From contig NZ_CP016773.1 in the NCBI RefSeq assembly GCF_002288065.1, positions 806,001 through 870,000 of the forward strand: 64,000 nt of DNA. Reading direction: 5' to 3'. This DNA comes from Candidatus Planktophila sulfonica (GTDB lineage: Bacteria > Actinomycetota > Actinomycetes > Nanopelagicales > Nanopelagicaceae). Positions 1 through 64,000 of this stretch are shown piece after piece (positions within the stretch are counted from its first letter, which is position 1; each line of letters begins with the position of its first letter). Under the pieces are notes generated by a model. That model saw only the letters and a program-made list of their open reading frames with translations, was not told the DNA's origin and searched no databases. Made by a program: the position numbers and the translations under genes.

Positions 1-369
1 CGTTCCTTCCGGATATATACCTAGAGAATTTCCGCCAGCAAGTACTTCGAGCCCAGTGATCAAAGCTGCCTCGCTTCGTCGTCCACCTGAACGATCGACA
101 GGAACTTGACCTAGAGCGATGAAAGTTAATTTCTTGAGAAGCCCCTTGGGTCCAGGAGATGTGAAGTACTCACTCTTTGCCAAGAAGGTAACTTTGCGAG
201 GAACAACAAGCGGCATAAAAATCGAATCACTAAATGAGAGATGGTTCGATGCAAGAATTAGTGGCCCTGTAGATGGAACGTTACGCAGCCCCTTTACCTT
301 CGGGCGAAAGAGCAACATCAAAAATGGTGTCAGAAATGCCCGGAGGGTGCCGTAGGGCAGGTTGTTCAT
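1..369 (-). CDS. 1-acyl-sn-glycerol-3-phosphate acyltransferase (PlsC family), 3' part outside window
   Basis: The reading frame starts at an ATG at 367-369 and runs off the left edge without a stop, giving the first 123 residues. The acyltransferase box NHLSFSD lies near residue 43 (family motif NHxxxxD), and the substrate-binding YPEGT motif sits at the very end of the visible part. PlsC enzymes put the second acyl chain on lysophosphatidic acid at the inner membrane face during phospholipid synthesis. A hydrophobic N-terminal stretch (FLTPFLMLLF) could anchor it in the membrane. A second PlsC-like gene lies near 51.3-52.1 kb, so the two may differ in substrate. The family is clear; the exact acceptor is not. 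Confidence 0.9.
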   Translation of the reverse strand, partial: MNNLPYGTLRAFLTPFLMLLFRPKVKGLRNVPSTGPLILASNHLSFSDSIFMPLVVPRKVTFLAKSEYFTSPGPKGLLKKLTFIALGQVPVDRSGGRRSEAALITGLEVLAGGNSLGIYPEGT

Positions 370-415
370 AGGCGCTAATTTAGCCTGAATCGACCCATTT
401 GTGCGAACATAAACC

Positions 416-697
416 ATGAGCAAGCGTGAATCGGGCCATGAATCAGATGATGAATTCGATGACAAGGAACTCATTGATGCAGAATTCCATTCAATGGTCG
501 AAGGTCTATCACTCGATGAATCTGCTCCAACAACGTATCTCGATGAACTTGATGCGATAAATCGTTCCAATAAATTTTCACCGCCGGCAATTCCAAAGAG
601 ATCACTTATTGATCAAATCAAAGATTCATTGAACGCAATGGTGCGCTGGAAGAATAATCGCAATAACCAACACCCTGATGACGGTGCTGCTCTCTAA
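416..697 (+). CDS. small acidic protein of unknown function
   Basis: This is a 93-residue ORF that I do not recognise. The N-terminal half is very acidic (runs of Asp/Glu around residues 9-25), the middle has an ETS-like low-complexity stretch, and the C-terminal third is basic (KDSLNAMVRWKNNRNN). There is no signal peptide, membrane segment or Cys motif. It is divergent from the partial plsC, and its stop lies 7 bases before the 3' end of the convergent glucokinase gene, so it fills the gap neatly. No strong ribosome binding site is visible before the ATG. Clean fit between neighbours argues that it is a real gene; function is unknown. Confidence 0.6.
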   Translation: MSKRESGHESDDEFDDKELIDAEFHSMVEGLSLDESAPTTYLDELDAINRSNKFSPPAIPKRSLIDQIKDSLNAMVRWKNNRNNQHPDDGAAL

Positions 698-704
698 GAA
701 GAGC

Positions 705-1649
705 TTACGAACGAGCTAAGTCAGCCACTCCGACTAGCCCGGCTTCATTACCTAATTGCGCTGCAATGATCTCTGGATACGGATGCTTTCCAGCAAACGG
801 CATTGACTGCTCCAGTGCTTTTCGAGTTGGTTCAAGAAGAATCTCGCCCGCATCGATTACTCCACCACCAATCACAACGCATTCAGGATCCAGAACAACG
901 GAAAGCGTTGCAATTCCAGCGCCCAACCATTGACCCGTTGTATTGAAAGCAGCAAGTGCAACTGCATCGCCGTCACGAGCAGCTTCAGTTATATCTTTTC
1001 CAGTAAGTCCCTGAATAGTTCCATCGCCACGTGAAAGTAAGTTACGTGCGATATCAGGACTTGCTGCAATCGCTTCACGGGCATGGCGCATGAGCGCATT
1101 TCCAGAACCATATTGTTCAAAGCAACCACGTGCCCCGCATCCGCAGAGATGGCCTTCTGGAACTACACGGATGTGGCCGATTTCAGCAGCAACTCCGAAG
1201 GCGCCGCGGTAGAGCTCTCCATTTACAACAATGCCGCCACCAATACCTGTGCCCACAGTTAACATCAACATGTGGCGCTTTCCACGTCCTGCTCCGAAAC
1301 GAGCTTCGCCCCAAGCGGCCGCGTTGGCATCATTTTCAATCACAACAGGTAAACCAATAAGTGAGGTGAGCTCGTAATCTAAATCGACGCCATTCCAACC
1401 AGCGATGTTGGGAGTAGCCAGCATTGTTTTTCTATTTGATGAGACAAACCCTGCGGCAGATACCCCGACAGAGTCGATCGTAAAATCTTTCTTTAATTCA
1501 AGTGCCACATCGGCGATGGTTTGCGTAAGAGCAGCTCCACCTTCACGTGGCGTATCTCGTCGGGCAGTCTTTAGGACAGCGCCGAATTCGTCGACAACTC
1601 CCCCAAGAACTTTTGTTCCGCCGACATCGACGCCAATTGTGTAACTCAT
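705..1649 (-). CDS. glkA: ROK-family glucokinase
   Basis: This 314-residue sugar kinase phosphorylates glucose with ATP to glucose 6-phosphate in the cytosol. The ATP phosphate-binding motif DVGGTK is at residues 8-13, the END triplet holding the catalytic Asp is at 105-107, GTGIGGG is at 133-139, EIGH is at 156-159 and the ROK zinc motif CGCGxxGC is at 169-176. All expected catalytic and zinc ligands are present and the length is normal for actinobacterial GlkA. No N-terminal DNA-binding domain is present, so it is an enzyme and not a ROK repressor. The stop of the SRPBCC gene upstream directly abuts its start, so the two are probably co-transcribed. Confidence 0.93.
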   Translation of the reverse strand: MSYTIGVDVGGTKVLGGVVDEFGAVLKTARRDTPREGGAALTQTIADVALELKKDFTIDSVGVSAAGFVSSNRKTMLATPNIAGWNGVDLDYELTSLIGLPVVIENDANAAAWGEARFGAGRGKRHMLMLTVGTGIGGGIVVNGELYRGAFGVAAEIGHIRVVPEGHLCGCGARGCFEQYGSGNALMRHAREAIAASPDIARNLLSRGDGTIQGLTGKDITEAARDGDAVALAAFNTTGQWLGAGIATLSVVLDPECVVIGGGVIDAGEILLEPTRKALEQSMPFAGKHPYPEIIAAQLGNEAGLVGVADLARS

Positions 1650-2084
1650 TTAGCCGACTCGCTCAGCCAACTCCTTGAGAGCAGCATCAATGGTCTGCTT
1701 CTGCGCCTTTGTGATCATCATGGCAGGAACAGGCATCCCAACAGCCACTGTGAGTTCATAGGTAACTTCTGTTGAATCCGAATCAATTGCCTTGAGTGTG
1801 TAGGCGCCATCCATCTGAGTCAGTAAATCAGCTTCATCCATTGTGAAAGAGAGCGAAGCAGGTGCTGCGCTCCAATCGTAATCAAGAGTGACTCGATCTT
1901 TCATCATGCCGGCATCGATAGCTAGTTTCGCCTTGAGCACCCGGCCAGATGAATCACTTTCAATGACATCTGCCTTCTTGATGGAGCTTAGCCACTCGGG
2001 GTAGCTCCCAATAGAAAATAGGGCGGCTTCAACATCCGCTAGAGGTGCATCGATAATGACTGTGGAAACGCTCTTCTCTGACAT
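1650..2084 (-). CDS. SRPBCC-fold (polyketide cyclase/START-like) protein
   Basis: A 144-residue protein from the ATG at 2082-2084; a longer frame to 2108 exists, but the downstream Met gives the normal SRPBCC start (MSEKSVSTVIIDAPLADVEAAL). The family fold is a helix-grip ligand pocket, seen here as the N-terminal strand with the I-D-A-P motif, the Y-P-E-W segment near residue 30 and the long C-terminal helix (QKQTIDAALKELAERV). Proteins like this bind hydrophobic ligands, but the ligand is not predictable. In mycobacteria a homologue lies beside fadD15, matching the divergent acyl-CoA synthetase here, which suggests a lipid-related role (inference). Confidence 0.82.
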   Translation of the reverse strand: MSEKSVSTVIIDAPLADVEAALFSIGSYPEWLSSIKKADVIESDSSGRVLKAKLAIDAGMMKDRVTLDYDWSAAPASLSFTMDEADLLTQMDGAYTLKAIDSDSTEVTYELTVAVGMPVPAMMITKAQKQTIDAALKELAERVG

Positions 2085-2170
2085 GGGCGCAAGGCTACCA
2101 ACACTCACCCAGAAGTAATACGCGCTCGGAATCTTCCCTTTTCACCCACTCGCCCGCTAGCGTTAGCGTC

Positions 2171-3958
2171 ATGAACGAAATCAACAATCCTCCAATCATC
2201 CCTGCCGCGACAGCCGGAAACCTCACCAATTTGATTGCAGAACGAGCATGGTTTGAACCAGATCGCGTCACCATTTCACGTCCCCTTGGAGATGGATGGC
2301 AGCCACTGACTGCGCGACAAGTTGAAGAAGAAATCCGCGCAACTGCCAAAGGTCTCGTTGCTGCTGGAATTCAAATTGGCGATCGCGTCGCAATCATGGC
2401 GCGCACTCGATATGAATGGACGATTTTAGATTTCGCTATTTGGTACGCAGGCGGATGCGTTGTTCCAATTTATGAAACATCTTCTGCTGAACAAGTTGAC
2501 TGGATCCTCAACGACTCAGGTTCTGTTGGATTAATCGTCGAAACGCCAACGCACCGCGAGCTCGTAACTCCAGTTCTTCCTGGACATACAAAGCACGTTT
2601 GGGTGATGACAGAAGATGTACTCGCTATCTTGAAGGATGCTGGTTCAAATATCTCTGATGAAGAGATTGAACGTCGCCGAAATGCTCTCGTTCCTGCAAG
2701 TCTTGCGACTTTGATTTATACATCGGGTACAACGGGGCGTCCAAAGGGCGTACAGCTCACACATTCAAACTTTCTCTCAGAGTGCGGCAACGTTGTTGAA
2801 GGCGCTAGCGATCTCTTCCTCAAGCCAGGTGGATCAACTCTCCTCTTCCTTCCTGTAGCGCACGTCTTCGGTCGTATGGTGCAGATTGGTGCTATCCATG
2901 CAGGACTTCACCTTGCTCATTGCAGTGATCCTGTTGGTCGTCTGCAACCAGATCTCGCATCATTTAAGCCTTCATTCGTACTTGCCGTTCCTCGCATCTT
3001 CGAAAAGATTTACAACGGCGCTGAAGCTAAGGCAGAAGCTGCTGGCAAGGGAAAGATCTTTAGAAAGGCTGCTGAAGTAGCTATTGCTTATAGCGAGTCA
3101 AAAGATAAGCGTGGATTTAATCCACTCCTTACTCTCAAGCACGGCCTCTTCGACAAGTTGGTCTACTCAAAGATTCGCGCAGCAATGGGCGGTTCTGTTG
3201 AAGCAGCAATTTCAGGTGGCGCTCCACTTGGAACACGTCTAGGTCACTTCTATCGTGGCGCAGGAATCACAATTCTTGAAGGTTATGGATTAACTGAGAC
3301 AACAGCAGGTGCAACTCTTAACCTCACAAAGAAGATTCGTGTGGGATCTGTTGGCCGACCAATTCCTGGTACTTCAATCAAGATTGCCGATGACGGCGAA
3401 GTCATGATCAAGGGACCAATCGTCATGCGCGGTTACTGGCAGAACGATGCTGCTAACCAAGAAGTATTTGATGGCGAATGGTTTAAATCTGGAGACCTAG
3501 GTCGTCTGGATGATGAGGGATATCTCTACATCACGGGACGAAAGAAAGAACTCATCGTTACAGCGGGTGGAAAGAACGTCGCACCTGCGGTTCTTGAAGA
3601 TCGCCTACGCGCGCATCCGCTGGTCAGCCAGTGCATGGTCGTTGGAGATAACCAGCCATTTATTGCATCCCTCATCACTATTGATCAGGACATGCTCAAA
3701 GGTTGGATTGCTTCAAACAATAAGGCCGGAGCAACTATCGATACTTTGGTAAATGATCCAGACCTCATTGCTGTCATTCAAACTGCGGTAGATGAAGCAA
3801 ATAAAGCGGTATCGAAAGCTGAATCAATTCGTAAATTTACGATACTTGCAAAGGACTTCACCATCGCTGGTGGAGAACTCACAGCAAAGCTATCGCTTAA
3901 GCGTCACGTCATCGCTGAGAAGTACTCAGCTGAAATCACAGCGCTCTTTACCAAGTAA
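2171..3958 (+). CDS. fadD: long-chain fatty-acid-CoA ligase (AMP-forming)
   Basis: This 595-residue ANL-superfamily enzyme activates fatty acids with ATP to acyl-AMP and then acyl-CoA. The P-loop YTSGTTGRPKG is at residues 183-193, the GYGLTETTAG adenylate motif is near 375, and the hinge and C-terminal catalytic region SGDLGRLDDEGYLYITGRKKE with the following GGKNVAP is near 440-475. It has the long-chain bacterial architecture of about 600 residues, similar to mycobacterial FadD15. It could feed the FadA/FadB pair at 11.6-14.9 kb or phospholipid turnover. A histidine kinase gene starts on the base after its stop codon, so the three plus-strand genes here probably form one operon. Confidence 0.95.
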   Translation: MNEINNPPIIPAATAGNLTNLIAERAWFEPDRVTISRPLGDGWQPLTARQVEEEIRATAKGLVAAGIQIGDRVAIMARTRYEWTILDFAIWYAGGCVVPIYETSSAEQVDWILNDSGSVGLIVETPTHRELVTPVLPGHTKHVWVMTEDVLAILKDAGSNISDEEIERRRNALVPASLATLIYTSGTTGRPKGVQLTHSNFLSECGNVVEGASDLFLKPGGSTLLFLPVAHVFGRMVQIGAIHAGLHLAHCSDPVGRLQPDLASFKPSFVLAVPRIFEKIYNGAEAKAEAAGKGKIFRKAAEVAIAYSESKDKRGFNPLLTLKHGLFDKLVYSKIRAAMGGSVEAAISGGAPLGTRLGHFYRGAGITILEGYGLTETTAGATLNLTKKIRVGSVGRPIPGTSIKIADDGEVMIKGPIVMRGYWQNDAANQEVFDGEWFKSGDLGRLDDEGYLYITGRKKELIVTAGGKNVAPAVLEDRLRAHPLVSQCMVVGDNQPFIASLITIDQDMLKGWIASNNKAGATIDTLVNDPDLIAVIQTAVDEANKAVSKAESIRKFTILAKDFTIAGGELTAKLSLKRHVIAEKYSAEITALFTK

Positions 3959-4531
3959 ATGGAACTCCCGTCACCCGAGAGACTTCGGGTTGCACGGGAG
4001 CTCCATGATGGGATTGCGCAAGATTTGGTTGGAGTGGGTTACTCACTCGACCTTCTGCTTGCCGACCCATCACTTTCGACCAATTCCCGTAAGGAAATCA
4101 GGCGAACTCGCCTTTCTATAGACGAACTCATTACAAAGGTTCGCCGAGAAATTCTCAACCTGCGCACAAACACTTCGCAGACCTTTGGCGGTGAAGTTGA
4201 ACGGCTCATCAGCGAACTAACGCCGTCCCAAGAGATAGCGCTCTCTATCGAGGAGATGGACATCGATAAAGAATTAACCACCCAACTTCTGCTGATTACT
4301 AAGGAAATCCTACGCAACTCCATCGCACACTCTGGGGCTACCCACATTGGAATAAGCCTCTATCCCATCAACAATCGAACCTGTCTTGAGGTGATCGATG
4401 ATGGGATTGGAGGGGCGCACGTGAAAGATGGACACTTTGGTATTTCTGGAATTATTGAACGAGTACATGCGATGAATGGCAGTATCACAATCGAAAGTAT
4501 TGATGGGACTCGTGTAGCGATATTGATTTGA
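3959..4531 (+). CDS. sensor-less NarL-type histidine kinase
   Basis: A 190-residue kinase that consists of only the catalytic core. The HisKA_3 dimerisation helix starts almost at the N-terminus, with the phospho-accepting His16 in ARELHDGIAQ. The HATPase_c domain has the N box at Asn120 (EILRNSIAHSG), the G1 box DDGIGG at 147-152 and a G2-like GHFGISGIIER at 158-168. No membrane segment, PAS or GAF domain precedes it, and there is no room for one because the ATG follows the fadD stop directly. Its stop overlaps the TTG start of the response regulator by four bases. It must therefore sense through a partner, or act constitutively (inference). Confidence 0.88.
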   Translation: MELPSPERLRVARELHDGIAQDLVGVGYSLDLLLADPSLSTNSRKEIRRTRLSIDELITKVRREILNLRTNTSQTFGGEVERLISELTPSQEIALSIEEMDIDKELTTQLLLITKEILRNSIAHSGATHIGISLYPINNRTCLEVIDDGIGGAHVKDGHFGISGIIERVHAMNGSITIESIDGTRVAILI

Positions 4532-5148
4532 GCGATCTATTAGTGGCGCTCATCATTGATGACCATGCCATGGTTCGTGAAGGGCTACGTCGCGCCCTGG
4601 AAACGCGACAGAGCTTCTCAATTTACGAAGCTTCTTCCATTGACGAAGCTCGCGCCCAGATTGCAAGAGTGAATCCAAACTTGCTCATACTCGATATCAA
4701 TCTTCCTGATGGTAGTGGCTTGGAAATTGCACAATGGGTGCGTTCGCTTTCGCAATCTGTTGCGATTGTCATTCTTACCTTGAACGAAAAGGACGAATTC
4801 GTCATTGCAGCCATGAAAGCTGGGGCCAGCGCATTCGTCAATAAATCAGCACCGCTTGCAGACTTTCTTGCAGCGGTTGATCACGCGCTCTTATCTCCTG
4901 CCACTTTTTCTGCGCAAGATTTGGCAGGGGCTCTTAATCGCAAGACTGAGACTTTTGGTCTTTCGCAGCGAGAGCTACAGATTCTCGCAACTTTACATAT
5001 GGGTCAACCGCTAAAAGAGTTGTCAGCTTCTTTATTCATTTCCGAATCAACGCTGAAGACCCATCTCAACACAATCTATAGAAAGTTAGAGGTCAGTAAT
5101 CGAACTCAAGCTGTGAAGAAGGCGCAACAATCAGGGTTGAGTGAGTAA
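4528..5148 (+). CDS. NarL/LuxR-family response regulator
   Basis: A 206-residue two-component regulator starting at a TTG inside the end of the kinase gene (TTGA overlap), which implies translational coupling. The receiver domain has the acidic pair D11/D12, phospho-acceptor D56, switch T84 and K106. A GerE/LuxR helix-turn-helix covers about 144-198 (LSQRELQIL through RKLEVSNRTQAVKKA). All residues needed for phosphotransfer are present. The last 18 bases overlap the 3' end of the convergent mannosyltransferase gene. Targets are unknown; being downstream of fadD suggests lipid or envelope genes, but that is only a guess from position. Confidence 0.92.
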   Translation: MSDLLVALIIDDHAMVREGLRRALETRQSFSIYEASSIDEARAQIARVNPNLLILDINLPDGSGLEIAQWVRSLSQSVAIVILTLNEKDEFVIAAMKAGASAFVNKSAPLADFLAAVDHALLSPATFSAQDLAGALNRKTETFGLSQRELQILATLHMGQPLKELSASLFISESTLKTHLNTIYRKLEVSNRTQAVKKAQQSGLSE

Positions 5149-6279
5149 CTGGGCAAACTTCTTTGCCCAGATTTCCCAGCGCCATTCATCAATAATCCAT
5201 TGGCGACCGCGTGCACCCATCTGGCTTGCTCGTTCTGGATCCTTCAAAAGCGTAATCACCGCATCAGCTACCGCTTGCGCTGACGTTCCATCAACTGCAA
5301 ATCCGGTCTCACCTTCAAGAACTGCATCTGGTGCTCCCCCGGACTTTCCGCCGACTACTGCAAGGCCACATGCACTGGCTTCTAAGTAAACGATGCCAAG
5401 ACCTTCAACTTCAAGACCTGCAAGACGAGAGCGTGAAGGCATTGCAAAGATATCTCCAACGCAGATGTAGCGAGGAAGTTCGGCATACTGAATTCGTCCA
5501 ATAAAGGTAATTGCATCGCTAACCTTTAATTCAGCTGCGCGCTTAACTAAATAATCTTTATATGGACCTTCGCCGATGAAAAGTAAATGCGCATCCGGTA
5601 CCTGCGAAAGAATCTGCGGCATCGATTCGACGAGCGTGTCCTGGCCTTTGCGATGCACTAATCGTCCAACAGAGACGATTACCTTCTTCTCTGAAAGTCC
5701 TAACTCGGCGCGCAATGCTTGTGCATCAGCTCGAGGTGCGAAGTGATCCGTATCGATTCCGGGTGCGATCTTCACCATCGCACTCGCTGCGCTAACTGTG
5801 AGCGCCCGGGATATCTGCGAACGTGTGAAATCACCAAGGTATGTCAGGTTATCCACGCCGTTACCAATGCGGCGCATGGCCCATGAAAATGGCCAGACCT
5901 TTGCCCACCAGACTTCATGTCCGTGAGTCAGTGAAACGATTCGTTTAGCTCCTGCGCGACGTAGCCCATGAGACAAGAGGCCCAGTGGCGCTGCTGCCCC
6001 AAAGAAAACCGTGGTGATTGATTCGCGGCGGAGAATCTTTCGCACTGCTTTAGATACACGTGGAGTCGGCAATAAGACCTTCGCTTTATCGCGAATAACG
6101 AGTACCCCGTAATTCTCCATCCACGCTCTATCAAAGGCAGCAGAGTCTGGTTGTGAAGATGTGTAAACGACGACCGAGTTCTTGGGAAGGCGCTCGATTA
6201 AACCAATAACAAAAGTTTCAATTCCACCTGCGCGTGGACCAAAATCATTTGTAATACAGAGAATCTTTGAGTCGCTCAT
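5131..6279 (-). CDS. pimB: GT4 glycosyltransferase, PimB'-like mannosyltransferase
   Basis: A 382-residue GT-B fold glycosyltransferase. The N-terminal half carries ITNDFGPRAGGIETFV; the C-terminal donor-binding half carries VSVGRLVHRKGQDTLVESMP and the signature EGLGIVYLEASACGLAVVGG followed by SGGAPDAVLEG, very close to mycobacterial/corynebacterial PimB'. Those enzymes use GDP-mannose to add the second mannose to phosphatidylinositol monomannoside on the inner leaflet. The neighbouring genes (fadD, NlpC/P60, plsC) match the mycobacterial pimB' neighbourhood. Its ATG overlaps the TAA of the NlpC/P60 gene by one base (TAATG), so it is translated from the same transcript. Other GDP-sugar acceptors cannot be excluded. 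Confidence 0.85.
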   Translation of the reverse strand: MSDSKILCITNDFGPRAGGIETFVIGLIERLPKNSVVVYTSSQPDSAAFDRAWMENYGVLVIRDKAKVLLPTPRVSKAVRKILRRESITTVFFGAAAPLGLLSHGLRRAGAKRIVSLTHGHEVWWAKVWPFSWAMRRIGNGVDNLTYLGDFTRSQISRALTVSAASAMVKIAPGIDTDHFAPRADAQALRAELGLSEKKVIVSVGRLVHRKGQDTLVESMPQILSQVPDAHLLFIGEGPYKDYLVKRAAELKVSDAITFIGRIQYAELPRYICVGDIFAMPSRSRLAGLEVEGLGIVYLEASACGLAVVGGKSGGAPDAVLEGETGFAVDGTSAQAVADAVITLLKDPERASQMGARGRQWIIDEWRWEIWAKKFAQLLTQP

Positions 6280-7292
6280 TAGAAACGGCGGACTGCAACC
6301 AAAGGTTTACGTCCGAGTGAATTCGACTCTGCCACTTTCACGCGTGAGCCCGAACGTGGTGCATGGACCATACGACCACCACCGAGATAAATACCTACGT
6401 GAGAAACAGGACGGCCAAAAAAGAGGAGGTCGCCAGGCTTCTTCTGTCCGAAGGGAATTGATTTACCCATTCTTGACTGAGCAGCTGAAGAGTGAGGAAG
6501 AGAAACTCCAGCCGACTGGAAGGCGCGCATCGTCAAACCTGAGCAATCCCACGTAGTCAGACCTGCAGCACCGAAGACGTAGCGATCGCCAATCTGCTTC
6601 AGCGCATATTTGAGTGCAATACCACTGCGACCTGAAACACCGGCGGCAGCTTTTGCCGCAACTAGTGAAGATGCCTGGTCTGCATTCTCGCGATCTTCTG
6701 CCAACTTAGCGAGTCGTTCGCGATCCTCTTTCTTTAGTTTAGAAAGCAAGAGCTCTGCTTGAGCCAACTTTCGTTGAGCAAAAGCGCTCCGTTCGGCCAA
6801 TTTTGTCTGCAATACCTTCACTTGAGCCAAGCGGTCACTGACTGTTAATGAGGTTGCATTAAGTTGCTGTTCGGCAGATTGGAATTTGCGAAGCTGCGTA
6901 GATTTACGACGAGTGATTGCTTCGAGAGAACCTGCTGATGATAGATAAAGCGCAGGATCTGACGAGAAGAGTAGTTCGAGGCTTTGGCTGAGAGTTCCAG
7001 ACTTGTACTGATTGACTGCAATGACTCCAAGAGTTTTCGAAATTGCATCAACGGTCTTTCCTTGAATCGCTGCCTGAGCTTGGATTCCTGCCAGGCTGCG
7101 TGTCAGAGCTGCGAGCTTGACCTTGGCTTCTTGCGCACCTTCAGCAGCTTCAGTGGCATCTTCTTCAAGTCGATTTACTTGCGCTTGTACCTGCGCCAAA
7201 GTTTGCGCAGCGTTTGCTCCAGTTGATGGAAAAATTGAGAGGAGAAAAACTGCGCTTGCAACGGCAGCGCCAGCACTCATAGCTTTTCTCAT
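6279..7292 (-). CDS. secreted NlpC/P60 peptidoglycan endopeptidase
   Basis: A 337-residue exported cell-wall hydrolase similar to RipA-type proteins. Residues 1-29 form a signal peptide (basic start, VASAVFLLSIF core, ANAA cleavage-like site). Residues 30-210 are an Ala/Gln/Lys/Glu-rich coiled coil, interrupted near 90-130 by the conserved NQYKSGTLSQSLELLFSSDP segment of this family. The NlpC/P60 domain covers about 222-337 with catalytic Cys250 in TWDCSG, His298 in SHVGIY and third residue His310. The enzyme is expected to cut D-iGlu-mDAP bonds in septal or lateral wall peptides. The stop overlaps the pimB start. Confidence 0.92.
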   Translation of the reverse strand: MRKAMSAGAAVASAVFLLSIFPSTGANAAQTLAQVQAQVNRLEEDATEAAEGAQEAKVKLAALTRSLAGIQAQAAIQGKTVDAISKTLGVIAVNQYKSGTLSQSLELLFSSDPALYLSSAGSLEAITRRKSTQLRKFQSAEQQLNATSLTVSDRLAQVKVLQTKLAERSAFAQRKLAQAELLLSKLKKEDRERLAKLAEDRENADQASSLVAAKAAAGVSGRSGIALKYALKQIGDRYVFGAAGLTTWDCSGLTMRAFQSAGVSLPHSSAAQSRMGKSIPFGQKKPGDLLFFGRPVSHVGIYLGGGRMVHAPRSGSRVKVAESNSLGRKPLVAVRRF

Positions 7293-7354
7293 GTTGAAAG
7301 GCTAACGCTCCTAGTAATGAACTTTCAATTTTAAGCGGGAGATTTTCCTGATAA

Positions 7355-7876
7355 ATGGGTGAGAAAGTGAATATTCTTACCTTTATGACGGTCACAGTAA
7401 CTCTTGTAGTAGGAAGTGATGGATCGACCACAAAGAATGGCAGCTCCGCGGGTGTAACAACCGCAGCAGATCGCTCAGAGTTCTTAGCGCGACGTCGTAC
7501 AGCTGATTGCATTCTTATCGGAGGAAATACTGCTCGCACAGAGCCCTATCACCGCACACCAGTGCCTGTCGTGGTTATTTCACGCTCTTTGATTAACCCT
7601 TTAGCCGATAATCGCCTGGCGCATTGTTGGAATCTCTCCCCAGAGAAAGCGTTAGATCGAGCGATTAAAACGTTCGGTCCCAATGTTCACATTGAAGCGG
7701 GCGTTGCAATCATCACTGAATTAATCAGTGCTGGACGAATTGATGCTCTTGAACTCAGTATTACAACTGTTACGGGCGGAGAAGATGTCATTCATATCGA
7801 TCAACTGCTTGGGCACTTCACGCAGAGCAGCGAAGTAACGAACGCAGATACGCGCTTTATCTCTGCGCGAAAGTAG
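7355..7876 (+). CDS. RibD C-terminal/dihydrofolate-reductase-like reductase, compact
   Basis: A 173-residue single-domain protein of the RibD_C/pyrimidine reductase type. The recognisable parts are the SDGSTTKNG loop near residue 28, the RRRTADCILIGGNTARTEP stretch near 46-64 (nucleotide-binding region, family form DAVLVGxGTVxxDDP) and the C-terminal ELISAGRIDALELSITTVTGG. It is shorter than most family members because the N-terminal segment before the SDG loop and the C-terminal tail are trimmed. No riboflavin genes lie nearby, so it may act in riboflavin synthesis alone or reduce another substrate. In-frame GTG at 7367 is an alternative start. Confidence 0.75.
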   Translation: MGEKVNILTFMTVTVTLVVGSDGSTTKNGSSAGVTTAADRSEFLARRRTADCILIGGNTARTEPYHRTPVPVVVISRSLINPLADNRLAHCWNLSPEKALDRAIKTFGPNVHIEAGVAIITELISAGRIDALELSITTVTGGEDVIHIDQLLGHFTQSSEVTNADTRFISARK

Positions 7877-8719
7877 TTAGAAGGCGGAAATTAGCGCCAC
7901 ACCGATTACAGCAAAGAAGATTCCAACATATTGCACTTTATGTAATCTCTCGTGGAGAAATTTGTAAGCCAATAAGGCAGTAGCAATTGGGTAGAGCGAA
8001 CCTAAGACCATGGCAAGTGAGACAAGGCCCTTTGTCGTTGCAACGCCAAGTAGCAAATTAGCTGCGAAGTCTGCGACACCAATGAATATAAGAATTGGAA
8101 GTTCGGCTTTTCCTAGCCCGCCGATATGTCTAAATCGAATAAAGATGGCAATGCCGATAAGAAGAGTAGTTGCGCGCATTGTCGTCATAGTCATCAAAGC
8201 GCTGCTCTGCGATCCGATTGCCATAAAGACAAGAGCTAGACCAAAGAAGACCGCGGCAGATAAAGCGAGGAGAACTGGCTTAAGCGGAAAACCTTGTGAG
8301 ACTTCTGGTCCACTTGCAAGAAAGCCACCAAGAAGTGCTGCCACAACTCCGATACTGACGATTGTAGAAAGTTGATCACCTTTAATGACAATTGCGTAAG
8401 ACAAAGGAATCAGCGCACCAAGAGAGCTAATCGGTGAAACAACGCCCATTCGCCCTGTAGATAGTGCGGCATAAAGACTAATCAGACCGGCATACCCACA
8501 AAGACCTGCAAGTGCTCCAGCTAGAAGATACCCATCACTTCCGAGTGCTTGCGCATTCCTAGATGCGCTCACAATGACAAGAAAGAGGCCGGTGATAAAT
8601 CCAATTGCCTGACTGGTTGCAAGAACTGCAATTGCAGGGAATCGCTTACTGAGTTTTCCTGCGTGATAATCGGCGCTACCCCACAACGCGCTTGAAAGTA
8701 GCGCTAGAAGGCTTGCCAT
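7877..8719 (-). CDS. EamA/DMT-family transporter
   Basis: A 280-residue polytopic membrane protein from the ATG at 8717-8719; the frame extends to 8761 but the extra residues are basic and would precede the first helix (MASLLALLSSALWGSADYHAGKL). About ten hydrophobic helices form two EamA repeats, with the second starting near LKPVLLALSAAVFFGLALVFMA and the last ending in IGVALISAF. Drug/metabolite transporters export amino acids, nucleotides or other small molecules; the substrate cannot be told. Its stop lies directly next to the stop of the RibD-like gene, and it is divergent from DUF3000. Confidence 0.87.
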   Translation of the reverse strand: MASLLALLSSALWGSADYHAGKLSKRFPAIAVLATSQAIGFITGLFLVIVSASRNAQALGSDGYLLAGALAGLCGYAGLISLYAALSTGRMGVVSPISSLGALIPLSYAIVIKGDQLSTIVSIGVVAALLGGFLASGPEVSQGFPLKPVLLALSAAVFFGLALVFMAIGSQSSALMTMTTMRATTLLIGIAIFIRFRHIGGLGKAELPILIFIGVADFAANLLLGVATTKGLVSLAMVLGSLYPIATALLAYKFLHERLHKVQYVGIFFAVIGVALISAF

Positions 8720-8789
8720 GGAGAGGACTCTACAGGGCAAGACCATCAGCCTCCCATGCAAAGCGCGCCTTGAACTTTAGAATCAACCA

Positions 8790-9374
8790 GTGAAATCGAC
8801 ATTTACTTTTGAAGAGATGATCGACCTTCTTCGTACCTTCACCCCAAGAAATGAAATCATTCTTGAAGAAGTCCCCGCCCCTCAAAAGCTTGCGGCTTAT
8901 TCCTTTGCATTCACCGCAGATATCTCAAATGGCTCACTCGGAGATGCTGAAGATGAAGTCGCCTCCGGACGTTTCGTCATCTTGCACGAACCTGGTGGGC
9001 AAGACACATGGGAAGGCGATTTCCGCTGCGTCACCTTTATGCGCGCCGATGTAGATAGCGAGATGCAAGAAGATCCCCTGCTTCCAGAAGTAGGCTGGAA
9101 TTGGCTTCTTGATTCACTCAATGCAACGGGTGCTTCTTACAACGCACCGAGCGGCACAGTTACTCGCGTATCCAGTGCATCATTTGGAAAACTTTCACCA
9201 CGTAATGACGAATCCGAAATTGAAATCCGCGCTTCTTGGTCGCCGGTAATCACATCTCCTGACGACATGTTCGCTCACGTGCAGGCGTGGTGCAATCTCA
9301 TTACCGAAGTCGCAGGTCTTCCACCCGTTCCTGAAGGCGTTTCAACTATTGCATCAGCTCGACGTCGTGTCTGA
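8790..9374 (+). CDS. DUF3000 family protein
   Basis: A 194-residue protein starting at GTG 8790. It matches the actinobacterial DUF3000 family, which lies just upstream of the RNase D gene throughout the phylum, as here. Visible features are the ADISNGSLGDAEDEVASGRFVILHEPGGQDTWEGDFRCV stretch around residues 47-85 and VGWNWLLDSLNATGASYNAPSGTVTRV near 110-135. No membrane segment or signal peptide is present. The function is not known. Its stop overlaps the most likely start of RNase D (GTG 9367), so translation is coupled. Confidence 0.87.
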   Translation: MKSTFTFEEMIDLLRTFTPRNEIILEEVPAPQKLAAYSFAFTADISNGSLGDAEDEVASGRFVILHEPGGQDTWEGDFRCVTFMRADVDSEMQEDPLLPEVGWNWLLDSLNATGASYNAPSGTVTRVSSASFGKLSPRNDESEIEIRASWSPVITSPDDMFAHVQAWCNLITEVAGLPPVPEGVSTIASARRRV

Positions 9375-10650
9375 AGTAGAAGAACTTCCCACCGCAATTC
9401 CTTTGCTGCATCCAGCAGAGGGAGTTCCCGCGATCATCGACACCGAGGAAGCATTTGATGCAGCTCTTGCACAGTTAGCTTCAGGCACTGGCCCTTATGC
9501 ATTCGATGCAGAACGTGCATCTGGATATAAATACAGCGCCCGTGCATACCTGATTCAAATCAAACGTACTGGCGGCGGGTTGCACCTCATTGATCCAATT
9601 CCATTTGGGCCAGGACACCGCTGTTTTGTTGCACTTAACGCACTTATCCAAGACGTTGAAGTCATCTTGCATGCAAGTACGCAAGACCTTCCCTGCCTTC
9701 GCGAAGTCGGCATATTTCCTAACATTCTCTTCGATACCGAACTCGGCGGTCGTATCGCAGGGCTTCCGCGCGTAGGTCTTGGTCCGCTCCTCGAAACGTT
9801 GATGAGCGTCTCTCTTGCAAAGGAACACTCTGCAGTTGATTGGTCTACTAGACCACTTCCCCATGATTGGTTGAACTACGCAGCACTTGACGTTGAACTT
9901 CTTGTCGAGTTGCGCGACAAGGTTTACCAACTCTTGGTCGATGCCAAGAAATCGAAATGGGCTGAAGAAGATTTTGCATCAATCATTGCAGCTCCACCGG
10001 CGCCACCGCGAGTAGATCCATGGCGCAGAACTTCTGGAATGCATAAGGTGAAGAAGCGCAATCACATGGCGGTAATCCGCGAAATCTGGCAGGCGCGTAA
10101 TGAACTTGCACAAGAATTAGATGTATCGCCCAGCCGGCTTTTATCAGATTTAGCAATTACAGAAATTGCTCTCGCTTCGGATAAGGGTCCCATTACCAAT
10201 CGCAAACATCTTGAAAAAATTCTGAGGCCGCTGGGCTTGCGAGCGCGCTGGTTAGAAAATGCTGCAACATGGATTAGTTGTATTACCGATGCCATTGCAA
10301 TGCCAGAAGATCAATGGCCTGAAGCGCGTTCTAAAACTGATGCGATGCCACCGATTAAAATTTGGCGCGAGCGCTTTCCTGAAAAGTACGCACCTCTCAC
10401 TCACGCGCGATTTAATTTGCAGGTACGGGCTGAGGAACTTTCCATTCCTCTTGAAAATATGATCTCCCCCGAACTGGTCCGCCGTATCTGTTGGCAGCCT
10501 CCGACCTCATCTGTGCACGAAGCCCTGCTCGCCATGGGAGCGCGCCGCTGGCAGGCTGAGATTGCCTCTCCCATCCTTGAGCTCGCTCTTACAGAGACTG
10601 AGCCACTAGAAGTGGCCGAGCCTGAGGCGGAAGTCACGCCTACAGAGTGA
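9367..10650 (+). CDS. rnd: ribonuclease D (3'-5' exonuclease with HRDC domain)
   Basis: A DEDD-family exoribonuclease of about 427 residues that trims tRNA and other stable RNA 3' ends. Motif I is FDAERASG (family DxE), motif II is around LHASTQDLPCL, and motif III is NYAALDVELL, where Tyr and Asp are the catalytic pair. An HRDC nucleic-acid binding domain follows near the KVKKRNHMAVIREIWQARNELA stretch. GTG 9367 gives the natural start and overlaps the DUF3000 stop; a TTG at 9349 is also in frame. The C-terminal tail is rich in Glu, Thr and Pro. A 12-bp perfect inverted repeat follows immediately after the stop. Confidence 0.9.
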   Translation: MSEVEELPTAIPLLHPAEGVPAIIDTEEAFDAALAQLASGTGPYAFDAERASGYKYSARAYLIQIKRTGGGLHLIDPIPFGPGHRCFVALNALIQDVEVILHASTQDLPCLREVGIFPNILFDTELGGRIAGLPRVGLGPLLETLMSVSLAKEHSAVDWSTRPLPHDWLNYAALDVELLVELRDKVYQLLVDAKKSKWAEEDFASIIAAPPAPPRVDPWRRTSGMHKVKKRNHMAVIREIWQARNELAQELDVSPSRLLSDLAITEIALASDKGPITNRKHLEKILRPLGLRARWLENAATWISCITDAIAMPEDQWPEARSKTDAMPPIKIWRERFPEKYAPLTHARFNLQVRAEELSIPLENMISPELVRRICWQPPTSSVHEALLAMGARRWQAEIASPILELALTETEPLEVAEPEAEVTPTE

Positions 10651-10651
10651 C

Positions 10652-10681
10652 GAATTACGCAACATCAGAGTTGCGTAATTC
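10652..10681 (+). terminator. strong 12-bp hairpin between rnd and the iron permease gene
   Basis: A perfect 12-bp inverted repeat, GAATTACGCAAC and GTTGCGTAATTC, is separated by six bases (ATCAGA). It starts one base after the rnd stop codon. No T-run follows, so it is not a classic intrinsic terminator. It may be a Rho-aided terminator, an RNA stability element or an operator for the following permease gene. Confidence 0.5.
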
Positions 10682-10705
10682 CCTTGGCTCAATTACTCTC
10701 AAGCC

Positions 10706-11524
10706 ATGCTCAGTACATTCATCATCGCCCTACGCGAAGGCCTAGAAGCCGCGCTCATCGTTGGAATCCTTGTCGCCTACCTTGTGAAGAGCGACCAAAG
10801 AAGCCATTTACGCGCACTTTGGACAGGTGTAGCTCTCGCTATTACTGCAAGCCTTGCCTTTGGAGCTTTCTTGTCTTACACCTCTGCTGAGCTCTCAGAG
10901 AAGGGCGAAGAGCTCTTCGCCGGAACTACCTCTTTCGTGGCGGTCGGCCTTGTCACCTGGATGGTCTTCTGGATGAAGCGCGCAGCCCGTGGCTTGCGTG
11001 ATGAGCTCCATGGAAAGGCAGAGGTCGCTGTGACCTCTGGTGCCCTCTCGATGGCGACCCTCGCCTTCTTCGCTGTTGCTCGCGAAGGCCTGGAAACATC
11101 ACTCTTTCTCTATACCAACTTTAAAACCGTTGGCGCTTTCTCTACAGCGACCCTTGGATTGATCCTTGGCTTAGCTCTCGCAGTCGGTCTTGGTTATGGA
11201 ATTTACAACCGCGCAGTCAAGATCAACCTTGGAAAGTTCTTCACTTACTCAGGTGTGGCTCTAATCGTTGTGGCAGCGGGCGTTCTTTCATACGGAATCC
11301 ACGAGTTCCAGGAGTTTGGAATCTTGCCTGGCCCAGATGCTTTTGCATGGGATGTCACTTCATGGATGGCTAAGGAGTCATTTATGGCAGCGCTTCTTGG
11401 CGGAACAATTGGTTTTGATACAACGACTTCATGGCTCCAGCTCTTTGTCTGGGTCGCCTACCTTGGTTTGACTATCAGCGCCTACTTGTCGCCAGCGAAG
11501 GTAAAAACACCTCTTAACGCATAG
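10706..11524 (+). CDS. efeU: FTR1-family high-affinity iron permease (EfeU-like)
   Basis: A 272-residue membrane protein with about seven helices. The two FTR1 iron-binding motifs REGLEA at residues 10-15 and REGLET at 126-131 are both present, each inside a hydrophobic helix. This fits EfeU/Ftr1, which moves ferric or ferrous iron across the cytoplasmic membrane. The usual partners EfeO (cupredoxin/M75) and EfeB (haem peroxidase) are not nearby, so it either works alone or with partners elsewhere. It sits between rnd and the beta-oxidation genes, where mycobacterial and streptomycete loci have no iron permease that I recall. Codon choice looks somewhat more C/G-rich than the neighbours. Confidence 0.9.
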   Translation: MLSTFIIALREGLEAALIVGILVAYLVKSDQRSHLRALWTGVALAITASLAFGAFLSYTSAELSEKGEELFAGTTSFVAVGLVTWMVFWMKRAARGLRDELHGKAEVAVTSGALSMATLAFFAVAREGLETSLFLYTNFKTVGAFSTATLGLILGLALAVGLGYGIYNRAVKINLGKFFTYSGVALIVVAAGVLSYGIHEFQEFGILPGPDAFAWDVTSWMAKESFMAALLGGTIGFDTTTSWLQLFVWVAYLGLTISAYLSPAKVKTPLNA

Positions 11525-11536
11525 CCAATTCCCCTA

Positions 11537-11569
11537 CTGGCGAGTAACCTTTCCAAAGATACTCACCAG
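11537..11569 (+). other. imperfect hairpin in the fadA leader
   Basis: CTGGcGAGTA and TACTCaCCAG pair with one mismatch around a 13-base loop. The hairpin ends just before the fadA ribosome binding site GAAGGA. Position suggests either the end of the efeU transcript or control of fadA translation. It has no T-run. Confidence 0.4.
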
Positions 11570-11582
11570 CGAAGGAAGTTCT

Positions 11583-12797
11583 ATGTCGTCACAACTCCGT
11601 TCAGTCGTCCTCGTCGATGCTGTCCGCACCCCATTCGGTAAAGCCGGCAGCATGTATGCAGGTACTCGCGCCGATGACCTGATGGTGCGCGCTATGCGTG
11701 GCCTCTTGGAGCGAAATCCCAATGTAGATCCAGCATCCATCGATGATGTTGCTATCGCTGCTGCAACGCAGACCGGTGATCAGGGAATGAATATCGGGCG
11801 AAGTGCAACGCTTCTTGCTGGACTTCCAAAGACTGTGCCTGGTTATTCCATCGATCGCTGGTGCGCAGGTGCGCTGACTGCAACAACAACTGTTGCTGGT
11901 GCAATCGCTATGGGCGCTATTGATATTGCAATTGCTGGCGGCGTTGAACATATGGGTAACCACCCAATGGGTGAATTGATGGATCCCAACCCTCGCTACC
12001 TTGCCGAGAAGTTGGTGGAACAAGATGCGCTCGCTATGGGTGCAACAGCTGAGCGTTTACATGATCGCTTTCCGCATCTAACAAAAGAGCGCGCTGATGC
12101 ATACGCACTCAACTCTCAGATGAAGACAGCGCAAGCTTATGTCGATGGCAAGATTCAAAGAGATTTAATTCCAACCGCGGCTCGCAACGCAGAACTCGGT
12201 TGGACTATCGCAACCGTTGATGAAGCGCCACGTCCTACAACAACTATGGAAGGTCTTGCAGGGTTGAAGACACCTTTTCGTCCAGCAGGTCGCGTTACTG
12301 CAGGAAATTCATCAGGACTCAACGATGGCGCAACCGCGGCCCTTCTTGCCAATGAAGATAAGGCGAAAGAACTTGGTCTTACTATCAAAGCGCGCATGGT
12401 TACATTTGCATTTGCAGGCGTTGAACCTGAAGTCATGGGTTATGGGCCAGTTCCTTCAACAATCAAGGCTCTCGGTAAAGCAGGCTTGAAGATTGAAGAT
12501 ATTGGCGCATTTGAAGTCAATGAAGCATTTGCAGTACAAGTTCTCGCATTCCTTGATCACTTCGGAATTGCAGATGATGATCCTCGCGTGAATCCTTACG
12601 GCGGAGCAATTGCTGTCGGGCATCCACTTGCATCATCCGGTGTGCGTCTGATGCTCAACTTAGCGCGCACCTTTGAAGAGAAGCCAGAAGTTCGTTATGG
12701 AATCACCACAATGTGTATTGGCCTCGGTATGGGCGGAACAATTATTTGGGAAAACCCCCATAACAAAGAAGCGCAGATTTCAGGAGGTTCGAAGTAA
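11583..12797 (+). CDS. fadA: acetyl-CoA C-acyltransferase (thiolase)
   Basis: A 404-residue thiolase that cleaves 3-ketoacyl-CoA with CoA in the last step of beta-oxidation. The acyl-accepting Cys94 lies in DRWCAGAL; the second conserved block is EVNEAFAVQVLAF; the His motif is in GGAIAVGHPLASSG and the C-terminal Cys is in MCIGLGMGG. Length is normal. The start has a good ribosome binding site (GAAGGAAG). Its stop overlaps the ATG of the fadB gene (TAATG), giving a coupled pair that forms the alpha-beta trifunctional complex. Confidence 0.94.
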   Translation: MSSQLRSVVLVDAVRTPFGKAGSMYAGTRADDLMVRAMRGLLERNPNVDPASIDDVAIAAATQTGDQGMNIGRSATLLAGLPKTVPGYSIDRWCAGALTATTTVAGAIAMGAIDIAIAGGVEHMGNHPMGELMDPNPRYLAEKLVEQDALAMGATAERLHDRFPHLTKERADAYALNSQMKTAQAYVDGKIQRDLIPTAARNAELGWTIATVDEAPRPTTTMEGLAGLKTPFRPAGRVTAGNSSGLNDGATAALLANEDKAKELGLTIKARMVTFAFAGVEPEVMGYGPVPSTIKALGKAGLKIEDIGAFEVNEAFAVQVLAFLDHFGIADDDPRVNPYGGAIAVGHPLASSGVRLMLNLARTFEEKPEVRYGITTMCIGLGMGGTIIWENPHNKEAQISGGSK

Positions 12798-14908
12798 TGA
12801 CTACTGCAATCCAACTTCCAGAAGGCGCTCCTGAAGAAGTCGTTACCAGCGCACTTGTGCGCGATGTTGACCTCTCCCCCTTTGGCTTCAAGGGCACACT
12901 CGCACTCATTACTCTCGATAATGGCCATGACCATAATCGTCCCAATACATTCGGTCCACAGTCATTGGTGGCACTTGATGCGGCAATTACAGAGGCTGCT
13001 TCCCGCAAACCTGCAGCAATTGCTATTACAGGAAAGCCATTTATCTTCGCTGCCGGTGCAGACTTATCAGCGCTGGCATTTCTAAATAAGCGCGAGCAAG
13101 CAGTTGCTATCGGCAAGTTAGGTCACGATGTCTTCCGTCGTTTCGATGAAATCGGAATTCCAACCTTTGCCTTTATCAACGGACTTGCATTGGGTGGCGG
13201 ACTTGAAGTCGGACTTCACTGCAACTACCGCACTCTTTCTGCCACAGCATTTACCGCACTTCCTGAGGTATTCCTTGGGCTAGTTCCAGGATGGGGCGGA
13301 GCGACAATCGTTCCTAAGTTAATTGGTCCAGAGCGCGCTGTTCAAGTGATCATCGGAAATGCGCTAAATAACAACACGATGATGAAATCTAAGGATGCTC
13401 TCGGTCTTGGCATCGTTGATGCGGTCTATGCGCCAGCTGATTTTCTCGAGAAATCTGTGGCATTTGCGGCCTCCATTTTGAGCGGTGCAACCAAGATTGA
13501 ACGTAAGGATTACTCAACTGATCCTGCATGGGATTCAGCCCTTGCTGCAGGTCGTGCTGCAGCGCTTAAAAAGTACGGGGGCGCAGAAATTGCATCACCA
13601 ATGAAAGCGCTCGAGCTGATTGCGCAAGCAAAGACAAATACACGCGGGCAAGGTTTTGATGCAGAAGATGCAACTCTTGCAGACCTGACAATGTCAGACC
13701 CCCTTCGCGCATCGCTCTATGCCTTTAACGTCATTCAGAAGAAGCGCAAAAAAGTTGAGGGTGCACCAAAGCCCGCGCTAGGCCGCAAGGTCGCTCGTGT
13801 GGGCGTTGTCGGTGCTGGTCTTATGGCTTCGCAACTCGCACTCCTTCTTCTTCGTAACCTCAAGTGCCCTGTTGTCATGACAGATATCGATCAAGAGCGC
13901 GCCGACAAGGGTGTGGCATGGGTAAAGAACGAACTTGCTAAGTTGGTTGAGAAAAAGCGCATGAGCGCTGAATCTGCTGGCCGTCTCTCACTTCTGATTA
14001 GCGGATCCTCAGATCAGCAAGTATTTGCTGGATGCGACTTCGTTATTGAAGCGATCTTTGAAGAGCTATCGCTTAAGCAGGAACTCTTTAAGAAACTTGA
14101 GAAGATTGTCGGACCTGAATGCGTTCTAGCTACCAATACCTCTTCCCTATCGGTCGAACGCATGAGCGAAGGCTTGGAACACCCTGGACGCGTTGTTGGT
14201 TTCCACTTCTTCAACCCTGTGGCTGTCATGCCACTTCTTGAAGTTGCTCGTACATCAAAGACAGATGATGCAACCACTGCAACTGCTGTCAACATTGGTA
14301 AAGAGCTAAAGAAGACGATGATCATTTGTAAAGATGCTCCGGGCTTTGTTGTGAACCGACTTCTCACTCGATTCATGGGTGAAATCACCGATGCAGTTGA
14401 TGAAGGTACCGACCCAGCAACTGCAGATAATGCAATGCGCAGTATTGGTTTCCCAATGTCGCCTTTTGAACTCCTTGGCCTAGTTGGTCCTGGCGTTGCA
14501 CTCCATGTCTCTGAAACTCTCAATGCAAACCTTGGTCCTCGCTACCGCATCTCTCCAACAATGCAAGCAATGGTCAAGGAAGGCGTTAAAACTTTCTACA
14601 TTAAAAACGATGACGGCTCAGTAGGCCCAAACCCAGCAGCTCTCACTCTCGTTCATAAGGGAACAAATCCTTCAACTGCTGAAGAAGTTCGTCTTCGCGC
14701 GCTGAAAGCGTTGGCAGAAGAAGCTCGCATGATGCTCGATGAAGGCGTTGTTTCAACACCAGCCGAGATTGATCTCTGTATGTTGATGGGCGCTGGCTGG
14801 CCGATGCATCTCGGCGGAATCCTGCCTTACTTAGATCGTGAAGGAATTAGCGAGTCTGTTTGCGGTCAGCGTTTTCATGCGCCGGGAATTGCATCTCTTC
14901 CACAGTAG
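12797..14908 (+). CDS. fadB: fatty-acid oxidation complex alpha subunit (enoyl-CoA hydratase/3-hydroxyacyl-CoA dehydrogenase)
   Basis: A 703-residue two-activity enzyme. The N-terminal crotonase domain (1 to about 300) has [14 protein letters not shown] for the oxyanion hole, [13 protein letters not shown] and [14 protein letters not shown] with the catalytic Glu. A linker leads to the Rossmann domain near 333 ([18 protein letters not shown]), then [10 protein letters not shown] and [14 protein letters not shown] of the hydroxyacyl-CoA dehydrogenase, and two C-terminal 3HCDH domains. With FadA and FadD it gives a complete hydration, oxidation and thiolysis route; an acyl-CoA dehydrogenase is not in the window. 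The 3' end overlaps the convergent dxs gene by 62 bases. Confidence 0.94.
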
Positions 14909-16763
14909 AACTCCACTCGACGATGTCGCGTGAAATCTTCTGAGCAGTAATTCCAAGATCTTCCAGAATTTCTGCGCGCTTAGAGTGCTCGATAAATTCA
15001 AGAGGAACGCCGATGCTGTGTAGCGCAACATTAAGCCCTGCTTCGCGGAAGAGCTCTGAGATAGAACTTGCGATTCCTGCATGGCGAATTCCATCTTCAA
15101 GAATGACTACGCTCTTATAGCGCTGCGCCATCGTGACAAGTGATTGAGGAAGCGGCTTTACCCAACGAGGATCGATGACGGTAACGCCAACGCCTTCGCG
15201 GTATGCCTGAGATGCTGCCTCGACTGCTATCGCTGCCATTGCACCAACGCTGACAAGAAGAACATCTGCGCTCTCGCCACGATAGAGAACATCAATTCCA
15301 TCACGACGTTCGAAAGCTGGAATATCTGTCTGTACTGCGCCCTTTGGAAAACGAATGAGCGATGGAGCATCTGAAATTTCTAGAGATTCGCGCAAAGTTT
15401 CGCGAAGGCGAGCTGCATCGCGAGGAGCAGCAACATGAAGCGTTGGAACGATTCCGGTAAGAGCTAAATCCCACATCCCGTTATGTGAAGGACCGTCATC
15501 GCCTGTAATTCCAGCGCGGTCTAGTACGAATGTAACGCCCGCCTTATGAAGAGCGACATCCATCAGCATCTGGTCGAATGCGCGGTTGAGGAATGTTGAG
15601 TAAACAGCAACGACAGGGTGCATGCCTGCAAAGGCAAGACCAGCGGCACTTGTTACTGCATGTTGTTCGGCGATACCCACATCGATTGTGCGATCAGGGA
15701 ATAACTTTTCAAATTTATCCAGACCGGTAGGTCCAAGCATTGCCGCTGTAATTGCCACAATATCTTTACGCTCGTGGCCAAGAGCAACAAGCTCATCAGA
15801 GAAGACACTGGTCCAGCTAGTTACCGATTTACTGAGTGGTGTTCCTGTTTCAGGATCAACGATTCCGACCGCATGAAACTTTTCGGCCTCATCTGCAACA
15901 GCTGGCTTATGCCCCTTACCCTTTTCGGTAATAACGTGAAGAAGAACGGGTTCACCGAACTCTTTTGCCTGAAGTAGTGCGCGCTCCATGGCGGCGACAT
16001 CGTGTCCATCGATGGGTCCGACATATTTCAATCCAAGATCTTCAAACATGCCTTGCGGGGCGACAATATCTTTGATGCCCTTCTTCATTCCATGAAGGGT
16101 CTCGTAAATCGGATTGCCAACTACTGGAGTCTTGGTAAGAACCTCTTTGCCCCAGTCGAGGAAGCGCTCGTAGCCACGTGTGACTCGAAGCGTTGAAAGA
16201 TAGGTTGCCACTCCACCGATGGTTGGTGAGTAAGAACGTTCATTATCGTTGACGACGATGATTAAGTTTCGGTCATTGGCTGCAGCAATATTGTTGAGCG
16301 CTTCCCATGACATTCCACCTGTCAGCGCTCCGTCGCCTACGACAACAACAACGTGGCGATCTGATTGACCGGTGAGTGAGAAACCGCGAGAGATTCCATC
16401 GCCCCAAGAGAGCGCAGTCGATGCATGTGAATTTTCAATGACATCGTGCGCGCTCTCGCCACGGTTTGGATATCCGGCGATTCCACCACGTTGACGCAAC
16501 TTATCGAATTGATCTGCGCGCCCTGTCAGAATTTTATGAACGTAAGACTGGTGGCCGGTATCGAAGAGAACGACATCCTTCGGTGAATCAAAGGTGCGAT
16601 GAATTGCAATCGTGAGCTCGACTACGCCGAGGTTAGGGCCTAAGTGCCCACCGGTCTTAGAGACTTTGGTGATGAGGAATTGGCGAATCTCTTCAGAGAG
16701 TTGCTCCAGCTGCTCAGGGCGAAGAGCCTTGAGGTCACTGGGACCTTTGATTGATTCGAGCAT
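14847..16763 (-). CDS. dxs: 1-deoxy-D-xylulose-5-phosphate synthase
   Basis: A 638-residue thiamine-diphosphate enzyme that condenses pyruvate and glyceraldehyde 3-phosphate, the first step of the MEP isoprenoid pathway. The domain order is TPP-binding ([19 protein letters not shown] near 150), pyrimidine-binding ([19 protein letters not shown] near 365) and C-terminal transketolase domain ([14 protein letters not shown]). [14 protein letters not shown] near 38 is conserved. It starts 14 bases downstream of the aconitase stop on the same strand. Its last 62 bases are also the 3' end of fadB on the other strand, and both C-termini look plausible. Confidence 0.95.
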
Positions 16764-16777
16764 AGGTGAAGTCTAGA

Positions 16778-19435
16778 TTAGCCGCGGAGCTGACGCAGTA
16801 CGTACTGCATGATTCCACCGTGGCGGTAGTAATCCGCTTCACCTGGTGTATCAATTCGTACCTTAGCTGTGAAGGTCTTATCCCCTGCAGCCACTGTGAC
16901 TTCCTTAGGGATTCCGCCGTCATTGAGCGCGGTTACGCCGGTAATCGAGAATGTCTCATCACCCTTAAGACCGAGTGATTGAGCATTTGCACCGTTGGTA
17001 AATTGCAATGGAAGTACGCCCATGCCGATCAAGTTAGAGCGGTGAATGCGTTCGAAGCTTTCTGCAATCACTGCGCGAACACCGAGAAGCGCTGTTCCCT
17101 TTGCTGCCCAGTCACGTGAAGATCCTGATCCATACTCTTTACCTGCAAGGATGATCAGACCAACACCTGCTGCTTGGTATGCAACTGATGCATCGTAAAT
17201 TGTTGTCTGCTCGCCATTGGCAAGGAAGTTCTTGGTAAAGCTTCCTTCAACGCCATCAAGAAGTAGATTCTTAAGGCGAATATTTGCAAATGTTCCGCGG
17301 ATCATTACTTCGTGGTTTCCACGACGCGATCCGTAAGAGTTAAAGTCTTTTCGATCTACGCCATTAGCCTCGAGATACTTACCTGCAGGTGAATCAGCCT
17401 TGATATTTCCTGCTGGAGAAATGTGATCAGTTGTTACTGAATCTCCGAGAATCGCAAGAATTCGAGCTCCGGTGATATCTGTAACTGGCTTTGGCTCTGC
17501 TGGCATACCTTCAAAGTAAGGGGGTTTGCGAACATAAGTGGACTTTGGATCCCACTCGAATGTCTTTCCAGTCGGAGTATCAAGTGACTTCCAACGATGA
17601 TCGCCATCGAAGACAGTTGCATAATCCTTCTTAAACATTTCAGATGAAATAGATGAATCGATTACTGTTTGAATCTCTTGTGCAGATGGCCAGATATCTT
17701 TAAGAAGTACTGGGTTGCCATCTTTATCGTTACCCAAAGAATCGTTTTCGAAATCGTGATCCATTGTTCCGGCAAGTGCGTATGCAACAACAAGCGGTGG
17801 TGAAGCAAGGTAATTCATCTTCACATCAGGGCTAATGCGGCCTTCGAAGTTGCGGTTTCCTGACAAGACAGCAGTGACAGCGAGATCATTCTCGTTGACA
17901 GCCTTACTGATTTCGATAGGAAGCGGTCCTGAGTTTCCGATACAGGTGACGCAGCCGTAACCGACCAAGTTAAAACCAAGGGCTTCCATGTACTTGGTGA
18001 GATCAGCGCGATCGTAGTAATCGGTGACAACCTTTGAGCCTGGTGCAAGAGTTGTCTTTACCCATGGCTTAGATGTCAGACCCTTTTCAACAGCCTTCTT
18101 TGCAAGTAGAGCTGCACCGATCATGACTGAAGGGTTTGATGTATTGGTACACGATGTAATTGAGGCGATAACTACATCGCCATTCTTGATTGTGGTCGCC
18201 TTCGCACCAACGTTTACTGAGTAAGCCTCTTTACCTGTCTTATCTGAGAAGTAGGTAGGAAGAATCTTCTCGAATGATGACTTTGAAGCGGTCAGTGAAA
18301 TGCGATCCTGCGGACGTTTTGGTCCAGCGATTGATGAGACAACTGTTGAAAGATCGAGTTCGATATTCTCTGAGAAACGTGGAGATACAGAAGGGTCATG
18401 CCACATTCCCTGAGCCTTTGCATACTGCTCAACTAGCGCAACCTGATCATCGCTACGACCTGTAAGGCGAAGGTAGCGAAGTGTCTCTTCATCGATTGGG
18501 AAGATCGCACATGTCGAACCGTATTCAGGTGACATATTTCCGATAGTCGTGCGGTTTGCCATAGGTACTGAGACAACACCTGGACCATAGAACTCTACGA
18601 ACTTGCCGACAACGCCATGCTTACGAAGCATTTCAGTAATTGTCAGAGCCATATCAGTTGCAGTTGTTCCAACTGGTAGCTCGCCAGAAAGCTTGAATCC
18701 AACAACGCGTGGAATGAGCATTGATACAGGCTGACCAAGAAGTGCTGCTTCTGCCTCGATTCCACCTACACCCCAACCAAGGACTCCGAGTCCGTTGACC
18801 ATGGTGGTGTGCGAATCTGTTCCAACAACTGTATCTGGGTATGCGCGAAGAACTCCATTGACAGTACGTGTCATAACAACGCGAGCAAGGTATTCAATAT
18901 TTACCTGGTGAACGATTCCGGTTCCTGGTGGAACAACTTTAAATTCATCAAAGGCGCCCTGGCCCCAACGCAAGAAGCGGTAACGCTCGCGGTTACGTTC
19001 GTATTCAATATCTGTGTTCTGCTCGAAAGAATCTTTTGTTCCGAAGACATCTGCAATAACTGAGTGGTCAATAACGAGTTCAGCGGGAGCAAGCGGATTT
19101 ACCTTAGATGGATCTCCCCCAAGATCAACGATTGCTTCGCGCATGGTTGCAAGATCGACGACACAAGGAACGCCAGTGAAGTCCTGCATAACAACGCGCG
19201 CTGGCGTAAATTGAATTTCTGTATCTGGCTCGACAGATGGATCCCACTGGGCAAGCGCCTTGATGTGATCCGCAGTGATGTTGGCGCCATCTTCGGTGCG
19301 CAAGAGATTTTCAAGAAGTACCTTGAGTGAGAACGGAAGGTTGGCTGCGCCTTCTACTGCTGAGATATCAAAGATTTCATAATCTTTGCCGGCAACTGTG
19401 AGGTTCTTCTTTGTGCCAAGTGAGTTCTTGCTCAT
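16778..19435 (-). CDS. acnA: aconitate hydratase
   Basis: An 885-residue [4Fe-4S] enzyme that interconverts citrate and isocitrate in the TCA cycle. The first cluster Cys lies in [18 protein letters not shown] (near 440) and the other two in [14 protein letters not shown] (near 505). The swivel domain follows ([39 protein letters not shown]). It is full length, of the AcnA/IRP1 type. A perfect 18-bp palindrome lies 23 bases upstream of the start codon, overlapping the stop of the preceding methyltransferase gene, and is a likely operator. Confidence 0.96.
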
Positions 19436-19458
19436 CGTGATTCTTCTTTCGCGGGAGA

Positions 19459-19476
19459 TATCTTGACGTCAAGATA
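19459..19476. promoter_or_regulatory. perfect 18-bp palindrome upstream of acnA, probable operator
   Basis: TATCTTGACGTCAAGATA is a perfect inverted repeat, centred 32 bases upstream of the acnA ATG. It also contains the last codons of the upstream RNA methyltransferase gene. No other copy was noticed in the window. Streptomyces aconitase is known to be controlled by the MarR-family regulator TamR through palindromes of this length; whether this is that site is inference. Confidence 0.6.
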
Positions 19477-20683
19477 CCTTAGTGGGTACGAATTTCGCAA
19501 CAGATTCGATGTGATGCGTCATGGGAAAGAGATCAAAAGCCCGCATGGATTCGAGTTGGTAGCCGGCATCGCGTAGATATCCGGTATCTCGGGCAAGCGC
19601 CGCAGGGTCACATGCGACATAGACGATTGCTCGCGGCTTTAACTGCGCGCAATGCGCGATGACATCTTTGCCCGCGCCTTCACGTGGTGGGTCGAGAACG
19701 ATGACATCTGCAGACGAGAAGCGGGTAATCAACCGTGCAACATCGCCTGTGTAGATATTGACGTTGTTCTTGCCCTCAAAGTTTCGGGCCGCGTCCGCTG
19801 TTGCGCTCTTGCTTCCCTCGACAATATCGACGGAACCCGATTCACCGATATGAGTTAAGAAGCTTGCGGCTAAGAGACCGACTCCACCATAAAGATCAAG
19901 AACATGATCTCCTTCGCGCAATTGCGCGTATTGCAGAACGGCCTCTGTTAGTACACGTGGAGCGTCTTTATGGCTCTGCCAAAATGATTTCTGGCTGACT
20001 TCAAAGGAATTCTCTCCAACCGTGTAATGAGCTACATCGGGTCCGTCGCTGATTCGAAGCGGAGATTCATCGCGAGAATTGGCAGTAGCGATTGTTCGCT
20101 CACCCGTGTTCGAGATCGAAATTTCAATACGTTGATCACCTTTAGCACCGCGTTGAGCGAGCTCTGAATAACGCATCTCAGGTACAAGAATTCTGCAATC
20201 ATCAACGGGGATAATTTTGTGAGAGCGAGCTTGGTAGAAACCGAGCGCCCCAGCTTTGGTAGTAACGGCTGAGCATCGTGTTCGCCATCCAAGAGGGCCT
20301 GCAACTTCTTCGACTTCTACTTCAATATCCATCTTTGCAATGCGTGAGAACTGTTCCGTAATGACATCGCTCTTCAAGCTGAGTTGGCGTGGAAGAGAAA
20401 TATGCTGGAAATCGCATCCCCCGCATCCATTTCTATGCGCAAAGCGGCATGGTGCGCTGACACGATCTTCTGAAGGTGCGGTGACTTCAATAACGTCGGC
20501 ACGATTAAATGAGGAGCCCGTGCTGGTTATCTCGATTGTGCACTCTTCGCCAGGAATACCGTGGCGGACGAAGATAACGGCGCCTTCGTAGCGAGCGATG
20601 AAGTGTCCCCCGTGGGCGACCTTCTCGATTGTTACCTGAATTTTCTGCCCTACTTCGAGCGTTGTTCTCTTGGTAGATGACAT
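19469..20683 (-). CDS. TRAM-domain class I RNA methyltransferase (RumA/TrmA-like)
   Basis: A 404-residue m5U-type RNA methyltransferase, taking the ATG at 20681-20683. A longer frame runs to 20755 but would cross the divergent trkA promoter. The TRAM domain is at the N-terminus (VGQKIQVTIEKVAHGGHFIARYEG), followed by a Cys cluster CRFAHRNGCGGC that fits the iron-sulfur site of RumA. The SAM site is LDLYGGVGLLAASF and the catalytic Cys lies in YVACDPAALARD. The family methylates U in 23S rRNA or tRNA; the exact target is unknown. The mycobacterial homologue lies beside the same trkA pair. Confidence 0.88.
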   Translation of the reverse strand: MSSTKRTTLEVGQKIQVTIEKVAHGGHFIARYEGAVIFVRHGIPGEECTIEITSTGSSFNRADVIEVTAPSEDRVSAPCRFAHRNGCGGCDFQHISLPRQLSLKSDVITEQFSRIAKMDIEVEVEEVAGPLGWRTRCSAVTTKAGALGFYQARSHKIIPVDDCRILVPEMRYSELAQRGAKGDQRIEISISNTGERTIATANSRDESPLRISDGPDVAHYTVGENSFEVSQKSFWQSHKDAPRVLTEAVLQYAQLREGDHVLDLYGGVGLLAASFLTHIGESGSVDIVEGSKSATADAARNFEGKNNVNIYTGDVARLITRFSSADVIVLDPPREGAGKDVIAHCAQLKPRAIVYVACDPAALARDTGYLRDAGYQLESMRAFDLFPMTHHIESVAKFVPTKVS

Positions 20684-20749
20684 GGAGGCAAGCCTAGTCG
20701 AGATCCGAGTATGAGAGATTTTTGGCGCGACCAGTAGTAGGTTAACCCT

Positions 20750-21409
20750 GTGCATGTTGTCATCATGGGTTGCGGTCGAGTTGGTTCATCTCTTGCTATC
20801 GAACTAGAGGCTGCCGGCCATTCCGTAGCAATTATCGATCAAGCAAAAGAAGCATTCCGCCGATTGGGTCCTGACTTTAAGGGTCGCACAATCGTGGGCG
20901 TTGGTTTCGATAGAGATACTCTCCTTGAGGCAGGTATCGAAGGTGCTCAAGCATTTGCCGCAGTAAGTAATGGCGATAACTCAAATATTTTGGCTGCACG
21001 TGTGGCGCGCGAAAGTTATGGCGTAACCAATGTTGTGGCCCGTATTTACGATCCAGGTCGCGCGGAAATTTATCAGCGCCTTGGCATCCCAACAGTTGCA
21101 ACAGTTATCTGGGCAACAGATCAGATTTTGCGTCGTATCGCACCAGAAGGTGCTCGTTCTGAATGGCGCGATGCAACCGGAACCGTTCAGCTTCTAGAAG
21201 TTCATCCTCATCTCGATTGGTATGGACGTCCAATCTCAGAGCTCGAATCTGCAACGCAGGCACGCGTTGCCTTCCTTACTCGTCTCGGTGAAGGCCTCAT
21301 CCCTGAACCACAAACTGTTCTTCAAGATGGCGATCTTGTTCACATGACTATCCGTGATGATGGCATGGCCGCTGCAGAAGAAGCACTAACGCAAGGACCA
21401 GGTGAATAG
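20750..21409 (+). CDS. trkA: TrkA-family potassium uptake regulator (first of a pair)
   Basis: A 219-residue RCK protein starting at GTG 20750. The N-terminal Rossmann (RCK_N) domain has GCGRVGSSLAIEL and AIIDQ, binding NAD(H) or ATP; the C-terminal TrkA_C domain covers about 140-215. Such proteins gate K+ channels from the cytosol. It corresponds to mycobacterial CeoB, paired with CeoC. No TrkH/KtrB channel subunit is in the window. The gap to the second trkA gene is three bases, so they are co-translated. Confidence 0.9.
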   Translation: MHVVIMGCGRVGSSLAIELEAAGHSVAIIDQAKEAFRRLGPDFKGRTIVGVGFDRDTLLEAGIEGAQAFAAVSNGDNSNILAARVARESYGVTNVVARIYDPGRAEIYQRLGIPTVATVIWATDQILRRIAPEGARSEWRDATGTVQLLEVHPHLDWYGRPISELESATQARVAFLTRLGEGLIPEPQTVLQDGDLVHMTIRDDGMAAAEEALTQGPGE

Positions 21410-21412
21410 TCC

Positions 21413-22072
21413 ATGAGAATCGCTATTGCAGGTGCAGGAAATGTTGGTCGCGCGATTGCCCGTGAACTCCTTGATAACGGACACCAAGTTCTACTTATCG
21501 ACCGTGACCCTAAGGCGCTCAAGATTGATTCTGTCCCAGATGCTGAATGGCTTATGGCCGATGCATGCGAAATTGCATCCCTTGATAACGCTCAGCTCAA
21601 TAAATGCGCCGTCTTAGTTGCTGCAACCGGCGATGACAAAGTTAATTTAGTTGCATCCCTTCTTGGAAAGACTGAATACGGCGTCCCTCGTGTTGTTGCA
21701 CGTATCAACCACCCAAAGAATGAATGGCTCTTTGATCAATCGTGGGGTGTAGACGTTGCTGTATCTACTCCACGCATCATTGCCGCACTTGTAGAAGAAG
21801 CGGTCAGCGTCGGAGATGTTGTACGACTCTTCTCATTCCGCCGCGGTCAAGCAAATCTTGTCGAACTCACCTTGCCTGACTCTTCAACATGTATCGGAAA
21901 GACAGTGGAAGAAGTAACGCTTCCTGATGATGCTTCCCTTGCAGCGATTGTTCGTGATGGCCGCGTTATTGCACCGGCACCAAGCGATGTCTTTATTGCA
22001 GGAGATGAATTGCTATTCGTAGCCTCTGCAACTGCAGAAGATTTGATTAAGGGCTGCTTTATCGCTCAGTAG
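21413..22072 (+). CDS. trkA: TrkA-family potassium uptake regulator (second of a pair)
   Basis: A second 219-residue RCK protein with GAGNVGRAIARELLDNGH and LIDRDP at the N-terminus and a TrkA_C domain from about 140. It is similar in length and layout to the gene before it, suggesting ancient duplication and a hetero-oligomeric gating ring (inference). Its last 14 bases overlap the convergent DUF3159 gene. Confidence 0.9.
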   Translation: MRIAIAGAGNVGRAIARELLDNGHQVLLIDRDPKALKIDSVPDAEWLMADACEIASLDNAQLNKCAVLVAATGDDKVNLVASLLGKTEYGVPRVVARINHPKNEWLFDQSWGVDVAVSTPRIIAALVEEAVSVGDVVRLFSFRRGQANLVELTLPDSSTCIGKTVEEVTLPDDASLAAIVRDGRVIAPAPSDVFIAGDELLFVASATAEDLIKGCFIAQ

Positions 22073-22673
22073 TTCGTTGTGGCGCGTTCTTCAAAATCAG
22101 CCATGATCCATATGCAGTTGCAATAAAGAGTGGATATCCCATAGCTAGATTTACTGTGCCAAGTAGATTGACATTGCCACTCTTGTAAATTGGGTACTGC
22201 ACAGCAATACGAGTAAAGAACATCGCAACCCAGAGCCAGCTCGCCAAGGTATATGCGCGTTTACGTTCAGGATGATTTCTCCATGTGAGGTTTTCACCAA
22301 GAATCGGCCCTAACATCACACCAAGAATCGGCCATCCAGCAAGGTTCGCAATCAGATAAACGGTTCCATAGCCAAGGTTGGTAAGTAACTTTGGAATATA
22401 AAGATCGCTGGCATTGCCTGTTCGGTTGGCAAACCAAGCACAGATCAGCACGCCGATAAATCCGCTGAGAGCATGCTGGATGGTGTCCTTCATCGCCAAT
22501 CGAAGGATAGTCAGAAGGGCTGAAACAGCGATTGAAGCAATAAGCGCTGTCTGCAACTCCTTTGAGATGTTGAAGACAACTAAGAAGATGACCGATGGAA
22601 TTCCAGAATCAATTAGTCCTTTCTTGCCGCCAAATGCTGCAAGAACTTTTTCGCGATCTTCGTGTTGGCTCAT
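22059..22673 (-). CDS. DUF3159 family membrane protein
   Basis: A 204-residue membrane protein of the actinobacterial DUF3159 family. It begins with the typical FGGKKGLIDSGIPSVIFLVVFN and has about five to six hydrophobic helices, with conserved NLTWRNHPERKRAYTLASWLW near 130. Family members sit beside the trkA pair and dut in many Actinobacteria; function is unknown, with a transport or K+-related role suggested only by neighbours. The start overlaps the dut stop by four bases. Confidence 0.85.
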   Translation of the reverse strand: MSQHEDREKVLAAFGGKKGLIDSGIPSVIFLVVFNISKELQTALIASIAVSALLTILRLAMKDTIQHALSGFIGVLICAWFANRTGNASDLYIPKLLTNLGYGTVYLIANLAGWPILGVMLGPILGENLTWRNHPERKRAYTLASWLWVAMFFTRIAVQYPIYKSGNVNLLGTVNLAMGYPLFIATAYGSWLILKNAPQRTTER

Positions 22674-23113
22674 TGACGACCCGTCGATCCAAATCCACCT
22701 GTGCCGCGGCCCGATCCAGGCAATTCATCAACTTCTACAAAGTGTGCGCGTTCTACTTTCTGGAAAACCAACTGTGCAATTCTGTCGCCGCGCTTAAAAG
22801 TGACACTTTCTTTAGGGTCGTGATTAATCATGATGCACTGGAGTTCTCCGCGGTAACCGGCATCAACGGTGCCGGGTGCATTGACCATTGTGACGCCATG
22901 TTTAATTGCTAAACCAGAACGTGGATGAACCAACGCAACATATCCATCAGGAAGTGCGATTGAAATCCCAGTGGGAACGAGTGCGCGCTCCCCCGGAGCC
23001 AAAGTGATGTCGATGCGAGAGACGATATCTGCTCCAGCATCTCCGCCTTTTGAGTATTGAGGCAATGGAAGATCAGGATCGAGCCTCTTAATTAATACTT
23101 GGAATTCGCTCAT
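22670..23113 (-). CDS. dut: dUTP diphosphatase
   Basis: A 147-residue trimeric dUTPase that hydrolyses dUTP to dUMP and pyrophosphate, preventing uracil misincorporation and supplying dUMP for thymidylate. The conserved motifs are present: DAGADIVS, HPRSGLAIKHGV, NAPGTVDAGYRGE (catalytic Asp), the RGDRIAQLVFQ block and the C-terminal flexible GSGRGTGGFGSTG that closes the active site. Length is normal. It overlaps both neighbours by four bases within the thioesterase-dut-DUF3159 operon. Confidence 0.95.
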   Translation of the reverse strand: MSEFQVLIKRLDPDLPLPQYSKGGDAGADIVSRIDITLAPGERALVPTGISIALPDGYVALVHPRSGLAIKHGVTMVNAPGTVDAGYRGELQCIMINHDPKESVTFKRGDRIAQLVFQKVERAHFVEVDELPGSGRGTGGFGSTGRQ

Positions 23114-23694
23114 GGATTGATATCAAACTCTGGATCTACAAAGTTAAGAAGTCCAGGATTCTTGCGCAGAGCTTCCATGTATTCGGCAGGCGCATTTTCA
23201 AGGAAGTGTTTCATCGGAACAATGACGAAAAGTGCTGCGGCACGTACTGCAACTTCCCCTTCAGGGCCTCCGAGTCGCCCTTCAGCTTCGGAATACACCT
23301 TGCGATTTACCTGGCCGGTAATTCGGGCAGTGATATGAAGTTTTGTTCCAATAGGAACAGGCTTTAGAAAATCGGTTTCTAGGCGTGCAGTAACTGCTGG
23401 GGCGCGAAGAAGCCACATAAGTTTTCCAAGAGCTTCATCAAATGCCAGAGATAAGAGCCCACCATGAGCCAAGCCAGGTGCTCCTTGGTGATTTTCTGTG
23501 ACGACAAAATCTGCAGTGATATCTGCGCCTTCTCCGACATGAGCTACAAGATGTAAGCCAGTCGGGTGAAGTTCTCCGCATCCGAAGCAGTGTTTAAAGT
23601 GGGATGGGATCTGGGTTCCAGTTGCCGGCGACATTGGATGTCGAGCAGGAATCTCGGCTCCCTCGGGAGGCGTAGTGCTTGCAACGCGACTCAT
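23110..23694 (-). CDS. PaaI-family hot-dog thioesterase
   Basis: A 194-residue acyl-CoA thioesterase of the PaaI/4HBT fold. After an N-terminal extension with CFGCGELHPTG, the hot-dog core shows ENHQGAPGLAHGGLLSLAFDEALGKLMW (HGG catalytic motif) and TARLETDFLKPVPIGTKLHITA. Substrate is unknown; the family hydrolyses aromatic or medium-chain acyl-CoA. It overlaps dut by four bases, so it is the first gene of that operon. Confidence 0.85.
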   Translation of the reverse strand: MSRVASTTPPEGAEIPARHPMSPATGTQIPSHFKHCFGCGELHPTGLHLVAHVGEGADITADFVVTENHQGAPGLAHGGLLSLAFDEALGKLMWLLRAPAVTARLETDFLKPVPIGTKLHITARITGQVNRKVYSEAEGRLGGPEGEVAVRAAALFVIVPMKHFLENAPAEYMEALRKNPGLLNFVDPEFDINP

Positions 23695-23736
23695 GTATGT
23701 AGATTACTTGATGAATAGAGAGATAACCTAGACCTC

Positions 23737-24189
23737 GTGGCGAAAAGTGAAGTGATATTCAAGGAAGTAATTCGTCCACCATTGTGGCTCTTAGCCTTTA
23801 TCTACTTCATGTTTCTCTCACTTGTTGTCGCCATTTGGGCAGCTCTTGATAATCGATCTGCACTCATTGCTTGGATTTTGGCCACTGTCGCACTCATTGC
23901 TATCGCTCGTTCAGCGCAATCTGAAATAGAGGTTACTGAGAAGGAGCTGCGTATTGGCCGCGCTCATATCGAGTTGAAATATCTTTCAAAAGTTGAGCAC
24001 ATCGATACTCAGCAGATGAGGCTACTTCGGACTCGAGATGCAGATCCGGCAGCTTATCTGGCGATTACCTTCTGGATTTCAACCGGTGTGAAGATCACGT
24101 TACAAGATGAACGTGATCCCACTCCGTATTGGTTGGTAAGTTGTAAGAACGCTAAAGAGCTTACGAGCACTCTTTACAAATTGCTTTAG
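23737..24189 (+). CDS. DUF3093 family membrane protein
   Basis: A 150-residue protein starting at GTG 23737, of the DUF3093 family found next to dut in Actinobacteria. Two hydrophobic helices (about 17-35 and 43-60) are followed by a cytosolic or PH-like domain (EIEVTEKELRIGRAHIELKYLSKVEHID, and IRT-like LRTRDADPAAYLAI). The function is unknown. The final 29 bases overlap the 3' end of the convergent DUF4193 gene. Confidence 0.85.
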   Translation: MAKSEVIFKEVIRPPLWLLAFIYFMFLSLVVAIWAALDNRSALIAWILATVALIAIARSAQSEIEVTEKELRIGRAHIELKYLSKVEHIDTQQMRLLRTRDADPAAYLAITFWISTGVKITLQDERDPTPYWLVSCKNAKELTSTLYKLL

Positions 24190-24457
24190 CGCCTTCGCCC
24201 TTAGCAAGTTGTGTAATGTGATGAATCAAGAAACAACGTGAACAAGTAAATTCATCAACCTGAACTGGAACTACTCGAACAGCTAATTGCTCACCCGATA
24301 GGTCAGCGCCTGGAAGTTCAAGATTCTCTGCAGCTTCTGCCTCATCAACATCGATCTGTCCTGATTGTGCATCAACGCGCTTAGCTTTGAGTTCTTCTAA
24401 CGATTCCTCGTGAAGCTCCTCGTCGGTCTTTCTGGGTGTGTCGTAATCTGTTGCCAC
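24161..24457 (-). CDS. DUF4193 family protein
   Basis: A 98-residue actinobacterial DUF4193 protein, taking GTG 24457 (MATDYDTPRKTDEE), which has a GAGG-like ribosome site upstream; a frame to 24481 adds eight unconserved residues. The middle is acidic. The C-terminus contains the paired FTCSRCFLIHH and ICKECS motifs, a likely zinc knuckle of four Cys. Function is unknown. Its partner position opposite DUF3093 is conserved in the phylum. Confidence 0.86.
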   Translation of the reverse strand: MATDYDTPRKTDEELHEESLEELKAKRVDAQSGQIDVDEAEAAENLELPGADLSGEQLAVRVVPVQVDEFTCSRCFLIHHITQLAKGEGAKAICKECS

Positions 24458-24569
24458 TGCTCTCACCTCGCTTCCGTACATTTCTTATGAGCGGGTCTAA
24501 TTACCCGGCATGCGCGAATAGTGGCGCATTCTTTGCTCTATAGACGATACAACACTCGGCGTGTCGCCT

Positions 24570-26036
24570 TTATTCCTGCTTTGCCGTGGCTATTTCAATC
24601 GCTTTGGCTAATCCACCATCGACATAGGCATGAATTGCGGTGCCTTCTGCAAGATGTTCTTCGCTCAAGATCTCACCTTGTTCATGGATCGCACTTACCA
24701 GGTCTCCGCGGTGATACGGAATGACTGTTGTGATTTCTACGCTGGGATGCGGCAGAGACTTTTCAATGGCGTGAACAAGTCCTTCAACTCCGAATCCAGA
24801 ACGAACTGAGAATGCATAACTATTTGGCTCTTTTCGCAGAATCTCCATAACTACATCGGGGCTGGCGATATCTACCTTGTTGATAGCGATGATTTCAGGG
24901 ACATCTCCCCCACCAATTTCCGTGATGACTTGTCGCACCGCACGAATTTGCTCAAAGGGATCAGGGTGCGAACCATCAACGACATGCACAATCAAGTCTG
25001 CGCCTGAAACTTCTTCGAGAGTTGATTTGAAGGCATCGACCAATTGATGTGGAAGGTGGCGCACAAAACCTACGGTGTCAGAGAGTGTGTAAACGCGACC
25101 ATCTGCGGTCTCAGACTTACGAACAGTCGGATCAAGCGTTGCAAAGAGCGCGTTTTCAACGAGCACACCGGCACCGGTTAAAGCATTGAGTAAGGAAGAT
25201 TTTCCAGCATTGGTATAACCAGCAATAGCAACAGATGGAATATTGAAGCGCTTGCGTTCTTGTCGTTTTGTATCGCGAGATACTTTCATCTCAGCGATTT
25301 CACGACGAAGTTTCGCCATCTTGTCACGAATACGACGGCGATCAGTTTCAATCTTTGTCTCACCAGGTCCGCGACCACCAATACCGGCACCACCTGCAGC
25401 GCGACCACCGACCTGGCGTGAAAGAGAATCTCCCCAACCGCGAAGGCGTGGGAGTAGATATGCAATCTGGGCTAGCTCTACCTGAGCCTTACCTTCTTTA
25501 CTCTTGGCATGCTGGGCAAAAATATCGAGAATCAAGGCAACGCGATCAACAACCTTTACCTTCAACTTATCTTCAAGAGTACGAAGCTGGGCCGGTGAAA
25601 GTTCTCCGTCGCAGACAACGGTGTCAGCGCCCGTTGCAACGACAATCTGTCTGAGTTCAATCAACTTTCCTGAACCAATATATGTTGCCGGATCCGGGCG
25701 ATCGCGACGTTGAATCAACGCTTCTAGAACTTCAGAGCCCGCAGTCTCTGCCAGCGCCTTAAGTTCGGCCATTGAATTCTCAGCCATCTCAGCTGTTCCT
25801 TCGGTCCAGACACCAACAAGTACAACGCGCTCTAACTGTAATTGGCGATATTCAGCTTCAGAGATATCTTGAAGTTCAGTTGAGAAACCTTTGATTCGTC
25901 GAAGCGCATTACGGTCAGAAAGTTCTTGTTGCTCATTCTCCTGAAAATCACTTTCATCGAAATCAAAATCTGAAGCAACTCGTGCGCTCTCGCGCAGGAG
26001 CTCATCGAATAACTTGTCGTAACCGTCGTCAGTCAT
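24570..26036 (-). CDS. hflX: HflX-family ribosome-associated GTPase
   Basis: A 488-residue GTPase that binds 50S/70S ribosomes and can split stalled ribosomes. After an acidic N-terminal extension (about 60 residues) comes the HflX domain (ERVVLVGVWT, DPATYIGSGKLIEL) and the glycine-rich GGRAAGGAGIGGRGPGETKIE linker. The G domain has G1 GYTNAGKSSLL, G3 DTVGFVRHLP and G4 NKVD. Length is normal for actinobacterial HflX. Its ATG overlaps the dapF stop (TAATG). It is the last gene of the miaB-miaA-dapF-hflX run. Confidence 0.94.
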   Translation of the reverse strand: MTDDGYDKLFDELLRESARVASDFDFDESDFQENEQQELSDRNALRRIKGFSTELQDISEAEYRQLQLERVVLVGVWTEGTAEMAENSMAELKALAETAGSEVLEALIQRRDRPDPATYIGSGKLIELRQIVVATGADTVVCDGELSPAQLRTLEDKLKVKVVDRVALILDIFAQHAKSKEGKAQVELAQIAYLLPRLRGWGDSLSRQVGGRAAGGAGIGGRGPGETKIETDRRRIRDKMAKLRREIAEMKVSRDTKRQERKRFNIPSVAIAGYTNAGKSSLLNALTGAGVLVENALFATLDPTVRKSETADGRVYTLSDTVGFVRHLPHQLVDAFKSTLEEVSGADLIVHVVDGSHPDPFEQIRAVRQVITEIGGGDVPEIIAINKVDIASPDVVMEILRKEPNSYAFSVRSGFGVEGLVHAIEKSLPHPSVEITTVIPYHRGDLVSAIHEQGEILSEEHLAEGTAIHAYVDGGLAKAIEIATAKQE

Positions 26037-26842
26037 TACGACAAGTACTTTGTGAGGTCGTGATCTTCGAGGATAACGGCAGGACCTGTAAGGGTTGCAT
26101 TGGAGTGTCCATCAATATCGACGATGAGACGACCACCTGGTGGGTAAATGGTCCAGCGCGACGGGAGCTTTCCATTTGTCTTGAGTGTTGCTGCAAGTGC
26201 GACTGCACATGTGCCGGTTCCACAAGAACGAGTTTCTCCGCTTCCGCGTTCATGAACCCGCATCTTTGCTTCAAAGTTCGGCAAGATTTCTACAAATTCA
26301 ACATTGACGCCTTGAGGATATGACGATGCTGGCGAAACAGCAGGTGCACCAATAAAAGAGCCGATATCGTCCATGGAATCTACAAAGACAACAGCGTGCG
26401 GGTTGCCGACATTGATGTTGTATCCACTCCAGGTATGACCATTATTTGAAACTTCGATTTCTTCCATTTCATCGGTGACATGTCCCATATTTACCGAGAT
26501 ATCGCCGTCACGAGGTACGCGCAGATGTTTGATTCCGGCACGAGTATCAATGGCGAAGATTCCTTCGGGCTGGATATCGCGAGTGACCAGATATTTAGCC
26601 ATCACGCGAATTCCATTGCCACACATCTCTGCAATCGAACCATCGGCATTGCGGTAATCCATAAACCACTTACCGTCGGCCTTAGTAATACGGATAAATC
26701 CATCTGCACCAATTCCCGTACTGCGGTTACAAATAGCAGAAATTTGTGCCTCTGAAATCGTGAATGAATTTTCTGGGTCATAGACCAGCACGAAGTCATT
26801 TTCGGTGCCGTGGCCGTATGTACCGATTACTGGTTTGGTCAT
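26036..26842 (-). CDS. dapF: diaminopimelate epimerase
   Basis: A 268-residue epimerase turning LL- into meso-diaminopimelate for lysine and peptidoglycan. The two catalytic Cys are in AEMCGNGIRV (near 73) and SCGTGTCAVA (near 213), and GTENDFVLV is at the N-terminus. Both halves of the symmetrical fold are present. It lies four bases downstream of miaA and overlaps hflX by one base. Product demand links it to the meso-DAP cell wall attacked by the NlpC/P60 enzyme at 6.3 kb. Confidence 0.95.
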   Translation of the reverse strand: MTKPVIGTYGHGTENDFVLVYDPENSFTISEAQISAICNRSTGIGADGFIRITKADGKWFMDYRNADGSIAEMCGNGIRVMAKYLVTRDIQPEGIFAIDTRAGIKHLRVPRDGDISVNMGHVTDEMEEIEVSNNGHTWSGYNINVGNPHAVVFVDSMDDIGSFIGAPAVSPASSYPQGVNVEFVEILPNFEAKMRVHERGSGETRSCGTGTCAVALAATLKTNGKLPSRWTIYPPGGRLIVDIDGHSNATLTGPAVILEDHDLTKYLS

Positions 26843-26846
26843 GATG

Positions 26847-27749
26847 CTAGGAGTTTATCTTCTGGAGGATAGTTTCGAGACGTGGTTGATGTTGGGCAAC
26901 CCATTGAATACGCGCATCACGTGAGAACCAGGTCTCTTGGCGACGGGCATACTGACGGCTTGCGCGCTTTGTATCTTCCTTGGCTTCGCTTTCACTCATG
27001 GTTCCATCACGCATCGCAATGATTTGGGCATACCCAAGTGCACGTTGAGCTGTGACACCGTCGCGAATACCTTGAGAAATTAGCTGGTCTACTTCATCGA
27101 CAAAACCTGCATCCCACATGCGGTCGACTCGAAGGTCGATTCGCTCGCGCAGATGCTCGCGATCCATGACAAGGCCAAATTGAAGGGCGTCGGGATAGCG
27201 AGAACTATCTTCTCGCGGCAAATTGGCAGTAAATGGTTGACCGGTAATCTCAATAACTTCTAGCGCGCGGATGATGCGTCGTGTATTTGCGCGATCAATC
27301 GCCAAAGCTGCAGCCGGATCCAACTCTTCCAATCGAGAAAAAAGCGCAGCCGATCCAAACTCTTCCACTTCAGCTTCGAGCTTTGCGCGCACGGCAGGAT
27401 CTGTATCTGGAAAATTGAGATCATCGAGAATCGCTTTGATGTACAGGCCAGTGCCTCCGACAATCACAGCATCTTTGCCGCGGGAGTGAATTTCTGTAAT
27501 CGCAGCGCGAGCATGTTCTTGATACCAAGCAACGGTGGAATCTTGATTTACATCGAGAACATCAAGAAGGTGATGCGGGATTCCGCCACGCTCTGCTTCA
27601 GGCAACTTTGCAGTTCCAATATCCATGCCGCGATAGAGCTGCATCGAATCAGCGTTGATAATTTCAGCGCCTAGCTCTTGCGCCACCTCAATTGCGATAT
27701 CGCTCTTGCCTGTGGCAGTAGCCCCACAGATGACAATTACTCGGTTCAC
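26847..27749 (-). CDS. miaA: tRNA dimethylallyltransferase
   Basis: A 300-residue enzyme that adds dimethylallyl to N6 of A37 in tRNAs reading UNN codons. The P-loop is [11 protein letters not shown] (residues 9-19), followed by [18 protein letters not shown] and [15 protein letters not shown]; the [10 protein letters not shown] motif near the C-terminus is conserved. It overlaps miaB by four bases; MiaB then methylthiolates the same base, so both steps are encoded together. Confidence 0.95.
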
Positions 27750-29158
27750 TTTCTTACCGTAGGAATTCCGAGGGATGTAGAAGCAGGAGCTGTGCGAGCT
27801 GTATGTGCATCTCCCCCGCGAGTGCGATGAACTGCAACAGCGTCACCAATCAAATAATGGGCAGAGCTTTCAGCAATCTTTACATCGACAAAGTCGCCTG
27901 GGCGAGCATCGGTATCACTACTGAAGTGCACGAGGCGGAAATCTTCAGAGCGACCGGTCATTCGAGATCTCACTTCGTCGCGACGGCCTTCAATTTCAGA
28001 GACCATCACGCGATGAGTTGTACCAATCGCTTCCTCGTTAACGGATTGAGAAATTTTCTGCTGGTGCTCGTGAAGGCGTGTGTATCGCTCTCCCACTACA
28101 TCTTCAGGAATTTGGTTCTCCATTGCACCTGCTGGAGTTCCTGGGCGGATCGAATACTTGTAGGTGTAGGCAGCGGCGAAACGCGCCTTGGTTGCAATAT
28201 CGAGAGTTCCTTGGAAATCTTCTTCAGTTTCTCCAGGGAATCCAACGATAATGTCGGTTGTAATCATCGCGTGAGGCATTGCGGTACGAACGCGATCGAG
28301 AATGCCCAGGTACTTATCGGTGCGGTATGAGCGGCGCATTGTCTGCAAAATTGCATCTGAACCAGATTGCAGAGGCATATGCAGGTGTGGCATCACATTA
28401 GCCGTCTCGGCCATAGCTTCGATGACATCATCAGTGAAATCGCGTGGATGAGGAGACATGAAACGAACGCGCTCAAGTCCATCAATTTTCCCAGCCTCGC
28501 GGAGAAGCTTTGCAAAGGCTCCTCGGTCACCGAACTCAACTCCATAGGCATTCACATTCTGACCAAGCAGAGTAATTTCAATGACGCCTTGATCGACGAG
28601 CGCGCGCATCTCGGTTAGAACTTCGGCGGCAGGTCGATCTTTTTCAACTCCACGAAGGGTTGGAACAATGCAGAAAGTACAGGTGTTATTACAGCCAACA
28701 GAGACCGAGACCCATGAAGTAAAGGCCGAGAAGCGTCGGGCAGGCAGCGTGGATGGGAAGTGCTCAAGCGCTTCAAGGATTTCGAGCTGCGATTCTTCTT
28801 CAATCCGAGCGCGCTCGAGCAGCACTGGCAATGAGCCCACGTTGTGAGTACCAAAGACAACATCTACATAAGGTGCCTTTTTGAGAATGATTGACTGGTC
28901 TTTCTGCGCAAGACAGCCACCAACTGCAATTTGCATCGCTGGGTTCTTCTTCTTGATGGGCGCTAAGAAGCTCAAATTTCCATAGAGTTTATTGTCGGCA
29001 TTTTCACGCACCGCACAGGTATTAAAGACGACGATATCTGCCTGCTGGCCTTCGGGAACTGGAAGATAACCAGCTTCATCCAACAAACCAGCGATACGTT
29101 CGGAATCGTGCACATTCATCTGACACCCGTAGGTCTCAACGAGATATGTGCGCGTCAT
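27746..29158 (-). CDS. miaB: tRNA-2-methylthio-N6-dimethylallyladenosine synthase
   Basis: A 470-residue radical-SAM methylthiotransferase. The UPF0004 domain starts with [14 protein letters not shown] and has further Cys in [11 protein letters not shown] and GGCLAQKD; the SAM cluster is [15 protein letters not shown]; a TRAM domain follows near 375-440. About 25 residues after TRAM are unconserved. It finishes i6A37 to ms2i6A37 after MiaA. The start codon lies 21 bases from the stop of the acyl-ACP desaturase. Confidence 0.95.
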
Positions 29159-29179
29159 GGCGCCTATCTTATTTGAGCT

Positions 29180-30148
29180 TTAGTTGGTGATGCGAATTGG
29201 CTGAATGCCGCGCGCAATTTGACGCTCGAAGTGAACTTCGCGCTTATCGTTAAATGTTGCAGCCGCCTTATATGTCGTATCCATAAATGCAGCAAGCTCT
29301 TCACGCGCCTTGAGGCCATCGCCAGAAAGATCGGTACGTTCGAAGACATTCCACGCACGAAGAACTGGAGCTACGACATCATCGAGGTGCTGCTGAAGAT
29401 CATAGATACCAGCAAGGGCAATCTGAACAGCCTTGCGTCCGAAGCCCGGCATATTCGCTCCTGGCATATCGAAGTTAGTAACGACATCTGCGATTGCGCG
29501 CATTGCAGCATTTGGTTCCATATCAAGGGCCGCAGAAAGTGTGTTGCGATAGAAGAGCATGTGGAGGTTTTCATCGAGAGCAACGCGCTGCATCATGCCT
29601 TCAGCGATTGGATCATCAGAAAGTTTTCCCGTGTTGCGGTGAGAAATGCGAGTAGCAAGCTCTTGGAATGATACGTATGCGATGGTGTGCAACATGTCGT
29701 TCTCATATGGAGTTTGATATCCGAGAGACATATGTGCCATGCGAAGATCTTCGAGTTCGTATGGATCAACTCCACGAGTTGCCATCAGGTAATCGCGAAT
29801 CACGATTGCGTGGCGCGCTTCTTCAGCTGTCCAACGTTCAATCCAGTTTCCCCAGGCACCGTCGCGGCCCATCGAGAGAGCGATTTCGGTGTGATAGCTC
29901 GGCAAGTTATCTTCTGTAAGAAGATTCAGTACGAGTGAATCCTGAGCTACAGGAGTCAGACGTGAATCTTTCGCTTCCCATGCATCTCCATTGAGTGGGC
30001 CTGCATAGTCGCGACCTTCAGACCATGGGACATACTCGTGTGGGTACCAGTTCTTCTGGACCTTGAGGTGGCGTTCGAGTTCTACTGCTACGATTGGTTC
30101 GAGATCACGAATAAGACGTGACTGAATGCGTGCTGACTCTTCGCTCAT
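29180..30148 (-). CDS. acyl-ACP desaturase (ferritin-like diiron)
   Basis: A 322-residue soluble FA_desaturase_2 protein, similar to mycobacterial DesA enzymes and plant stearoyl-ACP desaturase. Diiron ligands are visible as EEARH (109-113) and DENLH (192-196), plus Glu residues of the N-terminal helices around 80-90 and 163. The enzyme would introduce a double bond into acyl-ACP with O2 and ferredoxin, adjusting membrane fluidity. Neighbouring genes (trmD, miaB) are unrelated in function, so its place here is not explained by context. Confidence 0.88.
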   Translation of the reverse strand: MSEESARIQSRLIRDLEPIVAVELERHLKVQKNWYPHEYVPWSEGRDYAGPLNGDAWEAKDSRLTPVAQDSLVLNLLTEDNLPSYHTEIALSMGRDGAWGNWIERWTAEEARHAIVIRDYLMATRGVDPYELEDLRMAHMSLGYQTPYENDMLHTIAYVSFQELATRISHRNTGKLSDDPIAEGMMQRVALDENLHMLFYRNTLSAALDMEPNAAMRAIADVVTNFDMPGANMPGFGRKAVQIALAGIYDLQQHLDDVVAPVLRAWNVFERTDLSGDGLKAREELAAFMDTTYKAAATFNDKREVHFERQIARGIQPIRITN

Positions 30149-30186
30149 GGGCGCAACAGTACGGCAGTGAATTGGTTACTAACGAG

Positions 30187-30870
30187 TTAGAGATTATCTT
30201 TCGCGCGTTGCCCCGCCTGTTGTGTGCGCCACTTCGCAATTGCGGCATGGTTACCACTCAAAAGAATCTCGGGAACTGAGATACCGCGCCATTCTTGAGG
30301 TTTGGTGAAATTTGGATATTCGAGATAACCCTCGCTGTTATGTGACTCTTCAGCGAGTGATTCTGGATTTCCAAGAACACCAGGGATCAATCGTGTGATT
30401 GCTTCAATCATCACCATCGACGCTACTTCTCCCCCGCCGAGTACATAGTCTCCGATTGAAACTTCATGCACTCGAATATTTCGGGATTGAAATTCAGGTT
30501 GTGAGTAATACTGACGCACGCGGTCATCGATGCCTTCGTATCGACCACATGCAAAGATCATCTGTTTTGATGAAGAGAAGCTCTCGGCCATCTTCTGATT
30601 GAAACGCTTACCGGCAGGCGTAAGGATGATGATGTCGGCGCCATCAGTAACCACTGAATCAATTGTCTTGCCCCAGACTTCAGGGAGCATCACCATGCCG
30701 GCTCCACCGCCATATGGAGTGTCATCGACAGTGTTGTGATTGTCATTTGTCTGAGCACGAAGATCGTGAACAGAGATATCTACGAGTCCTGCATTTTGTG
30801 CTTTTCCAAGCAATGAAAGCTTGAGCGGTGAAAGGTATTCAGGAAAAATCGAGATGACATCAATCTTCAT
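30187..30870 (-). CDS. trmD: tRNA (guanine-N1)-methyltransferase
   Basis: A 227-residue SPOUT enzyme that makes m1G37 in tRNA, preventing frameshifts. It starts MKIDVISIFPEYL and has the knot motifs FACGRYEGIDDRV and VSIGDYVLGGGEVASMVMIEA, with the conserved C-terminal EWRGISVPEILLSGNHAAI. Length is normal. Its ATG overlaps the rimM stop (TGATG), so the two are coupled in the rpsP operon. Confidence 0.96.
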   Translation of the reverse strand: MKIDVISIFPEYLSPLKLSLLGKAQNAGLVDISVHDLRAQTNDNHNTVDDTPYGGGAGMVMLPEVWGKTIDSVVTDGADIIILTPAGKRFNQKMAESFSSSKQMIFACGRYEGIDDRVRQYYSQPEFQSRNIRVHEVSIGDYVLGGGEVASMVMIEAITRLIPGVLGNPESLAEESHNSEGYLEYPNFTKPQEWRGISVPEILLSGNHAAIAKWRTQQAGQRAKDNL

Positions 30871-31370
30871 CAGATGCTCCCATCGATTTCTGGAGGAATA
30901 ACGGTCATCTTCTTCTTTTTGATATCTACGACAGGCACTAGTTGATGAACGAAAGGAATCAGGGCTTCACCTGATTCAGTTTTTATGACGAGGACATCTT
31001 GCCCCGGAAGGTTGAGAACGTCGGTCACGTCGCCGAATTCATCCCCGTCAACCAAAAAGGCTTTACAGCCAACAAGCTGCAAGACGTGATAATCATCTTC
31101 ATCAAGTCCAGGCGCATCGATATCAACGTCTGCGTAGAGAAGCTCATTGCGTAACGTTTCAATGGCGTTGCGATCTTCAATGCCCTCAAAGCCAAGCAGG
31201 AGAATTCCGTTGTGCACACGTGCAGAAGCCACGGTTAATTCACCGTGGCTTTCTGTCTGTAAAACTGCGCCGATAGCGAAGCGATCTTCAGCTTCATCTG
31301 TTCGGACTTCGATTGTTGCTTCACCGAGAATTCCGTGAGCTTTACCGATGCGGCCCACGTTTAATTTCAT
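30870..31370 (-). CDS. rimM: ribosome maturation factor RimM
   Basis: A 166-residue factor for 30S head maturation. The N-terminal RimM domain begins VGRIGKAHGILGEATIEVRTD; the C-terminal PRC-barrel has EDDYHVLQLVGCKAFLVDGDEFGDVTDVLNLPGQDVLVIK and the conserved IPFVHQLVPVVDIKKKKM. Fourteen bases separate it from the KH gene upstream. Confidence 0.94.
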   Translation of the reverse strand: MKLNVGRIGKAHGILGEATIEVRTDEAEDRFAIGAVLQTESHGELTVASARVHNGILLLGFEGIEDRNAIETLRNELLYADVDIDAPGLDEDDYHVLQLVGCKAFLVDGDEFGDVTDVLNLPGQDVLVIKTESGEALIPFVHQLVPVVDIKKKKMTVIPPEIDGSI

Positions 31371-31384
31371 GGGTGAGTTATGAC

Positions 31385-31624
31385 TTAGCGAACCTCGTCG
31401 GTATCGATGAGATCGACACGTACTGAGCGACCAGCAAGTGCGCTTACGACTGTGCGAAGCGCCTTTGCTGTACGTCCATTACGACCGATTACCTTGCCGA
31501 TATCTTCAGGATTAACACGCACTTCGAGCGTTGTGCCGCGACGGTGTGTCTTCTCCTTCACATTGACATCGTCAGGGTTATCAACGATTCCCTTTACGAG
31601 ATGTTCGAGAGCTTCATCAATCAT
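31385..31624 (-). CDS. khpA: KH-domain RNA-binding protein (KhpA)
   Basis: A 79-residue single KH domain with GKVIGRNGRTAKALRTVV, where GRNG is the GxxG RNA-binding loop. It lies between rpsP and rimM, the standard place for KhpA in Gram-positives. The family acts with KhpB as an RNA chaperone linked to cell division and translation. Its start is two bases after the rpsP stop. Confidence 0.93.
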   Translation of the reverse strand: MIDEALEHLVKGIVDNPDDVNVKEKTHRRGTTLEVRVNPEDIGKVIGRNGRTAKALRTVVSALAGRSVRVDLIDTDEVR

Positions 31625-31626
31625 TA

Positions 31627-32214
31627 TTACTCTGCTGCTGCTTCTGTAGGTGCTTCAGTTGCTTCCGCTACTGGAGCTTCAGTTGCTTCGGCTACTGGAG
31701 CTTCAGTTGCTTCGGCTACTACGACATCTTCTGTAGTCGCTTCTACCGCTGGAACCTCGGACTCAGTTGCAACCGCAGCTGGCTCGGACACTTCTGCCAC
31801 TGGATTCGCCTTAGCTGCAAGCTTCTCTTGCGCCTTCTTCTTCAAAGTTGTTGCGCCTTCTGCAGGTTCTGCAGCAGCAGCTTTAACTGCAGCTTCATAT
31901 GCAACGCTCTTTGCAGGCTTTGGAGCTGCGAACTTAAGAGTTCCTTCAGTTCCTGGAAGACCCTTGTGCTTCTGCCAATCGCCAGTGACCTTCAAGAGCG
32001 CCTCTACAGCCTCTGATGGTTGTGCACCAACGCCGAGCCAATAGAGAGCACGCTCTGAATTAACTTCGATGATTGATGGTTCTTGTCCTGGAACATAACG
32101 ACCGATCTCTTCGATTGAGAGTCCGTTACGAGCCTTGCGAGAATCTGTGACGACGATGCGGAAATAAGGTGTGCGAATTTTTCCCATGCGCATTAAACGA
32201 ATTTTTGTAGCCAA
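31627..32214 (-). CDS. rpsP: 30S ribosomal protein bS16 with long acidic tail
   Basis: The bS16 core ([30 protein letters not shown]) begins after a TTG at 32212-32214, nine bases after an AGGAG site; a frame to 32283 exists but its extra 23 residues are not bS16-like. The core of about 80 residues is followed by about 110 residues rich in Ala, Glu, Thr and Val, ending in a repeated VAEATEAP unit. Actinobacterial bS16 often has an extension, but this one is unusually long and repetitive. It is the first gene of the rpsP-khpA-rimM-trmD operon. Confidence 0.93.
31652..31723. repeat. three tandem 24-bp units in the bS16 tail
   Basis: Three 24-bp units starting GCTTCAGTTGCTTC follow each other; the second differs from the first at one base and the third in the last three. 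On the minus strand they encode the eight-residue VAEATEAP repeat. In-frame copy number could vary between strains. Confidence 0.8.
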
Positions 32215-32355
32215 AGAAGTAGTGCTCCTAAAAAGTATGTCGTACCAAATTGCTACAGCGGGGTGCGTAGCGAAGAGGTCCAATTGTGGATTGGATTGTT
32301 ACCGGGGTAGAGGGCCCTGTAACAGGTGGCTAATCTTGCCAGTTACGCTCACAAT

Positions 32356-32385
32356 GTGGAAATTGGTGGAAATTGGTGGAAATCA
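32356..32385. repeat. three tandem 10-bp units at the 3' end of ffh
   Basis: GTGGAAATTG is repeated three times (last unit ends CA) and the third unit contains the ffh stop codon. The stretch between ffh and rpsP (32215-32382) otherwise holds the rpsP promoter region, where I could not place -35/-10 boxes with confidence. Confidence 0.7.
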
Positions 32386-33840
32386 GCCGTTTTCTAACGC
32401 TCGTTTAGCGGGGTTTCCAGACTTCGACTTCTTCTTCTGTGGCGGGGCTGCGCTTCTTGGCGCTGGTGGCAGGCCTGGCATTCCAGGCGGTAGAGCCATG
32501 CCCCTAGCCATATTCATATTGGGCATTCCCCCACCCTTACGCATCTGCTTCATCATCTTCTGAGCCGCCGTGAACTTGTCGACGAGAGCATTTACATCTG
32601 AAACTTTGCGACCAGAACCAAGAGCAATACGCGCGCGACGTGAACCGTTTAGAACTTTGAGATCGCGGCGCTCAAGCGGTGTCATTGATTGCACAATCGC
32701 TTTTGTGCGAGTGATCTCAGATTCATCGAAGTTCTCAATCTGCTTTTTCATCTGACCAGCTCCTGGCAACATTCCGAGAAGCTTGCCCATAGAACCCATC
32801 TTCGACATTGCTTCGAGTTGTTCGAGGAAATCATCGAGTGTGAAATCTTCACCGGCTATGAATTTCTCTTCGAGTTTCTTTGATGTATCGCCATCAAATG
32901 CTTTCTTGGCTTGTTCAGCAAGAGTTGCAACATCGCCCATGCCGAGAATGCGTGAAGCCATACGCTCGGGATAGAAGATATCGAAATCAGAAAGCTTTTC
33001 ACCAGTTGAAGCAAACATGATTGGGCGGCCAGTAAGGGCTGCAATCGAAAGCGCTGCGCCGCCTCGAGCATCACCATCGAGTTTTGTGAGAACCACGCCA
33101 TCGAATCCAACACCGTCTTGGAATGCTTTGGCGGTCCGCACAGCGTCTTGACCGATCATGGCGTCGACGACAAAGAGAATTTCATCAGGTTTAACCGCAT
33201 CGCGAATAGCGATTGCTTCCTTCATAAGCTCTTCATCAACACCTAGGCGACCTGCGGTATCGACAATGACAATGTTGTGAAGCTTTGATTTCGCAAAGGC
33301 GATTCCATCTTGTGCAACCTTTACAGGATTACCAACGCCATTTCCTGGTTCAGGTGCAAAGACCGGAACTCCTGCGGATTCACCAACAACTTGAAGTTGA
33401 TTGACGGCATTTGGGCGCTGCAAGTCGGATGCAACCAAGATTGGGGTATCGCCTTGCTCTTTATAAAACTTGGCAAGTTTTGCAGCGAGTGTTGTCTTAC
33501 CTGCACCTTGAAGACCGGCAAGCATGATGACTGTTGGCGGATTCTTTGCAAAGCGAACGCGACGGGCTCCCCCACCAAGAATTTCGGTGAGTTCTTGATT
33601 TACAACATCAAAGATTGCTTGTGCTTGATTGGTTCCAGATTGAAGTGTGGGTAGAACCTCAAGAGACTTCTGGTGAATTCGTTCGGTGAATCCTTCGACA
33701 ACTTCGAGAGCAACATCGGCTTCAAGTAGAGCCTGGCGGATATCGGCAGTTGTTGCATCGATATCTTTCTCGGAAATCTTTCCACGCGAGCGAAGCGCGC
33801 TAAAGGCGCCGGCAAATTTGCTGGAGAGATTGTCGAACAT
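32383..33840 (-). CDS. ffh: signal recognition particle protein Ffh
   Basis: A 485-residue SRP54 GTPase that binds signal sequences and SRP RNA and delivers ribosomes to FtsY. The N domain is followed by the G domain with LAGLQGAGKTTLAAKLA (near 105), DTAGRLGVDEELM and TKLDGDARGG. The Met-rich M domain includes MSKMGSMGKLLGMLPGAGQMKK and the RNA-binding GSGRKVSDVNALVDKF. The C-terminus ends in a Pro/Gly/Met-rich then basic tail. Its stop lies within a 10-bp repeat. FtsY lies at 37.9 kb. Confidence 0.96.
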   Translation of the reverse strand: MFDNLSSKFAGAFSALRSRGKISEKDIDATTADIRQALLEADVALEVVEGFTERIHQKSLEVLPTLQSGTNQAQAIFDVVNQELTEILGGGARRVRFAKNPPTVIMLAGLQGAGKTTLAAKLAKFYKEQGDTPILVASDLQRPNAVNQLQVVGESAGVPVFAPEPGNGVGNPVKVAQDGIAFAKSKLHNIVIVDTAGRLGVDEELMKEAIAIRDAVKPDEILFVVDAMIGQDAVRTAKAFQDGVGFDGVVLTKLDGDARGGAALSIAALTGRPIMFASTGEKLSDFDIFYPERMASRILGMGDVATLAEQAKKAFDGDTSKKLEEKFIAGEDFTLDDFLEQLEAMSKMGSMGKLLGMLPGAGQMKKQIENFDESEITRTKAIVQSMTPLERRDLKVLNGSRRARIALGSGRKVSDVNALVDKFTAAQKMMKQMRKGGGMPNMNMARGMALPPGMPGLPPAPRSAAPPQKKKSKSGNPAKRALENG

Positions 33841-33852
33841 AGTGGTGGAACT

Positions 33853-36114
33853 CTACTTGAGCGCAGACCTCAAACGAGTTGCCACTTCATCAGCGCGTTC
33901 AGAGCTGAGCGGTCCCCCACCAATTTCTGTGACATACAAGGTGTCGATCGCTTCAGCGCCAAGGGTGGTGACGATTGCTGAGCGGATATCGATATTGCTC
34001 TTAGTGATGGAATCACCGATACCGAAGAGCAAGGCAGGTCGGTCATGGCTGCGCACTTCAATAATGGTTGCATCAGTTGCTGCATCGGCGAAGATATCGA
34101 TAATCGGATCTGGCACAGGAATTGTCGGCAGTTGGGCATAAGCCTCAATGCGCTCTTCAATACGGCGGGCAAGTGAACTTTTGCTTTCTAGTGCATCATG
34201 AAGTTCTTGGTGCAACTTCTTCTCAGATAGCGGCGGTGCATGAGGATCTGGGATAACGATCCACTCCATCACCGCAGAATTTCCGTGAGACTTAGTACGT
34301 GCAGATCTGACATCCAGGCGCAAGAGATTGAGAACGCCAGCAACTATTGAGAGAAGTCCTGTCTTATCGGGAACGACAATTTCAATGGCATAAACGCTTT
34401 CGCGATCTTCGATAGATACAGCAAGAACTCCGCTCTCTGCCTTCTGGCGTTGATCTTCAGTCAGCTCGGGCTGCAGCGCCACTGTGTTATCGGTAATCGC
34501 TAGCTCTACGCGTTTTACTAGCTCTACAACAAGTGAAGCTTTCCAATCGGTCCAAGCTGCACGACCCGTTGCTTCTCCATCAGCGATGCTAAGTGCGTGC
34601 AAGAGTTCGAGTACTTGAAGATTTGGGATTACTTCAACAACTGATGCAATAGTCGCTGGATCATCAAGATCGCGGCGAGTAGCAGTAGCTGACAAAAGTA
34701 AGTGGTGCTTTACAAGTAACTTGATAATTTCGACATCTTCAGGATCGAAACCAATTCGCTTAGCGAGTGGTTCGATCAGGCGCATTCCGCGTTCTGAGTG
34801 ATCTTCTTCTGTGCCTTTACCTATGTCGTGGAAGAGCGCACTAAAGAGCAGGATGTCAGGGCGATGCACTTGGCGTGTAAGTGCTGCGGCATGCACCGCT
34901 GTCTCAACCATATGGCGATCAACTGTATGTCTATGCAGAACATTACGCTGTGGCAGCGAACGTACCGCTTTCCATTCTGGAATCCAGTGAAAGATGATTT
35001 CTTCTTGATCTAGCGCTTCAAAGATCTGAACCATTGCTGAACCAGCGCCAATGAGTGAGATCAGGTTCTCACGCGCGTCACGGGGCCATGGATTTGGAAG
35101 TTGTCCCACGTTCTGGCTGAGGCTTGCAGATAGTCGTTCCAGTGAATCCATTGAAATCGGTAACCCCAGTTGAGAAGCCGATGCAGCAGCACGCAAACCG
35201 ATAACGGGATCTAGTGCAAAATCTGCATCTCCACTTATGACAACTTCTTTATTTGAAACAGATATATCTCGAGATAACGGAGTAGAGCGAACTTTCTTCA
35301 GAAAACGGCCAGCGCCGTCCTTTCCTTTATGAGCCAGCCTGTACCAAGTTGAATCTAATAAGTAATCAACTGACCGAGCTGCTTGTGCAACGTCGCTCAT
35401 AAGCGCATCTGCATCTGTGTAACCGAGATGTTCTGCAACTTTATCTTGCTCTTGAAAGAGCAAGCGATCCTTATCACGACCGCTGACTATGTGAAGCGCT
35501 TCACGGACATTGGCCAGAATGGATTCGGCAACGCTAATGCGTTCGATGGGTACCGCAATTGCAGATGATTTATGTATGGCGCGAAGTGAGGTGATATCGC
35601 GTAACCCACCGCGTGCTTCCTTTAAATCAGGTTCAAGAAGGTAGGCCAGTTCTCCGATGCGCTTGTGGCGTTCAGTCAGAGATGCCTCTAGTTCTTGCAA
35701 TCTGCTCTTTGAATTACGGCGCCAAGATTCAAGGGCATCTACCTGCACTGCGGCGACTAAATCGGCACTTCCACATACAAGGCGAATATCAAGTAAGCCC
35801 ATTGCGACTTTGAGATCTGAATCGGCGATATCACGAATTTCAGAGCGCGTGCGAACCGAATGATCAATCTTTACATTCTTATCCCACAGCGGGTACAGAA
35901 TCTTATTTACAAGCTCAGAAAGTTCTTTTTCGAGAAGTCCTCCTGTATGAATAATGACGATATCTAAATCTGAACCTGGAGATAGCTCGCCGCGGCCGAA
36001 ACCTCCGACCGCGGCGATTGCTACATCGTGCGGATTAGCGCCACTACTTGAGAAGAGAGAAGAAAGAAGCAGATCACCCTCGTTTGATCTATTGCGTCTT
36101 TCTCGTGTTCCCAT
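33853..36114 (-). CDS. glnD: [protein-PII] nucleotidyltransferase GlnD
   Basis: A 753-residue sensor of glutamine that modifies and demodifies PII. The nucleotidyltransferase site is GGFGRGELSPGSDLDIVII (near 37-55), the HD hydrolase site is in HRHTVDRHMVE and LFSALFHDIGKGTEEDHSERG (near 395-445), and two ACT domains for glutamine occupy about 590-753. In Corynebacterium the homologue adenylylates GlnK at Tyr51. The order amt-glnB-glnD here is the same operon. It is somewhat shorter than E. coli GlnD, mainly at the N-terminus. Confidence 0.94.
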   Translation of the reverse strand: MGTRERRNRSNEGDLLLSSLFSSSGANPHDVAIAAVGGFGRGELSPGSDLDIVIIHTGGLLEKELSELVNKILYPLWDKNVKIDHSVRTRSEIRDIADSDLKVAMGLLDIRLVCGSADLVAAVQVDALESWRRNSKSRLQELEASLTERHKRIGELAYLLEPDLKEARGGLRDITSLRAIHKSSAIAVPIERISVAESILANVREALHIVSGRDKDRLLFQEQDKVAEHLGYTDADALMSDVAQAARSVDYLLDSTWYRLAHKGKDGAGRFLKKVRSTPLSRDISVSNKEVVISGDADFALDPVIGLRAAASASQLGLPISMDSLERLSASLSQNVGQLPNPWPRDARENLISLIGAGSAMVQIFEALDQEEIIFHWIPEWKAVRSLPQRNVLHRHTVDRHMVETAVHAAALTRQVHRPDILLFSALFHDIGKGTEEDHSERGMRLIEPLAKRIGFDPEDVEIIKLLVKHHLLLSATATRRDLDDPATIASVVEVIPNLQVLELLHALSIADGEATGRAAWTDWKASLVVELVKRVELAITDNTVALQPELTEDQRQKAESGVLAVSIEDRESVYAIEIVVPDKTGLLSIVAGVLNLLRLDVRSARTKSHGNSAVMEWIVIPDPHAPPLSEKKLHQELHDALESKSSLARRIEERIEAYAQLPTIPVPDPIIDIFADAATDATIIEVRSHDRPALLFGIGDSITKSNIDIRSAIVTTLGAEAIDTLYVTEIGGGPLSSERADEVATRLRSALK

Positions 36115-36155
36115 GTCGCCAATCTTAGTTTGTCTTACGTGAATAGATGAAGAGA

Positions 36156-37825
<1,670 letters not shown>

Positions 37826-37925
37826 TCGTCGTTGAGATGGCGTAAAGATGCATGAACTGAGTTACATAGGAAGGATTTGCAGGTTAAGAAAGGGTCACAA
37901 AATGGCCCGTTGTGTTACGAGCGGG

Positions 37926-38762
37926 TTACGCGAGCAGGCCAGCGATATAGGCCTCAGGCTCGAATGGGGCGAAATCCTGGGCCGCTTCGCCTGTCCCGAT
38001 GAACTTAATCGGGATATCGAGCTCGCTCTCGATTGCTAGGGCAACTCCCCCGCGGGCACTTCCATCGAGTTTGGTAACAATAAGGCCGGTGACTTCAACA
38101 GCTTCACTAAAGATTTTCGCTTGCGCCAATCCATTTTGACCGGTGGTGCCATCAATCACGAGGAGAACTTCAGCAAGTGGTGCGCCCTTTTCAATGACGC
38201 GCTTTACCTTTCCAAGTTCAGCCATCAGATCGCTCTTATTGTGAAGACGCCCCGCTGTATCAACAATCAGATATTTACTACCGAGTTCGACGGCTCGTTT
38301 TACGCTATCAAATGCGACCGATGCTGGTTCCGCGTTTTCTTTACCCGCAATGACTTCGACGCCAATGCGCTGGCCCCATGTTTTCAGCTGATCAACAGCT
38401 GCGGCTCGGAAGGTGTCAGCTGCTGCCAGCGTTACTGACTCACCGTTCTTGTGGAGCAAGGTGGCAAGTTTTGCAACAGATGTTGTCTTGCCGGTTCCAT
38501 TAACTCCAACGACCATGATGACATTTGTTGAAAGATCGCTTCGTAGAGCACGTGGCTTTGATGAAAGTTTTGAAGTAAGAATCTCTTTGACTGCAGATTC
38601 AGCATCATCGCCACGCATCTTCTTCGATGCAGCAAGGAGTTCAGAGACAAGTGAAGGACCTAAATCCGAGGCAAGGAGTTCGACTTCAATCTCAGACCAA
38701 TCCAGGGCTGAGGCAGTAGAAGTTCCGCGAACTTTGGCGATTAACCGATTGAAGAGACCCAT
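37926..38762 (-). CDS. ftsY: signal recognition particle receptor FtsY, short form
   Basis: A 278-residue SRP receptor GTPase. The P-loop is VGVNGTGKTTSVAKLA (85-100), followed by AADTFRAAAVDQLKTW, DTAGRLHNKSDLM and TKLDGSARGG, with GTGEAAQDFAPFE at the C-terminus. Only the N and G domains are present: the start MGLFNRLIAKVRG leads straight into the N domain, so the acidic A domain found in most FtsY is missing. The short basic amphipathic start may serve as the membrane anchor. It follows smc by 19 bases. Confidence 0.95.
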   Translation of the reverse strand: MGLFNRLIAKVRGTSTASALDWSEIEVELLASDLGPSLVSELLAASKKMRGDDAESAVKEILTSKLSSKPRALRSDLSTNVIMVVGVNGTGKTTSVAKLATLLHKNGESVTLAAADTFRAAAVDQLKTWGQRIGVEVIAGKENAEPASVAFDSVKRAVELGSKYLIVDTAGRLHNKSDLMAELGKVKRVIEKGAPLAEVLLVIDGTTGQNGLAQAKIFSEAVEVTGLIVTKLDGSARGGVALAIESELDIPIKFIGTGEAAQDFAPFEPEAYIAGLLA

Positions 38763-38781
38763 CGCTTACAACCTAATGAAG

Positions 38782-41700
38782 TTAGGCGGTTTCAGATTCG
38801 CGCAGACGCTGCGAAATTACTTCTGTCACGCCATCGCCGCGCATTGTGACGCCGTAGAGCGCATCAGCGATTTCCATGGTGCGCTTCTGGTGAGTGATGA
38901 TGATCAACTGTGAACTTTCACGAAGTTCTTCAAGAATTGTAAGGAGGCGACCGAGGTTTACATCATCGAGCGCTGCTTCAACTTCGTCGAGTACGTAGAA
39001 CGGACTTGGACGTGACTTGAAGATTGCGACCAACATAGCAACAGCGGTAAGTGACTTCTCTCCGCCTGAAAGCAGTGAGAGGCGCTTGACGCGCTTTCCT
39101 GGTGGTCGTGCTTCAACATCAACACCGGTGTTAAGCAAATCATCTGGGTTGGTGAGGAAGAGGCGACCATCTCCACCTGGGAAGAGGCGCGAGAAGATAT
39201 CTTTAAAGTGTTCGGCAACTTCTTCGTATGCTTCCATGAAGATCTGCTGCACGCGATCATCAACTTCCTTGATGATGTCGAGGAGATCCTTCTTTGTTCG
39301 CTTGAGATCTTCCAGCTGTTCAGCCAAGAACTTCAAGCGTTCTTCGAGCGCGTTGTACTCCTCGAGAGCAAGTGGGTTGATCTTTCCGAGCAAGGTCAAT
39401 GAACGCTCAGTTGCTGCAAGGCGCTTCTCTTGTTGATCGCGACGATAAGGGATGAGTTCGGTGGCGACAATTTCGCCCTCTTCGGTTTCGATAAATGTTG
39501 GGACATCTTTATCAGGACCGTATTCAGCCACGAGAGTTGGGATATCAATGCCCAGTTCTTCAACAGCCTTGGTCTGGAGAGCTTCAACGCGCATACGTTG
39601 TTCTGCGCGAGCAATTTCGTCGCGGTGAACACTTGAGGTGAGCTGATCAAGTTCTTGTGTGAGTTCGCGGTTACGTGCGCGAACGGTGAGGGTCTCGCCT
39701 TCACGATCTGCGCGAGCGTTTTCAAGTCGTGTGCGCTCTGTCTGTGCCTTAGCGATAGAGCGTTCAATATTGATAAGTGCTTCATAGGCAGCTTCTGCGA
39801 TTGCCTGTGAAATTACCGCACCCCGTGCGCGTGCACCACGACGTGAGACCGCGCGTTCTGAAGCTTCACGTTCAGCCTTTGCAGATTCTTCAAGGGCAAG
39901 AGCGCGCGCTGCAATCGATGCCACTCGTTCTTCAGAGGTGCGCACAGCAAGTCGTGCTTCTACTTCTGCAGTACGGGCATTTGATACATCGTTACGGAGA
40001 GATTCTGCGCGTGCATGATCAGGTTCTGCAATCTCGCCATGGTTCTGCATCTGATTTGAAGCAATTGAAAGCTCGTTCTCATCGCGTGACTTTGCAGCAG
40101 TTGCCTCATTAATTGCAACAGTTAGACGTTCAACTTCAGCAGTTGCAGATTTTATGTTCTGTCCAGAGACTGCAAGTTGTTCTGTAATTGCTGCAATGCG
40201 AGCATCAGATTCGTTGAGTTTGCTGAGCGCAGTATCAAAGGCAGCTTGTTTTGCATCTACCTCTGTTGCAGCTGTTGAGATTTCAAATTTAAGTCGATCG
40301 CACTTGTGATTCAGATCTTCGAGCTTCTTTGCCAGATCATCGACAAGCGCCTTGATTTCGATCAGTGAAGTAGAAGAAGCGGAACCACCACGTGCACGGT
40401 GAGATGTAATGACATCACCATCACGTGTAACAACGGTTACATGTGTGTGCTGGCGAAGGATTGATTCAGCATCCCTTGCATTTTCAGCAACGACTGTTGT
40501 TGCAAGAAGTGAAGCTAGAAGTTCTGAGATTTCAGATGAGCGAACATGACTAAGAAGTGATGTTTGGCCTGAAGGGGTTTCACCACCTGCGCGTTGACCT
40601 GGTTCATATACCAAGACATCTGCCTGACCCAAGTTCTCGCTGCGAAGAGTTGTGAGCGCACTGACAGCAGATGAAAGATCCTTAACAACTACTGCATCTG
40701 CGAGTGAGCCAAGTGCGGCTGCAGTTGCTGCTTCCCAACCAGAATCAATCTGGATGAGAGAGGCAATGCTTCCAAGAATTTGCACGCCACGGGAATCACG
40801 GATGAGAGCAGCTGCCCCATCTCGCGAATCGGATGTAAGGCGCATTGCTTCAAGTTTAGATTCCGTGGCATTGCGTTCGCGATCTGCAGCGCGTTCAGCA
40901 TCAACAAGTTCAGCGTGAGCTTTCTTGGCTACATCGAGTGAATTCTTTGCGCCTTCGAATTGTGAATCGAGACCTTGTTCGCCGGCATCGGCGTTTCCGA
41001 TCTCCATCTCAAATTTTGCATAATCGCTCTTCGCTGAATCAACGCGTGACTGCGCTTCTGCGCGAGCTGCTGCAAGTCGAGATATTTCTTCGGTGATTGC
41101 TTCAAGGCGGGCAGCAAGAGATTTGATATGTCCCTCTTGGCGCGCAGTACCTTCACGTTGATCTGCAATTGCGCGCATTGCGGCAGCAATAGTGTCTTCT
41201 TCGGCTTTGAGTGCAGCTTCTGATGTAGCAAGTGATGCAGTCGATGCAGCTAGCGCGTTCTGCGCTTCAACAACTGCCCCACGAAGTTGGGCTTCTTCTT
41301 GGCGAAGAGTTGCTGCTTCTTGATCGAGCGCTTCAGGATCACGTCCTGCGCTGCGCGCTTCTTCAGCTTCTTCAGCAAGGAAGCGTGAGCGTTCTTGCGC
41401 TAGAGATTGAGTTCCGCGGAACTTCTCGCGAAGACCGCTGAGTGAATAGAAGTTCTCTTGCGCCTTAATAAGAAGCGGGCTTTCAAAGGCAGACTGTGCG
41501 TCGAGCTCTTCTTCGCGACGACGTACCTTGTCGAGTTCGCCTTCAACATCTGCGCGACGCTCGCGTAGCGCGTTCTCGTCTGCAACTTCTGCGTCCAGTG
41601 TCTTTGATAGAGAGATGTAATCATCGGCAAGCAGACGCAACTTCGCGTCGCGTAAATCAGCTTGGATTGTTGCCGCCTTCTTCGCGACTTCAGCTTGCTT

Positions 41701-42318
41701 ACCCAATGGGCGTAGCTGGCGACGGAGTTCGACGGTGAGATCGTTTACGCGAGCAAGATTTGCCTGCATCGAATCGAGCTTACGAATTGCCTTCTCTTTA
41801 CGCTTGCGGTGCTTCAGCACGCCTGCAGCTTCTTCGATAAATCCGCGACGTTCTTCAGGTGTTGCCATCAAGATTGCATCAAGTTGGCCCTGGCCAACGA
41901 TGACGTGCATCTCGCGACCGATACCTGAATCGCTCAAGAGTTCTTGGATATCAAGAAGACGTGATGCTTCTCCATTGATCTGATATTCGCTCTGTCCATT
42001 GCGGAAGAGAATGCGAGAGATAGTTACTTCGGTGTAGTCGATAGGGAGCGCGCCATCGGTGTTATCAATTGTTACCGCAACTTCTGCACGGCCTAGTGGT
42101 GCACGACCTGAAGTTCCGGCGAAGATAACGTCTTCCATCTTTCCGCCGCGAAGTGACTTTGCACCTTGTTCACCCATAACCCAGGTGAGTGCATCAACGA
42201 CGTTTGATTTTCCAGAACCGTTAGGACCGACCACGCAAGTGATTCCGGGTTCGAGACGAAGAGTGGTCGCCGAAGCAAAGGATTTAAATCCTTTGAGGGT
42301 GAGGCTCTTCAAATACAC
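38782..42318 (-). CDS. smc: chromosome segregation protein SMC
   Basis: A 1178-residue SMC ATPase starting at GTG 42316-42318 (MYLKSLTLKGFKSFA). The Walker A is GPNGSGKSNVVDALTWVMGEQG (near 32-53); two long coiled coils flank a hinge near 500-650; the C-terminal head has the signature LSGGEKSLTAVAMLVAIF and Walker B FYVLDEVEAALDD. It acts as the core of condensin in chromosome compaction. ScpA/ScpB are not in the window. The rnc gene is 90 bases upstream. Confidence 0.96.
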   Translation of the reverse strand: MYLKSLTLKGFKSFASATTLRLEPGITCVVGPNGSGKSNVVDALTWVMGEQGAKSLRGGKMEDVIFAGTSGRAPLGRAEVAVTIDNTDGALPIDYTEVTISRILFRNGQSEYQINGEASRLLDIQELLSDSGIGREMHVIVGQGQLDAILMATPEERRGFIEEAAGVLKHRKRKEKAIRKLDSMQANLARVNDLTVELRRQLRPLGKQAEVAKKAATIQADLRDAKLRLLADDYISLSKTLDAEVADENALRERRADVEGELDKVRRREEELDAQSAFESPLLIKAQENFYSLSGLREKFRGTQSLAQERSRFLAEEAEEARSAGRDPEALDQEAATLRQEEAQLRGAVVEAQNALAASTASLATSEAALKAEEDTIAAAMRAIADQREGTARQEGHIKSLAARLEAITEEISRLAAARAEAQSRVDSAKSDYAKFEMEIGNADAGEQGLDSQFEGAKNSLDVAKKAHAELVDAERAADRERNATESKLEAMRLTSDSRDGAAALIRDSRGVQILGSIASLIQIDSGWEAATAAALGSLADAVVVKDLSSAVSALTTLRSENLGQADVLVYEPGQRAGGETPSGQTSLLSHVRSSEISELLASLLATTVVAENARDAESILRQHTHVTVVTRDGDVITSHRARGGSASSTSLIEIKALVDDLAKKLEDLNHKCDRLKFEISTAATEVDAKQAAFDTALSKLNESDARIAAITEQLAVSGQNIKSATAEVERLTVAINEATAAKSRDENELSIASNQMQNHGEIAEPDHARAESLRNDVSNARTAEVEARLAVRTSEERVASIAARALALEESAKAEREASERAVSRRGARARGAVISQAIAEAAYEALINIERSIAKAQTERTRLENARADREGETLTVRARNRELTQELDQLTSSVHRDEIARAEQRMRVEALQTKAVEELGIDIPTLVAEYGPDKDVPTFIETEEGEIVATELIPYRRDQQEKRLAATERSLTLLGKINPLALEEYNALEERLKFLAEQLEDLKRTKKDLLDIIKEVDDRVQQIFMEAYEEVAEHFKDIFSRLFPGGDGRLFLTNPDDLLNTGVDVEARPPGKRVKRLSLLSGGEKSLTAVAMLVAIFKSRPSPFYVLDEVEAALDDVNLGRLLTILEELRESSQLIIITHQKRTMEIADALYGVTMRGDGVTEVISQRLRESETA

Positions 42319-42408
42319 GCGGTTAACCTATCGTTGCGCGAGCCATTGGTATAAAAGCGACTCGGTTCAAGTTCTACTTGAGGGTTTGTCTTAACTGCAG
42401 GGTTTTGA

Positions 42409-43146
42409 CTAAGAAATCTGTTGTTGCGAAAGTAATTCGAAGGCGGTGCGCGCAGCAGATTGTTCTGCTTCTCGCTTGCTCTTTCCAAGGCCTTCTGCAA
42501 CTGCTTCACCCAAAACCATTGCGACAGCAGTGAAACTCTTATCGTGATCTGGGCCGGTTTCTGTCACTACATATTCTGGTGATCCTTTACCAAGTGAAGC
42601 AAGGAGTTCTTGGAGTGCGGTCTTTCCATCAAGTCCTGCGCCTTTTGCCATCGCACTTTCGAGAGTATCGGCGATTAATCGGTTAACGACAGTTGTGCAT
42701 TCGGCGAAACCGCGTTCGAGATAGATAGCGCCAATGAGAGCTTCAAGTGCATCGGCAAGAAGAGAGTTCTTATCGCGGCCATTGGTGACTTCTTCGCCCT
42801 TTCCAAGGCGGATGTACTTACCTAAATCGAGAGTTCGAGCGATATCTGCGAGCGCACGCATATTGACGATGCCAGAGCGAAGCGGAGAGAGACGACTTTC
42901 GTCGAGATCTGGATATTTAAGATAGAGCTCTTCAGTAACAATGAGTCCAAGAACAGAATCACCTAGAAATTCAAGGCGTTCGTTAGTGGTTGTAATACCT
43001 GTTTCATACGCAAAAGAGCGATGGGTAAAAGCTAACTCGAGCAGTTCAGGAGAAAGTTCAACGCCTAATTGCTCAAGAAGTTTTGAGAACAGATCAGACC
43101 TCGAGAACCTGACGGCGGTTGTATGTACCGCATGTAGGGCATGCAA
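42409..43146 (-). CDS. rnc: ribonuclease III
   Basis: A dsRNA endonuclease for rRNA and mRNA processing. The catalytic signature NERLEFLGDSVLGLIV lies near residue 60, with EALIGAIYLERG downstream, and a dsRNA-binding domain (KTALQELLASLGKGSPEYVV through AEGLGKSKREAEQSAAR) at the C-terminus. The only conventional in-frame start is TTG 43146, which lies inside rpmF by 53 bases and has no ribosome site. A CTG at 43090-43092, six bases after GAGG and two bases past the rpmF stop, would give 227 residues, the normal length, and may be the true start. Confidence 0.94.
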   Translation of the reverse strand: MHALHAVHTTAVRFSRSDLFSKLLEQLGVELSPELLELAFTHRSFAYETGITTTNERLEFLGDSVLGLIVTEELYLKYPDLDESRLSPLRSGIVNMRALADIARTLDLGKYIRLGKGEEVTNGRDKNSLLADALEALIGAIYLERGFAECTTVVNRLIADTLESAMAKGAGLDGKTALQELLASLGKGSPEYVVTETGPDHDKSFTAVAMVLGEAVAEGLGKSKREAEQSAARTAFELLSQQQIS

Positions 43147-43267
43147 CGTGGTTGAGCTTTGGAGCCTGGCACTGTGGGCAGGTTGAGATTGCTGCAGCAG
43201 TTGTCTTCCACATGCTTCGACGTGAACGTGTCTTCGAACGAGACATCTTTCGCTTTGGTACTGGCAC
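43094..43267 (-). CDS. rpmF: 50S ribosomal protein bL32
   Basis: A 57-codon gene starting at GTG 43265-43267, read as M-P-V-P-K-R-K-M-S-R-S-K and so on. It has the bL32 N-terminus PVPKRKMSRS, the Trp-containing SMWKTT, and four Cys arranged CPQC and CPTC that bind zinc, ending RRQVLEV as in other Actinobacteria. A ribosome site AAGGA lies upstream. It sits between yceD and rnc, the usual order. A shorter frame from the internal ATG 43246 would lose the conserved start. Confidence 0.95.
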   Translation of the reverse strand: MPVPKRKMSRSKTRSRRSMWKTTAAAISTCPQCQAPKLNHVACPTCGTYNRRQVLEV

Positions 43268-43343
43268 GGTAGTCGTCCTTAATCTTCTTAGGTTTTACGG
43301 AGAGCTTCAACAAAATTGCCGCTGCTATGGGCGTAAGTATCGC

Positions 43344-43922
43344 TTATTTATCGGTTTTGCCAAAATCGAGCTTTTCAAGGCCTGACCAGCGGGCATCTAT
43401 GACCTCGTGGGCATGGTCCTCAGCCAGGCTCGCCCACTTCTCGCCACAGTCTGGACAGAGGCCTAGGCACTCCTCCGAGCAGAGGGGGTTCACAGGCAAA
43501 GCCAAGATGATGGCATCGATGATGGGGATCTCAAGGTTCATGACATCGCCCTCCATCTGGAGTTCATCCTCAACATCGAGATCAATATCGTCTTCTTCGC
43601 GGCGCTTCTTACGACCCTTTTCATTGGTTGGTTCGTATCGATAAAGCTCTTGAATTTTACGTTCGACAACTTGTTCGACGGTGTCGAGACAACGAATACA
43701 TTCGCCGATCGCAACTGCGTAGATATCTGCGCTAAGTAGTACGCCTTCGGTAACTGATTCAAGGCGCACATCGGCTTCGATGACATCGCCTTCAGGAACT
43801 GCAATAAGTGGAACGCCAATGCGTGCGTTAGCTTCAATATCGAGCTCGTACTCCTTGAGCTCCCCCGCACGACGAGGTAGCTCGTGGGTGTTAAGCAGGA
43901 ATGGGTTGGCTTTCTTAGTCAT
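43344..43922 (-). CDS. yceD: YceD/DUF177 family protein
   Basis: A 192-residue DUF177 protein from ATG 43920-43922 (MTKKANPFLLNTHELPRRAG); the frame extends to 43988 inside the upstream gene. Typical motifs are GECIRCLDTVE in the middle and the C-terminal PLCSEECLGLCPDCGEKW, which has four Cys of a likely zinc site. The family is needed for 23S rRNA accumulation in E. coli and plants and almost always precedes rpmF, as here. It overlaps the SepIVA gene by eight bases. Confidence 0.92.
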   Translation of the reverse strand: MTKKANPFLLNTHELPRRAGELKEYELDIEANARIGVPLIAVPEGDVIEADVRLESVTEGVLLSADIYAVAIGECIRCLDTVEQVVERKIQELYRYEPTNEKGRKKRREEDDIDLDVEDELQMEGDVMNLEIPIIDAIILALPVNPLCSEECLGLCPDCGEKWASLAEDHAHEVIDARWSGLEKLDFGKTDK

Positions 43923-44403
43923 CAGAGTTGAGCTGCGAAAGAATATCTTTATCGTCAGCACCCTCAAGGCGTTCGCGACCGCGTGCAACAGCTTCCATGG
44001 TCTTATTGAGAATTACTTCAAGAGTTGCCAGGCGTCCATCGATATATGCCTCAACTTCACGGCGCTCATCTTCGGCTACATCGCGCGCTTCATCGAGAAT
44101 GCGCTGGGCTTCATCACGAGCTGCTTGAACGATAGAGGTCTGCTCGACCATGCGAGCGACATCTTCGCGTGCAGTCGCAATCATTGATTCAGCGCTTGTG
44201 CGCCCCTCTTCAATAATTTGGTCGCGCTTTGTAATGATTTCTTCGGCGCCAGATAAATCGGCAGGGAGAACATCGCGAGCACCTTCGAGGATTTCAAGCA
44301 TCTCACCGCGATGGACGACACATGAAGCAGAGAGTGGAACGCCACGAGCTTCTTCAACGATTGCAATCGCAGTGTTGAGTTTTTCGATTGAGTCCATTGT
44401 CAT
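43915..44403 (-). CDS. sepIVA: SepIVA-like DivIVA-domain coiled-coil protein
   Basis: A 162-residue mostly helical protein. It starts with IEKLNTAIAIVEEARGVPLSASCVVHRGEMLEILEGARDVLP, which matches mycobacterial SepIVA (a DivIVA-like septation factor), and continues as one charged coiled coil with an Ala/Glu/Arg heptad pattern. Mycobacterial sepIVA is next to the DUF177 and rnc genes, as here. It is expected to act in septum or cell envelope growth. Similar sequences are often misnamed ATP synthase subunit B. It overlaps coaD by four bases. Confidence 0.8.
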   Translation of the reverse strand: MTMDSIEKLNTAIAIVEEARGVPLSASCVVHRGEMLEILEGARDVLPADLSGAEEIITKRDQIIEEGRTSAESMIATAREDVARMVEQTSIVQAARDEAQRILDEARDVAEDERREVEAYIDGRLATLEVILNKTMEAVARGRERLEGADDKDILSQLNSDD

Positions 44404-44882
44404 TTCTGTACCTCTGCTCTTGCTTTCAGTGCTGCGTTGACATTTGCCGGAACCATTGATGAGACATCGCCACCGTAGTGTGCGAGTTCCTTCACAATGG
44501 ATGAAGATAAGAATGAGTGGGTGGGAGATGTAGCCATAAACATGGTTTCAACGCCAGATGCTTGGATATGTACTTGCGCCATCTGAAGTTCGTAGTCGAA
44601 GTCGGTAACGGCGCGAAGGCCTTTTACGATTGCCTGCACGCCATTCTTCTTGCAGTACTCGACGAGGAGTCCGCTTCCTGAATCAACGCGCACATTAGGA
44701 AACTTCTTCACATTTTCAGCGATCATGTCGATGCGCTCTTGGACAGAGAAGAGCCCTGATTTATTGCGGTTAACGAAGACTGCAACGATTACCTCATCGA
44801 ATTGCCCACTTGCGCGCTCGATGATGTCGAGGTGGCCATAGGTGATGGGATCAAAGGATCCTGGGCACACAGCGCGTTTCAT
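44400..44882 (-). CDS. coaD: phosphopantetheine adenylyltransferase
   Basis: A 160-residue enzyme of coenzyme A synthesis (4'-phosphopantetheine plus ATP to dephospho-CoA). The CPGSFDPITYGHLDII motif at residues 5-20 holds the HxGH-like GHLD site, and the C-terminal SSSIVKELAHYGGDVS motif is typical. Length is normal. It is 29 bases downstream of rsmD and overlaps SepIVA by four bases. Confidence 0.96.
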   Translation of the reverse strand: MKRAVCPGSFDPITYGHLDIIERASGQFDEVIVAVFVNRNKSGLFSVQERIDMIAENVKKFPNVRVDSGSGLLVEYCKKNGVQAIVKGLRAVTDFDYELQMAQVHIQASGVETMFMATSPTHSFLSSSIVKELAHYGGDVSSMVPANVNAALKARAEVQK

Positions 44883-44911
44883 AGTGCAAACGCTAGCAAT
44901 GATTGCTGTGG

Positions 44912-45499
44912 TTATCCATTTTCGCCATCAACCAGCGTGGGAGCCCCGTAGAAGATTGTCGCCTGACCGTAATTCTTTTCACGTATCGCTTCTAATCCAT
45001 CAGGCCATGAAATCTCTTTCACTCGTGAATTACGTTCGATAGCAATGAGTGCTTGTGGATGTAGATAGCCACCATCACGTAACTGAATAAGTGTTTCTAC
45101 AACATCAAGGTCATCGACTTCATAAGGTGGGTCGATATAGATGAAGTGATATTGGTGAGCAGCTTTATCTTGCAAGAATCGATGAACGCTCATCGCATAA
45201 AGATGGAAAATTCCGGGGCAATGCGCACTCTTCAGATTTTCATGATTGCTTGTGATCGCTTTTGCAGCAGAGTCATCCTTTTCAACTGCATGAACAATTG
45301 AGGCCCCGCGAGATAGCGCTTCGAGAGCAATAGCACCGGTTCCTGCATAGAGATCGAGAACATTGAGTCCATCAAAGTCACCAAATTCAGAGGCGAGTGT
45401 AGAAAAGAGCGCTTCTCGAGCACGATCTGATGTCGGACGAGTGGAAGAGGAAACTGCGTCGATAGTGCGACCTTTTGCAAGCCCAGCAATGATTCGCAT
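44912..45499 (-). CDS. rsmD: 16S rRNA (guanine(966)-N2)-methyltransferase
   Basis: A 195-residue SAM methyltransferase. It begins MRIIAGLAKGR, then has the SAM site LDLYAGTGAIALEALSRGA (near 48-66) and the catalytic IDPPYEVDD (near 122). The target is G966 in 16S rRNA. It starts two bases after the recG stop, forming recG-rsmD-coaD as in most Actinobacteria. Confidence 0.95.
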   Translation of the reverse strand: MRIIAGLAKGRTIDAVSSSTRPTSDRAREALFSTLASEFGDFDGLNVLDLYAGTGAIALEALSRGASIVHAVEKDDSAAKAITSNHENLKSAHCPGIFHLYAMSVHRFLQDKAAHQYHFIYIDPPYEVDDLDVVETLIQLRDGGYLHPQALIAIERNSRVKEISWPDGLEAIREKNYGQATIFYGAPTLVDGENG

Positions 45500-45501
45500 C
45501 T

Positions 45502-47667
45502 TTACGCCTTATCTATATATTCGGCTGCAGCATCAGCTTGAATCTGTGCAAGTTCCGCAGCCAAGAGTGGGTATTGTGAAGTATCGGATTCGATAATTGT
45601 AGTGGCGTCAATGCGCGCTTCTTCAATCATTGATTCATCGCGCAATACTCGAAGTAAACGCAGATGAGAACGAGATCCCGATTGGCTGGCTCCTAAGACA
45701 TCGCCTTCACGGCGTTGCTCGAGATCTATTCGAGATAGTTCGAAGCCATCGAGAGTTCCGGCAACGGCATCAAGGCGTTCGCGTGCAGAACTTTCAGGTT
45801 CAGCGTTAGTGACAAGAAGACATAACCCTGGAGAAGTTCCTCGACCTACGCGTCCACGTAACTGGTGCAATTGCGAAACACCGAATCGATCGGCATCCAT
45901 GATGACCATCACTGTTGCATTCGGGACATCTACGCCGACTTCGATAACAGTTGTTGAGATCAGAACATCAATCTCTTTATTGGCAAATGCCTGCATAGTC
46001 GAATCTTTGAGCTCTGCGCTCTGCCTACCGTGCAAAGGAGCAACCTTGACCCCCTGCAGCGCTCCCCCGGATAGCAATGGGCCAAGCTCTTCGACCGATA
46101 CAATCTCTGTAGAGGTTTCTCCCATGAGGAAATCCATATCGCTATCTTCAGAAGTTCCTGCGGCGATACGTGGAGCAACAATGTAAGCCTGATGTCCTTG
46201 CGAAACTTCCTCCTTAATCCGCTCCCATGCGCGTTCAAGGAAGCCTGGCTTTTCAAGAACTGGCACAACATGCGTTGTGATTGGCTGACGACCTAGCGGC
46301 AGTTCGCGCAAAGTAGAAACATCGAGATCACCAAAGACTGTCATGGCAACGGTTCGCGGAATAGGCGTTGCTGTCATCACCAAAAGATGCGGCGGATATG
46401 TTGCTTTGCTCTTCAACGCATCGCGTTGTTCAACACCGAAGCGATGTTGTTCGTCAACAACGATAAGACCCAAATCTTTAAAGGCGACGGTCTCTCCAAG
46501 CAGTGCGTGCGTTCCGATAACAATGCCTGCAGCACCTGATGCAGCAAGTGCGAGTGCTTCTTTTCGTGACGCTGCGTTCTGAGACCCAGTAATGAGAGTG
46601 ACTTGGGTAGCAATATCTGAGCCGCCCAACATTCCACCTTGTGCAAGTGGGCCAAGTAATTTCTGCATGGTGCGAAGGTGTTGGGCTGCTAACACTTCGG
46701 TAGGTGCAAGCAGTGCCGCCTGTCCCCCGTTATCAATGACGGAAAGCATCGCTCGGAGCGCAACTACCGTCTTACCAGAACCAACTTCACCTTGCAGCAA
46801 TCTGTGCATGGGATGCGGTTGTGCAACATCGCTTGCAATCTCTTCAGCTACAGCGCGCTGGCCCGCAGTGAGTTGAAATGGCAGCAATGCATCGAAGGCA
46901 TCGAGCAGGCCGCCAGTAATTGGTGGTCGTGCAACTGCATCAAGATTCTTTAACTCTTTTCTGCGAGTGAGCAGAAGTAACTGCAACATAAACGCTTCAT
47001 CAAAAGTAAGACGTTGACGTGCCTTCTCTGCGCTATCTAGATCTACAGGGTTATGAAGTTGAACGAGCGCTTGATGCAGCGTGGGATATCCATGCTTTTC
47101 CCGCACAGATTCAGGCAGATAATCAGGTACCTCATCAAGGGATCCGATTGCGAGCTCAATGCATTGTGCAATTTTCCATGAAGGCATCTTTGAACTGGCT
47201 GGATACATCGGAAGATATTTGCCGGCAAATCCTTCAACAGCAGCATCTACGTCATTGCCATCGGGAATTAATTCGTAATCAGGATGAGCGAGCTGACGCT
47301 TGCCGTTAAAGACACCAACTTTGCCCGCAAAGAGTCCCTGCTTGCCTACTTTGAGATCTTTTTCGCGCCACGCTTGATTGAAGAAGGTGAGCGAGAGTTT
47401 CGCAGAACCATCGGTGACGATTACTTCAAGAATATTTCCCTTGCGTGCATGAAGTCGACGGCTGGTTGCGCTAAAGACTTCAGCGAGAATGGTGACTTCA
47501 TCACCTTCGTTGAGTTCCGAGATATTTGAGAGTTCGCCACGAACTAGATAGCGACGTGGATAGTGATGGAGTAAATCCCCGACAGTGACATACCCAAATA
47601 AATCGCGGAGCACCTTTGTGGTGCGATCGCCTAAGACTCCAACAAGTTTTGAGTCGAGGGTGGCCAT
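45502..47667 (-). CDS. recG: ATP-dependent DNA helicase RecG
   Basis: A 721-residue helicase that remodels stalled forks and Holliday junctions. An OB wedge domain (about 50-140) is followed by motif I GEVGSGKTVVALRAM, motif II VDEQHRFGVEQRDA, motif III TATPIPRTVAM and motif VI LHQLRGRVGRGTSPGLCLLV. I take ATG 47665-47667 as start because AAGGAG lies upstream; ATG 47688 lies ahead of that site. It is the first gene of the recG-rsmD-coaD run and is divergent from rpmB. Confidence 0.95.
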   Translation of the reverse strand: MATLDSKLVGVLGDRTTKVLRDLFGYVTVGDLLHHYPRRYLVRGELSNISELNEGDEVTILAEVFSATSRRLHARKGNILEVIVTDGSAKLSLTFFNQAWREKDLKVGKQGLFAGKVGVFNGKRQLAHPDYELIPDGNDVDAAVEGFAGKYLPMYPASSKMPSWKIAQCIELAIGSLDEVPDYLPESVREKHGYPTLHQALVQLHNPVDLDSAEKARQRLTFDEAFMLQLLLLTRRKELKNLDAVARPPITGGLLDAFDALLPFQLTAGQRAVAEEIASDVAQPHPMHRLLQGEVGSGKTVVALRAMLSVIDNGGQAALLAPTEVLAAQHLRTMQKLLGPLAQGGMLGGSDIATQVTLITGSQNAASRKEALALAASGAAGIVIGTHALLGETVAFKDLGLIVVDEQHRFGVEQRDALKSKATYPPHLLVMTATPIPRTVAMTVFGDLDVSTLRELPLGRQPITTHVVPVLEKPGFLERAWERIKEEVSQGHQAYIVAPRIAAGTSEDSDMDFLMGETSTEIVSVEELGPLLSGGALQGVKVAPLHGRQSAELKDSTMQAFANKEIDVLISTTVIEVGVDVPNATVMVIMDADRFGVSQLHQLRGRVGRGTSPGLCLLVTNAEPESSARERLDAVAGTLDGFELSRIDLEQRREGDVLGASQSGSRSHLRLLRVLRDESMIEEARIDATTIIESDTSQYPLLAAELAQIQADAAAEYIDKA

Positions 47668-47766
47668 GCGCCTATTCTCTCCTTGCATCGCCTGGGTTGG
47701 GCTTGTTTATGCAGGGATTTCGGTGGATTCGCTCTATCCCGCCCCCTCTTGCTACCCTTACGCCCT

Positions 47767-47806
47767 GTTCCTCACAGGAACGAGAATTCTTTAGATCTAA
47801 GGAATT
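47767..47806. promoter_or_regulatory. two adjacent inverted repeats in the rpmB leader
   Basis: GTTCCTcacAGGAAC (47767-47781) is followed after three bases by a near-palindrome AATTCtTTAGATCTAAgGAATT (47785-47806, one mismatched pair). They lie 24-63 bases before the rpmB ATG in the recG-rpmB divergent gap. They could be an operator or leader structure; the role is not known. Confidence 0.4.
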
Positions 47807-47829
47807 TGTAATCTAGAAGGAGTACCGAC

Positions 47830-48015
47830 ATGGCATCTTCATGCGACATCTGTGGCAAGGGCCCAAGCTTTGGCAATAACGTTTCACACTCACAGGTGAA
47901 GACACGTCGTCGTTGGAATCCAAATATCCAGCGCGTTAAGACAATCGTTGCAGGCGCATCAAAGCGTCAGAACGTATGTACTTCATGCCTTAAGGCTGGC
48001 AAAGTAACTCGTTAA
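47830..48015 (+). CDS. rpmB: 50S ribosomal protein bL28 (Cys-containing form)
   Basis: A 61-residue ribosomal protein. It starts MASSCDICGKGPSFGNNVSHS, with CxxC at positions 5-8 and a second CTSC near 49-52, so it is the zinc-binding C+ form; VKTRRRWNPNIQ is the conserved core. A strong ribosome site AGAAGGAG precedes the ATG. It is the only plus-strand gene between recG and the AsnC-like gene. Many Actinobacteria also have a Cys-free copy, which is not visible here. Confidence 0.96.
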   Translation: MASSCDICGKGPSFGNNVSHSQVKTRRRWNPNIQRVKTIVAGASKRQNVCTSCLKAGKVTR

Positions 48016-48028
48016 TTCTTATCTTTAG

Positions 48029-48940
48029 CTAAAAATGGCTCCAGGAAACTGGGGTCATTTTTCTTTCTAACCCAGAAATTCCTGAGCCTGCAATAACTGA
48101 TCCAATTCGAATTCCAGGCAGGTTTACACCCGTTGCAAGTAAGGCATGGTCTTCTCCCCCGGCAAGAATCCATTGCAAGATATCCACTTTGAGTTCATCG
48201 GCCAATGCGCTCAGTTCGGCAAATTCACTCGCCTGCACAATCGCCTTCTGATCAATAGAAATTTGAACACCTGATGCATCAGCGATCTGTTCAGCCTGGA
48301 CAAGCACCGAATCGCTGACATCAGCCATTGCAGTCGCGCCCGAAAAATCAATTGTGTAATCCAAAGTCGGTGCAGAGAATTCTGACAGCGCTTTCTCAGC
48401 TGTTGCACTATTAATTGAAATCTCTCGGGTGAGTAGTTCAAACCCTGCTGCAGACCATCCTGTGAGAGATGAGAGATAGAGACCATCTCCGACCTTGGCG
48501 CCTGATCGCAGAATTGGGGAAGATGAGTTTCCAACAGCAGTCATGGAGATGACGATTTTGGGGCCACGCGCAATATCTCCACCAACAACAAGTGCGCCGG
48601 CAAGGTCTGCTTCATGTTTCATTCCGCGAGCTAGATTTTCAATCCACTGCAAAGTTTCATCGCCGGTAAGGGCAACGGAAGCAGTGAGGAAGTCGCACTT
48701 TCCACCCATTGAGAGAATGTCGGCAACGTTTGCAGCGGTGATCTTGCGCCCGATATCGAACGGTGAGGACCACTCGAGTTTAAAGTGAACATCCTCAACA
48801 GCCATGTCGGATGTAATGATGGATTGAGATTGCGTGGCTACGACGGCGGCATCATCGCCGATTCCGACTTTGAGCCGAGAGTCTGCGGTTGCGAATATCT
48901 GCTGTAAGACAGATATAACTTCGCGCTCCTGAAATCCCAT
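48029..48940 (-). CDS. thiL: thiamine-phosphate kinase
   Basis: A 304-residue kinase making thiamine diphosphate from thiamine monophosphate. I take ATG 48938-48940; the frame goes on to 49072 through the divergent promoter. AIRS-fold motifs are LKVGIGDDAAVV near the N-terminus, DMAVEDVHF, and the AMADVSDSVLVQAEQIADASG block. It is convergent with rpmB and divergent from the AsnC-like gene. In the window the TPP-dependent Dxs is a consumer of the product. Confidence 0.9.
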   Translation of the reverse strand: MGFQEREVISVLQQIFATADSRLKVGIGDDAAVVATQSQSIITSDMAVEDVHFKLEWSSPFDIGRKITAANVADILSMGGKCDFLTASVALTGDETLQWIENLARGMKHEADLAGALVVGGDIARGPKIVISMTAVGNSSSPILRSGAKVGDGLYLSSLTGWSAAGFELLTREISINSATAEKALSEFSAPTLDYTIDFSGATAMADVSDSVLVQAEQIADASGVQISIDQKAIVQASEFAELSALADELKVDILQWILAGGEDHALLATGVNLPGIRIGSVIAGSGISGLERKMTPVSWSHF

Positions 48941-49005
48941 AGCCACAAGACTAGGACATGAGATAGCGTTAGGTCGAAGCGCAGGGAAAGAAAGAAGGAA
49001 CTCAC

Positions 49006-49239
49006 ATGTCAGTACAGGCTTACATCTTGATTCAAACAGAAGTCGGCAAGGCCTCATCAGTTGCGGCTGCAATTAAGTCGATCGCTGGAGTCTCACTCGC
49101 TGAGGGTGTAACCGGTCCTTACGATGTGATCATGCGCGCTGAAGCTCCATCGATGGAAGAGTTCGGCCGTGCAATTTTGACCAAAGTTCAAGCAGTGCCA
49201 GGTATTACCCGCACGCTTACTTGCCCCGTAACTAATTAA
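49006..49239 (+). CDS. stand-alone Lrp/AsnC ligand-binding (RAM) domain protein
   Basis: A 77-residue protein consisting only of the AsnC_trans_reg (RAM) domain: QAYILIQTEVGKASSVAAAIKSI then GVTGPYDVIMRAEAPSMEEFGRAIL and a C-terminal VPGITRTLTC strand. The DNA-binding helix-turn-helix of Lrp proteins is missing. Such domains bind amino acids and form dimers or octamers. It lies between thiL and ddl, its usual place in Actinobacteria. The function is unknown. A ribosome site AAGGAA lies before the ATG. Confidence 0.88.
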   Translation: MSVQAYILIQTEVGKASSVAAAIKSIAGVSLAEGVTGPYDVIMRAEAPSMEEFGRAILTKVQAVPGITRTLTCPVTN

Positions 49240-49243
49240 TAAC

Positions 49244-50287
49244 TTAGTTAGGTAATGCGCTCTTAAGTAGGTGCGTAATTACCTCTGAATATTCAATACC
49301 TGTGGCTTGCCACATCTTTGGATACGCCGAAGTTCTCGTAAATCCTGGCATCGTATTAATCTCGTTAATAATGATTTCTCCGCTATGAGTGACAAAGAAA
49401 TCAACGCGCGCTAGACCTTTTGCACCAATCGCTTTGAAAGCGATGAGTGCATAGCTTCGAATCTTTTCGATAATCTCATTGCTAAATGGTGCCGGAATAT
49501 CAATGCGAGTTGCACCATCGAGATACTTAGCTTGATAGTCATAGAACTCGTACTGAGGATCTATCCACACTTTGCCAGGAATTGAAGCTTGCGGATTGCC
49601 ATCAATTTCAAGAACTGCACATTCAACTTCGGCACCATCAATTCCGCTTTCAATCAATACTTTCGAATCGAATGAGAGCGCTTCTTCCATTGCAGAAGTA
49701 AATGCGCCAATCTCTTTGACCTTTACAGTCCCGCGACTTGAGCCACCTCGAGAAGCTTTTACAAAGAGTGGCATACCGAGATTTGAAATTGATTTCGTAA
49801 CCGCGCTTGGGTCGCGCTTCCACTCTGCTTCAGCGACGGTAACGCCAAGTGCGATAGCAATTCCTGCCTTTTCAAAGAGCAGCTTTGCATCGGACTTATC
49901 CATCGCAAGTTCAGAGGCAACCGCACCGCTTCCGACATATGGAATTCCTAGCTGATCGAGATCGCTTTGAAGTTGTCCATCTTCTCCATATGTACCGTGC
50001 AGAACGGAAAAAATCACATCAATTGCAAGATCTTCGCCATCTACAGATAGTCCGTTGGTTCCACGAAGTACTTCAGGAAAATTGCCGCTAACTGCTGGAA
50101 GATTCTTATTATTGATTGCTAACGGATAATCAATAGGCAGAGCAATCCATTTACCTTCGCGCGTAATGCCGATAAGGATGGGTTCATATGCAGAGCGATC
50201 AATTGCTGAGAGCACGCCACCGGCAGAGAGACATGAAATCTCGTGTTCGCTACCTGGTCCCCCGCATAAAATTGCAACGCGCATCAT
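49244..50287 (-). CDS. ddl: D-alanine--D-alanine ligase
   Basis: A 347-residue ATP-grasp enzyme that makes the D-Ala-D-Ala dipeptide for peptidoglycan. Motifs: AILCGGPGSEHEISCLSA at the N-terminus, HGTYGEDGQLQSDLDQLGIPYVGSGA near 95-120, VKASRGGSSRGTVKV, and the C-terminal ARVDFFVTHSGEIIINEINTMPGFT with metal ligands. Length is normal. It overlaps gpsA by four bases in the plsC-gpsA-ddl operon. Confidence 0.95.
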   Translation of the reverse strand: MMRVAILCGGPGSEHEISCLSAGGVLSAIDRSAYEPILIGITREGKWIALPIDYPLAINNKNLPAVSGNFPEVLRGTNGLSVDGEDLAIDVIFSVLHGTYGEDGQLQSDLDQLGIPYVGSGAVASELAMDKSDAKLLFEKAGIAIALGVTVAEAEWKRDPSAVTKSISNLGMPLFVKASRGGSSRGTVKVKEIGAFTSAMEEALSFDSKVLIESGIDGAEVECAVLEIDGNPQASIPGKVWIDPQYEFYDYQAKYLDGATRIDIPAPFSNEIIEKIRSYALIAFKAIGAKGLARVDFFVTHSGEIIINEINTMPGFTRTSAYPKMWQATGIEYSEVITHLLKSALPN

Positions 50288-51285
50288 CGAATGAAGTTTT
50301 CTGCCTTAGTGGTGATCTCCATCAATTTCTGAAGTGCGGCCTCAGGCGACAACTGCTCACTCACTATTTCGCCCACTGCCTCAATGACAGGAACTTCAAC
50401 CCCTACGCGGTGTGCAATTTCAACAACTGCTCCAGCTGAAGCAACACCTTCGACAGTCTTTGCTACTTCCTCACGGGCTTTAGCCATCGAACCAGTGCGC
50501 CCCACAACTTCACCAAAGGTACGGTTGCGAGATAGCGGAGAGCCGCAACTTGCGACGAGATCTCCCATGCCAGCAAGACCTGCTGCTGAAAGTGGATCAG
50601 AACCGTGGGCTGCGCAGAGTCGAGCAACTTCATTAAGTCCTCGAGTAATCAACATCGCTTGAGTGTTCTCGCCATAACCCATTCCAATCGAGATTCCTAC
50701 AGCGAGAGCGATAACGCTCTTGATTGCCCCGGATAGCTCGCAACCCATGACATCAACGGATGTGTAGACGCGGTAATACGGAGTACGGAATAAATCGCGA
50801 ATGGTTTCAGCAAGTTCGGTTGTAGGTGCCGCAGCTACAGCGCCTGCTGGTTGGCGAAGAACGAGTTCGTCAGCAAGGTTCGGACCTGTAATGATGGCAA
50901 TCTTGTGGCTGCCGAGTACATCTTCAATGACTTCAGTCATGCGCATCTGGGTGCTGATCTCAATACCTTTGAGCGTGCTCACGATTGTTGACGTTGGCTT
51001 GAAGAATGGCTTCCACTCTTGCAACGTTGTACGTAGTTGCTGGGCAGGAATAGCTAATACATAAGTCTCAGAAAAGTCGAAAGCCTGCTGAAGATCAGTG
51101 GTTGCAGTGAGTGCATGAGGAAGGGTATGAGCCCCGAGGTATTTGGTATTTGTATGCGAGGTATTGATTTCGGCGATGACATCTTCGCTTCTGCCCCACA
51201 AGAGAACTTCATTTCCAGCATCACTTAAGACCTGCGCCATAGTTGAACCCCAGGCGCCTGCTCCGAATACCGTTACTTTGCTCAT
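50284..51285 (-). CDS. gpsA: NAD(P)H-dependent glycerol-3-phosphate dehydrogenase
   Basis: A 333-residue enzyme reducing dihydroxyacetone phosphate to sn-glycerol 3-phosphate for phospholipids. The Rossmann motif is VFGAGAWGSTMAQVL (4-18), then LKGIE, ITGPNLADELVL, and the catalytic Lys in SGAIKSVIALAVGISIGMGYGENTQA. It overlaps both neighbours by four bases. With plsC upstream it supplies the acyl-acceptor precursor of the same pathway. Confidence 0.95.
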   Translation of the reverse strand: MSKVTVFGAGAWGSTMAQVLSDAGNEVLLWGRSEDVIAEINTSHTNTKYLGAHTLPHALTATTDLQQAFDFSETYVLAIPAQQLRTTLQEWKPFFKPTSTIVSTLKGIEISTQMRMTEVIEDVLGSHKIAIITGPNLADELVLRQPAGAVAAAPTTELAETIRDLFRTPYYRVYTSVDVMGCELSGAIKSVIALAVGISIGMGYGENTQAMLITRGLNEVARLCAAHGSDPLSAAGLAGMGDLVASCGSPLSRNRTFGEVVGRTGSMAKAREEVAKTVEGVASAGAVVEIAHRVGVEVPVIEAVGEIVSEQLSPEAALQKLMEITTKAENFIR

Positions 51286-52061
51286 GCTCGCTTCTTCTTG
51301 AAGTTTCCCGTACGTGGTAAATCTGATGTGTGTGGGTCAAAGATTACTTCAGGGCGCTTCTCGCCACGAATCTCTTCGAGTAAATCAGTAATTGCGCGCA
51401 TGATTGCAGCAGTTGCTTCGATAAGCGCCTGAGGGTCATCACCTTTACCTTTCCACTTGGAAAGATCTACTGGCTTGCCTGCGCGGATAATGATGGTCTT
51501 GCGAGGGAAGAGGTTGAGTTTCGTTGTGTAGTTGGGAACGACAAGTTGAGAACCCCACTGCGCAATGGGAATAACGGGAGTATCAGTTTGAAGTGCGAGA
51601 CGAGCACAACCCGTCTTTGCGATCATGGGCCACATATCGGGATCACGAGTAAGTGTTCCTTCAGGATAAACACCCAACATATGGCCTTGTTCGAGAATAA
51701 TTTTGGCGTGGTCTACAGCTTTCTTCGCATCTGCTGATTCGCGTTCGACCGGAACTTGGCCTGCAGCCAGGATGATTTTGCCAATGATTGGAACTTTAAA
51801 GACACCTGCTTTGCCTAAGTATCTCGGTGCACGACCATTGCGGAAGAGAAAGTGCGTAAAGACGAGTACGTCGAGATAAGACATGTGATTGCTTGCCACG
51901 ATGACGCGACCCTTGGACGGAATATTTTCAGCGCCCTTCCAATCGCGACTCATGAAGAGATTGAAGATCGGAATGATGAGATTTGCGCAGATTTTGAAGG
52001 TGAGGTTTGTGCCGAGTGGATACCCGCTAGGCGGCTCGTAGCGAACCTTGAACTGCGACAT
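51282..52061 (-). CDS. plsC: 1-acyl-sn-glycerol-3-phosphate acyltransferase (second PlsC)
   Basis: A 259-residue acyltransferase from ATG 52059-52061. The frame goes on to 52100, but that start lies in the hup terminator. The catalytic box is NHMSYLDVLVF (NHxxxxD) and the substrate motif is YPEGTLTRDPDMWP. A hydrophobic stretch near the N-terminus (FKICANLIIPIFNLFM) may hold it at the membrane. The C-terminus is basic. It resembles the partial PlsC at the left end but is a different gene. Confidence 0.9.
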   Translation of the reverse strand: MSQFKVRYEPPSGYPLGTNLTFKICANLIIPIFNLFMSRDWKGAENIPSKGRVIVASNHMSYLDVLVFTHFLFRNGRAPRYLGKAGVFKVPIIGKIILAAGQVPVERESADAKKAVDHAKIILEQGHMLGVYPEGTLTRDPDMWPMIAKTGCARLALQTDTPVIPIAQWGSQLVVPNYTTKLNLFPRKTIIIRAGKPVDLSKWKGKGDDPQALIEATAAIMRAITDLLEEIRGEKRPEVIFDPHTSDLPRTGNFKKKRA

Positions 52062-52080
52062 AGTTGAAATCCTAACCATA

Positions 52081-52120
52081 AAAAAACTGAGGCCGCACAT
52101 TGTGCGACCTCAGTTTTATA
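52081..52120 (-). terminator. intrinsic terminator after hup
   Basis: On the minus strand a long stem AAAACTGAGG/CCTCAGTTTT continues through one mismatch into GTGCG/CGCAC with a three-base loop, and is followed by a run of T. It lies 20 bases after the hup stop and before plsC, so hup is likely transcribed alone or terminated before plsC. Confidence 0.85.
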
Positions 52121-52139
52121 GAAGTTTGAGAAAGAAGAA

Positions 52140-52610
52140 TTAACGCTTCTTTGCAGCCTTCTTAACTACCTTCTTAGCTGCTGGCTTCTTCTTTGCTGGA
52201 GCCTTCTTAGCAACCTTCTTTGCAGCTGTCTTCTTCTTTGCTGGAGCCTTCTTAGCAACCTTCTTAGCAGCTGGCTTTACAGCAGCCTTTGGAGCTGGCT
52301 TTACTTCTGGCTTTGGTGCTGGGCCGAGCTTGCGATCGCCAGCGATAACTTCCTTGAGTGCCTTTGCAGGGAGGAAGCGAGCCTTCTTTGAAGCCTTGAT
52401 CTTGATTGTCTCGCCAGTGAATGGGTTACGTCCCATACGTGCCTTGCGGTCAACCTTCTTGAACTTACCGAAGTCGTTGATCATGACATCGTTTCCAGCT
52501 GACATGTTACGAACGATTGTGTCAAAAACGATATCTACAGCGTGAGCTGCTTCTTTCTTGCTGCCGTTGAAGTGTGGGGCCAACGCAGCGATGAACTGGG
52601 CCTTATTCAT
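52140..52610 (-). CDS. hup: HU-like nucleoid protein with Lys/Ala-rich tail (HupB type)
   Basis: A 156-residue DNA-binding protein. The N-terminal HU domain (1-90) has MNKAQFIAALAPHFNGSKKEAAHAVDIVF and the beta-arm GRNPFTGETIKIKASKKARF. The C-terminal 60 residues repeat AKK, KKA and APAKKK and resemble histone H1, as in mycobacterial HupB and streptomycete HupS. The tail is encoded by a 45-bp duplication. A ribosome site AGGGGAAA precedes the ATG. Its own terminator follows, and an unusual inverted repeat lies upstream. Confidence 0.95.
   Translation of the reverse strand: MNKAQFIAALAPHFNGSKKEAAHAVDIVFDTIVRNMSAGNDVMINDFGKFKKVDRKARMGRNPFTGETIKIKASKKARFLPAKALKEVIAGDRKLGPAPKPEVKPAPKAAVKPAAKKVAKKAPAKKKTAAKKVAKKAPAKKKPAAKKVVKKAAKKR
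52181..52270. repeat. two 45-bp units in the hup tail
   Basis: Two 45-bp copies (52181-52225 and 52226-52270) differ at a few bases and encode the KKVAKKAPAKKK block; a degenerate third copy is seen before 52181. The AAG/GCT-rich coding sequence itself is repetitive, so part of the likeness is from composition. Confidence 0.7.
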
Positions 52611-52621
52611 GGATTTCCCCT

Positions 52622-52669
52622 AAGTTTTACGCGTAAATAATTAAGCTTTTGCTTAACTGCGTAAAACTT
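52622..52669. promoter_or_regulatory. nested inverted repeat upstream of hup
   Basis: Arms AAGTTTTACGC and GCGTAAAACTT (11 bp, perfect) flank 26 bases that hold an inner hairpin TTAAGC-TTTT-GCTTAA. The outer repeat begins 12 bases upstream of the hup ATG, so it lies in the leader RNA or at the promoter. Another GCGTAAAA occurs near 52748. The rest of the gap to leuD (52670-52802) is A/T-rich and holds nothing else I can identify. Confidence 0.55.
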
Positions 52670-52802
52670 AAACCTATTTGTAGGGTGAGAGCGTTATTGA
52701 CGCGTGCGTGTCGCAAGTAAATATTTTGCGAAAATTCAACTTTTTATGCGTAAAAAACCCTCATTCTGAAGTTGAGACTTTTACACAATCTACTCACCCT
52801 AG

Positions 52803-52831
52803 ATAAAAAACCAGCGAATTACGCTCGTTTT
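52803..52831 (-). terminator. likely intrinsic terminator of the leuCD operon
   Basis: On the minus strand AAAAC-G-AGCG pairs with CGCT-G-GTTTT around a TAATT loop, followed by T residues. It lies seven bases after the leuD stop. The stem has one mismatch, so strength is moderate. Confidence 0.6.
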
Positions 52832-52837
52832 CAGTGG

Positions 52838-53443
52838 CTAGATGCGAATCGGAAGTGTCGTTGGCTTATATGAAGCGCGCTTTGCCTCGAATGCATCGAT
52901 GGAATCAGTGTGTTTCAACGTTAATCCGATGTCATCAAGACCTTCCATCAAACGCCAACGGGTGTAATCGTCGAGTTCGAATGGGACGGTGACATCGTTA
53001 TAGGAAACGGTACGTGTATCGAGATCCACAGTGATTTCAGTGCTTGGGGTGGCTTCGATTGCCTGCCAGATAGCTTCGACAGATTCCTGAGGCAAGATCA
53101 CAGTAAGCAGCCCACCCTTGAGTGAGTTGCCGCGGAAAATGTCTGCAAAGCGGCTTGAGATAACTACCTTGAAGCCGTAGTTCTGCAGCGCCCACACTGC
53201 GTGCTCGCGTGATGAACCAGTTCCGAATTCGGGTCCTGCAACAAGAACTGTTCCGTTCTTGTACTCATCCTTATTGAGGACGAATTCAGGATCGTTGCGC
53301 CAAGCCGAGAAGAGGCCATCTTCAAAGCCGCTACGAGTAACGCGCTTGAGATAAACGGCAGGAATGATCTGGTCGGTATCAACATTGCTGCGACGAAGAG
53401 GGACTCCGGTTCCAGTGTGCTTAATGAATTTTTCCATTGTCAT
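52838..53443 (-). CDS. leuD: 3-isopropylmalate dehydratase small subunit
   Basis: A 201-residue swivel-domain subunit of isopropylmalate isomerase (leucine synthesis). Motifs: [20 protein letters not shown] at the N-terminus, [19 protein letters not shown] (near 65-90) and [21 protein letters not shown]. It works in a complex with LeuC encoded nine bases upstream. Confidence 0.96.
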
Positions 53444-53452
53444 ATACCTCTC

Positions 53453-54844
53453 TTACAAATCTGCCGGTGATGAAAGTGTTCCGCGGATTGCTGTTGCTGC
53501 TGCAACGAGCGGGCTGACGAGGTGTGTACGTCCACCCTTTCCTTGGCGACCTTCGAAGTTACGGTTTGAAGTAGATGCAGAACGTTCGCCAACTGCTAGT
53601 TGGTCTGGGTTCATTCCAAGACACATAGAGCAGCCAGCATTACGCCATTCTGCGCCGAAATCGATAAAGACCTTATCGAGGCCTTCCTTCATCGCTTGCT
53701 GACGAACGCGCTCTGAACCAGGCACTACAAGCATGCGAAGTTTTGGTGCAATCTTCTTGCCTTCAATAACCGAAGCTGCTGCACGAAGATCTTCGATGCG
53801 ACCGTTGGTGCAGGAGCCCAAGAAAACAGTGTCAATAGCTATCTTCTTCAGCGGTGTTCCAGCAGTTAGTCCCATGTACTCAAGTGCGCGCTCTGCTGCA
53901 CCACGCTCTTCTGAATCCTTAATATCTGCAGGATTTGGAACAGATGCGTTCAGTGGCAAACCTTGTCCTGGGTTCGTTCCCCATGTAACAAATGGCTCGA
54001 GCGTGTTGGCATCAAGGTTGATTTCAACGTCGAACTTGGCATCAGCATCTGTAAAGAGCGTCTCCCAATAGCCTTGCGCTGCTGCGAAATCTTCAGGTGC
54101 GTGTGGCTTGCCCTTGATGTAATCAAATGTCTTCTGATCAGGTGCGATAAGTCCTGCACGTGCGCCTGCTTCGATAGACATGTTGCAGACGGTCATGCGA
54201 CCTTCCATCGAAAGTTCGCGAATTGCTGAACCGCGATATTCAATGATGTAACCCTGCCCCCCGCCTGTACCGATTTGAGCGATGATGGCAAGGATGATGT
54301 CCTTTGCGGTAACGCCTGGCTTCAATGAACCTTCGACATTAATTGCCATTGTCTTTGGACGGCGTGAAGGAAGAGTCTGAGTAGCAAGAACATGTTCAAC
54401 TTCGGATGTTCCGATACCAAATGCGATTGCGCCAAATGCTCCGTGTGTTGATGTATGTGAATCGCCGCAGACGATTGTCATACCTGGCTGCGTAATTCCA
54501 AGCTGTGGTCCAACAACGTGTACAACGCCTTGGTCAGCGTCTCCTAATGAGTGGATGCGAACGCCGAACTCCTTTGCATTGTTGCGAAGTGTGTCGATCT
54601 GAAGCTTTGAAACAGGATCTGCAATCGGCTTCAAGATATCAAGCGTTGGTGTGTTGTGGTCTTCTGTTGCAATAGTTAAATCAGGGCGACGAACTTTGCG
54701 ACCTGCAAGACGCAATCCATCGAATGCCTGTGCACTTGTTACTTCGTGTACAAGTTGTAGATCGATGTAAAGAAGATCTGGCTCTCCCTCGGCCTGTCGA
54801 ACGATGTGGTCATCCCAAATCTTCTCGGCTAGCGTCTTACCCAT
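53453..54844 (-). CDS. leuC: 3-isopropylmalate dehydratase large subunit
   Basis: A 463-residue [4Fe-4S] aconitase-family subunit. It starts [15 protein letters not shown]. Conserved parts are [23 protein letters not shown], the cluster Cys in [16 protein letters not shown] and the two Cys of [13 protein letters not shown], then the C-terminal [27 protein letters not shown]. It pairs with LeuD. An IclR regulator is divergent, 67 bases away. Confidence 0.96.
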
Positions 54845-54878
54845 CAGCTGTTGTGCTCCTTTAGAACTCGTATATTTT

Positions 54879-54899
54879 GCATCTCAGTAAGTGGGATGC
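54879..54899. promoter_or_regulatory. inverted repeat between leuC and the IclR gene, likely operator
   Basis: Arms GCATCTCA and TGGGATGC pair with one mismatch around a 5-base spacer. The site lies between the two divergent starts, 13 bases from the regulator GTG. IclR-type LtbR/NdgR regulators bind imperfect palindromes at leuC. Confidence 0.55.
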
Positions 54900-54911
54900 T
54901 AATATCAATCC

Positions 54912-55631
54912 GTGGATAAGAAGAATAGCGGAGTCGGCGTTCTAGACAAAGCCGTAGGTATCTTGGCAACGCTCGAATCAGGGCCTCATTCACTCGCAGA
55001 GCTCGTTGCAGCCACTGGTATCGCCCGCCCAACCGCTCACCGCCTAGCGGTAGCGCTCGAATTCCACCGTCTCGTTGCCCGTGATCTCAATGGTCGCTTC
55101 ATCTTAGGTCCACGTTCTGCCGAACTTGCTGCCGCGGCTGGTGAAGATCGCCTTATTGCAGCTGCTGCCCCAGCGTTAGCAGCGTTACGCGATGCCACTG
55201 GTGAATCTGCGCAGTTATATCGCCGCCAAGGAGATATCCGTATCTGTGTAGCTGTTGCTGAACGTCTTTCAGGTCTGCGCGACTCTGTTCCGGTTGGTGC
55301 ATCGCTCACGATGCAGGCAGGTTCTGCTGCACAAATTTTGATGGCATGGGAAGACTCAGAGAAGATTCATCGCGGCCTTAAGAATGCGCGTTACACCGCA
55401 GCTCACTTGGCTGCAGATCGCCGTCGTGGCTGGGCGCAATCAGTTGGCGAACGCGAAGCCGGCGTTGCTTCCGTTTCAGCGCCCGTGCGCGGCCCTAATG
55501 GAAAAGTTATCGCCGCAGTTTCAATTAGCGGACCTATCGAGCGTTTAGGACGTCAACCAGGACGTTTACATGCAGCTGCTGTTGTGGCAACTGCAGAGCG
55601 CCTCACAGAGCACCTAAAGCAAGGTAAGTAA
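54912..55631 (+). CDS. ltbR: IclR-family regulator (LtbR/NdgR-like)
   Basis: A 239-residue regulator starting at GTG 54912. The winged helix is at the N-terminus (KAVGILATLESGPHSLAELVAATGIARPTAHRLAVALE), and the IclR ligand domain follows (about 90-235). Its divergent place next to leuC matches corynebacterial LtbR and streptomycete NdgR, which control leuCD and amino-acid genes. An imperfect palindrome lies in the shared promoter. The effector cannot be told. Confidence 0.9.
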   Translation: MDKKNSGVGVLDKAVGILATLESGPHSLAELVAATGIARPTAHRLAVALEFHRLVARDLNGRFILGPRSAELAAAAGEDRLIAAAAPALAALRDATGESAQLYRRQGDIRICVAVAERLSGLRDSVPVGASLTMQAGSAAQILMAWEDSEKIHRGLKNARYTAAHLAADRRRGWAQSVGEREAGVASVSAPVRGPNGKVIAAVSISGPIERLGRQPGRLHAAAVVATAERLTEHLKQGK

Positions 55632-55647
55632 GAAGCAGGGTAGGTAG

Positions 55648-56070
55648 TTAGTTACCTGCAAGATCGAGTTCACGAAGAACTCGAGTGATGATTGTGAAGT
55701 TAAATCCCTTACGCGCCAATAAAGATTGAATACGGCGAATCTGCACATCCGGTTCAAGGCGTGACATGGTGTTGTACTTCTTGAAACCTAAATCGAATGC
55801 AACGCGGTATTCGGATTCATCATCAATCCCATCGAGGGCTTCATCGATCTGCTCTTGAGTAACACCCTTCTGACGAAGTTCGCCGGCGATGATTCGCTTC
55901 GATAACTTCTTATGTGAGTGGCGTGATGTTGCCCAAGCGGATGCGAATTCGCGATCATTGACGAGGCCGGTCTCTTGGAGACGGAAGACGACTGCTTGCG
56001 CCACATCATCTTCTACGCCACGGGTCTTAAGGTGAGCGAGAAGCTCGCCCTTACTTTTCGCCCTGGCCAC
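55648..56070 (-). CDS. recX: regulatory protein RecX, start uncertain
   Basis: A RecA inhibitor with three-helix repeats: ELLAHLKTRGVEDDVAQAVVFRLQETGLVNDREFASAWATSR then KRIIAGELRQKGVTQEQIDEAL and further repeats. The GTG at 56070 is the first conventional start. However the frame is open upstream and codes for DPYEVAHTIALNALV, which matches the usual RecX N-terminus (family DPxxxAxxIALxxL). CTG 56148 or ATT 56154, the latter overlapping the recA stop and about 10 bases after AGAGG, could be real starts. The gene follows recA and would be co-transcribed. Confidence 0.9.
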   Translation of the reverse strand: MARAKSKGELLAHLKTRGVEDDVAQAVVFRLQETGLVNDREFASAWATSRHSHKKLSKRIIAGELRQKGVTQEQIDEALDGIDDESEYRVAFDLGFKKYNTMSRLEPDVQIRRIQSLLARKGFNFTIITRVLRELDLAGN

Positions 56071-56153
56071 AAGTGCATTGAGTGCAATTGTGTGAGCTAC
56101 TTCGTAAGGGTCGGAGCCCTCACCACGTTCAACCTTTGCAAATTGCAGTGAAA

Positions 56154-57233
56154 TTAGAAATCAACCTCTGCTGCTGCTTCATCGATCTCTGCGATTAACG
56201 CTGCATCTACCTCGACAGGTACGAAGCTTGCGCGGATCTTAGATTCGATCTCATTGGCGAGATCGGGATTGTCGATGAGGAATGCGCGTGAATTTTCCTT
56301 ACCTTGGCCGAGTTGATCAGCTTCGTAGGTGTACCAAGCGCCAGATTTCTTAACGATACCGAGCTCGACGCCCATATCGAGAAGTGAACCTTCGCGAGAG
56401 ATTCCAACACCGTAGATGATGTCGAACTCTGCCTGCTTAAATGGTGGAGCCATCTTATTTTTGACGACCTTAACGCGGGTGCGGTTACCGACAGATTCGG
56501 TGCCATCCTTAAGAGTTTCGATGCGACGGATATCGAGGCGAACAGATGCATAGAACTTGAGCGCCTTTCCACCTGTTGTTGTTTCAGGGGATCCGAAGAA
56601 GACGCCAATCTTTTCGCGGAGCTGGTTGATAAAGATTGCTGTTGTCTTTGATTGGTGAAGTGCGCCAGTGATCTTACGAAGTGCTTGAGACATAAGGCGT
56701 GCCTGTAGACCCATATGTGAGTCGCCCATCTCGCCTTCAATTTCTGCGCGAGGAACAAGAGCTGCAACTGAGTCAACGACAACGAGATCGAGAGCGCCAG
56801 AGCGAATCAACATATCCATGATCTCGAGAGCTTGTTCGCCGGTATCTGGCTGTGAAACAAGGAGCGCATCGATATCGACGCCGAGCTTCTTTGCATACTC
56901 TGCATCGAATGCGTGTTCAGCATCGATAAATGCGCAGATACCGCCAGCCTTCTGCGCATTAGCAATTGCGTGAAGTGTAAGAGTTGTCTTACCTGAAGAT
57001 TCAGGTCCATAAATTTCAATGATGCGGCCACGTGGTAGGCCACCAATTCCGAGAGCGACATCGAGTGCGACAGAACCGGTTGGGATAACCTCGATTACCT
57101 GTGCTTGTCGATCAGACATCTTCATTACTGAGCCCTTACCAAACTGTCGTTCGATTTGAGCAAGCGCGGTATCTAACGCCTTTTGGCGATCAGATGTAAC
57201 TTTTTCTTCAGGCTTTGATTTTTCAGCAGCCAT
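56154..57233 (-). CDS. recA: recombinase RecA
   Basis: A 359-residue recombinase that makes filaments on ssDNA and triggers LexA autocleavage. ATG 57231-57233 is preceded by GGAG at six bases; a frame to 57245 also exists. The Walker A is [15 protein letters not shown] (near 75), then [35 protein letters not shown] and [22 protein letters not shown]. The C-terminal acidic tail is present. A LexA-type box lies 184 bases upstream, and a 46-codon ORF ends two bases before the ATG. Confidence 0.97.
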
Positions 57234-57235
57234 TG

Positions 57236-57376
57236 TTATCTCCATTTCATCTCGAACGTCTGCGAGCGCAGCCGTTGGTATTCGGCCCAGAAGGTACGGA
57301 AGTTCTCTGCTACGGCCCTCGCGTTATAGAGACGCTGTGGGCGGATGCTGAGCACCGCTCTGGTTGATCGGGCCAC
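57236..57376 (-). CDS. candidate 46-codon leader ORF upstream of recA
   Basis: From GTG 57374-57376 a 46-codon frame runs to a TAA two bases before the recA ATG. It codes for a basic, aromatic peptide ([23 protein letters not shown] in its middle part). AAGG lies nine bases before the GTG. The sequence is more G/C-rich than the flanking genes. I recognise no homologue; it may be a small protein, a translated leader, or chance. Confidence 0.3.
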
Positions 57377-57402
57377 TTTTGATGGCCTTATTACTTTCGT
57401 AA
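57371..57402. other. two small hairpins in the recA leader
   Basis: GGCCA-CTTTTGA-TGGCC (57371-57387) and ATTAC-TTTC-GTAAT (57389-57402) lie side by side between the LexA box and the recA ORF. Either could be part of the recA leader RNA. Confidence 0.4.
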
Positions 57403-57417
57403 TGGCTAAAGGGTATC

Positions 57418-57431
57418 CGAACATCTGTTCG
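57418..57431. promoter_or_regulatory. LexA (SOS) box between recA and yaaA
   Basis: CGAACATCTGTTCG is a perfect five-base inverted repeat with four-base spacing, matching the actinobacterial SOS box CGAAC-N4-GTTCG. It lies 30 bases before the yaaA start and 184 bases before the recA start, in their shared divergent gap. Confidence 0.85.
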
Positions 57432-57460
57432 AAAGGTAGCAGGCGCCACTGACAAGTAGG

Positions 57461-58024
57461 GTGTGTCGCGTGTTGATCCTCCTGCCGCCCTCCGAGAAGA
57501 AGAGCCAGACGGATAAACCCACCCCGGCCATGAGCGTCTATGCGGGGGTTCTCTACCAAGCCCTCGATTGGAGCTCGCTCTCCCCTGCTGCCAAGAAGCG
57601 TGGCGAGACCGCCCTTGCGATTATCTCGGCCAAGTACGGCGTAGTTCGCCCAACGCAGCGAATTGAAAGTTATAAAGAGAAGATTGATAACAAGGCCATG
57701 CGCGAACCCGTGGCTGCGATCTTAGATCCCATTAAGACGGGGCTGATTGTCGATTGCCGGTCATCGACTTATAAGACTGTGTGGCACTCCCCTGTCGATA
57801 TCACTGTTGAAGTCCGAGTCTCGACTGTGGTCGATGGTGTGCGCACTGTGGTGACGCATATGTCGAAGAAGACCCGCGGGGAAATTGCCCGTTGGTTGCT
57901 GCAGAGCCGTTCGATGCCAAAGACTCCTGAAGATCTCTATGCGATTGTCTCTGAGAAATACCCGTGTGCTCTTACGCCATCTGATGGCGTTGAGCCGTGG
58001 ATTCTGGAAGTTATTGCAGTTTAG
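57461..58024 (+). CDS. yaaA: YaaA/DUF328-family protein, compact form
   Basis: A 187-residue YaaA-like protein, starting at GTG 57461 or 57470. LILLPPSEKK is the family N-terminus, followed closely by VYAGVLYQALDW, then AKYGVVRPTQRIESYK and VDCRSSTYKTVW. E. coli YaaA, which lowers free iron under peroxide stress, is about 258 residues; the stretch between LPPSE and YAGVLY is much shorter here. The first half is G/C-rich and prefers C-ending codons. It shares its promoter region with recA and the LexA box. Confidence 0.85.
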   Translation: MCRVLILLPPSEKKSQTDKPTPAMSVYAGVLYQALDWSSLSPAAKKRGETALAIISAKYGVVRPTQRIESYKEKIDNKAMREPVAAILDPIKTGLIVDCRSSTYKTVWHSPVDITVEVRVSTVVDGVRTVVTHMSKKTRGEIARWLLQSRSMPKTPEDLYAIVSEKYPCALTPSDGVEPWILEVIAV

Positions 58025-58822
58025 CTAGGCGCGTGAAAAGGCAGTTCGCTTAATAAAGTCAACTGTAAGAGCTGGGTAGTTCCACATAATCACATGCGCG
58101 CAATTATCGACGACAATCCATTTTGAATGACGCGGTGCAACTTCACGCTCTTGGGCGCGCGGGTGCGGCAAGGTTAAGTCGTAATCTCCAAAGACGATCG
58201 ATACTGGAATTTCTTCAGAAATCGTTGAATCAAATTTCTTAAACCGAATTGCTTTCCACATCGGCATATAGCCAATAGAACGTGCCATTGCAATCACGGA
58301 ATCTTTACAGGATTCAAATGAAAGCTCTCGCCATAAGTGAGTGATCTTCTTATAACCCAACGCTTTCAGTGGCGGTAAGTGATAGGCCAAGCGAAGAAAG
58401 TACTGAGAAATCTTTGCAAGGATTCGCGCCAATAAGCTTGGTGGAAGTTTCTGCGTTGGTCCTTCATGCCATAAACCAGCTGGGGCAAGGGCTGTAACGC
58501 TCTTTACTCGGTCTGGAAATTGCGCAGCAAGTTCGAGTGCAATCCATCCGCCTAACGAATTGCCCGCCACATGGAATTCACGGACTCCGTGATCTTTCTC
58601 CATCGCTGTAACAATTGAGTGCGCAAGTGAGCGCGGATCAAGGGGTTCGTCGTGCAAAGGTGCGCTGCCGTGTCCTGGAAGATCGACTGGATAGATAGTG
58701 AATGAATCTTCTAGACCTGCGTGCAGCGTCTTCCAGATATTTCCAGCTGAACCCAATCCATGCACCAATACCAGGGCTGGCAAATCTGGTTTACGTGAAA
58801 ATACTTCAGAAGTTACAGGCAT
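58025..58822 (-). CDS. alpha/beta hydrolase
   Basis: A 265-residue alpha/beta hydrolase from ATG 58820-58822, two bases after the DUF3046 stop. LVLVHGLGSAGNIWKTL gives the oxyanion HG, GNSLGGWIALELAA the nucleophile Ser, VFGDYDLTLP the Asp and CAHVIMW the His. A lid domain lies near 130-190. It could be an esterase, epoxide hydrolase or C-C hydrolase; the substrate is unknown. No signal peptide is visible. Confidence 0.87.
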   Translation of the reverse strand: MPVTSEVFSRKPDLPALVLVHGLGSAGNIWKTLHAGLEDSFTIYPVDLPGHGSAPLHDEPLDPRSLAHSIVTAMEKDHGVREFHVAGNSLGGWIALELAAQFPDRVKSVTALAPAGLWHEGPTQKLPPSLLARILAKISQYFLRLAYHLPPLKALGYKKITHLWRELSFESCKDSVIAMARSIGYMPMWKAIRFKKFDSTISEEIPVSIVFGDYDLTLPHPRAQEREVAPRHSKWIVVDNCAHVIMWNYPALTVDFIKRTAFSRA

Positions 58823-58824
58823 TA

Positions 58825-59025
58825 TTAATAACGGTATTTCTCGGTCTCGGTGGGACATTGCTTGCACACCGCCCGCCATATTTCATCCGCTTCGCGACCT
58901 GCAGTGAGAGCCTCATTGACCGTCATAGAACCCAATTCGCTAATAGCTATATCTTGAGAGAAGGAGGTTGCCCATGCATCACCAAATGAGAGCACGATTC
59001 TTTCGCGCAGATCCGAAATACGCAT
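58825..59025 (-). CDS. DUF3046 family protein
   Basis: A 66-residue actinobacterial DUF3046 protein: MRISDLRERIVLSFGDAWATSFSQDIAISELGSMTVNEALTAG and the conserved EIWRAVC near residue 48-54. It is found next to recA in many Actinobacteria; here yaaA and the hydrolase lie between. Function is unknown. Confidence 0.88.
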   Translation of the reverse strand: MRISDLRERIVLSFGDAWATSFSQDIAISELGSMTVNEALTAGREADEIWRAVCKQCPTETEKYRY

Positions 59026-59029
59026 CAGT

Positions 59030-59557
59030 TTAAAAGAGAGTGCGCTCTACAAGAAGCTCAGCTTGTTCGCGAGACTGCTTTGGGGTGATGGGTTGCATTA
59101 CTTGCCCCAGCAACCAACGCATTGCAAGTCCTGTGCCAGCTTCTGATTTCGTTGCCTCATAAATACATGTTGCTAGAACTAAGTAGAGCGGGTTTTCTGC
59201 ATGAGACATAATCGCAATGAGCAGCTGCGCATCATGTTGACGCATGGCTGAAAGTGCAGGGTCTGCTGAGATGACCTTGGAAAGTGTTTCGAGTGCATCT
59301 GCCGGTGTTCCTGCACGTTGTGCCAGATCAACTAGCTTTTCAACTTCGAGAGTTATGAGCGCTTCAAGTACAGCGTTCTTATCGCGGTAATGGTTATATA
59401 AAGTCGCACGAGAGACTTCGGATGCATCTGCAATATCAATCATCGAAATATTTGAGACTCCGTGAAGAGCAATAAGAGATTTTGTTCCTTCGAGAATTGC
59501 GCTCTCGGTGCGACGATGGATTCCGCCTTGCAAGGCGTACTTAGGCTGCGTCGACAA
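59030..59557 (-). CDS. TetR-family regulator
   Basis: A roughly 175-residue TetR regulator. The HTH is [33 protein letters not shown]; the C-terminal ligand domain has no recognisable type. The start is unclear: GTG 59578, TTG 59557 and TTG 59533 are in frame, none with a good ribosome site. All but the last overlap the clgR end. The gene sits between clgR and DUF3046, which is not a position I know for a TetR gene. Targets are unknown. Confidence 0.83.
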
Positions 59558-59807
59558 CGGAGAGCTTTGCGCTTTCACGAGATTTGATTTCGTGTGCAAC
59601 GCCTGTCATTACAGATGACAATGTAAGTCCGAGCGCATCGCAGATTGCATTGAGAAGTTCAGAGGATGCTTCTTTTTGACCACGTTCTACTTCAGAGAGA
59701 TAACCCAAAGAGACGCGGGCTTCGCGAGCAACATCGCGGAGTGTGCGAGATTGTGAGGTGCGAGCATCACGAAGTGTGTGGCCAACTGCTTCACGCAATA
59801 ACGTCAT
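59541..59807 (-). CDS. clgR: ClgR-like XRE regulator of Clp proteases
   Basis: An 88-residue helix-turn-helix regulator ([39 protein letters not shown]) matching actinobacterial ClgR/PopR, activator of clpP and clpC. It ends in VVDAA; ClgR proteins end in two Ala that are read by ClpXP as a degron. Its place after cinA and pgsA is the conserved one. It is 26 bases from the pncC stop. Confidence 0.9.
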
Positions 59808-59833
59808 CGCCCATCCCCTCTTCTCGTGGTGTA

Positions 59834-60304
59834 TTAGCTAAGGATACGGGCAAAGGTGCCCATCGCGCTGGATATAGCGCCTTGTCGCACGCCATCGCGA
59901 CCGCTATCGAGGGTCAAGTGCAGGGTTTGGCAGATTGGTCCACAGATTGCAATCCAGACCGTGCCTTCTCGAATTCCCATGTAATCGCCTGGGCCAGCAA
60001 TGCCTGTCGTTGCAATAGCCCATGTGCTTCCCAATTTCTCTATTGCACCTTGCGCCATTTCGATCGCTACTTCTTCGCTGACGACAGTATGTTGATCAAT
60101 CGTGGACTGCTTGACTCCAAGAACATTTACTTTTACATCAGATGTGTATGCGACTACTCCCCCGATAAAAACGGAGGACGCTCCGGGAACTTGGGTAAGT
60201 GCGTGACCAAGACCGCCACCAGTAAGTGATTCGGCAACCGAAACAGTTTCGCCACGAGATTTCAAAATCTCGATGATGGACTTAGCGTGAGCTTTGGAAG
60301 GCAT
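59834..60304 (-). CDS. pncC: nicotinamide-nucleotide amidase (CinA C-terminal domain)
   Basis: A 156-residue PncC enzyme that deamidates NMN to NaMN in NAD recycling. [38 protein letters not shown] is the N-terminal active site region with catalytic Ser in [15 protein letters not shown] follows near 95. It is the single-domain form without the N-terminal CinA domain. Nine bases separate it from pgsA. Confidence 0.92.
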
Positions 60305-60313
60305 ACGGTAAAT

Positions 60314-60856
60314 CTACCGCTTGGAATACCACGAGCGTAAGTAGTCGTAGGCAGAAGTTATTGTCAGAATGATTGCCACGCTGATAAATCCATATTTAAA
60401 CCAATCAAGCCAAGCTGGCAGCGGCAGGATGAAGAACCCCACTCCAAAGTTCTGCATCAGCGTCTTAATCTTTCCGCCTTTGCTTGCAGGTATTACGCCA
60501 TTCTTAATGACAAGCAGCCTGAAGAGTGTGATTCCGATTTCGCGGGTAAGGATGAGAATCGTGATCCACCAAGGGAAACGATCAAGAATCGAAAGCGAGA
60601 TCATTGCCGCGCCAATAAGCGCTTTATCTGCCACAGGATCTAGGAATGTTCCGAGTGGCGTAATTTTATTTGAGTGGCGTGCCCAGCGACCATCGACGAT
60701 ATCGGTCATGCCAAGGGTAAAGAAAATGGCATATGAAATTAATTGATAGGTCGAATTACTGCCACCATCGTAAAAAAGGGTATAGACACCAAACGGAATC
60801 AGAAGGATTCGAGTAACAGTCAAAGTATTTGGCGTGATGAATCCAGGGACTTTCAT
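60314..60856 (-). CDS. pgsA: CDP-diacylglycerol--glycerol-3-phosphate 3-phosphatidyltransferase
   Basis: A 180-residue CDP-alcohol phosphatidyltransferase with four to five helices. The signature D-x2-DG-x2-AR-x8-G-x3-D-x3-D is complete ([26 protein letters not shown], near 51-76). It makes phosphatidylglycerol phosphate from CDP-DAG. It overlaps the rimO stop by four bases. Confidence 0.93.
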
Positions 60857-62235
60857 TGAACTTCAGCCACCAAATCTGCGCCCATGGAATCAACCACCAC
60901 GGCATCAATATATTGCCCGACTTCGAAATTTGTACCTATGAAGGTGGTTGTTCCATCTACTTCTGGCCCTTGGTGCGCAGCGCGCCCTTCTTGTAATTCT
61001 GCATCTTCGATCAGAACTCGCACGGCTTCACCGATACGTCCTTGGGCTCGCAAGGAAACCATTTCATCAGCCAAAGAAGAAAGCGCCTCAACGCGTTCGC
61101 GAATGACTTCATCGGCAACCTTGTCGCTGAGATCAAGAGCCTCGGTGTTATCTTCATCGGAGTACCCGAAAATTCCAACTGCATCTAGCTTTGCAGCAGT
61201 AATGAAGTCGGCAAGCTCGTTGTAATCTGCTTCAGTTTCACCGGGGAAGCCAACGATAAAGTTAGAGCGGATTCCTGCTTCAGGTGAGAGTGCGCGGATT
61301 TGGGTGATCAGATGCAAGAATTTTTCGGAATCACCAAAGCGGCGCATGCGACGCAAGACGGTCGGGCTGGTGTGCTGGAATGAAAGATCAAAGTAAGGCG
61401 CGACCTTATCAGTCTCAATCATTGATTGAAGCAAAGAAGGGCGCATCTCAGCTGGCTGCAAGTATGAAAGTCGCACACGTTCGACGCCAGGGATTTCAGC
61501 GAATTCATGGAGGATCTTCTCCATCAACTTAAGATCGCCTAGGTCTTTTCCATACGAAGTCGTATTTTCGCTGACCAAGAAGAGTTCGCTGACGCCATTC
61601 TGGGCAAGCCATGTGGCTTCCTGCAGAATTTCAGTAGGACGGCGTGAAATGAATGAGCCACGGAAATATGGGATGGCGCAGAAAGAGCAACGGCGGTCGC
61701 AGCCAGATGCAATCTTGAGCGGAGCCCAAGGTGCGCTACCTAAGCGCTTACGAAAGAGTGAACCACCTGCACCAAGTGAAGAGGCATAGCTTTCATCGCG
61801 TGCTGCGGCACGTTCGACGGGAGCAATTGGCAGAAGAGCACGACGATCGCGAGGAACATGAGGAGTATGTGATTTTCCGCTGACAATTGATTGCAAACGT
61901 TCAGAAATATCTTGGTAATCATCAAAACCTAGAATTGCGTCTGCTTCAGGCAGCGCTTCAGCTAACTCTTTGCCATATCGCTCAGCCATGCATCCAACGG
62001 CTACTACAGCTCGTGTAGTTCCGTGGCCCTTGAGCGAGTTTGCTTCGAGAAGTGCGTCAACTGAATCTTTCTTGGCTGATTCAATAAAACCACAAGTATT
62101 TACAACGGCGACTTCAGCAGATTCAACATCATCTACAAGTGTCCATCCATCGGCTGCTAATCGGCCGGCAAGTTCTTCAGAATCGACTTCATTGCGTGCG
62201 CAGCCCATAGTGACGATGGCAACGGTACGAGACAT
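60853..62235 (-). CDS. rimO: ribosomal protein uS12 methylthiotransferase RimO
   Basis: A 460-residue radical-SAM enzyme that methylthiolates Asp in uS12; the start is ATG 62233-62235, a frame to 62307 overlaps the upstream gene. Cys motifs: [26 protein letters not shown], and the SAM cluster [15 protein letters not shown], then a C-terminal TRAM domain. It is related to MiaB at 27.7 kb, distinguished by [10 protein letters not shown] and the VDxLLE segment. Confidence 0.94.
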
Positions 62236-62245
62236 AGGGGTGATG

Positions 62246-62953
62246 CTATCGGAAGGTGCGACGAACCTCTTCATTTTGGCCGCCCAATGGTGCAAGTTGC
62301 TTACCATTGAGAGTTACATCGAGCCCTGCTGGATTACTGAAGTAGATACTAATTACTTTTTCGCCCTTAAATGATTTGGTTTCGCCTTGGAAGATTGATC
62401 CCTTCGCGAGAGTCTCACCATCGGCAATGATGTGAATGTAAGAATTTCCACGAGCGGCCGTAATGCTCAGTTCAACTGGACCTGAGTTGGTTTCTGTAGA
62501 AGCCGTAGGCGCAGCGGCCGGAGTCGGAGATGCCGTAGTAGTTTTTGGCTTAGCTGGTGCAACATCTGCACTCTGATTAGAAATAACAATTTGAACAAGT
62601 CCCAAAAGGAGCAGAACGGCTACTGATGCAATTGCAGGAACTTTCCATGAGATTTTCTTAGCTTCGGATGGAACTTGCATCACATTATTTTCAACCAATA
62701 GATCTTGAATCGCACGATGTTCAGTTGAATGCTCTTCGTTATATAAATTAATGAGAGTCTGTGCATCGAGCCCAATTTTTGGCGCAATATTTCTTAAGTG
62801 GCCACGGGCGTAGGTATCTCCCCCACAATGAATGAAATTATTGTTTTCCATCTCGGTAAGAAGACCGATGCGAATACTTGTCGCTTCAGATAATGACGTA
62901 ATGCTCAGGCGTGCAGCTTCGCGAGCATCGCGAATCGTGCTTCCGAGAGTCAT
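62246..62953 (-). CDS. RodZ-like protein (HTH, one TM helix, DUF4115)
   Basis: A 235-residue protein. Residues 1-75 form an HTH_25 domain ([25 protein letters not shown]), 104-125 a membrane helix, 128-160 an Ala/Thr/Pro-rich linker outside the cell and 160-235 a DUF4115 beta domain ([21 protein letters not shown]). It resembles RodZ but no MreB is nearby. Between ftsK and rimO its position is the standard actinobacterial one. Confidence 0.9.
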
Positions 62954-63008
62954 TTTTTGCCGCCTTGCTGTGGGGAACCTAAGTGGTTAATTGTAACTTT
63001 AGAGGTAT

Positions 63009-63050
63009 GGGTGATAAATAGATAGTTTCTCTATTTCGTCAAAATCACCC
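63009..63050. other. bulged hairpin upstream of the RodZ-like gene
   Basis: GGGTGAT-AAATAGA pairs with TCTATTT and, after a seven-base bulge, ATCACCC; two perfect 7-bp arms in sequence. It lies between ftsK and the RodZ gene (62954-63078) with no T-run on the minus strand, so it may be a leader structure or a weak terminator for ftsK. Confidence 0.4.
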
Positions 63051-63078
63051 CTAAAACGCACCCAATGTTTGGCGCGAA

Positions 63079-64000
63079 TTAATAATCGCGGAGCGTAGCA
63101 AGCACAGAATCGATTTCATCAGGCTTGACCATCACCGTGCGCGCCTTAGAACCTTCTGACGGTCCAACAATTCCACGAGATTCCATCAGATCCATGAGAC
63201 GACCTGCTTTTGCAAAACCAACCCGAAGTTTGCGTTGCAACATAGAAGTTGAACCAAATTGCGTGCTGACAACAAGTTCGACTGCCTGAATAAGAATTTC
63301 GAGATCATCGCCAATCTCTTTATCAATATTCTTATTTGCCTGGGCAACCTGCGTAACATCATCACGATAACGTGGCGCTAATTGCTTCTTTACGTGGCCT
63401 ACTACGGCTTCGATTTCGCGCTCTGAAACATAGGCGCCTTGGATACGGATTGCGCGGCTGGCTCCCATTGGAATAAAGAGGCCATCGCCCTGACCGATGA
63501 GTTTTTCGGCACCTGGGCTATCGAGAATAACTCGTGAGTCAGCAAGAGAAGATGTAGCAAAAGAAAGACGAGAGGGAACGTTTGCCTTGATAAGTCCTGT
63601 AACGACGTCAACAGATGGGCGCTGTGTTGCAAGTACCAGGTGAATACCTGCAGAACGTGCCAACTGAGTAATTCGAACAACTGACTCTTCTACTTCTCGC
63701 GCTGCAACCATCATGAGATCTGCAAGCTCGTCGATGATGACAAGTAGATATGGATAAGGCTCAACGACGCGATCAGATCCCGGAGGCGCAACAACCTTGC
63801 CAGCACGTACAGCCTTATTGAAATCATCGATATGTCTAAATCCAAATGTCGCTAGATCTTCGTAACGCAGATCCATTTCACGAACAACCCAGGTGAGTGC
63901 ATCGGCTGCCTTCTTTGGGTTGGTGATAATCGGAGTAATCAAATGCGGAATACCTTCATAAGCAGTGAGCTCTACGCGCTTAGGGTCAATCAAGATAAGT
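63079..64000 (-). CDS. ftsK: DNA translocase FtsK, 3' part
   Basis: The last 307 residues of FtsK; the gene runs off the right edge. [20 protein letters not shown] opens the visible part, with Walker [47 protein letters not shown], and the C-terminal gamma winged-helix ([28 protein letters not shown]) that reads KOPS. It pumps DNA at the division septum. Confidence 0.95.

Follow-up and report, generated by a model that had tools for sequence, protein, structure and literature searches.

What recognises the perfect palindrome that stands immediately upstream of the aconitase gene acnA, and does it regulate this gene alone? We analysed the whole 64,000-nucleotide stretch of DNA (hereafter the window), the rest of the genome, 36 other genomes of the genus and a sample of the class.

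A perfect palindrome at the junction of rlmD and acnA

The sequence TATCTTGACGTCAAGATA, at 19459-19476 of the window, is a perfect 18-bp palindrome. Coordinates and letters were verified, and the statement of the sequence-only reading that it lies 23 bases before acnA is exact. The gene acnA (16778-19435, minus strand) encodes an aconitate hydratase of 885 aa, above the TIGR01341 cut-off, and is the predicted target; 19436-19458 therefore form a 23-base gap, on the minus strand, between the palindrome and the start codon, in which a likely purine-rich ribosome-binding site was recognised by eye. The upstream gene (19469-20755, minus strand) encodes an rlmD-like 23S rRNA uracil methyltransferase, above the TIGR00479 cut-off. 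As this gene ends at 19469, its TGA stop (19469-19471) falls within the palindrome, an overlap also seen in the earlier reading, and the last rlmD codons and the TGA lie within one palindrome half. A scan for a sigma-70-type promoter at the acnA site found none.

By itself, a perfect 18-bp palindrome carries little weight and is mildly unusual: three were observed in the window, against a mean of 0.2 and a maximum of 1 in 30 Markov shuffles. Further perfect palindromes lie at 10904-10921 (18 bp) and 42276-42295 (20 bp). The acnA palindrome is set apart from chance by being conserved and by occurring together with a single regulator. On the basis of its sequence and of its distribution in the genus, we annotate 19459-19476, with no strand assigned, as the predicted TamR operator of acnA.

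A second site upstream of mdh

Allowing up to 3 mismatches, TATCTTGACGTCAAGATA matched once in the window, where 0.03 matches are expected, and twice in the 1,344,614-base genome; the reversed control gave 0. The sole other genomic copy lies 30 bases before mdh, the gene for malate dehydrogenase, whose product, like AcnA and RlmD, scores above the curated family cut-offs. It reads TATCTTGACGTCGAGAGA on the plus strand, directly past the stop of a short ORF downstream of folD (a name taken from the sequence), and overlaps no listed gene. The idea that the motif would define a regulon if it preceded other TCA or Fe-S genes thus holds for the second copy at mdh, but not for a broad TCA/Fe-S set: from sequence, the regulon seems to consist of two genes, acnA and mdh.

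Looser searches brought up one more candidate. Among the exact genomic matches of the 14-base core, 3 of 5 are inside long ORFs, one of these upstream of polA. One-mismatch places number 44 in the genome, and of the 11 that were read, only the one at a pntA-like gene (named from sequence; NAD(P) transhydrogenase) is clearly intergenic. This operator-like site (C1:217706, L012:1501-1514) has 2 mismatches to the degenerate consensus. Since the site is not conserved across the genus (4 mismatches in the sister species G018, 7-8 in the other 17 genomes read), pntA was rejected as a conserved third target; its site may still have a species-specific role.

The genome encodes a TamR ortholog

The MarR_2 profile matched seven proteins of the genome, 2 of them above the Pfam cut-off. 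One, P0001 (169 aa, G000:C1:137341-137847, minus strand), exceeds the cut-offs of both MarR_2 and MarR. In alignment it is 53-66% identical to the TamR proteins of other families of the class, several of which are tam-linked, and it shares 62% identity with the regulator linked to tam in Streptomyces mexicanus, whereas paralogous MarR proteins are far weaker matches. Within the DNA-binding region, the motif SGTMTNR hardly varies across the alignment. The AlphaFold model (mean pLDDT 84.6) adds an extra N-terminal helix to the MarR fold, a mark of the UrtR-like MarR branch, and its best structural matches are the PecS-operator and MftR-operator complexes, the best solved relatives being 39-44% identical. 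P0001 is most likely the TamR ortholog, a MarR-family protein of the PecS/UrtR-like branch. The sequence-only reading had suggested looking for a MarR or TetR gene carrying the same site: a TamR-like MarR gene is indeed encoded, but tamR itself has no site.

Among the matches listed, the closest named TamR records include SCGC AAA278-O22 (L178, 91%) and 'Candidatus Nanopelagicaceae' (L185, 73%). A search for TamR in phages found none. No report of TamR in Nanopelagicales was found in a literature search that subscription papers mostly escaped, and palindrome variants searched there as letters gave no match. Within the window, at about 54936-55082, a gene that by its sequence encodes an IclR-type regulator, and that gave a weak MarR_2 match, adjoins an aconitase-family leuC-like gene.

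The operator follows the regulator in the genus

The genus sample comprised 37 genomes, this one (G000) included, and a genome was scored TamR+ on a strong match, with E below 1e-50. Such a match was found in 20 of the 37; in G019 a fragment with 89% identity lies at the edge of a contig, and the remaining 16 have weak MarR paralogs or nothing. For 3 of these 16, TamR status was left undecided: G008 and G009 are without ispE, the neighbour of tamR, which is incomplete in G031.

The DNA upstream of acnA was read in 26 genomes (G003, L105, is without gene start and gives no row). The site was present in all 15 TamR+ genomes, at 0-2 mismatches from the strict word, and in none of the 8 TamR- genomes, which have at least 5; the palindrome is thus conserved in relatives, as the earlier reading required, in those that have TamR. 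Two undecided genomes, G009 and G031, have the site and nest among TamR+ genomes in the tree described below; G008, which is without it, groups with the TamR- ones. Within the genus, the TATCTTGACGTCAAGATA site before acnA is therefore confined to genomes that either have TamR or have a tamR slot left unassembled. Judged by coordinates, the exact 14-base core lies 21-25 bases before the acnA start in G003, G019 (the fragment), G021 and G030, all TamR+, and is nowhere in the genomes of G010 and G020, both TamR-.

Upstream of mdh, the site was found in 16/16 TamR+ genomes, a group that here includes G019, at 1-5 mismatches, and in 0/12 TamR- genomes, with 8-9. Of the undecided genomes, G031 has it, and in G009, whose tamR slot is unassembled, it is degraded (7 mismatches) whereas the acnA site is kept. 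As to the chance level, 3000 random 250-base stretches were drawn from the window: 27 match at 5 mismatches, and fewer than 5 were seen only in 10 stretches that contain the acnA site itself. With the coordinate-based cases included, Fisher tests gave 5e-8 for acnA (19/19 versus 0/10) and 2e-8 for mdh (17/17 versus 0/12), values that are too small because the genomes are related.

The overlap with rlmD provides an internal control. The left half, TATCTTGA, encodes the end of rlmD, and its 8 coding bases show 0 mismatches in 7 of the 8 TamR- genomes. The right 10 bases are noncoding; they have 0-2 mismatches in 15/15 TamR+ genomes and 5-8 in 8/8 TamR- genomes. Coding accounts for just half of the palindrome: in genomes without TamR, the rlmD-encoding half persists while the free half decays. 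The joint coding and regulatory constraint first proposed for the whole palindrome must therefore be divided: coding constraint bears on one half, and the other half, free of it, tracks TamR.

Losses of tamR

A tree was built by a quick method from AcnA, Mdh and IspE (40 rows). TamR and the acnA site must each change 2 times on it, and the two independent pairs agree in direction. On this tree, tamR was lost at least twice independently, and the acnA site is gone both times. A sign test on this co-loss gives p 0.5, and cannot reach significance with just two independent pairs.

When present, tamR occupies the interval from ispE to tRNA-Gln, in antisense orientation, and glmU (named from its sequence) comes after the tRNA gene. 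The slot is cleanly empty in 10 TamR- genomes, where ispE is directly joined to tRNA-Gln and the next gene (G027, G029, G020, G032, G024, G017, G011 and G010, plus G015 and G004 by fetched stretches); G015 is a single contig. Among other TamR- genomes, G016 ends at the slot, and the neighbour is a different one in G023 and G035. Most likely, judging from sequence, the site has been kept before acnA and mdh in these small-genome actinobacteria, and lost wherever tamR was lost.

The same association across the class

The class sample consisted of one genome from each of 23 other families. The acnA upstream region was read in 18 of them, the other five having no acnA start. All 11 genomes with TamR had the site, with 0-2 mismatches to TATCTYGAYRTCRAGATA, and none of the 7 without TamR did (6-8 mismatches; Fisher p 3e-5). 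In these families the site lies 23-139 bases upstream of acnA. G054 carries a further acnA copy, which lacks the site and was left out of the count. For mdh, the site was present in 5/6 genomes with TamR (2-3 mismatches), the exception being G050, and in 0/6 without; L289 (G047) was unplaced. Together with the mdh copy and the encoded TamR-like MarR gene, this conservation supports the TamR-type control of aconitase that the sequence-only reading had put forward, a view that was essentially right because regulator and sites co-occur in the genus and across families.

A tamR gene without tam and without its own operator

We then compared named tamR loci, taking the best 80 of 591 confirmed candidates. 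In 29 of these 80, a divergent tam stands beside tamR, and the strict core TCTYGAYRTCRAGA precedes tamR in 24 of the 29; it does so in 14 of the 51 loci without tam. In L022, L028 and L031, from other families of the class, tamR and tam diverge and the palindrome lies in between.

The situation differs in the genus studied here. Using a tam query whose protein is above the NCBIfam trans-aconitate 2-methyltransferase cut-off, no Tam above generic methyltransferase level was found in the 37 genomes, G000 included (best 3.5e-10). In this genome ispE and tRNA-Gln flank a solitary tamR, which no divergent tam accompanies. No operator was found upstream of tamR in any of 20 genus loci, the best match having at least 7 mismatches, whereas among outgroup loci of the class, 9 of 10 have an upstream operator at 1-4 mismatches; the tenth (G037) has 5. 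Among the loci listed, three Nanopelagicales records (L219, L239 and L241) have no tam within the flanks and have kept the tamR site, which suggests that tam was lost first.

Several other loci deserve mention. Two class genomes, G038 and G049, have a strong Tam match and no strong TamR match. Records with Microbacteriaceae-type names (L225, L228, L236, L242, L246, L248-L251) encode TamR with no flanking tam and no tamR site, possibly a parallel reduction in a second lineage. Finally, L187, L189, L193 and L202 are MAGs titled 'Bifidobacterium breve' whose TamRs are 63-77% identical to P0001, and three of them adjoin ispE; these titles look wrong.

Other explanations of the palindrome

The palindrome could be the operator of another regulator, either a TetR-type protein such as AcnR of Corynebacterium or the second MarR protein. 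Aconitase repressors outside the MarR family do exist, AcnR being one, and a second MarR gene of this genome is above the Pfam cut-off. However, that protein shares only 28% identity with TamR. The sites disappear along with tamR, and similarly weak MarR matches remain where sites are absent, as in G015. Sites also occur in the tamR-tam promoters of other Actinobacteria. We hold this explanation to be quite improbable.

Even less probable is an RNA element, that is, a transcript hairpin used as a terminator, an attenuator or a ribosome shield. The strand can form a stem of 10 pairs capped by a 4-base loop, but this folding is weakly better than that of shuffles (z -1.76, 15 of 200 being as good), and a search for a terminator-like site found none; on these grounds the hairpin or terminator reading was rejected. 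Moreover, the motif is also present in divergent tamR-tam intergenic DNA, it stands at the varying distances from acnA given above in other families, and its loss follows that of a DNA-binding protein. Symmetry arising from coding sequence and chance, conserved through the overlap with the end of rlmD, retains hardly any probability, for although TATCTTGA is kept without TamR in 7 of 8 genomes and the window holds three perfect 18-bp palindromes, the noncoding 10 bases follow TamR and the mdh copy overlaps no listed gene.

Discussion

We think it very probable, by analogy with Streptomyces and from the sequence comparisons, that the palindrome is a TamR operator, and that TamR holds down acnA and mdh until released by citrate or aconitate. 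A TamR dimer would sit on the palindrome just upstream of acnA, and on the second site upstream of mdh, and when bound would hold both genes down. At acnA it might block either the binding of polymerase or the progress of polymerase arriving from rlmD. Citrate or aconitate would build up, for instance, upon damage to the iron-sulfur cluster of aconitase or iron shortage; the ligand would then weaken the binding of TamR to DNA, and acnA and mdh would be released. For direct binding, repression and ligands, we infer the behaviour here from that of Streptomyces TamR.

It is also likely, with less assurance, that Nanopelagicaceae-like bacteria (Nanopelagicaceae being a freshwater family) have a stripped-down TamR circuit, with no tam, no autoregulation and two operators, and that at least two lineages deleted the regulator cleanly, their operators decaying. 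If so, TamR would be a plain citrate/aconitate gauge for aconitase and malate dehydrogenase, kept without the detoxifying enzyme, a regulator that outlives its namesake gene. The TCA genes of TamR- lineages would be unregulated at the TamR level, and form a natural knock-out series. The paired loss of regulator and operator, with a coding half-site as internal control, would be a clear case of streamlining removing a regulatory circuit. For hard-to-grow, small-genome actinobacteria, this amounts to a predicted regulator, operator and two targets in central carbon metabolism, and the class-wide operator consensus offers a means of annotating TamR targets.

How does this compare with known systems? 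Reportedly, the studies of Huang and colleagues describe the sites of TamR (SCO3133) as 18-bp palindromes, and mdh, idh and aceB1 among its targets in S. coelicolor. AcnR of Corynebacterium, a TetR-family aconitase repressor, is likewise actinobacterial and linked to aconitase, but the protein families differ. PecS, MftR and HucR (UrtR-like) regulators have the MarR fold and its additional N-terminal helix in common with the modelled TamR. The Vibrio PecS site given in PMC6391409, TATCTTTATATTAAGATA, is an 18-bp palindrome whose six outermost bases per half, TATCTT...AAGATA, match those of the acnA site. PecS is divergent from the pump gene pecM and responds to urate-like ligands, whereas TamR responds to citrate and related compounds, and pecM is absent beside the tamR studied here, which has ispE and tRNA-Gln as neighbours. 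With the TamR regulon of S. coelicolor, the likeness lies in a MarR-family TamR and an aconitase target: according to PMC5487221, aconitase is repressed there by TamR along with other genes of the citric-acid cycle, and citrate and trans-aconitate lift the repression. For Streptomyces TamR, PMC5487221 and PMC9739823 cite Huang and Grove 2013 and Huang et al. 2015. Streptomyces records among the best 80 of 591 loci have divergent tam and tamR, whereas here tam is absent, tamR is alone without its own operator, and sites are found at acnA and mdh only. By sequence, then, the palindrome is most likely an operator of the known TamR kind, in a new lineage and with a reduced architecture.
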